This document shows positions 1-32,450 of a stretch of 32,450 bases of DNA, one piece after another. Made by a program: the position numbers and the translations under genes. The DNA is from Patescibacteria group bacterium (GTDB taxonomy: Bacteria > Patescibacteriota > Minisyncoccia > Phycocordibacterales > PALSA-1337): the NCBI GenBank assembly GCA_028865615.1, contig JAGWJT010000006.1, positions 1 through 32,450 on the forward strand, given 5' to 3'. The notes under the pieces are model-generated. The model saw only the letters and a list, made by a program, of their open reading frames with translations, made no database searches and was not told the DNA's origin. How positions within the stretch are numbered: the stretch's first letter is position 1; each line of letters begins with the position of its first letter.

Positions 1-624
1 AAAGTAGTGCCGGATCCACCTGTCGCCGTCCCAGCGGAGGTAACGGACACAGCGGTCGCCGTCGGAGTCGCTCCATTCTGATGCCCAGAAATACCAGACT
101 TTCCCGCGATGCTTCTTGGGCATGAATTCCTGGTGTTCGAATATCCAATCAGCAGCTGTGGCATTAAGAGAACCATGTTTGTTCGCTTCCGGCTCCAATT
201 CGATCCCCCGGATGGTCCCGCCGGAAGACTGCTCCGGAGAGAGCCACGGGACAAACTTCTTGCTGTTGATGTAGAGCTCGTCCTCGTCTGGTCGATACTC
301 GAACCGTGCCTTGCCCAGTTTCTGATGCTTGGTCAAACGCGCACCGTTGAATGGCGCTGCCGGATCGGCATCGAGGTCCACATCGGCGATAAGTGGCCGC
401 GCTCTTCGTGTAGCCATAGCTTTTTGGAATTCCTGGTCTTTGAGATATCCAGCTGAAATCTCGCCGAGAAACAGCATAAACGTCCCGCGACCAGGTCCAC
501 GGACATATTCAAGAATGCCGGGGCCGATATTATGCTTTGTGAATTCATTTTTGGCTATGGTCCAGAGCTCGTTCCATATGGCCAAGTATTGTCCGAACTG
601 CAACCAATCTATCTTTCGTTTCAT
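1..624 (-). CDS. hypothetical protein, 3'-truncated by the window edge (MKRKIDWLQFGQYLAIWNELWTIAKNEFTKHNIGPGILEYVRGPGRG...GDRWIRHYF...)
   Basis: Manual translation of the minus strand: 208 codons open from ATG (complement of 622-624) to base 1 with no stop. Not listed in the supplied ORF track, probably because it runs off the edge. Confidence 0.75.
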   Translation of the reverse strand, partial: MKRKIDWLQFGQYLAIWNELWTIAKNEFTKHNIGPGILEYVRGPGRGTFMLFLGEISAGYLKDQEFQKAMATRRARPLIADVDLDADPAAPFNGARLTKHQKLGKARFEYRPDEDELYINSKKFVPWLSPEQSSGGTIRGIELEPEANKHGSLNATAADWIFEHQEFMPKKHRGKVWYFWASEWSDSDGDRCVRYLRWDGDRWIRHYF

Positions 625-826
625 TTTTTCCTTTCCGCCTCCTCTCCGCACGCGCTTATACGCGGCTTCGAATCGACTTTTGTTGTGGTTTTCAATTTTC
701 CCTTCTAACCCTGCGCAACGATATCATGTAATCGTTATCGTGTCAATCATCACACGCGCCGAAAAACCTGCTAGAATCTCTAAGCATTTACTATTTAACT
801 AGGCACCATTTAACTATTAAACTTTA

Positions 827-1348
827 ATGAATCCCCTGCACACCATAGACCCCGGCACGCCGGACAAGATCAATGTCATCGTCGAGATCCCTCGCGGCTC
901 CGCCAACAAGTACGAGATAGACAAGAAGTCCGGCCTGATCAAGCTCGACCGAGTCCTCCACAGCGCCCAGACTATGCCTTTTGATTACGGTTTCATTCCC
1001 CAGACCCTATGGAGCGACGGCGATCCTCTGGACGTTGTCATATTGGCCACCTATCCATTTATGCCTGGTATTCTGGTAGAGGTCAGACCTGTAGCTATCA
1101 TGGGCATGAATGACTCTGGCGACGATGACGCCAAGATCATAGCCGTACCGGTGTCGGATCCGCGTTGGAACAACGTCAACGACCTGAAGGACATCAACCA
1201 ACACACCCTGAAAGAGATCGAGCATTTCTATTCGACTTACAAACAGCTCCAAAACAAGAAAGTGGTGACCCACGGCTTCAAGGGCGCAGCCGACGCTCGT
1301 GAGGCCTTCGATATCGGCATTAAAAATTATAAAAACACAAAAAAATAA
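827..1348 (+). CDS. ppa: inorganic pyrophosphatase (family I, soluble)
   Basis: Family I PPase motifs: IEIPRGS-N-KYE, MPFDYGFIPQT, DGDPLDVV, DDAKIIAVP. Confidence 0.97.
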   Translation: MNPLHTIDPGTPDKINVIVEIPRGSANKYEIDKKSGLIKLDRVLHSAQTMPFDYGFIPQTLWSDGDPLDVVILATYPFMPGILVEVRPVAIMGMNDSGDDDAKIIAVPVSDPRWNNVNDLKDINQHTLKEIEHFYSTYKQLQNKKVVTHGFKGAADAREAFDIGIKNYKNTKK

Positions 1349-1353
1349 CCCAT

Positions 1354-2274
1354 ATGAAACGTCATTACATTATCGCCATTACAGCCTTGGTCCTGTCGGC
1401 CATCTTGCCGCTCGCCGCTTCAGCCCAAGAAGACAGCGCCGACCAAGAGCAACAGCAGTTGCCGCCGCCAATGATTCAGCGCTTTCAAGCCGGGCTGAAC
1501 CGCGGTATAGAAGATGCTGCGAACAATCGCGATTATAGAAATAGAGCGCTTGAAGACAGCCTCGGCTCATCGTCAGAACAGGACCGGCCGGATACATATG
1601 ATCATGCCAGCGGAACTCCTCCTTTTCCGCTTCGCGGCGAGGGCGAGTCGCGAGATCACGGCATGATGACGCGATACGGCTATTCCGCTTCCGGAACACC
1701 GATGATGTGGTGGCAGGCTTCGACCAGCCCATTCTTCAATAGGGCCAGAGAACACGGCTCTTCGACTGCCCCGTTCCCCCCATTCATGACTGATTTCGGA
1801 TCCAGCACTCCGGACGTGAGCGGTCATGAGAACTGGCCGAGCGTGCGTCTCGACATGTTCGCCTTCATGCAGAACAATCTGGTAGATCGACTATCCCGCG
1901 CTCTCGACAATCTCGTGCAGATAAGAGGACGCATAGCCGATCGGATACAAGCCGAGGCATCGACCACAGATATGTCCGCAGCCGAAAATCTCCTTACCAT
2001 AGCCGATCAGAAACTCACGGCCGCTAGATCAGACATTCAGGCCCTGGCTTCATATGTTCCGATGGCTACTTCTACCCAAGGATTGACCGCTTCCACCACA
2101 GTTGGCCTCGGCATACCCCGTCAGATAGGCAGCCAGACCATCCAAGCAGTCAGCGATGCTCGCAGAGCATTGAACGATGTGGTCGTGTCCATTGCCCACT
2201 CCATGGGGATAGACATCGGCAATAACGACAATGCCTCATCGACAAACACAAGCTCCTCCACACAAGACCGGTAA
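1354..2274 (+). CDS. hypothetical secreted protein, signal peptide, S/T-rich, helical C-terminal region
   Basis: N-terminal signal peptide-like MKRHYIIAITALVLSAILPLAASA; starts 5 nt after ppa; Ser/Thr-rich tail. Confidence 0.6.
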   Translation: MKRHYIIAITALVLSAILPLAASAQEDSADQEQQQLPPPMIQRFQAGLNRGIEDAANNRDYRNRALEDSLGSSSEQDRPDTYDHASGTPPFPLRGEGESRDHGMMTRYGYSASGTPMMWWQASTSPFFNRAREHGSSTAPFPPFMTDFGSSTPDVSGHENWPSVRLDMFAFMQNNLVDRLSRALDNLVQIRGRIADRIQAEASTTDMSAAENLLTIADQKLTAARSDIQALASYVPMATSTQGLTASTTVGLGIPRQIGSQTIQAVSDARRALNDVVVSIAHSMGIDIGNNDNASSTNTSSSTQDR

Positions 2275-2311
2275 TCATATATAATAGCCAACGTCTAACT
2301 CTCCAACAAAC

Positions 2312-2587
2312 ATGGATCAGAACACCCAACCGATAGTCAGCAGCCGTGATAACGGCGAAAAGAAAGTGGGCCCGATAATCGCTACTCTGGTGATAGTGCT
2401 TGTCTTGATCATCGCCGCGTTGTACATATTTGCTTCTCACGTCACGGCGCCCGTACTGCCTGATGACGGCACGGCCGCTAGCCAGGTCGCTTCGGTGCCG
2501 ACAGTGACGAGCACCTCCACAGATATCCGATCCATACAGAACGATCTCAACAACGCCACCAACGGCCTCAACGGCCAAAATTTCTAG
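2312..2587 (+). CDS. small single-TM hypothetical protein
   Basis: 91 aa with one TM segment (IIATLVIVLVLIIAALYIFAS); TATAAT-like box about 27 nt upstream. Confidence 0.55.
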   Translation: MDQNTQPIVSSRDNGEKKVGPIIATLVIVLVLIIAALYIFASHVTAPVLPDDGTAASQVASVPTVTSTSTDIRSIQNDLNNATNGLNGQNF

Positions 2588-2620
2588 ACAAGCCGGGCAC
2601 TTATCTGTAAACTGGCAGTC

Positions 2621-3727
2621 ATGCCTGAAACCAACAACAAAGCGGCCGCCGACGCCGCCAAAACATACGAGTCGGCGACAGTCAAGAAGCTGGGTCATTC
2701 CGAGGTAGAGATCTCGGCTTCCATCCCCGTCGAGGAGTGGGAAAAATATCGTTCCCGGGCCGTAAATGCCTTGAACAGCTCCGTGACCATAGACGGTTTC
2801 CGCAAGGGTATGGTCCCGGAAAATATTCTGATCTCCAAAGTCGGCGAGACAGCGATCCTAGAAGAGATGGCGGAGCTTGCTCTGTCGCGCGCATACATCG
2901 ACATCCTCATAGCCGAGAAGATCGATGCTATAGGCAAGCCGCGTGTCCAAGTGACCAAACTGGCCAAAGGCAATCCCCTAGAATTCAGAGCCATCACGGC
3001 TGTTGTACCTGAAGTCAAGCTGCCTGATTACAAGGCGATCGCCGAGAAAGAGGCCGGCAAAGCCGACCCCAAAGAGGCGGAGATCACCGATAAAGACGTT
3101 GACGACGCCATACTGAATATTCGCAAGTCTCGTGTTTCTCACGAAGGGCACGATCATTCAAATATGTCTCCGGAAGAGCATGAGAAAGCCGTCATGGACA
3201 GCCTGCCGGAATTCAACGACGAATTCGTGCGCGGTCTGGGCGGCGACTTCGAGAACATCGAGGATTTCAAAGCAAAAATACGCGACATGATAGGCGAAGA
3301 CAAAAGATCTCGCGTCCGGGAGAAAACCCGTATCCGCATCGCCGATGCCATAGTCGACGCTACCGCCGTGGAATTGCCGGATATCATGATAGAGAGCGAG
3401 CTGGATCGTACCCAGGCTCAGTTCTCCGATGACGTAGAACGTATGGGCGTGAAGCTCGAGGACTACCTCAAGCACGCCAAAAAGTCCCTGGAGGACGTCC
3501 GCAGAGAATGGCGCCCTCATGCCGAGAAGAAGGCGAAGCTCCAACTCATCCTGGACGCCATCGCCAAAGCAGAGAGCCTCAAGCCCGACCATAAAGATAT
3601 CGCCGCCGAGACCGAGCATATCATGTCCCATTACAAAGACGCCGACCGCGAGCGTGCCTACGTCTACGCCGAGACCGTGCTCACCAACGAGAAAGTGTTC
3701 CGATTCTTGGAAAAAGCTTATACGTGA
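2621..3727 (+). CDS. tig: trigger factor-like chaperone, apparently lacking the FKBP/PPIase domain
   Basis: N-terminal ribosome-binding domain with GFRKGMVP signature and VVPEVKLPDYK; C-terminal domain (LPEFNDEFV..., LPDIMIESELDRTQAQF); short linker where the PPIase domain would be. Confidence 0.85.
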   Translation: MPETNNKAAADAAKTYESATVKKLGHSEVEISASIPVEEWEKYRSRAVNALNSSVTIDGFRKGMVPENILISKVGETAILEEMAELALSRAYIDILIAEKIDAIGKPRVQVTKLAKGNPLEFRAITAVVPEVKLPDYKAIAEKEAGKADPKEAEITDKDVDDAILNIRKSRVSHEGHDHSNMSPEEHEKAVMDSLPEFNDEFVRGLGGDFENIEDFKAKIRDMIGEDKRSRVREKTRIRIADAIVDATAVELPDIMIESELDRTQAQFSDDVERMGVKLEDYLKHAKKSLEDVRREWRPHAEKKAKLQLILDAIAKAESLKPDHKDIAAETEHIMSHYKDADRERAYVYAETVLTNEKVFRFLEKAYT

Positions 3728-3748
3728 AGATGTTGATCAGTTAAATTA

Positions 3749-4528
3749 CTAACTACCGAACACCGCCATCGTCAAGGCGGCAATTGCGGCCGTTTCGGCG
3801 CGCAAGACTTGGGGGCCGAGGCAATAGACTGAGATTCCGGCTTTGTGAAACAGAGCGAGCTCGTCTGGAGACCAGCCGCCTTCAGGGCCTATGAATACAG
3901 CGAGGTTGCACCTCGATATACCAAGGTGCGACCTCGCTAAAAGCTCCCCTTCTGTGTGAAACGCCAATGCCAAGAAAGGTTCTCCGCCTGCCGGCTCAAA
4001 CTTCACTTTGGTGAAGTGCGACTTCTCTAAAGTGAAGTGCTCGTGACTAGACAGCCGACCGACGATCGCGGCAAGCTTTTCAATAGGCCATATATTTGGC
4101 ACATTTCCCCTGCCGCTCTGCTCGCTCGCCTCGACAGCGATCTTGCGGAGCCGTTCCATATTCAAGGATTTTTTCTCCGAACGATCCGCCAAAACCGGCA
4201 CTATGTCGGTAACACCGAGCTCTGTGGCTTTCTCTACGATCGTTTCAAAATTATCCTTTTTCACAACAGCCGTATACAGTGAAACCTGCCTAATCGGCAT
4301 ATACCGGCTAGGCGAAGGAGTCAGGTGCTCCAAAACTACGCGGTCGGCTCCGTCAAAACGGGCTATCGCGCCTTTGTAGTCCGAACCCGAACCGTCGAAT
4401 AGCACTATCTCGTCTCCGGCTTTCAGACGGAAAACCCGTCTAAGCTGGTCGACCAGCTCCCTCGACTCTATAGTCAGTTCGGAACGGTTCCCAATGGGTT
4501 CGGGGGTAAAGAAACGGTGCAGGCGCAT
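3749..4528 (-). CDS. rsmE: 16S rRNA (uracil1498-N3)-methyltransferase, RsmE family
   Basis: MRLHRFF start, KATELGVTDIVPVLADRSE, EQSGRGNVP, FIGPEGGWSPDELALF, LGPQVLRAETAAIAAL. Confidence 0.93.
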   Translation of the reverse strand: MRLHRFFTPEPIGNRSELTIESRELVDQLRRVFRLKAGDEIVLFDGSGSDYKGAIARFDGADRVVLEHLTPSPSRYMPIRQVSLYTAVVKKDNFETIVEKATELGVTDIVPVLADRSEKKSLNMERLRKIAVEASEQSGRGNVPNIWPIEKLAAIVGRLSSHEHFTLEKSHFTKVKFEPAGGEPFLALAFHTEGELLARSHLGISRCNLAVFIGPEGGWSPDELALFHKAGISVYCLGPQVLRAETAAIAALTMAVFGS

Positions 4529-4540
4529 GCGCTCAGACTA

Positions 4541-5131
4541 TCATTTCTTGGCAATGGCTACCACTTCGTCTATGATGCCGTACTTCTTGGCCTCATCAGC
4601 ATCCATGAAGAAATCACGATCGACGTCCTTCTCTATCTTGGCTAGCGGCTGTCCGGTATTCTTGGCTAACATCTTGTTCAGGGTCGCACGCATCTTGAGT
4701 ATGTGCTTAGCGCTTATCTCTATATCTGCCGCCTGACCCTCGGCGCCGCCTATGGGCTGATGGATCATGACTTCGGAGGTTGGCAGAGCCATGCGCTTGC
4801 CTTTGGTCCCGGCGGACAACACCATCGCTGCACCGGAAGCCGCAATACCGACACAAACCGTCGAAATGTCGTTCTTGATGTACTGCATGGTATCGACTAT
4901 GGCCAAAGTAGCGGTTACAGAACCGCCGGGAGAGTTTATATACATGCTGATCTCTTTCTTCGGATCTTCCGACTGCAAGAAAAGAAGCTGGGCTATGATG
5001 AGATTGGCCGTGTGGTCGTCTATAGGACCGCCCAAAAAGATGATATTCTCCTTCAAAAGGCGCGAATATATGTCATACGCTCGCTCACCGAAGCTGGATT
5101 TCTCTATGACTGTAGGTATCAATATGGACAT
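4541..5131 (-). CDS. clpP: ATP-dependent Clp protease proteolytic subunit
   Basis: [81 protein letters not shown]. Confidence 0.97.
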
Positions 5132-5277
5132 TCCGACATCTTATCAAAAAATCCAAAAAAATCAAGTTGCATCGTTGCTTCCTTTGTTGTAAGATAATGT
5201 CGTTACCAATATTTAAACCTGATCCGCCCTTTACGGTCAAAAAGTGAATCAAAATTATGAATCCCCGGAAAAGATCC

Positions 5278-5291
5278 GCCTCGCAAGAGGC
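5278..5291 (+). promoter_or_regulatory. GCCTC-GCAA-GAGGC hairpin in the rny upstream region
   Basis: Perfect 5-bp stem closed by a GCAA (GNRA) tetraloop. Confidence 0.45.
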
Positions 5292-5324
5292 TCATAAAAA
5301 CTTCATTTCACCTTAGTTCGTAGG

Positions 5325-5340
5325 GGGCGTCCATACGCCC
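5325..5340 (+). promoter_or_regulatory. hairpin abutting the rny start codon
   Basis: GGGCGT-CCAT-ACGCCC perfect 6-bp stem ending one base before ATG at 5341. Confidence 0.5.
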
Positions 5341-6870
5341 ATGTCACTCAAATTAGTAGCATTATTACTATCCATAGCCGGAGTAGCCGGCGTGGCGATA
5401 GGTTATTACCTTCGATACCTCATAACATTGAGCAAGAAGGGCTCCATGGAGCTGGAGATAAAAGAGATGCTCCTTTCGGCCAAAGAAGAAGCCAAGAAGA
5501 TAACCACCGATGCCGAGAAGAAAGCCGGCGATACCTTGAGCGCGGCCAACGCAGACATCAAGGAAAAGGAGAACAAAGTCCGCCAGACCGAGGAGCGCCT
5601 CATCAAGAAAGAGGACCTTCTCGACAAGCGCCAGACCGACCTGGACAAAGAAGTCGAAAATATCAAGAAGAAGGCGGACGAGATCCGCACCATAAAAGAG
5701 AAGGCCGACAAGCTCGAAGAAGACCGCCTCAAAGCCTTGGAAAAGGTGGCAAACCTGACCGCTGAAGAGGCCAAGAATGAGATAGTCTCCATGCTAGAGA
5801 AGCAGAATGAGCAGGATTTCATGGTCAGGATGCAAAAGATGGAGAACCAGGGCGAAGAGATGCTGGAAGGCAAAGCCAGGGAGATCTTGACCACTTCCAT
5901 ACAACGTCTGGCATCTTCTGTGGCTTCGGATTTCATGTCATCCACTGTGGAGATACCGAGCGATGACGTCAAAGGCAAGATCATAGGCAAGGAGGGCAGG
6001 AATATAAAAGCCTTCGAGAGAGCCACCGGCGTTGAGGTCCTAGTTGATGACACGCCTGGCGCTATTACAATCTCTTCGTTTGACCCGGTTAGGCGCCATG
6101 TGGCCGGCATTGCCCTTCGTGAACTCATCAAAGACGGCCGTGTCCAGCCCGCTAGGATAGAGCAGGTTGTGGAGAAAGCTCGACAGGAAGCGAACAAAAC
6201 CATCAAAGAAAAGGGCGAGCAAGCGGCATACGAATGCGGCGTACTCGGCCTTGATCCTCGCATACTGTTGATCCTTGGCCGCCTGCATTTCCGCACTTCG
6301 TACGGCCAAAACGTCCTACAACACTCCATAGAGATGGCCCATATAGCCGGCATGATAGCCGAAGAACTCGGCGCCAACGTCCAAGTCGCCAGAGCCGGCG
6401 CCCTGCTCCACGACATAGGCAAAGCCCTTGACCATGAAGTGGCCGGCACCCATGTGGAGATAGGCCGCCGCATCCTGCAGAAGTTCGGCGCTCCGGAAGA
6501 CGTGATCAAGGCCATGCAGGCCCATCATGAGGAATATCCCTATGAGACCTTGGAGTCGCGCATAGTCCAGACTGCAGACGCCATATCCGGCGCCCGCCCC
6601 GGCGCCCGCCGCGACAACGTGGAGAACTACCTGAAGCGTCTGGGCGAGCTGGAAGCCACGGCCACCTCCTTCCCCGGCATAGAGAAGGCTTACGCCCTCC
6701 AAGCCGGCCGCGAGATACGCGTATTCGTCAAACCCGAGGAGATAGACGATCTTAAAGCCCGCGAATTGGCCCGCGAGATCGCCTTGAAGATCGAGAAAGA
6801 CCTCAAATACCCCGGCGAGATCAAGGTCAACGTCATCAGAGAGACACGATCTATAGAGTTTGCTAGGTAA
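5341..6870 (+). CDS. rny: ribonuclease Y
   Basis: N-terminal TM, long coiled coil, KH domain (GKIIGKEGRNIKAFE), HD domain (LLHDIGKALDHE), VDDTPGAITISSFDPVRR. Confidence 0.98.
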   Translation: MSLKLVALLLSIAGVAGVAIGYYLRYLITLSKKGSMELEIKEMLLSAKEEAKKITTDAEKKAGDTLSAANADIKEKENKVRQTEERLIKKEDLLDKRQTDLDKEVENIKKKADEIRTIKEKADKLEEDRLKALEKVANLTAEEAKNEIVSMLEKQNEQDFMVRMQKMENQGEEMLEGKAREILTTSIQRLASSVASDFMSSTVEIPSDDVKGKIIGKEGRNIKAFERATGVEVLVDDTPGAITISSFDPVRRHVAGIALRELIKDGRVQPARIEQVVEKARQEANKTIKEKGEQAAYECGVLGLDPRILLILGRLHFRTSYGQNVLQHSIEMAHIAGMIAEELGANVQVARAGALLHDIGKALDHEVAGTHVEIGRRILQKFGAPEDVIKAMQAHHEEYPYETLESRIVQTADAISGARPGARRDNVENYLKRLGELEATATSFPGIEKAYALQAGREIRVFVKPEEIDDLKARELAREIALKIEKDLKYPGEIKVNVIRETRSIEFAR

Positions 6871-6888
6871 CATGGCATATAACTACAC

Positions 6889-6919
6889 CCATTGCCTAAA
6901 AAGCGGCTTGATATATAAT
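6889..6919 (+). promoter_or_regulatory. predicted promoter, copy 1, upstream of the SWIB gene
   Basis: ccattgcctaaaaagcggcttgatatataat; TTGCCT-N16-TATAAT; 27/31 identical to the element at 7300-7330. Confidence 0.6.
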
Positions 6920-6960
6920 TAGAGCCTTAGTTTAACAACATTAATTAACCAACCATCAAC

Positions 6961-7212
6961 ATGGCAACAGGAAATCCGGCTTTCATGCAGCCGAAGAAGT
7001 TGAGCCCGGAATTGGCTGAGGTAGTGGGTGCGGGACCGATGCCCAGAACCGAGGTAGTGTCGAAAGTGTGGGAATATATCAAGAAGAATAATCTTCAGGA
7101 CGCCAAGGACAAAAGGACCATCAATCCCGACGAAAAGCTCGGAAAAGTCCTCGGAACAGCCCCAATAAACATGATGAAGATGGCCGGAGCCCTCTCAAAA
7201 CATATCTCATAG
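6961..7212 (+). CDS. SWIB/MDM2 domain-containing protein
   Basis: 83 aa; F-QPKKLSPELAEVVG...PRTEVVSKVWEYIKKNNLQDAKDKRTINPDEKL matches the SWIB signature. Confidence 0.92.
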   Translation: MATGNPAFMQPKKLSPELAEVVGAGPMPRTEVVSKVWEYIKKNNLQDAKDKRTINPDEKLGKVLGTAPINMMKMAGALSKHIS

Positions 7213-7237
7213 AGACAAAATCAGACGTCAGTGGCAG

Positions 7238-7274
7238 AAAATGGCGAATTTCTATAGATTGATCGCCATTTTTT
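7238..7274 (+). terminator. rho-independent terminator after the SWIB gene
   Basis: aaaatggcga ... tcgccatttttt: 10-bp inverted repeat followed by a T run. Confidence 0.75.
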
Positions 7275-7299
7275 GTCAATCTACTATCATGTTGACAAC

Positions 7300-7330
7300 C
7301 CATTGCCTAAAATATGGCTTAATATATAAT
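7300..7330 (+). promoter_or_regulatory. predicted promoter, copy 2, upstream of the HU gene
   Basis: ccattgcctaaaatatggcttaatatataat; near-identical to 6889-6919. Confidence 0.6.
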
Positions 7331-7406
7331 AGTCCCACAAGTCGAAAAGCTCGATCCCGCTAAAAACAAGGGGCCGAGACCATTACAAGCGTTAAAATAC
7401 AACACA

Positions 7407-7679
7407 ATGAACAAAGCTAGCATTGTAGACGCAGTTCACGGAGTTCTCGGCGGGACCAAGGTCCAGGCTGAGCAAGCGGTCGAGACTATGATCAACACTA
7501 TCATCGATGCTCTGAAGAAGGGCGAAGAGGTTTCTATAGCAGGCCTCGGCATCTTCTCCGTCAAGCAGCGCGCCGCCCGTGAGGCCCGCAACCCCCGCAC
7601 CGGTGAAGCCATCAAGGTTCCGGCCATGAAGGTCCCCAAGTTCCGCGCCGCAAAGGCCCTAAAGGACGCGGTGAAATAA
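7407..7679 (+). CDS. hup: HU family DNA-binding protein
   Basis: MNKASIVDAVHG...GEEVSIAGLGIFSVKQRAAREARNPRTGEAIKVPAMKVPKFRAAKALKDAV. Confidence 0.96.
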   Translation: MNKASIVDAVHGVLGGTKVQAEQAVETMINTIIDALKKGEEVSIAGLGIFSVKQRAAREARNPRTGEAIKVPAMKVPKFRAAKALKDAVK

Positions 7680-7786
7680 TCGTAGCGCTCATATATCATC
7701 TTCGCTCGGACTTTCTGTAAGCAAGCTTCCACAAGTCCTCGCCAGCCGATATAACACCGTCTTTCTTCGGTTCCTCACCGAAACTC

Positions 7787-7820
7787 AAAAGCCGCCCCAG
7801 CATGTCAAAGGGCGGCTTTT
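7787..7820. terminator. bidirectional terminator between HU (+) and the cas2-like gene (-)
   Basis: aaaagccgccc ... gggcggctttt: 11-bp inverted repeat with A/T flanks, convergent context. Confidence 0.8.
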
Positions 7821-7876
7821 GCTATCTCTGTCGCACAATATCCTTTGATTACCACCCTGCTGCAGAAGCACCGTTT

Positions 7877-8194
7877 TCAGGCCTTCTTTGACATTTGAAC
7901 GAGTTCGAACGGCTGGACATTTAATATGCTTCCCTTCAATCTCAAGCCTATCATATTCTCATTGAAGCATGACCTGCACATGGTTGCAAAGAATAACCTT
8001 TCCTTCTTCCCCGTGAACAGCCCTCTCAGCTTTGCCTCCATTTCCCTCCTCTCTTTTGCATACAATTCCCCCACGAAGACATGCTTGGTGATTGGCACTA
8101 GACCATAATCCTTGCAACATACCAACGCCCTATCGCGATGACGCCAATTGCACGTCTCCCAACCAACAAGCGTTATGTACGCCGGATAATTCAT
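7877..8194 (-). CDS. cas2: divergent Cas2-like protein (CRISPR adaptation subunit)
   Basis: 105 aa; KDYGLVPITKHVFVGEL...KERREMEAKLRGLFTGKKERLFFATMCRSC matches Cas2-type spacing (KDYGxxxxxxSVFEGxL ... LCxxC). Start overlaps the cas1 stop (ATGA). Confidence 0.68.
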   Translation of the reverse strand: MNYPAYITLVGWETCNWRHRDRALVCCKDYGLVPITKHVFVGELYAKERREMEAKLRGLFTGKKERLFFATMCRSCFNENMIGLRLKGSILNVQPFELVQMSKKA

Positions 8195-9231
8195 CTCCCT
8201 TCATCGGTAACCGGATTCTCTATAGGCAGGACGCCGGTCGTATCAAACGCCACATACTTGGATTCCCTGCCTGTGAAGTGCCTAGCCAGGGCCCGGATCT
8301 GATTCTCGATGATGCGCTTCATGGCGTATTCTTTGCCATTCCATCTTGCCTCTCGATAGATATGCTTCATGACGGCTTCCACGACCAGTGCCTTGCCTTC
8401 CGGCGAAAGTTGGTACTGATTCTTGTCTGTCTTCTCGAAATATTTTCTTTTTCCTATCTCTTTGCTCGCAAATATTGGAAATATGGCCATATCAACTATA
8501 GGCACGCGGAACTCTTCCACCAGATCTAGGACCAGGGCTGGTTTGCCATAGCGTTCGCTGTGATATAAGCCGAGATATGGGTCAAGACCGACATACAGAC
8601 ACGTGCGCTCCACTTCGTTGTAGAGGATACCATAGCCGTAATTGAGCATACTGTTGAATTTGTCGCGCCCTTGCGGGATGCGGCCCGGGAATCTGCATAT
8701 CTTACGAATGCAAGCGAAGTATCTATCAGCTATATATCCTTCAATGCCGAGCAATTGTTCTTTGCTCTTATCTGTAGCCGGAAGAAAATCAACCGAATCC
8801 AGGATAGTTTGGGCCTGCAAGAGCTCTTTGGAAAAATCTTTCTTGTATCGGTAACCAAGCAGTCGCATATGACTTATCTGATTGGCGCACTTCCCTTTCA
8901 CGAAGGCTCTTGCCAACTCGAATGACTTTTCCGGGTCGTTGGAAACTTCCAGCTGAGCTTTGCGCAAACTGGCCAAGCCTCTCGGTTCGCTAGAGAATAT
9001 TCTGCCAACCGGTTTGCCGAATGCGCCGAGATATACAATATCTACGTCGTGCTCGAGAGCCAATTGGACCGCGTTAGTGGTAAGAGACGCCGGGCGGAGG
9101 ACGACTATCTTGTCCAAACGGCGTATGGGATATTCCTTCTTCTCTTCAACTTTGGGGAACGACAATACGATGCGTTCACCGGAACATCCGATCTTGGTAC
9201 CGTAAGTATCTATAAGCAGGTCAGTTTTCAT
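8191..9231 (-). CDS. cas1: CRISPR-associated endonuclease/integrase Cas1
   Basis: GERIVLSFP..., VSLTT-like ASLTTNAVQLALEHDVDIVYL, GKPVGRI, LLGIEGYIADRYF (catalytic Glu), LNYGYGILYNEVERTCLYVGLDPYLGLYHSERYGKPALVLDLVEEFR (catalytic His and acidic residues). Confidence 0.95.
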   Translation of the reverse strand: MKTDLLIDTYGTKIGCSGERIVLSFPKVEEKKEYPIRRLDKIVVLRPASLTTNAVQLALEHDVDIVYLGAFGKPVGRIFSSEPRGLASLRKAQLEVSNDPEKSFELARAFVKGKCANQISHMRLLGYRYKKDFSKELLQAQTILDSVDFLPATDKSKEQLLGIEGYIADRYFACIRKICRFPGRIPQGRDKFNSMLNYGYGILYNEVERTCLYVGLDPYLGLYHSERYGKPALVLDLVEEFRVPIVDMAIFPIFASKEIGKRKYFEKTDKNQYQLSPEGKALVVEAVMKHIYREARWNGKEYAMKRIIENQIRALARHFTGRESKYVAFDTTGVLPIENPVTDEGR

Positions 9232-9264
9232 ATATGCTTGAATTAACTGCTAATTGACAGTTTA

Positions 9265-9293
9265 TTCATAACATACTCAAACGAACTTGTCAA
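9265..9293 (-). promoter_or_regulatory. predicted sigma70-type promoter for cas1-cas2
   Basis: Minus-strand TTGACA-N17-TATGAA between the tRNA-Gly 3' end and the cas1 ATG. Confidence 0.45.
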
Positions 9294-9295
9294 TG

Positions 9296-9366
9296 TGCGA
9301 GATACGGGAGTCGAACCCGTGACCACAGTTTGGAAAACTGTTATTTTACCGTTAAACTAATCTCGC
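9296..9366 (-). tRNA. tRNA-Gly(TCC)
   Basis: GCGAGAT...ACAGT-TTTCCAA-ACTGT...CGGGTTCGACTCCCG...ATCTCGC-A; full cloverleaf; no encoded CCA. Confidence 0.95.
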
Positions 9367-9401
9367 ATTTGCATCATCCTAGCAAAACCGCCCACACAAC
9401 G

Positions 9402-9770
9402 CTATGAAGCCGCCGAGCCTGGCGCTATGGTAGCGTTCGGCTCAAGCAGAGAGAACCCCGTCTCAGTCTTCACTGCAAGTATCATCCCCTGACTCTCCAA
9501 GCCTCGTATCATCCTCGGCTCCAGATTGGTCACGAACATGCACGTCTTGCCTACAAGCAATTGAGGATCCGGGAAATAAGCCGCTATACCGGAAATGATT
9601 TGCCTCCGGACCGGCTTGGAGACCTTCGTACCATCTTCCGCAACATCTTCCCTGTTCTCTGCAAAATCCACAGACAACCTGAACAACTTGTCCGTGTCAG
9701 GCACCTTTTCAGCACTCAATATCTTGCCGGCCTTTATCTCCACCTTTTTGAATTCGTCGTATGAAATCAT
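9402..9770 (-). CDS. tRNA-binding domain protein (Trbp111/CsaA/MetG-C-terminal-like OB fold)
   Basis: MISYDEFKKVEIKAGKILSAEKVPDTDKLFRLSVDF...RQIISGIAAYFPDPQLLVGKTCMFVTNLEPRMIRGLESQGMILA. Confidence 0.93.
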   Translation of the reverse strand: MISYDEFKKVEIKAGKILSAEKVPDTDKLFRLSVDFAENREDVAEDGTKVSKPVRRQIISGIAAYFPDPQLLVGKTCMFVTNLEPRMIRGLESQGMILAVKTETGFSLLEPNATIAPGSAAS

Positions 9771-9822
9771 TTTCTATATTCGTAGCATTCGTGCGATTAT
9801 TTGTAGATTCGCATTACCCTTG

Positions 9823-9895
9823 TCGGAGCGCCGGGATTCGAACCCGGAGTCACCTGTACCCAAAACAGGTATGTTAGCCGTTACACCACGCTCCG
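9823..9895 (-). tRNA. tRNA-Pro(TGG)
   Basis: CGGAGCG...CCTGT-TTTGGGT-ACAGG...CCGGGTTCGAATCCCGG...CGCTCCG-A; no encoded CCA. Confidence 0.94.
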
Positions 9896-9929
9896 GTTGG
9901 CCGCCATTCAGGCCGGCCGGCATATAGTA

Positions 9930-10316
9930 TCACAATATAACGTCTTTTATCCATTTCACCCTCGCTTTTCGCTTGTCCATATCCATATAAACACAAAGCA
10001 CATGAAAACAAAATTCAGCGTCAACAGGATGGCTGAACTCCATCATATAAGTCTTGACCATCCTGCTCATTTTCCTCATCTTTAGAGGATGCACATTGTC
10101 CTCTGGCCTATGAGAATCTGAAGATTCCGTATAATCCCCTTTGACCGTGACGCTTTTGACTTCAAAGAAATTCAATTTCCCGCCTTTTTGAGCTACTACG
10201 TCCAACTCCCCCCATCTTTTCTGGTAATTCCTAGCAACGATGTTAAAGCCGTTTCTTTCCAAGAATTTACACGCTATATCCTCGCCAATATTTCCTTTTG
10301 CACGCTTGTGAAGCAT
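9930..10316 (-). CDS. YraN/UPF0102 family protein (predicted endonuclease)
   Basis: GNIGEDIACKFLERNGFNIVARNYQKRWGELDVVAQKGGKLNFFEVKS. Confidence 0.9.
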   Translation of the reverse strand: MLHKRAKGNIGEDIACKFLERNGFNIVARNYQKRWGELDVVAQKGGKLNFFEVKSVTVKGDYTESSDSHRPEDNVHPLKMRKMSRMVKTYMMEFSHPVDAEFCFHVLCVYMDMDKRKARVKWIKDVIL

Positions 10317-10558
10317 TTCAACGATAAGGATATCAAAATTATCTTTATAAATAGCTCAACCAAGCCTTTATCAGTCAAGGACTATCGGAAATGTCTCAAT
10401 CAACGAAAATTAGCCCTATAATCTGTCTTTTATAAACAATATTCACAGTCTTATCCACACTTTACACGTGAAACTAACGGTATTGAGCCATTCCTATGAG
10501 GATATTGCGATGCATACTTCACTGACCTTTAATTGTGTGTCCATGAACATAATTAATG

Positions 10559-10629
10559 TGCGGGTAAGGAGAATCGAACTCCTACCTCGTCCTTGGCAAG
10601 GACGCGTCCTACCACTAAACGATACCCGC
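10559..10629 (-). tRNA. tRNA-Gly(GCC)
   Basis: GCGGGTA...CGTCC-TTGCCAA-GGACG...GGAGTTCGATTCTCC...TACCCGC-A; no encoded CCA. Confidence 0.95.
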
Positions 10630-10680
10630 GCACGACCTACAAACTAACGGCAGTAGTATAACCTATATGAGCTTACTTTC

Positions 10681-10744
10681 AAAATTTCTAATTTTTAATT
10701 GACCTAATTTTTAGAAATTAGAAATTAGGTCAATTAGAAATTTT
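10681..10744. repeat. imperfect inverted repeat of an AT-rich 23-bp element
   Basis: Right arm reverse complement aaaatttctaattgacctaattt (10722-10744); left arm is the same with a 7-nt insertion. Another 21-nt exact copy at 15651-15671. Confidence 0.85.
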
Positions 10745-10746
10745 CA

Positions 10747-10821
10747 TGGTGCCCCCGGAGGGATTCGAACCCCCAACGCTTGTTCCGAAGACAAGAATGA
10801 TATCCATTTCACCACGAGGGC
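10747..10821 (-). tRNA. tRNA-Arg(TCG), with encoded CCA
   Basis: GCCCTCG...CTTGT-CTTCGGA-ACAAG...GGGGGTTCGAATCCCTC...CGGGGGC-A-CCA. Confidence 0.94.
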
Positions 10822-10877
10822 GTTGCTCAATGGTAGCGCAAGTATCGATAAATCGGAAATTATAGTACACTTGTGCC

Positions 10878-12365
10878 ATGAAAAAAGCCCAGAAATGCCC
10901 TATTCCCCATGAGATCAGCGACGTAGCGAAAACTCTTGAAAAAGCGGGTTTTCAGGCCTATCTAGTAGGCGGTAGCGTCAGAGACATACTGATCGGAAGA
11001 TCTCCAAAAGACTGGGATTTTACCACCAACGCCAAACCCGAGGATATCCAAAAGCTATTCTCCAAAACCGTCTACGAAAACATCTATGGCACCGTAGCAG
11101 TCATCAACGAATCGGTCGACGAACCATCCCTGCGAACCATAGAGATCACCCCATATAGGCTTGAATCCGGTTATTCCGATAGACGTCATCCGGATACGGT
11201 CAAATTTAGCGACAAAATCGAAGATGACCTAAAAAGACGCGATTTTACGATAAATGCCATAGCCGCAGGTGTCTCTGATGATGCTCTAAAGGACATTGTT
11301 GACTTATGGGGAGGGATCACTGACTTAAAAGACAGAACTATAAGGACAGTCGGGAATCCTGTCGACAGGTTTAGTGAGGACGCGCTTAGAATGATGAGAG
11401 CGATAAGATTAGCTATAGAATTAGGTTTCACGTTAAACATCGACACATTTAAGGCTATACAGAGCCATAATTCATTATTGAAAGATATATCTATAGAAAG
11501 AATCCGGGACGAATTTTCCAAGATCCTAATGTCTCCAAATCCTATGAATGGACTGATCTTATTGCATGAATCTGGCTTATTAAAATACATAGTACCAGAG
11601 CTCGAAAAAGGCATCGGGGTAAAACAACCACAAGCCCACGCATATGACGTTTGGGAACATCTTCTAAGGACCGTGCAACATTCTGCCGACAAGGGATATC
11701 CTTTAGAATTAAGACTAGCCGCCCTATTTCACGATATTTCTAAACCAGAAACTAAAGGCTTTTCACAAGAAACACATCAACCAACGTTTTACGGCCACGA
11801 AATGAAGGGTTCACGTGAAACTAAGAAAATCCTTGAGAAAATGCGCTTTTCACGTGCAACTATCGATAAAGTAACCAAACTCGTGCGATGGCATATGTTT
11901 TTTGCCGATACTGAAACCATAACCCTGTCCGCGGTAAGACGAATGATCGTAAACGTTGGTCGAGAAAACATATGGGACCTCATGAATCTTCGCGTATGTG
12001 ACCGTATAGGAACCGGCAGGCCCAAAGAAAACCCCTACAGACTGAGAAAATATAAAGCAATGATCGAAGAGGCGCTGAGAGACCCTGTTTCGGTTAGTAT
12101 GTTAAAAATTGACGGTTCCAAGGTGATGGATGTATGCAAAATATCTGCCGGTCCTAAAATAGGATTCATACTTCACGCATTGTTTAACGAAGTCTTGGAT
12201 GACCCCAAATTGAATACAGCAGAATACCTAGAATCAAAAGCTTTGGAACTTTCAAAGCTTCCAGACGAAGAACTGATCCGTCTTGGCGAGAAGGGGAAAG
12301 AGCGAAAAGTCGAGACTGAACAGAAAAACATCGGAGAAATAAGGAGGAAATACCATGTCTCATAG
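10878..12365 (+). CDS. cca: CCA tRNA nucleotidyltransferase / poly(A) polymerase family with HD domain
   Basis: AYLVGGSVRDILIGRSPKDWDFTTNAKPEDIQ, RRDFTINAIA, FSEDALRMMRAIRLA, LFHDISKPET. Confidence 0.96.
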   Translation: MKKAQKCPIPHEISDVAKTLEKAGFQAYLVGGSVRDILIGRSPKDWDFTTNAKPEDIQKLFSKTVYENIYGTVAVINESVDEPSLRTIEITPYRLESGYSDRRHPDTVKFSDKIEDDLKRRDFTINAIAAGVSDDALKDIVDLWGGITDLKDRTIRTVGNPVDRFSEDALRMMRAIRLAIELGFTLNIDTFKAIQSHNSLLKDISIERIRDEFSKILMSPNPMNGLILLHESGLLKYIVPELEKGIGVKQPQAHAYDVWEHLLRTVQHSADKGYPLELRLAALFHDISKPETKGFSQETHQPTFYGHEMKGSRETKKILEKMRFSRATIDKVTKLVRWHMFFADTETITLSAVRRMIVNVGRENIWDLMNLRVCDRIGTGRPKENPYRLRKYKAMIEEALRDPVSVSMLKIDGSKVMDVCKISAGPKIGFILHALFNEVLDDPKLNTAEYLESKALELSKLPDEELIRLGEKGKERKVETEQKNIGEIRRKYHVS

Positions 12366-12776
12366 AATTTCTTATCAATCTGTTGCGTGTCCTTATGAAT
12401 CAACAGGTTATCCACAGATGTGTCCTTTACAATGTCCTTTATAGGGCATATCATTACTGCTAGATAGTTTTGATGACTCGACGAATAATATTATCGGCTT
12501 GCCGAAAAATAATATTCATCGATACGTCGAAGAGAAGTTCTTTATAAAATTGAAGACCTTGGGTAGGCTTCAAACTCAAAGAATTTTTTATGGTTCTAAC
12601 CATGTTGTCCGATCGTTGCTTAGGATAAAATGTCAGCGCATTTCGTCTCACTCAACTTAATTGCCTCCTTTACAGGAGAGCTGGACACTTTGGACAGTGC
12701 GCACTGGCACCTACAAAGAACGTTTCGACGAAGGAACGGTTTGGATAAACAAATTTAGACTCGTAGAAGATTCTTA

Positions 12777-12837
12777 AAAAGCCGCGCTAGCGGATCTCCA
12801 AACTTTTTTCTCATGGAACCGTAACAACGCGGCTTTT
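12777..12837 (+). terminator. possible terminator/large stem-loop
   Basis: aaaagccgcg ... cgcggctttt: 10-bp arms with a 41-nt loop. Confidence 0.4.
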
Positions 12838-12971
12838 CCTGTACAACAAAAATTGTAACATAGCAAATGTTCTCTTGGACCAATCGGAACACAAGCCGAT
12901 ACAGACGCGATAAAAAATCGCCATGTAAAGCTGGTTTTTTTACTTTATACGCCTAAGAGAAAGCGTAAATA

Positions 12972-13766
12972 CTATCTCACAATAATATCGATAGGGCAAT
13001 GGTCAGAACCCATTATTTCATCCAAAATACGCGACTTGTCAACTTTGGCTAGGACGCCTGGTGTGGCAAAAAAGTAGTCTATCCGCCACCCGACATTGCG
13101 ATCTCTAGCGAAAGTCTTCATATCCCAGTAAGTATAAGCGTCTTTGACGCCGGGGTGAAAATGTCGAAAAACATCAACATACCCCTCGGCCACGACTCTG
13201 TCTATCCACGCACGTTCTATGGGAAGAAAACCGGTATTCTCTTCATTCTCCTTTGGCCTGGCCAAATCTATCTCTTCATGTGCTGTATTGACATCTCCGC
13301 AAAAGATGATTTCATATCCTTTCTTCTTCAATTTATTTATATATTTAAGAAATTCATCATAATATTCAAGCTTGAACTTCAACCTATCGGGCCCACCGCC
13401 GCCATTGGGGAAGTAGATATTCAAAACGGCAAGCTTTTCCATGCCCAATTTCAACTGATCTTTATCGAAAAAAAGCCCGAGAAACCGCCCTTCCTGGTCA
13501 TATTTTTCAATACCGAGTCCATATGAGACAAGATCAGGTTTGATCTTGGAATAGGCAGCTACTCCGCTATAGCCTTTGCGTCCTTTAGAATGGTCAAAAT
13601 AGGCAAAATAGCCCGCGGGTGAACGGACACCGTCTTCCAGTTGTTCTTGCTGCGCTTTTGTCTCCTGTATACAGTAGATGTCGGGCAACTCATTCAGAAA
13701 CCAGTCAAAACCGCCTTTTTTGACGTTTGCCCGTAGGCCGTTCACATTCCATGAAATGATGCGCAT
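12972..13766 (-). CDS. xth: exodeoxyribonuclease III
   Basis: MRIISWNVNGLRANVKKGGFDWF, DIYCIQETKAQ, FCGDVNTAHEEIDLARPKEN, WRIDYFFAT, GSDHCPI. Confidence 0.96.
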   Translation of the reverse strand: MRIISWNVNGLRANVKKGGFDWFLNELPDIYCIQETKAQQEQLEDGVRSPAGYFAYFDHSKGRKGYSGVAAYSKIKPDLVSYGLGIEKYDQEGRFLGLFFDKDQLKLGMEKLAVLNIYFPNGGGGPDRLKFKLEYYDEFLKYINKLKKKGYEIIFCGDVNTAHEEIDLARPKENEENTGFLPIERAWIDRVVAEGYVDVFRHFHPGVKDAYTYWDMKTFARDRNVGWRIDYFFATPGVLAKVDKSRILDEIMGSDHCPIDIIVR

Positions 13767-13811
13767 GGCATATGAAGTATAACAGGGAAATCGCCTCGAT
13801 ATGTACTCAAT

Positions 13812-14741
13812 CTACTTCTTGCGATTATGGAACTCCTTGTGGACACGTTTCAGTTCCGCATCGGTAAAGTGAGTATATATCTGCGTAGTGGCTATATTGG
13901 AATGGCCCAATAACATCTGCACTGAACGCAGGTCGGCACCATTTCCGAGGAGATCGGTGGCAAAACAATGCCTTATGACGTGAGGGGTGACTTTCTTGCT
14001 TATGCCGGCTCTTATAGCGGCAAGCTTGACTATGCGCTCTACAGAGCGCTTGTCCAGCTTCAGGCCATCGTCCTTGTTGGCTGTCCTTGGACCCAGTTGT
14101 ATGAACAGCGCATCATCGACATCGGTGCGCTTTGCCAGGTACTTATTTACCGCTTTTCTGGCGTCGTCGGATATGAACACGACTCTGATTTTGTCGCCTT
14201 TGCCGCGGACGGAAAAGCTATCGGCGTCGAAGTCCAGATCTCTTGTAAGGGAACACAGCTCGGCTACGCGCAGGCCCGTAGAGAATAGGAGTTGCAATAT
14301 GGCATGATCACGCAAGGCTTTCAGGTCGTTGCCGTCCGGCTCGGCCAAAAGACGCCCGAGCTCCGACGGTGTTATCAGATCCAGCTGACGGTCCCCGACC
14401 TTGGCTAGTTCTATATTCTCGGGAGAAAGCGATCTTATACCGCGTTTTGCAAGGAATTTCAGGAAGGCGCGTATGGCGATCAGATAGTAGTTCTGGGTCT
14501 TTTTCTTGAGGGTGCCGCCTGGATTCTTTGTATCCCGTTTGTGGCTCGACTGGCGATTGAGCCACAAACGAAAATCCCGCACCATGTCTATGGTTATGTC
14601 TTCTGCGCTCTTCGGTTTGGCATATACGAGGAATCTGGAGATATAATCATCGTATACCTTGACCGTTCGTAGGGAACGGCCTTTCTCGATCTCTATATAT
14701 TCCAGGAATCGTTGCTTTTGGTCTTTTATATTGTGCGACAT
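13812..14741 (-). CDS. tyrosine recombinase, XerC/XerD-like
   Basis: N-terminal SAM-like core-binding domain; [56 protein letters not shown] (catalytic R...HxxR...Y). Confidence 0.95.
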
Positions 14742-14807
14742 ATGTGGACATTATACAGACTGGGCACGAATATTGCATTTTTTAGGTATTCGTGCTACGA
14801 TATCCCC

Positions 14808-15074
14808 ATGTTAACCACAAAACAGAAGTCACGTATCATCAAGGAATCAGCCGTACACGACAAGGATACAGGCTCCCCGGAAGTCCAGATCGCCATCCTT
14901 AGCAAGCAGATAGACGAGTTGGTGAGCCACCTGAAGAAACACAAGAAAGACAACCATTCACGCCGTGGCCTTTTGGGCATGGTAGCCGATAGGCAGACCC
15001 ATCTGGCTTATCTGCGCAAGAATTATCCGCGCCGATATTCCAGCATAGTCAAAAAGCTCGAACTCAAGAAGTAG
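14808..15074 (+). CDS. rpsO: 30S ribosomal protein S15
   Basis: [50 protein letters not shown]; start trimmed from the ORF track start at 14712. Confidence 0.97.
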
Positions 15075-15132
15075 CATTTTAATAACAGTCGAAGCATTTA
15101 ACAAAGCCGAGCGCCTAGCGCTCAACATTTTC

Positions 15133-15648
15133 ATGGCAATCATAAAGCACAAAGAACAGAGAGTGGGCGTTTTCATCGATGCCCAGAACCTCTACCACAG
15201 CGGCAAGAATCTATATCGTTCGAAGGTCAATTTCGGCAAGATATTGGAAGACGCCTTGGCAGGCAGACGATTGTCTCGCGCCATAGCCTACGTGATAAAG
15301 ACAGAATCCGGCGAGGAGAGCGGCTTTTTCGATGCTCTGACAAAGTCAGGCATAGAGACAAAGATCAAGGACCTGCAGGTCTTCAGTTCCGGAGCCAAGA
15401 AGGCCGACTGGGACGTGGGTATGGCCATAGATGCGGTCAAACTGGCGCCAAAACTGGACGCGGTCGTGCTCATCACTGGAGACGGCGACCATATACCGCT
15501 CGTGGAATATCTACAGAATCAAGGCTGCCAAGTGGAAGTCGTTTCTTTCGGCAAATCCACATCGGCCAAACTCAAAGAATCAGCTGATCACTTCATGGAC
15601 CTAGATGCTTCGCCGGCAAAGTACCTGATGAGGGGAGCGAGGAGGTAG
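15133..15648 (+). CDS. NYN domain protein (LabA/DUF88-like predicted RNase)
   Basis: VGVFIDAQNLYHS..., KADWDVGMAIDAVKLAPKLDAVVLITGDGDHIPLVEYLQNQGCQVEVVSF. Confidence 0.93.
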   Translation: MAIIKHKEQRVGVFIDAQNLYHSGKNLYRSKVNFGKILEDALAGRRLSRAIAYVIKTESGEESGFFDALTKSGIETKIKDLQVFSSGAKKADWDVGMAIDAVKLAPKLDAVVLITGDGDHIPLVEYLQNQGCQVEVVSFGKSTSAKLKESADHFMDLDASPAKYLMRGARR

Positions 15649-15650
15649 GG

Positions 15651-15671
15651 AAAATTTCTAATTGACCTAAT
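15651..15671 (+). repeat. single copy of the aaaatttctaattgacctaat dispersed element
   Basis: 21/21 identical to the arm of the inverted repeat at 10722-10744 (reverse complement). Confidence 0.85.
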
Positions 15672-15727
15672 CGGTCTAATCATTATAGGCCTTGACTTTC
15701 AAGTTTAACTTAAGGTAAACTTTGGCC

Positions 15728-15985
15728 ATGAGGACAAAAGCCATGAATTCAAATATCGTCGCCCTGAAAGATCTCCGTTTGAACATGGAGAAATACATTA
15801 AGATGGTCGAAAAAGGCCATTCTTTCATCGTGGTGAAGAAGTCCACTCCGGTCTTCAAGGTTGAACCAGTAGATCCGTGGGGAGACGAGGGCACTTGGAC
15901 CACCATAGCGGATTTCTCTTCCTATTCCGTTACCGGCGGCATACCCATAGATGAGCTGATAAAGAAGCTCGAGGCCGCTAAATGA
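15728..15985 (+). CDS. type II antitoxin, Phd/YefM-like
   Basis: IVALKDLRLNMEKYIKMVEKGHSFIVVKKSTPVFKVEPVD; 4-nt overlap with a downstream RelE-like gene; start refined to the ATG 6 nt after TAAACT. Confidence 0.8.
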   Translation: MRTKAMNSNIVALKDLRLNMEKYIKMVEKGHSFIVVKKSTPVFKVEPVDPWGDEGTWTTIADFSSYSVTGGIPIDELIKKLEAAK

Positions 15986-16230
15986 ATAAGACCGATAAGT
16001 ACATAAAGAAGCTGCCTCCCAAGAAACGAGAAGAGATCCTGGAAATATTGAGACGGATAAAAGAAGGCATCATGGCGGGCCTGGATTTCAAGAAGCTCAA
16101 GGGATATGACAATTATTTCAGGGTAAGGAAAGGGGATACGCGCATCATCTTCCACCTGGACATCAACGGTCAGCCCGAGATACGGAGCGTCGGCAATAAA
16201 GACGATAATACATACAGGAGGATCAAATGA
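15982..16230 (+). CDS. type II toxin, RelE/ParE superfamily
   Basis: KYIKKLPPKKREEILEILRRIKEGIMAGLDFKKLKGYDNYFRVRKGDTRIIFHLD; RelE-like size and motifs. Confidence 0.85.
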   Translation: MNKTDKYIKKLPPKKREEILEILRRIKEGIMAGLDFKKLKGYDNYFRVRKGDTRIIFHLDINGQPEIRSVGNKDDNTYRRIK

Positions 16231-16295
16231 AAAAGCCCCGGCGTTGGCATCGAATTGATAAATCCGGGCTTGACACGCATGGTATAATTAGACCG

Positions 16296-16898
16296 ATGCC
16301 TACTAATAAATCTCGCGCCGAGACCGGCCTTATCGTTCCTATGACGCACGAATTCATCGCGCGGCGTATTTTCTTCGTGCGAGGACAGAAAGTCATGCTA
16401 GACCGCGACTTGGCAGAGCTTTATCAAGTCGAGAACAAACGCCTTAACGAACAGGTCAAGCGCAACATCAGCCGTTTTCCGATAGATTTCATGTTCCAGT
16501 TAAATGCCCGGGAAGTGGATGCCTTGATGCGGTCGCAAATTGCGACCGCATCCGGAAAGCGTCGTAATATCAGGTTTAGGCCGTATGCCTTTACGGAATT
16601 GGGCATATCCATGCTGTCATCCGTGCTCAATAGCGAACAAGCGGTCCAAATGAATATCTTCATCATGCGCGCTTTCGTCAGGCTCCGTCGGATGGTATCG
16701 AGAAACAAAGACTTGGAGACCCGAGTAGATAAGTTAGAGATCAACCAGATGAAGCAAGAGCTCGGCTTGGCCGAAGTCTACGGCCACGTCAAAAAGTTCA
16801 TGCCACCACTTCACGGCCAGGATGATTTGATCATTCTGAACATTCTGTGTAATTGCACAATGCGCGAGGCATTTCATCTCGCCACTTGTATTGAATGA
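16296..16898 (+). CDS. ORF6N domain-containing protein, C-terminus possibly replaced or truncated
   Basis: FIARRIFFVRGQKVMLDRDLAELYQVENKRLNEQVKRNISRFPIDFMFQL...RFRPYAFTELGISMLSSVLNSEQAVQMNIFIMRAFVRLR; start refined to the ATG 7 nt after TATAAT. Confidence 0.88.
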   Translation: MPTNKSRAETGLIVPMTHEFIARRIFFVRGQKVMLDRDLAELYQVENKRLNEQVKRNISRFPIDFMFQLNAREVDALMRSQIATASGKRRNIRFRPYAFTELGISMLSSVLNSEQAVQMNIFIMRAFVRLRRMVSRNKDLETRVDKLEINQMKQELGLAEVYGHVKKFMPPLHGQDDLIILNILCNCTMREAFHLATCIE

Positions 16899-17156
16899 AT
16901 CTGCCTTATCAGCCCTTAATCTAGTGCCGAGCAATTTCCACTGTGATGCGACATAATCCTCAATCACTTTTGCCATCCACACATTATCCCATTCATTACC
17001 GGCACAACCGGCTGTGGCAATAATGACTGAATTACTTGGATCGTTCGCCGCCAATTCGATGGCTCTGTTGCAAGCGATTGCTGTTTCTTTGCCAACGGTG
17101 ATCCGACCCGACTTGTCGCGAGCGAGATCGCAGGCGACAATCATTATGATTTTCAA
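16734..17156 (-). CDS. DUF218/YdcF-like protein, probably 3'-truncated, overlapping ORF6N convergently
   Basis: IMIVACDLARDKSGRITVGKETAIACNRAIELA...IIATAGCAGNEW...SFNTSGEMKCLA...IILAVKWWHE; TTG start with GGAGGTG Shine-Dalgarno a few nt upstream. Confidence 0.6.
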   Translation of the reverse strand: MKIIMIVACDLARDKSGRITVGKETAIACNRAIELAANDPSNSVIIATAGCAGNEWDNVWMAKVIEDYVASQWKLLGTRLRADKADSFNTSGEMKCLAHCAITQNVQNDQIILAVKWWHELFDVAVDFGQAELLLHLVDL

Positions 17157-17319
17157 ACAACACCTCCGTTTCTGGCCTTATCGGCCGGTTGAAAGTTGAA
17201 CTATGTTTAAGCTAATCGCAAATACACGAATTGTAATATTTGTCAAATCAAATCGGTGCGTGCTACATTGTCACTGCTGAAAGGCACATTACAAAGTAAC
17301 TCGCCTTCGGATAGGCAGG

Positions 17320-17370
17320 TTTGAATGGCCACAACGCGCAGCAAGTGCGAAGCGCCGGCTTTCATTCAAA
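17320..17370 (+). promoter_or_regulatory. stem-loop in the pnp 5' region
   Basis: tttgaatg ... cattcaaa 8-bp perfect arms with additional inner gcc/ggc and gcgc/gcgc pairing. Confidence 0.5.
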
Positions 17371-17395
17371 ACTGAAATCTGGGGGCGCAGAACGA

Positions 17396-17419
17396 GGCCG
17401 CGGAACAAATAGTGCGGCC
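17396..17419 (+). promoter_or_regulatory. stem-loop immediately upstream of pnp
   Basis: ggccgc ... gcggcc 6-bp GC-only arms, 12-nt loop, ending 11 nt before ATG. Confidence 0.5.
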
Positions 17420-17430
17420 GCGATTCATTC

Positions 17431-19680
17431 ATGACGAAAAAAGAGTACTCTATAGAGGTCGGCGGCAAGACTATGACCGCCGAATTCAATGACTTGGCGG
17501 ATCAAGCCAATGGCGCTGTCATGCTCCGATACGGCAATACCGTCGTATTGGCCACGGCCGTCATGGGAGGCATGCGCGAGGGAGGAGATTTCTTTCCGCT
17601 CACTGTGGACTACGAGGAACGTTTCTATGCCACAGGCAAGATACTAGGCTCGCGATTTGTGCGCAGGGAAGGTAGGCCTTCTACGGAGGCTATTTTGAGC
17701 GGGCGCATAGTGGACAGGACCATAAGGCCGCTATTCAATCAGAAGATAAGGAACGAAGTGCAGGTCGTGATCACCACTATATCGATCGATCAAGACGACC
17801 CGGATGTGGTGGCCGTCATAGCGGCATCGCTTGCGCTCGGCACCTCGGATATTCCATGGAATGGACCGGTGTCAGCAGTACGCATGTGCCGCGACGGCAA
17901 GTGGCTCGTCAATCCTGACTTCAAGGCTCGCGAGGAGGCCGGAGTGTCCATGGAGATGGTGGCTTGCGGCAAGGACGGCATGATAAACATGATAGAAGTC
18001 GGCTCGAAAGAAATATCTGAGGATGTAGCAAACGAAGGCCTGAAGCTGGCCTCGGAAGAGATAGAGAAAGTCCAGAAGTGGCAGGAGAAGATAATAAAGG
18101 AGATAGGAAAGAAAAAGACGGAGGTCAGATTGCCGGAAGCTACGCCGGGCACGAAGGAGCTTTTCGACGCCGAGATAAGGCCGAAACTGGCCAAATACGT
18201 ATTTAGCGGCGAGCCGGGGAAGGCCAAGATGGGCGAGATAAACGAGAAGTGGACATCCTTGTTCGCAGAAAAATTTCCCGAGGGACATGCCGGCATGGCA
18301 CAAGAAGTATTCGAAGATGCCGTAAACGATCTGATACACGATGGCGCCATAGATGAAGATAAACGCGCCGATGGCAGAGGAATGGACGAGATAAGACCGT
18401 TATTCGTCAAGGCCGGCGGGGTTTCACCAATACTTCATGGTTCAGGGATATTTTACCGCGGCGGCACGCATATATTGTCGACTCTGACGCTCGGTTCACC
18501 CGGTGACGCTCAAGTCATAGAAGGGGTGGTTGCCGATGAGAACAAGCGCTTCATGCATCACTACAATTTTCCGCCTTTTTCTACCGGCGAGACGGGCAAG
18601 ATAGGCGGCACGAATAGGCGCATGATCGGCCACGGCGCTCTTGCCGAGAAAGCATTGCTTCCCGTAGTTCCTGATAAAGACAAATTCCCATACACCATCC
18701 GCCTAGTATCGGAAGCGATGGCATCGAACGGATCTACTTCAATGGGCTCCGTCTGCGGCTCAACGCTCGCATTGATGGACGGCGGCGTGCCTATAAAGGC
18801 ACCGGTGGCAGGCATAGCTAGCGGTCTGATGATGCGCGCAAAGGCAAAAGGCAAAGCGCAAAATGCAAAACCGGAAGACGGTTTCGATTACAAGGTGTTA
18901 ACAGACATTCAGGGCCCTGAAGACCACCATGGCGACATGGATTTCAAAGTCGCAGGCACTCGTGAAGGAATCACTGCCATTCAAATGGATGTGAAGGTGG
19001 GTGGTATACCTTTGAAAATCTTGGCGGAAGCGTTTGAAAAGGCCAAAGCTGCAAGGTACACGATACTCGACTTAATCGAGAAAGAAATTGCCAAACCGCG
19101 CGCGTCTATATCACCAAATGCGCCGGAAATAATATCCATGAAGATAAAGCCCGACCAGATAGGATTGGTCATAGGTACCGGAGGCAAGACAATCAACGAG
19201 ATACGCGATGTCACGCATGTGGAAGATATAACCATAGAGGACGACGGTTCCGTATTCATAACGGGCAAGAATGGCACAGCGGAGAAAGCGCGCGAGATAA
19301 TATTCAATATGACCCGCGAATACATGCCCGGAGAGCGATACGACGGGGAAGTGACACGGCTCATGGACTTCGGCTTCTTCGTGAAAATTGGCCCGAATGC
19401 GGAAGGCTTGGTGCATGTCTCCGAAATGGCCCCATTCCGCGTCGAGCGCGTAGAAACATATGTCAAAGAAGGGGATAAGGTGCCTGTCGTAGTCAAGGAG
19501 ATAGACGAAAAAGGCCGAATCAATCTGTCTATAAAACAAGCCAACCCGGATTTCTTCACAAAAAAGGAAGAGACCCCCAGGCCTGCCCGCCCTACAGGCG
19601 GACCAAGCCATAGCCACGGCGGATTGGGGGGACGTGGCGGCCATCGGATGGGCGGGGGTCCTTCTAGAGGATTCAATTGA
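17431..19680 (+). CDS. pnp: polyribonucleotide nucleotidyltransferase
   Basis: Two RNase PH domains, KH (IGLVIGTGGKTINEI), S1 (GERYDGEVTRLMDFGFFVKIGPNAEGLVHVSEM), Gly/Arg/His-rich tail. Confidence 0.98.
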   Translation: MTKKEYSIEVGGKTMTAEFNDLADQANGAVMLRYGNTVVLATAVMGGMREGGDFFPLTVDYEERFYATGKILGSRFVRREGRPSTEAILSGRIVDRTIRPLFNQKIRNEVQVVITTISIDQDDPDVVAVIAASLALGTSDIPWNGPVSAVRMCRDGKWLVNPDFKAREEAGVSMEMVACGKDGMINMIEVGSKEISEDVANEGLKLASEEIEKVQKWQEKIIKEIGKKKTEVRLPEATPGTKELFDAEIRPKLAKYVFSGEPGKAKMGEINEKWTSLFAEKFPEGHAGMAQEVFEDAVNDLIHDGAIDEDKRADGRGMDEIRPLFVKAGGVSPILHGSGIFYRGGTHILSTLTLGSPGDAQVIEGVVADENKRFMHHYNFPPFSTGETGKIGGTNRRMIGHGALAEKALLPVVPDKDKFPYTIRLVSEAMASNGSTSMGSVCGSTLALMDGGVPIKAPVAGIASGLMMRAKAKGKAQNAKPEDGFDYKVLTDIQGPEDHHGDMDFKVAGTREGITAIQMDVKVGGIPLKILAEAFEKAKAARYTILDLIEKEIAKPRASISPNAPEIISMKIKPDQIGLVIGTGGKTINEIRDVTHVEDITIEDDGSVFITGKNGTAEKAREIIFNMTREYMPGERYDGEVTRLMDFGFFVKIGPNAEGLVHVSEMAPFRVERVETYVKEGDKVPVVVKEIDEKGRINLSIKQANPDFFTKKEETPRPARPTGGPSHSHGGLGGRGGHRMGGGPSRGFN

Positions 19681-19703
19681 TATTTCTCTGATATAATGGG
19701 TGC

Positions 19704-20855
19704 ATGGCTGACCAATCTTCTCAACCTGATTCGACGCCAATACAATCGGAACCTGCAACACAGGTCTCAGACGATGCAGCACATCAGCCGATAGACACGT
19801 CTGTCCTGAAGCCGTTGCGCACATACGAAAACGATGTGGCCGAAGTCTTGCGCGACAGAGGCACTTCAAAAGTAGCCATGGCGATAGCGGAGAGCAGGAA
19901 GAAAGGCCAGGGCGAGAGTGTCGGAAGTGAACAGGAGACTGACGCGTCCGGACAGCATCATGGTACAGGTACAAAGATGGTCATGCTGTCCATAAGCCTG
20001 CTACTCCTACTCGGGGGTTTGGCCGGGGCCTATTTCCTCTACAGCAAAAGCCCCCTGGCCGGACAGAGCCCCGTCAGCACGCAAAGCCAGGATCAACAAC
20101 CGGCATCATTGGTTCAAGCGGATTCCAGAGTAGCCTTGTATATAGATGGGCTTAGCGCCAACGACATATTACTGAAGATAAAATCAGAGATGTCTAAGCC
20201 TCAAGCCCCCGGAACCATAAAAGAGATCGTACCGGCCAAGACGGAGAATGGCGCTCCATATCGCGTATCCGCAACTGATATGGCTAACGTGATGGACATA
20301 CCCGCACCCGGCATCATATTGAGGACATTGCAACCGGAATGGATGCTGGGAGTATATTCGGACAATGCCGGCGACAAGAGCGCTTTCGTCGTAGTCAAGA
20401 CCGATTTCTTCCAAAACGCATTTGCCGGCATGCTCCAATGGGAATCGCTCATGCCCGACGACATAAGGCGATATGTATATATACAACCTGCAAGTACTTA
20501 CGGAATACCCGCTTCACAACCGACTACGACCCAAGCGACGACCTCCGACACGATATCCCTGGCCGGCAAAATTTCTAACGATACCGCTACCAACACAACG
20601 TCAGACAACGCTTCTTCCACAAATGCCTCTTCTACATTTGGGACCAACCAATCCGTTCCTGTGTTCTCCTCTCTGCGCGGGTCATTCAAAGACGAGATAG
20701 TCAAGAACAAGGACGTCAGAGCTTTCATCTCCGGCACCGGACAGACTATATTTGTCTATTCTTTTGTTGACAACTCGACATTGGTCATAGCGGAAAATGA
20801 CGGGGCGCTCTCGGAGATCATCACCCGGCTTGAAAACCAGGCATTTATGCGCTAG
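19704..20855 (+). CDS. hypothetical single-TM protein with S/T-rich linker
   Basis: 383 aa, TM segment MVMLSISLLLLLGGLAGAYFLY; TGATATAAT 6 nt upstream of ATG. Confidence 0.65.
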   Translation: MADQSSQPDSTPIQSEPATQVSDDAAHQPIDTSVLKPLRTYENDVAEVLRDRGTSKVAMAIAESRKKGQGESVGSEQETDASGQHHGTGTKMVMLSISLLLLLGGLAGAYFLYSKSPLAGQSPVSTQSQDQQPASLVQADSRVALYIDGLSANDILLKIKSEMSKPQAPGTIKEIVPAKTENGAPYRVSATDMANVMDIPAPGIILRTLQPEWMLGVYSDNAGDKSAFVVVKTDFFQNAFAGMLQWESLMPDDIRRYVYIQPASTYGIPASQPTTTQATTSDTISLAGKISNDTATNTTSDNASSTNASSTFGTNQSVPVFSSLRGSFKDEIVKNKDVRAFISGTGQTIFVYSFVDNSTLVIAENDGALSEIITRLENQAFMR

Positions 20856-20867
20856 GATTGTACGACC

Positions 20868-21230
20868 ATGAACAAGAGAGAACTGGAACCGTTTAGGATC
20901 AAGCTCGAGGCCGAAAGGTCAGAATTGGAATCTGAACTTGCGGAAGTGAGCAAACGCAATCCCGCCAACCCGAACGAGTGGGACGCCGCTTCCGGCAATA
21001 TGGATGTCGACAGTGCGGATGAAAACGAAGTGGCCGACAAGATGGAGGAGCTCGAAGAGAACAGAGGTATAACTTCCAAGCTTGAGGCTCAGCTGAACGA
21101 CGTCAAAGACGCGCTGGATCGTATGGCAAAAGGCGTATACGGCCTTTGCGAGAAGTGTGGCAAACCTATCAAAACCGCCAGACTGGAAGCCAATCCCTCC
21201 GCCAGGAATTGCATAGAGCATAGCTCTTGA
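20868..21230 (+). CDS. TraR/DksA-type zinc finger protein
   Basis: Coiled coil, then KGVYGLCEKCGKPIKTARLEANPSARNCIEH. Confidence 0.85.
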   Translation: MNKRELEPFRIKLEAERSELESELAEVSKRNPANPNEWDAASGNMDVDSADENEVADKMEELEENRGITSKLEAQLNDVKDALDRMAKGVYGLCEKCGKPIKTARLEANPSARNCIEHSS

Positions 21231-21268
21231 GCATACGGGCGTTCCCAGTAGACTCGTCCGCTATCGGA

Positions 21269-22801
21269 TCAGTCTATAAAATGTTGCCTGTACTGGATGG
21301 CTTCCATGATATGCGGCCCGCATATCTGCTCAGACCCGTCGACATCGGCGATCGTCCTGGCTACTTTGATGATCCGGTGGAAAGCCCTGCCCGATAGATC
21401 CAGTCTCTGTCCGGCCGATGTCAACGAGCTTCTCGCCTGATCATCCATGACTATCAAGCCGCCGATATCGCCCGCGTCCATCTCAGAATTGAGCTTTTTG
21501 TCTATACCACGCAATTTGAATCGAGCCTCCTGAACCGCCCTGGCGGCTATGACTTTTGACCGCATCGAATCCGATGATTCGGCGTCTGAGACCGTAGCAG
21601 CCATGCGCGCATAATCGACTTTGTTGACGTTGACGGTTATGTCCAGCCTGTCCATGATCGGACCGGATATCCGACGCCGGTACGTCCTGACCTCGCGCAC
21701 CGAACATGTGCACCCTCTGGATTTTGACTTGCCGCAAGGGCACGGATTCATGGAAGCAATCAGCACGCAATCGGCCGGAAACACCATGGATCCTTTTGCC
21801 CTGGATATGGTGATCGAGCGCTCCTCAAGCGGCTGCCGCAAGGCTTCTAGGACCGACCTGTCGAATTCGGGCAGTTCGTCCAGAAAAAGCACCCCCCTAT
21901 GAGCCAATGTGATCTCTCCGGGTTTCGGAAACACGCCGCCGCCGACCACTGCGGGATAAGATGCGGTATGGTGCGGAGCCCTAAACGGCGGCTTGACGAT
22001 AAGTTTGTCGAAAAAAGCCCTGGCCGCCGAGTGTATGCCCGTCACTTCTACTGATTGGCTGGCGGTAAGCGGCGGCAATATGGTGGGGAAGCTCCTGGCT
22101 AACATCGTCTTACCTGTTCCCGGCGGCCCATACATGAGGATATTGTGTCCTCCGGCGGCGGCTATGAGCAGCCCTCTCTTGGCGGCATCGTTGCCTCTGA
22201 TGACGGACATATCCGGCAATGATACGTCCGCCGACGATCCGCCCGAGGTTATGTCTGCATACCCGATCGGCTCCAAAATGTCCTCTCCGTTGAAGAAAGA
22301 GACCGCTTGACCGATAGAGGATATGCCATAAACCTTTATGCCTTCGGCTAGAGAAGCCTCAACGGAATTGTCGGCCGGAATAAATGCTCTCGTAAAACCG
22401 GCATCTCTCATCTGGCATAATATAGGCAAAATGCCCGGCACTCTCCTCAGTTGTCCGTCCAAAGCCAACTCTCCCAGAAACAACGTCTTTTCGGGATCTA
22501 TGATGACTTCGCCCGACGCGGATAGATATGCCAGAGCCATGGCCAAGTCGAATGAAGCGCCCTCCTTGCGTACATCGGCCGGCGCCAATGATATGACCGT
22601 CTTCTGATTCTTCTGCTTGGGTGATACGAAGCCGGAATTCTTGACCGCCGCAGAAACGCGGTCTTTGGCTTCCTCTACGGCCCTATCGCCCAAACCGACC
22701 ACCGACAACGCATTTAGACCGTTCGATATATCTACTTCGACGGTTATCATCTCGGCGGTCAGGCCGCACAGATGGGCGCTGTAACATTTTGCCAGGCTCA
22801 C
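21269..22801 (-). CDS. comM: YifB/ComM family Mg-chelatase-like AAA+ ATPase
   Basis: GTG start; SAHLCGLTAEMITVEVDISNGLNALSVVGLGDRAVEEAKDRVSAAVKNSGF; Walker A GPPGTGKTML; LFLDELPEF; SMNPCPCG. Confidence 0.95.
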   Translation of the reverse strand: MSLAKCYSAHLCGLTAEMITVEVDISNGLNALSVVGLGDRAVEEAKDRVSAAVKNSGFVSPKQKNQKTVISLAPADVRKEGASFDLAMALAYLSASGEVIIDPEKTLFLGELALDGQLRRVPGILPILCQMRDAGFTRAFIPADNSVEASLAEGIKVYGISSIGQAVSFFNGEDILEPIGYADITSGGSSADVSLPDMSVIRGNDAAKRGLLIAAAGGHNILMYGPPGTGKTMLARSFPTILPPLTASQSVEVTGIHSAARAFFDKLIVKPPFRAPHHTASYPAVVGGGVFPKPGEITLAHRGVLFLDELPEFDRSVLEALRQPLEERSITISRAKGSMVFPADCVLIASMNPCPCGKSKSRGCTCSVREVRTYRRRISGPIMDRLDITVNVNKVDYARMAATVSDAESSDSMRSKVIAARAVQEARFKLRGIDKKLNSEMDAGDIGGLIVMDDQARSSLTSAGQRLDLSGRAFHRIIKVARTIADVDGSEQICGPHIMEAIQYRQHFID

Positions 22802-22825
22802 ATACCCATCATATGCCTCAGCTGT

Positions 22826-22882
22826 TCAAATCCGGATAAAAAAAGTCTCAAATCCGGATAAAAAAACTATAAAATCCGAATG
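22826..22882. repeat. short tandem tcaaatccggataaaaaa repeats (two exact plus one degenerate)
   Basis: Exact 18-mers at 22826 and 22848 (22-bp spacing), degenerate aatccgaatgaa at 22871; palindromic ATCCGGAT core. Confidence 0.75.
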
Positions 22883-22896
22883 AAGAAAATTACGGC

Positions 22897-24036
22897 TCAA
22901 CGACAGAGCGCCGGATCGACGAATGGATTTTGAGCGCCGCGTATCTCGAAATGAACGTGCGGGCCCGTCGTCATGCCCGTCATGCCTATGTAGCCGATGA
23001 TGTCGCCTTTATCGACATGCTCTCCTACTCGCACGGCGGTCTTTTCCATATGCGCATACAAGGTCTGCGAGCCATTGCCATGCGATATCATGACGAAATT
23101 GCCATAGCCGCCGTTGGACGATCTGCCATAATAACCGTTGTTCTTGCTCACAGTGACGGTACCGGCTGCGGCTGCGCGTATAGGCGTTCCGTATGCTATA
23201 GCCAAGTCTACCGCGTTATGCCCATGCAAACCTTGAGTGAGCGCGGCTCCGCGTACCGGACAAGCGTAATACCCGGATCCGGCCGCCGGCCAATCCCAAA
23301 CCGGGTCCAACAGAGGCTCAAATGAAGAAACTCTCTGGTGTGCCGCTATGTATGTCCTAGACTGGCTTACAGACACGCTGCCGTGAGGTATTATCAATTT
23401 ATCGCCCGGGGTTATGATCGGAGAAGCCTGGCTTATATCATTGTATGTGAATATATCGTCCTGGCTCACTTTGTATTTTTCGGCTATAGATCCGACCGTA
23501 TCGCCGCTTTTGACCGTATACAGCACGCCGTCAACGGGTAGGATCTTCAGCTGTTGACCGGGTTGTATACTGTTGCCCGATATACCGTTGACCTGCTTGA
23601 TCGTAGCCACCGATATATCGAACATAGCGGCTATTCCGGAAAGAGTATCGTCGGATTGAACGACATAGGTCGTTATCCTGGTATTGGGCGGCTCTATGTT
23701 TGAAGATGCCGCCGCTATCTTGGCGGATAGGGCATTGTCATCTATAGGGGCCGTGCTTGACGCTACATCATCGGGTATCGGATCCGGGTTGGCCGGCGCC
23801 TCCAATATCGCCAACGTTTGTGAATCAAGCGGCGAGGAACTGCCCAAAGGACCCGTATCCGCAGAAGCTTGCTGGCCGCTCAACATGGAAGACAAGAATG
23901 AAAACAGGCCGGCATGCGCGGTCTGTCCTCTGGATAAAGCCACTATTGCGGCTAGCATAAAAATGCCCAACCATGTCATGGCACGCTTTGAAAAAGGATT
24001 CGAATATTTGGTTTCCCTATGAATTTCTGATGACAT
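22897..24036 (-). CDS. LysM-domain M23 family peptidase (cell wall hydrolase)
   Basis: Two LysM repeats (YVVQSDDTLSGIA..., YTVKSGDTVGSIA...), M23 motifs HGHNAVDLAIAYGTPIRAAAAGTV and HVHFEIRG; start taken at the internal ATG (MSSEIHRETK); the ORF track's TTG start at 24108 is possible. Confidence 0.9.
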   Translation of the reverse strand: MSSEIHRETKYSNPFSKRAMTWLGIFMLAAIVALSRGQTAHAGLFSFLSSMLSGQQASADTGPLGSSSPLDSQTLAILEAPANPDPIPDDVASSTAPIDDNALSAKIAAASSNIEPPNTRITTYVVQSDDTLSGIAAMFDISVATIKQVNGISGNSIQPGQQLKILPVDGVLYTVKSGDTVGSIAEKYKVSQDDIFTYNDISQASPIITPGDKLIIPHGSVSVSQSRTYIAAHQRVSSFEPLLDPVWDWPAAGSGYYACPVRGAALTQGLHGHNAVDLAIAYGTPIRAAAAGTVTVSKNNGYYGRSSNGGYGNFVMISHGNGSQTLYAHMEKTAVRVGEHVDKGDIIGYIGMTGMTTGPHVHFEIRGAQNPFVDPALCR

Positions 24037-24278
24037 GGCGGTTGTATCCCTGCTGTCCGTCAGGCGTGGTATCCTAGCTTGCTTTCTGCGCCGGTTTCCA
24101 ATGAACAATGGCTCTACTGAGCCAAATAATGATATCCATTAGATAAACCTTAGTTAAAGGCTATCAGTTGGGCATTTAAAGTCAATCTATACCTGTTTAC
24201 AACAATTTTTCTTTGTAGTTTGTCAAATTTTGTGTTTTTATGTTCGACTAGGAACGACCAATGCCTTATACTTGCCCC

Positions 24279-26234
24279 ATGTCGGGACTAAATCCGGAAC
24301 AGCAACGCGCGGTAGACACCACGGAAGGACCGGTGCTCATAGTAGCCGGCGCGGGATCAGGTAAAACCAGAGTGATAGCTCACAGGATATTGAACCTGGT
24401 AAAGAAAGGCATATCGCCGCATTCTATTCTTGCCATAACTTTCACGAACAAAGCCGCCGGCGAGATGCGGGAGCGCGTATCGACGTTGTTGCAAGAAGAC
24501 AAAGCTGTCAATCTCCCGGTCTCTATGACAGAAAAACCCTTTGTCTCGACTTTCCACGCATTGGGCGTCTACATCATAAGAGAGAACGCGTCGATTTTGG
24601 GCTTGACTCGTCATTTCTCCATATACGACAGAGCCGATTCCCGTCGCGCCGTCAAAGAAGCCATGGCTGCGGCGGGCGTCGACCCCAAAAAACATGACCC
24701 CGGAGCCATCATGTCCAGGATTTCCAAGGCCAAAGGGGACGGATTGACGTCGGCAAGATACAGGGATGCCGCCAGGGACTTTATGGAGGAATCTGTGGCT
24801 CTCATATGGGAAAAGTATGAGTCGATCCTAGGAAAAGACAAAGCTCTGGACTTTGACGATCTCCTGGTCAAAGCCGAGTTCCTGCTAGGCAAACCGGAAA
24901 TATGCAAACGCTACAATGACACGTGGAAATACATACACGTAGACGAATATCAGGACACCAATCGCATACAATATAAGATCGCCCATGCATTGGCCGGGCC
25001 GCTGCGCAATATATGCGTGGTCGGGGATGCCGATCAGAACATATATAGCTGGCGGGGCGCCACTATAGAGAACATACTGCATTTTGAAAAAGACTATCCG
25101 GAAGCCGCCGTCATCACTCTGGAGAGGAATTATCGCTCGACCAAAACCATCCTTGAGGCGGCCAACTCCGTCATAAGCAAGAACTCAATGCGCAAAAAGA
25201 AAAACCTATATACCGACAATCCGTTGGGCGAGAAGATAGCATCGACGGCTTCGTACAATGAAGAAGAAGAGGCCAGAGCTATAGCCGACGTTGCGCGCGA
25301 TCTCATAGAAGCCGGCGTCCCGGCCAAGGAGATAGCCGTGCTCTACAGAGCCAACTTCCAGTCAAGGGCCATAGAAGAGGCTTTCATCAAGAAGAAGATA
25401 CCTTATCAGCTGCTCGGCACAAAATTCTTCGAACGCAGGGAGATCAAGGATGTTCTATCCTATATCCGAGCGGCGACGGCTTTTGAACCGGAAAAGGGGT
25501 TGGGACAAAACGTATGGTCCGACATATCTCGCGTGATAAATGTGCCGGCCAGAGGCATAGGCAAAGCTACGGTAGCCAAGATCCTGGCCGGCCAGGAAGC
25601 CGGCTTGCCGGCAGGCATGCGGACGAAGCTCGCAGACTTCACAAGGCTGCTAGCGGACATAAAGACCGTGCTGGCAGGAAAAAAACTATCCGAAGCGATG
25701 AGGCATGTGATACAGACGACCGGCATAGAGAGGATGCTCCGGGAGGACGGCACGGATGGAGAGGAGAGGCTTCTCAACGTCAGAGAGCTGGTGTCCGTGG
25801 CCGTGCAGTATGACGGCATGAATATCGAAGAGGGCCTGGAAGCCTTCATGACCAACGCCGCGCTGGCATCCGATCAGGATGAGCTCAAAGAGGGGTCGGA
25901 CGCCGTCCGCTTGATGACGGTACACGCGTCAAAAGGCTTGGAATTCGATCATGTCTTCATCGCCGGCATGGAACAGGGTTTGTTCCCGTTCGAACATCTC
26001 GATGATGATGAGATGAGCCAAGCGGAAGAAGAGGAGGAGCGGAGGCTTTTCTATGTTGCCTTGACCAGAGCCAGGAAGAAAGTGCACCTGAGCTACGCTC
26101 TGACGAGGACCGTGTTCGGCTCGAAGAGAGTCAATACGCCTTCAGAATTCATAGAGGATATCGAGAGGCATTTGATAGAAGACGGCGTGCCGGAAAGACC
26201 GTCCGGCGTCAAAGCCATATTCATAGACTTTTAG
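24279..26234 (+). CDS. UvrD/PcrA-type superfamily 1 DNA helicase
   Basis: LNPEQQRAVDTTEGPVLIVAGAGSGKTRVIAHRI, HVDEYQDTNRIQ, VVGDADQNIYSWRGA, TVHASKGLEFDHVFIAG, ALTRARKKVHL. Confidence 0.96.
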   Translation: MSGLNPEQQRAVDTTEGPVLIVAGAGSGKTRVIAHRILNLVKKGISPHSILAITFTNKAAGEMRERVSTLLQEDKAVNLPVSMTEKPFVSTFHALGVYIIRENASILGLTRHFSIYDRADSRRAVKEAMAAAGVDPKKHDPGAIMSRISKAKGDGLTSARYRDAARDFMEESVALIWEKYESILGKDKALDFDDLLVKAEFLLGKPEICKRYNDTWKYIHVDEYQDTNRIQYKIAHALAGPLRNICVVGDADQNIYSWRGATIENILHFEKDYPEAAVITLERNYRSTKTILEAANSVISKNSMRKKKNLYTDNPLGEKIASTASYNEEEEARAIADVARDLIEAGVPAKEIAVLYRANFQSRAIEEAFIKKKIPYQLLGTKFFERREIKDVLSYIRAATAFEPEKGLGQNVWSDISRVINVPARGIGKATVAKILAGQEAGLPAGMRTKLADFTRLLADIKTVLAGKKLSEAMRHVIQTTGIERMLREDGTDGEERLLNVRELVSVAVQYDGMNIEEGLEAFMTNAALASDQDELKEGSDAVRLMTVHASKGLEFDHVFIAGMEQGLFPFEHLDDDEMSQAEEEEERRLFYVALTRARKKVHLSYALTRTVFGSKRVNTPSEFIEDIERHLIEDGVPERPSGVKAIFIDF

Positions 26235-26243
26235 GATCGGGCC

Positions 26244-26271
26244 GACCGGGCCAATCAGACCGGGCCAATCT
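26244..26271. repeat. 14-bp tandem duplication gaccgggccaatc[a/t]
   Basis: Two adjacent copies, 13/14 identical, between uvrD and rsmA. Confidence 0.8.
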
Positions 26272-26308
26272 ATTGCTCCGATATATCTTATAGGATATAT
26301 TCGTCTGT

Positions 26309-27139
26309 ATGGACGCCTCCTTCCCGCAAATACGACCGAAAAAATCCCTGGGACAACATTTTTTGACTTCATTATCAGCGCTAAACAAGATGATCAGCGC
26401 AACAAATCTCAAAAAAGGCGAGACTGTCTTGGAGATCGGCCCGGGAAAAGGCATTTTAACGGCGGCTCTGTTGGGAACAGAGGCGGACAAGATCATTGCC
26501 GTCGAAAAAGACGGCCGTTCATACGGGTTTTTGAGTCAGAGGTTTGAAAAGGAAATATCAACGGACAGATTGAAGCTCGTGCTCGGAGATATATTGGGCG
26601 TCGATCGCCACACTGCAGGGTTGGACGAACGCAGATATGTCCTGGCGGCAAATATCCCATACTATATAACCGGCGCCATACTGCAGTCGTTTCTAGAGCA
26701 CGAACCGAGACCGAACAGGATGGTGCTCCTTGTCCAGAAAGAAGTGGCCGACAGGATAATAGCTCGCGACGGCAAGGAAAGCCTGCTCTCAGTGTCTGTC
26801 AAAGCCTTTGGCGAGCCGCATATAGTGTCAAAAGTACCGAGGGGCGCTTTCAATCCGCCGCCAAAAGTCGATTCGGCCATATTGGCCATCAAGGATGTTT
26901 CAGGCGATCGATTCAAGGATATCGATACGCAGGCCTTCTTCAAGATGTTGAAAGCCGGATTCGCCCACAAAAGGAAGATGCTCAAAAGGAATCTGGAATC
27001 CGTATACGGAAAAAGCGCCTTGGACCAAGCCTGGGCCGCCAACGGCATATCGGAAAAGATCAGAGCGGAAGAACTGTCCGTTGACCGGTGGTTCGGATTA
27101 GCGCTATCATTGAGACACTATGCGCATCAAAAAAAATAA
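26309..27139 (+). CDS. rsmA: 16S rRNA (adenine1518-N6/adenine1519-N6) dimethyltransferase
   Basis: PKKSLGQHFLTSLSALNKMI, VLEIGPGKGILTAALL, LAANIPYYITGAIL, FNPPPKVDSAIL. Confidence 0.96.
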   Translation: MDASFPQIRPKKSLGQHFLTSLSALNKMISATNLKKGETVLEIGPGKGILTAALLGTEADKIIAVEKDGRSYGFLSQRFEKEISTDRLKLVLGDILGVDRHTAGLDERRYVLAANIPYYITGAILQSFLEHEPRPNRMVLLVQKEVADRIIARDGKESLLSVSVKAFGEPHIVSKVPRGAFNPPPKVDSAILAIKDVSGDRFKDIDTQAFFKMLKAGFAHKRKMLKRNLESVYGKSALDQAWAANGISEKIRAEELSVDRWFGLALSLRHYAHQKK

Positions 27140-27665
27140 CCGGCAGCGCGGTGACGCTACGGTGACGATCATCGTCAGCGTCGTGGCGCTCGTGGCATTG
27201 ACGGCTCTGACCGGTGGTGTCGGAACAGGATTGGTCGGAGGTTTGGGGGGCGGTCTCTTGAGTAGTTTGTTGGGTGGCGGCGGGGGAGGGGGTGGCGGCG
27301 GGGGCGGTATCGTCGGAGGCCTAACCGGCGGATTGACCGGCGGATTGGGTGGGGGAGGTGGAATTGGCGGCATTGTAGGCGGAGGATCCGGCAATTTCGG
27401 CGGCAGGATAACCAATATCACATATTGCACATGCAGCGGCGCTTCGGAATTGATAGATATAAACGATGTCAGAGGCCAGTCCATATCGCTTCTATACCAG
27501 CCAGGTGAAAGCACGTTATACGAGAATTACAATATCAATATAGGATCAAACGTCCTGGGCACATACAGCCAAAGCGGCGGCCAATGCGAAGTCATCAGCG
27601 GTGAAGACTGCGAATCCGAAGGCAACCCGAGCGGCACCATAACCAAGATCGGCACTTCCGATTAG
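27120..27665 (+). CDS. glycine-rich exported or membrane-anchored protein with four C-terminal-half cysteines
   Basis: Overlaps the rsmA 3' end by 20 nt; hydrophobic N-terminus TVTIIVSVVALVALTAL; 12-Gly run; CTCSGAS ... GGQCEVISGEDCES. Confidence 0.7.
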   Translation: MRIKKNNRQRGDATVTIIVSVVALVALTALTGGVGTGLVGGLGGGLLSSLLGGGGGGGGGGGGIVGGLTGGLTGGLGGGGGIGGIVGGGSGNFGGRITNITYCTCSGASELIDINDVRGQSISLLYQPGESTLYENYNINIGSNVLGTYSQSGGQCEVISGEDCESEGNPSGTITKIGTSD

Positions 27666-27734
27666 ACAAAATCGATTGTTAACAACTAGCCCCTGCTTTT
27701 TGGCCTTTTTTCTTGGTATAATTGCTTGGGTACT

Positions 27735-28595
27735 ATGCCCTACCGAAGCAAACAAACCCTGGTGATATTTATAATATGCGTAGCCGCGGTAGGATCGACG
27801 GCTTTCTATGTATACGGGAGGCCGGGGAAAACAGCGGGAATATCAGTTACGACCGATGTTCCACAATATGCGTCAGCTACAACCACTATGCCGATAAATG
27901 CCGACTGGCAAAAACAATTCTTCGGCACCACTTCCGTGGCGTTCGCCACGACCGGCGCCAAAACCAAACCGTCTTTTTCAACGTCTAGCATGACCGCCCA
28001 GCTCGGCATGGGATTCTTCTCCAACTTCATCAACCTGGAACAAGCCAACCTGGTCGGCAACACCGATCTGGTCAGCCAATCCATGGACAATCTAGTGACT
28101 TCGAGCTTTTCATCCCTGAAGCCGAAGGTATACGGTGAAAACGATCTGCATATCATATATTCCTCTAGCGACCAGGCCTACGCCGACTTCAGCAAAGGGG
28201 TAACCGACACGATGAACTCATACTCATTGACCAAGAGCGTGTCTTCGATGATCCAAGGCTATCTGGACAACAGCGATGCGTCCGCCCTTTCCGGATTGGA
28301 CAAGGCGACATCCGAACAGGCGCGGATGATATCCGCCATAGCGGCCTTGCCCGTGCCTAGCGACCTATCCGGATACGACCTAGCCTTGATCAACTCACTG
28401 AGCTCCCTGTACGCGGCGGACACTGCCATGCGCGGCATGGCAACTGATACCATCAAGGGCATGGCTGGTCTTTCCATGCATATGAATGCGGCCCAGAATA
28501 TGGTGGATGCTTTGGACAATATCATGCTCTCCCTGCAGTCGAAGGGGGTGAGCTTCAATATGCGTTGGGAAGTATTGAATTATCTCCTTGATTGA
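27735..28595 (+). CDS. hypothetical membrane-anchored protein
   Basis: N-terminal TM (TLVIFIICVAAVGSTAFYVYG); TGGTATAAT at 27714-27722; ATG chosen over the upstream TTG. Confidence 0.65.
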   Translation: MPYRSKQTLVIFIICVAAVGSTAFYVYGRPGKTAGISVTTDVPQYASATTTMPINADWQKQFFGTTSVAFATTGAKTKPSFSTSSMTAQLGMGFFSNFINLEQANLVGNTDLVSQSMDNLVTSSFSSLKPKVYGENDLHIIYSSSDQAYADFSKGVTDTMNSYSLTKSVSSMIQGYLDNSDASALSGLDKATSEQARMISAIAALPVPSDLSGYDLALINSLSSLYAADTAMRGMATDTIKGMAGLSMHMNAAQNMVDALDNIMLSLQSKGVSFNMRWEVLNYLLD

Positions 28596-28602
28596 TACCA
28601 CC

Positions 28603-30369
28603 ATGGACAATCGCTCAAGAAATCTTTTTCACACGATCGCCAGGCTCGCTATAGTCTCCGCTTCCGTGCTTGCCATATTCGCCATGTTCTTGTCTGCCAG
28701 GCCCAAGCCGGCCCACGCCCAGCTGGGGTGCGCCGTCTCCGGATTATTCAGCTCTCTGACCAGCAGTGTCGGCGGTTTGTTGGGTATAGGAGGAGGCAGT
28801 AGCAGCGAAGTGCCGACAAACGACCAGAAGGTAAGGGACAATTCCAGCGCTCTCAAGAATGTCCAATGCGTACTGAACGGCATAGCTTGGCAATTGGGCC
28901 AGCAAGCCTTGCACAGCCTGACTGCAAGCGTAGTCAACTGGATCAATTCCGGCTTCCAAGGCAGCCCGGCCTTCTTGACCGATCCGAAAGGTTTCTTCTT
29001 GGACGTGGCCGACCAGACAACCGGCTGGTTCCTGGCCAACTCTGGTCCATTGCAAGGGCTTTGTTCTCCTTGGAGCGTAGATATCAGGCTCAATCTAGCT
29101 CTGCAACAGGCACAAGATACCAATCAGAGATATACATGCACTCTCGGCACCATCATCAACAATGCCCAGAATGCCAGCTTGAATAATATAAATGTGAGCG
29201 TTGGCACAAGTCCAAATGGGGCCACGTTGGGAGATATCATGAGCGGAAATATATTGAACAATCCAAACCAATTGAGTATGAATGGTAACAGTGTCAATAC
29301 CATACAAGGCTTCCTCAATGGGGACTTCTCCCAGGGTGGCTGGCAGGCTTTCTTGGCTTTGACTACAAATCCCCAGAACAATCCTTATGGTTCTTACTTG
29401 ATGGCCAAGAGCGACTTGGCCTCCCAGATAGGGCAGAGGCAGTCCGCATATTCTCAAGACCTCACTCAAGGCCACGGCTTCTTGTCATGGCAAAGCTGCA
29501 AACAGGTGCCATTGGCGGATAACAACACGTTCACGGACTCGCTTACAGGCGAAACTGTATCCGGATCTACGGGTTCCACCCAGACTGTTTGCACGACAGA
29601 AACCCCCGGTTCCGTCATAGAAAGCTCGCTTGAGACTTCGCTCGGGTCCCCGGTGAGAAATCTGGAACTGACCAAGGACATCAATGAGATCGTGGATGCT
29701 CTATTCTCGCAATTGCTCACTCAAACGTTGAATGGCGGATTGTTCTCGACCAGCCATACCAGTTCATCCGGGTCAGGCAATGTGACACAGTCGTTGGTAC
29801 AACAGCTTCAAAACTCTCAAGACGACCAGGCCATGTCTACCAACCAACAATATCTGCAAGGCCAACTGGCCAGCGAGGCCCAGACTTCTGTAACCAATGC
29901 CCAAACAGCCCAGACTTATTATAGTCAGGCGGTAACGTCGTTGGGTACCGCACTAGTCTCGTACAATACGACGCAATCATGCATAGCCGACGAATTGGCC
30001 AACGCTACAGGTACCAGCGTCACGACTTTGAGCGCTTCGTACCTACAGAGCCAGTTGACAGCCATAGGGAGCGATGTGAGCAATATATCAGGACAGCTGT
30101 CAGTGGCCGAGACAAATGCGGCCAACGCCTCGACTTCCGTGACCACTTACCAGGGCATGGTCAGCAACATACAGAACGCTTCGTCTCTGAGCGAAGCGAA
30201 CAGCTTGAGCCAGCAGTATTCTACCGTCGATCCTTCTATCCAGGCCGCCGGCGACCCCGGCGCCGCCGAAACCTACCTTGCGACCGTGCTTACGTTCATA
30301 ACCGCAGAGAACAACAAACTGAAATCCTACCAACAAGTATGCGCCGGCACGATGCCGACAAGCCAATGA
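28603..30369 (+). CDS. hypothetical secreted protein, signal peptide, S/T/N/Q-rich
   Basis: Signal peptide IARLAIVSASVLAIFAMFLSARPKPAHAQ; low-complexity, coiled-coil-like body. Confidence 0.65.
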   Translation: MDNRSRNLFHTIARLAIVSASVLAIFAMFLSARPKPAHAQLGCAVSGLFSSLTSSVGGLLGIGGGSSSEVPTNDQKVRDNSSALKNVQCVLNGIAWQLGQQALHSLTASVVNWINSGFQGSPAFLTDPKGFFLDVADQTTGWFLANSGPLQGLCSPWSVDIRLNLALQQAQDTNQRYTCTLGTIINNAQNASLNNINVSVGTSPNGATLGDIMSGNILNNPNQLSMNGNSVNTIQGFLNGDFSQGGWQAFLALTTNPQNNPYGSYLMAKSDLASQIGQRQSAYSQDLTQGHGFLSWQSCKQVPLADNNTFTDSLTGETVSGSTGSTQTVCTTETPGSVIESSLETSLGSPVRNLELTKDINEIVDALFSQLLTQTLNGGLFSTSHTSSSGSGNVTQSLVQQLQNSQDDQAMSTNQQYLQGQLASEAQTSVTNAQTAQTYYSQAVTSLGTALVSYNTTQSCIADELANATGTSVTTLSASYLQSQLTAIGSDVSNISGQLSVAETNAANASTSVTTYQGMVSNIQNASSLSEANSLSQQYSTVDPSIQAAGDPGAAETYLATVLTFITAENNKLKSYQQVCAGTMPTSQ

Positions 30370-30390
30370 TGCCAGCGGCGAGATAACGAT

Positions 30391-32265
30391 ATGACCAAAC
30401 TATTCAACAATAGATCAATAAGAATAGCGGCTGCGATCTTCCTTCTGATCGTCGTCGTACTGTCCGCGTCTGCCGGAGCCGTCCACGCCCAAGCCGCTAC
30501 ATCGACCAACCCGCAGCTGGATAGCGCGGGAAGTGGTCATTCGAGCCTTATCGGTGATCTAGTCAATGTATTCGGTTTGTCCATATGGGACTTTATATTT
30601 AACGCCCTTGCTATAGTCGCTTACGCCATACAAACCGTGATGAGTTTCGTACTGGCCTTGAGCGGCTTGTTCCTGAACTATTCCATGACATTGACCTTGC
30701 ATATCAAGGAATTCGTCAATGCGACTCCGGCTGTATACGCCACATGGCGGGCTATCAGGGATATAAGCGGCTTGTTCATAATATTCTTCCTGTTGTATGC
30801 GGCAATACAGTTGATCTTAGGCCTCGAAAATCCTAAATTCGGCGGTTTGATCAAAAATATCGTCATAGCGGGCGTGCTCATAAATTTCAGCTTCTTCTTT
30901 GCCGGACTGGGAATAGACGCTTCAAATGTAGTATCCGTACAGTTATACAATGCTATCGCTCCGGCCAACAGTATCGCCGTATCTTCCGGGGATGCTTCAG
31001 AGCTAAATCCGTATAACGTCCAAAGCCATATCGGAGACGGCGGCATATCGAGCATATTCATGTCATCTCTGGGAGTTACGAAACTGTTCGACACCATGCA
31101 CATGAGCCAACAGGCCAATGCCGCTCAAACTACCGGGAAATGGAGCGACCCCGTCAATATCTTGGTCCTGGAGGTTGTCGGTATAATGATCATGCTTACT
31201 GCGGCCATAAGCTTCACAGTCGCGGCCGCGGCTTTCGTGATCCGCTTCATCCTACTGATCGTGCTTCTGGCTTTTTCGCCTATATGGTTCATCTCTTTCA
31301 TATCGCCGCAAGTGGCCGACTATGCCAAGACTTGGACCAATACTTACAAGAGCATGCTTCTATTTATGCCTGTGTATCTGTTGCTCATGTATATGGCCCT
31401 TAGCGTCCTGTCGCAAGGCGGACCGTTGTCATCCCTGCAAAACGCCCAGAAGCTTGCCAGCCTCAACGGCGCCCCGTGGTACGCCTCTTTCTTGGCCGTC
31501 GGCATCAATTCGGCTATCGTCATATTCCTGCTCAACCTGCCGCTAGTCGCGGCCGTGGCCATCGGCGGCAAAGCTACTAGCTTCATCAAAGCCGACAAAC
31601 TCGGCGCCGGCGCGATGTGGAAGAGGTTGGGGAATCGCAGTTGGTCGACTACCCGACAGACAGCCCAGGGAGCCTGGAGAAACACTGGTGGTAGAGTGGC
31701 AAGTAGAGTTGCAAGAAGTGATGCATTTCAAACTTTTGCCGGAAAATCTATTATTGGCCAAGCAGCTCTTAAAACCACTAGAACTGTTAGCAGAGAATTT
31801 GACACGAAACTCGAAGCAAGAACCAAAAAACGCGAGGACTTTGCCAAATCTCTTAACAGAGCTGGTGCAACTGCTTATGCTGACCGACTATTTAGCTCCA
31901 AGCTAAATGCAACCATTAACAACCTATCCATGGCTGGTACTATAGGCAGGGCCAATCGTGTTGCCGCAGCAAATATCTTAACAGCGCGATCAGATGAGAT
32001 TAAGACTGAGCTAGATAAGAAATCCTCTGAGTTGAGAAAACACCAAGCTGCAGCTACAGCGGCAGGAGGAGTTGGTAATCTGTCGCAATATGAAAAAGAT
32101 AGAATTGATAAATTGAGCGGAACTAATACAAATGGTAATAATCCGGGCCTCACAAATGAAATTGCCGATTCACAGAGAGATCTAAATAATATACAAGGAC
32201 AAGCAAATAATTTCCAAGCATCAACTGGCACTTCAATAAAAGACACCGGCAAACGTAAATATTAA
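30391..32265 (+). CDS. polytopic membrane protein, VirB6/TrbL-like (type IV secretion-like)
   Basis: Signal peptide plus several TM segments with VirB6/TrbL-like organisation (IFFLLYAAIQLILG..., AAAFVIRFILLIVLLAFSPIWFISFI), long hydrophilic C-terminus. Confidence 0.55.
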   Translation: MTKLFNNRSIRIAAAIFLLIVVVLSASAGAVHAQAATSTNPQLDSAGSGHSSLIGDLVNVFGLSIWDFIFNALAIVAYAIQTVMSFVLALSGLFLNYSMTLTLHIKEFVNATPAVYATWRAIRDISGLFIIFFLLYAAIQLILGLENPKFGGLIKNIVIAGVLINFSFFFAGLGIDASNVVSVQLYNAIAPANSIAVSSGDASELNPYNVQSHIGDGGISSIFMSSLGVTKLFDTMHMSQQANAAQTTGKWSDPVNILVLEVVGIMIMLTAAISFTVAAAAFVIRFILLIVLLAFSPIWFISFISPQVADYAKTWTNTYKSMLLFMPVYLLLMYMALSVLSQGGPLSSLQNAQKLASLNGAPWYASFLAVGINSAIVIFLLNLPLVAAVAIGGKATSFIKADKLGAGAMWKRLGNRSWSTTRQTAQGAWRNTGGRVASRVARSDAFQTFAGKSIIGQAALKTTRTVSREFDTKLEARTKKREDFAKSLNRAGATAYADRLFSSKLNATINNLSMAGTIGRANRVAAANILTARSDEIKTELDKKSSELRKHQAAATAAGGVGNLSQYEKDRIDKLSGTNTNGNNPGLTNEIADSQRDLNNIQGQANNFQASTGTSIKDTGKRKY

Positions 32266-32271
32266 ATTAAA

Positions 32272-32450
32272 ATGGACTTCACAAAAATAGAGGAACAATT
32301 AAAAAAAATCCCCGAAGAGATCAAGAAAGCCTTTTTCTCCGTAGACACTGCAATGCAAATCAGAGATATAGGTCAAAAATACGGTTTGCACTTGGATCAA
32401 ATTGAAGATTTAGTAGAAGAAACCGGTCTTGCTATGATTGGAGTAAAACC
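32272..32450 (+). CDS. hypothetical protein, 3' end beyond window (MDFTKIEEQLKKIPEEIKKAFFSVDTAMQIRDIGQKYGLHLDQIEDLVEETGLAMIGVK...)
   Basis: Open from ATG to the window edge; 6 nt after the previous stop; manual translation. Confidence 0.7.
   Translation, partial: MDFTKIEEQLKKIPEEIKKAFFSVDTAMQIRDIGQKYGLHLDQIEDLVEETGLAMIGVK

Follow-up and report, generated by a model that had tools for sequence, protein, structure and literature searches.

CRISPR Cas1-Cas2 complexes are known to measure prespacers of tens of bp. In Patescibacteria, the type V-C/V-D mini-integrases are reduced adaptation modules that work for arrays of short spacers, with Cas12 as the effector. Outside CRISPR, the casposase, a homologue of Cas1, integrates in vitro a 1.2-kb gene lacking terminal inverted repeats (TIRs) and duplicates 15 bp (PMC7786333). 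Here we analyze a cas1-cas2 pair from a Patescibacteria group bacterium, found in a stretch of 32,450 nucleotides (the window). A repeat unit, R, lies beside the pair and is duplicated around gene-sized inserts in relatives. From the comparison of sequences, we think it likely that this is a compact mobile gene-capture module, integron-like and effector-less, in which R serves Cas1-Cas2 as the site for integrating gene-length DNA and is copied in the process. The evidence is comparative, and all of the genomes compared are MAGs.

The cas1-cas2 pair and its family

The features of the locus are as follows.

7407-7679, plus strand: HU gene (flank)
7787-7821, plus strand: HU transcription terminator (flank; from the sequence; kept with HU in relatives without cas genes)
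7830-7866, minus strand: repeat unit R, TCTGCAGCAGGGTGGTAATCAAAGGATATTGTGCGAC, 37 nt, presumed integration site (weight matrix; duplicated in relatives)
7877-8194, minus strand: divergent cas2, 105 aa (ATGA overlap with cas1)
8191-9231, minus strand: cas1, integrase of 346 aa whose active site is intact (PF01867, conserved residues)
9265-9293, minus strand: putative sigma-70-like cas1 promoter, TTGACA, 17 nt, TATGAA (by eye)
9295-9366, minus strand: tRNA-Gly(TCC) (flank; 3' end adjoins the module on the cas1 side)

An earlier note on this DNA had described a Cas1 with all conserved blocks, a Cas2-like ORF coupled to it by ATGA, and HU and tRNA-Gly as flanks, all of which we confirm. The Pfam match of Cas1 to PF01867 scores 235 bits and covers 281 of the 283 positions, and the PF01867/TIGR00287 match together with the catalytic E, H and D makes it a member of the Cas1 family. 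No substitution of E164, H224, D236, E239 or E240 occurs in the alignment of its relatives, and these residues align with LLGIEG, the H of GFLH and LAIDLMENFR in PDB 4n06. The cas2 product has no match in Pfam or NCBIfam, and is matched by PADLOC Cas2b at 1e-7. With a profile of the family, the best PDB matches are Cas2 proteins, weak when taken alone. An AlphaFold model predicted from the family alignment (pLDDT 78.5) also has Cas2 structures as its best PDB matches (Foldseek E 5e-5). The PADLOC match and the predicted model thus both point to the ferredoxin-like Cas2 fold. Strand 1 ends in a conserved GW or AW across the family (GW in the window), replacing the YD of nuclease-type Cas2, so that the Asp closing this strand is absent. 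This Asp is missing from some Cas2 proteins and is dispensable for integration.

On the cas1 side there is no terminal repeat or conserved R-like motif, only the putative promoter. It begins 1-2 nt past the 3' end of tRNA-Gly, and a TTGACA-type box is found 5' of cas1 in several members. At 9265-9293 this box overlaps a TTGACA...TGTCAA palindrome, possibly an operator; G707 has the palindrome too, and G403 has a similar one.

The cas1 at 8191-9231 is the sole Cas1 of its genome (G000; 710,699 b). The family has eight members, seven with an intact Cas1 and one (G027) with an internally deleted cas1, spread over several genera of one Patescibacteria class. Identity to the window copy is 83% in G015, 79% in G001, 73% in G707, 66% in G790, 61% in G403 and ~40% in G803. 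According to the ORF tables, cas1 in each intact relative is followed by a cas2 of the same type, with no effector gene adjoining. The family is rare: within the genus 4 of 35 genomes have it, with one of these copies broken, and of 387 genomes drawn evenly from the class 3 do. No relative was found in an IMG/VR scan with the window Cas1 as query. In a tree of Cas1 proteins, those of the family form a single clade (support 93/83 with G803, 100/99 without it), placed near type I/III-like Cas1.

Is the pair what remains of an ordinary CRISPR-Cas system, or an adaptation module acting in trans, with R as the only CRISPR repeat left? In favour of this, cas loci often occur in isolation (PMC5294841), R is as long as a CRISPR repeat and is placed after cas2 like an array, and the Cas1 groups with type I/III-like proteins. 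However, there is no CRISPR array in the window, and a 9-mer periodicity scan of the near-complete G000 genome (4.1 kb of contig C22 is N) found no short-spacer array. Among the PADLOC matches listed for the largest proteins of G000, where small effectors are less well covered and the same 4.1 kb are masked, there is no Cas effector, as the earlier note had said of the window. Two listings of 25 families each were used, and the families beyond the second have a single member and E above 4e-9. None of the seven intact copies has short spacers between R copies. Furthermore, dN of cas1 is 0.11-0.14 between congeners while dS is saturated; thus the intact copies are under purifying selection. We therefore regard a CRISPR remnant as very unlikely.

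These results also bear on the three options left by the earlier note. A module acting in trans for a distant array loses ground, since the genome scan found no array and no second Cas1. A relic is contradicted by seven intact orthologues at 40-83% identity with conserved catalytic residues, as well as by the dN values above. Broken copies in relatives, to which the earlier note had tied this option, come down to one: G027, a real relic, has lost Cas1 residues ~57-298 and with them all catalytic residues, while cas2 is kept. Because there is no distant array and no second Cas1, and the gene is not a relic, only the third option, a repurposed integrase, fits.

Two candidate arrays were rejected in the course of the scan. 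At L028 4820-4942 a dispersed ATTCGTAG / ATTCGTAGCATTCGTGCGATTATTCGTAGATTCGTAT element, with another copy at 9772-9815 of the window, is simply duplicated in tandem, and L064 3929-4174 consists of 83-bp tandem copies with CACAAAAGCACTT-type inverted repeats. A dispersed intergenic repeat, AATTTCTAATTGACCTAATT, is present in inverted copies at 10690-10745 and 15650-15671 of the window. Near-duplicate genes occur on small contigs (G000:C10 1041-1382; L034 and L039, uvrB-like; L012 and L068, ABC), which suggests that the G000 bin mixes two close strains.

The repeat unit and the sites of the module

R becomes visible only when relatives are compared, not from the window alone. The earlier statement that the flanks hold no repeat-spacer array therefore stands for short spacers, but has to be amended for the 37-nt unit at 7830-7866. 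This unit starts 10 nt past the cas2 stop, and the conserved block reaches 7869. R is found directly 3' of cas2 in all eight members, where the conserved element ends in RTTGTGYRAC. With a leave-one-out weight matrix the R site ranks first in all eight loci; the window R reaches 30.3 bits, and the next best site there has 7.4 bits. Conservation breaks off sharply at the last base, with pairwise identities of ~0.77 in the 3' half, 1.0 for the final AC and 0.29 in the next column. A hairpin was considered and rejected as a feature of R, since the palindrome GTYGCACAA..TTGTGCRAC of G001 and G015 is lost in the window, G707 and G027, and folding z-scores are weak. Distances between R sequences and between Cas1 proteins are not significantly correlated among seven members (Mantel r 0.36, p 0.22), a result that neither backs nor rules out co-evolution. 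A degenerate R (3' 23 nt, 2 mismatches) lies at 10177-10216 of L035 (G000:C24), on the right-hand border of a low-GC island (~8534-10216, GC 0.30-0.43) with small membrane-protein ORFs; this is suggestive of an old cassette, perhaps.

In the window, R is separated by 8 nt from the HU terminator, leaving no room for a cassette between R and the host flank. The window locus is thus in the zero-cassette state. The order HU, cas2, cas1, tRNA-Gly holds in the window, but this synteny, which the earlier note proposed to check, is not general, as the module lies elsewhere in G001 (between rny and HU), G015 and G027, always with R. At the site equivalent to that of the window, G027 is module-free, with HU, its terminator and then tRNA-Gly 68 nt on. 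The module moves, as shown by its different sites within one genus. In the window, G707, G790 and G403 it is oriented with cas1 towards the 3' end of a tRNA gene.

The interval between HU and tRNA-Gly is an insertion hotspot, and various genes are found there in most congeners. In G403 a large serine recombinase (L106 1980-3344) is located between tRNA-Gly and cas1 and is a possible vehicle of the module. The window also holds a XerC/D-like ORF (13812-14741; named by eye), unrelated to the module, and a promoter-like 33-nt repeat (6887-6919 and 7298-7330; 88% identical) upstream of SWIB and HU.

Gene-sized inserts between copies of R in relatives

R is perfectly duplicated (37-38 nt) around gene-sized inserts in three of the eight members, G001, G707 and G803. 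Two 38-nt copies in G001 enclose 443 nt, comprising a complete 93-aa gene with a ribosome-binding site and a terminator. In G707, inserts of 2,143 and 1,591 nt separate three copies of 37 nt that are identical to one another; on contig C13 of G707 a degraded fourth R with two mismatches adjoins an ordinary gene and looks, by analogy, like the degenerate trailer repeat of CRISPR arrays. No usable orthologue was available for the synteny of the G707 array ends within its family. In G803 two copies enclose 3,476 nt, and the GC content of this insert is 0.58, compared with 0.47 before R. Four other loci reach the contig end 0-465 nt past R. The G027 contig with cas1-cas2 (C5) stops at the last base of R; exactly 149 nt are common to C5 and C13, and C13 runs on. 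If this overlap is the k-mer of the assembler, varied sequences follow R in the population.

Could the copies have nothing to do with the integrase and be artefacts of assembly or repeats dispersed in the genome? Every genome is a MAG, and G000 does hold other dispersed exact repeats of 28-63 nt. However, the R copies (38, 37 and 37 nt) are the only exact direct repeats of at least 20 nt at loci L074, L079 and L196, and their sequences differ among these loci. Three independent assemblies with three R sequences thus contain the same 37-38-nt duplication starting beside cas2, for which the chance expectation is ~5e-15. R is also essentially confined to cas1-bearing genomes. We give this explanation almost no weight.

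The insert genes include a thymidylate synthase-like gene, dCTP deaminase, DUF1653 and unknown genes. PHROGs recognized only the thymidylate synthase, the dCTP deaminase and one weak match of unknown function, and PADLOC gave no match to the insert genes. In haloviruses, genes for dCTP deaminase and thymidylate synthase are adjacent, which is at most a hint of viral origin. Several insert genes run into R without a stop of their own and use stops inside or past R. Such truncation at the edge of R is expected if the inserted DNA consists of fragments and not of designed cassettes.

The main rival to gene capture by Cas1-Cas2 is that R is the attachment site of a site-specific recombinase (Xer or serine type) acting in trans, that the inserts are flanked by attL/attR-like copies, and that cas1-cas2 merely travels alongside. 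Site-specific integration would also leave a direct repeat of ~37 bp around an insert, the modules are often at tRNA 3' ends, and a large serine recombinase adjoins cas1 in G403. However, that is the only one of eight modules with a recombinase next to it, and it is on the cas1 side, away from R. No recombinase was recognized in the inserts, and terminal inverted repeats are not evident. R stays joined to cas2 in all eight loci despite their different genomic sites. In addition, R in cas1-less congeners does not exceed the control rate: searched in both directions, the short R pattern was found in only 2 of 13 such genomes, and its sole forward-type match (G018) was equalled by one in the reversed control. 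For these reasons we consider a recombinase acting in trans unlikely. Capture by Cas1-Cas2 has points against it too: just three of the eight loci show inserts, the ends of these inserts display neither a PAM-like nor a terminal motif, and the R and Cas1 distances are not significantly correlated.

Proposed gene capture and comparison with known systems

For gene capture by Cas1-Cas2 we propose the following course. The module would consist, in order, of promoter, cas1, cas2 and R. Cas1-Cas2 would attack both edges of R and join to them the two ends of a long DNA, by staggered strand transfer as in CRISPR adaptation, and gap repair would then duplicate R. The inserted DNA, gene-sized and at least partly foreign, would be placed directly 3' of cas2, and repeated insertion would build the cas1-cas2-R-cassette-R-cassette-R arrays of relatives. 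An RNA-guided effector would not be involved, and the benefit, if any, would come from the captured genes. The casposase provides the closest experimental support for insertion of kb-long DNA. Because CRISPR Cas1-Cas2 measures prespacers of tens of bp, insertions of such length would need a different handling of ends. We infer from sequence that the insertions are the work of Cas1-Cas2 itself and that the captured genes are used, and the origin of the inserted DNA likewise.

With slightly better than even confidence, we go further and suggest a mobile system of a categorically new kind, the Cas1-Cas2 integron, in which kb-scale phage or plasmid DNA would be captured at a self-carried 37-nt repeat into a gene-cassette array, serving as a gene-acquisition device for genome-reduced Patescibacteria. 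We found no description of such a system in the open-access full-text literature (PMC), and the CPR papers found there gave nothing on gene-sized arrays. If this is true, Cas1-Cas2 would act as a gene-capture integrase instead of writing memory, and would form a bridge between casposons, CRISPR and integrons. The system would allow one to test how insert length is set by Cas1-Cas2, and would suggest a route of gene acquisition for episymbiotic bacteria with small genomes. Cas1-Cas2 putting kb-long DNA into a fixed 37-bp site could also be a useful tool.

By the features compared, the system appears to be neither CRISPR, integron nor casposon, since it has no short spacers or effector, no IntI, and no TIRs or PolB. 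Like a CRISPR adaptation module, it has the Cas1 and Cas2 folds with the catalytic E, H and D, and a repeat of CRISPR length (37 nt) directly 3' of cas2, with identical 37-38-nt copies in three lineages. The identical repeats, the degenerate copy at the presumed trailer end and one duplication per insert are further likenesses. However, the inserts are 443-3,476 nt, whereas CRISPR spacers are some tens of nt; the module is without effector or processing genes, its Cas2 is without YD, and the palindrome of R is not conserved. The type V-C/V-D mini-integrases differ in that their arrays have short spacers and a Cas12 effector. With casposons the module shares a Cas1-type integrase outside CRISPR, and for the casposase, in vitro integration of kb-long DNA is possible even when TIRs are lacking (PMC7786333). 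Unlike a casposon, the module has Cas2, no PolB is found beside cas1 in the ORF tables, and TIRs are not evident; its duplicated target is 37 nt, always at the same site by cas2, compared with 14-15 nt at varied sites. Like an integron, it has a fixed insertion site beside the integrase gene, and tandem gene cassettes at a recurrent site (in G001, G707 and G803; none in the window). Unlike in an integron, an attC-like site is absent, Cas1-Cas2 replaces the IntI tyrosine recombinase, and it is the same R that would be copied from the platform.
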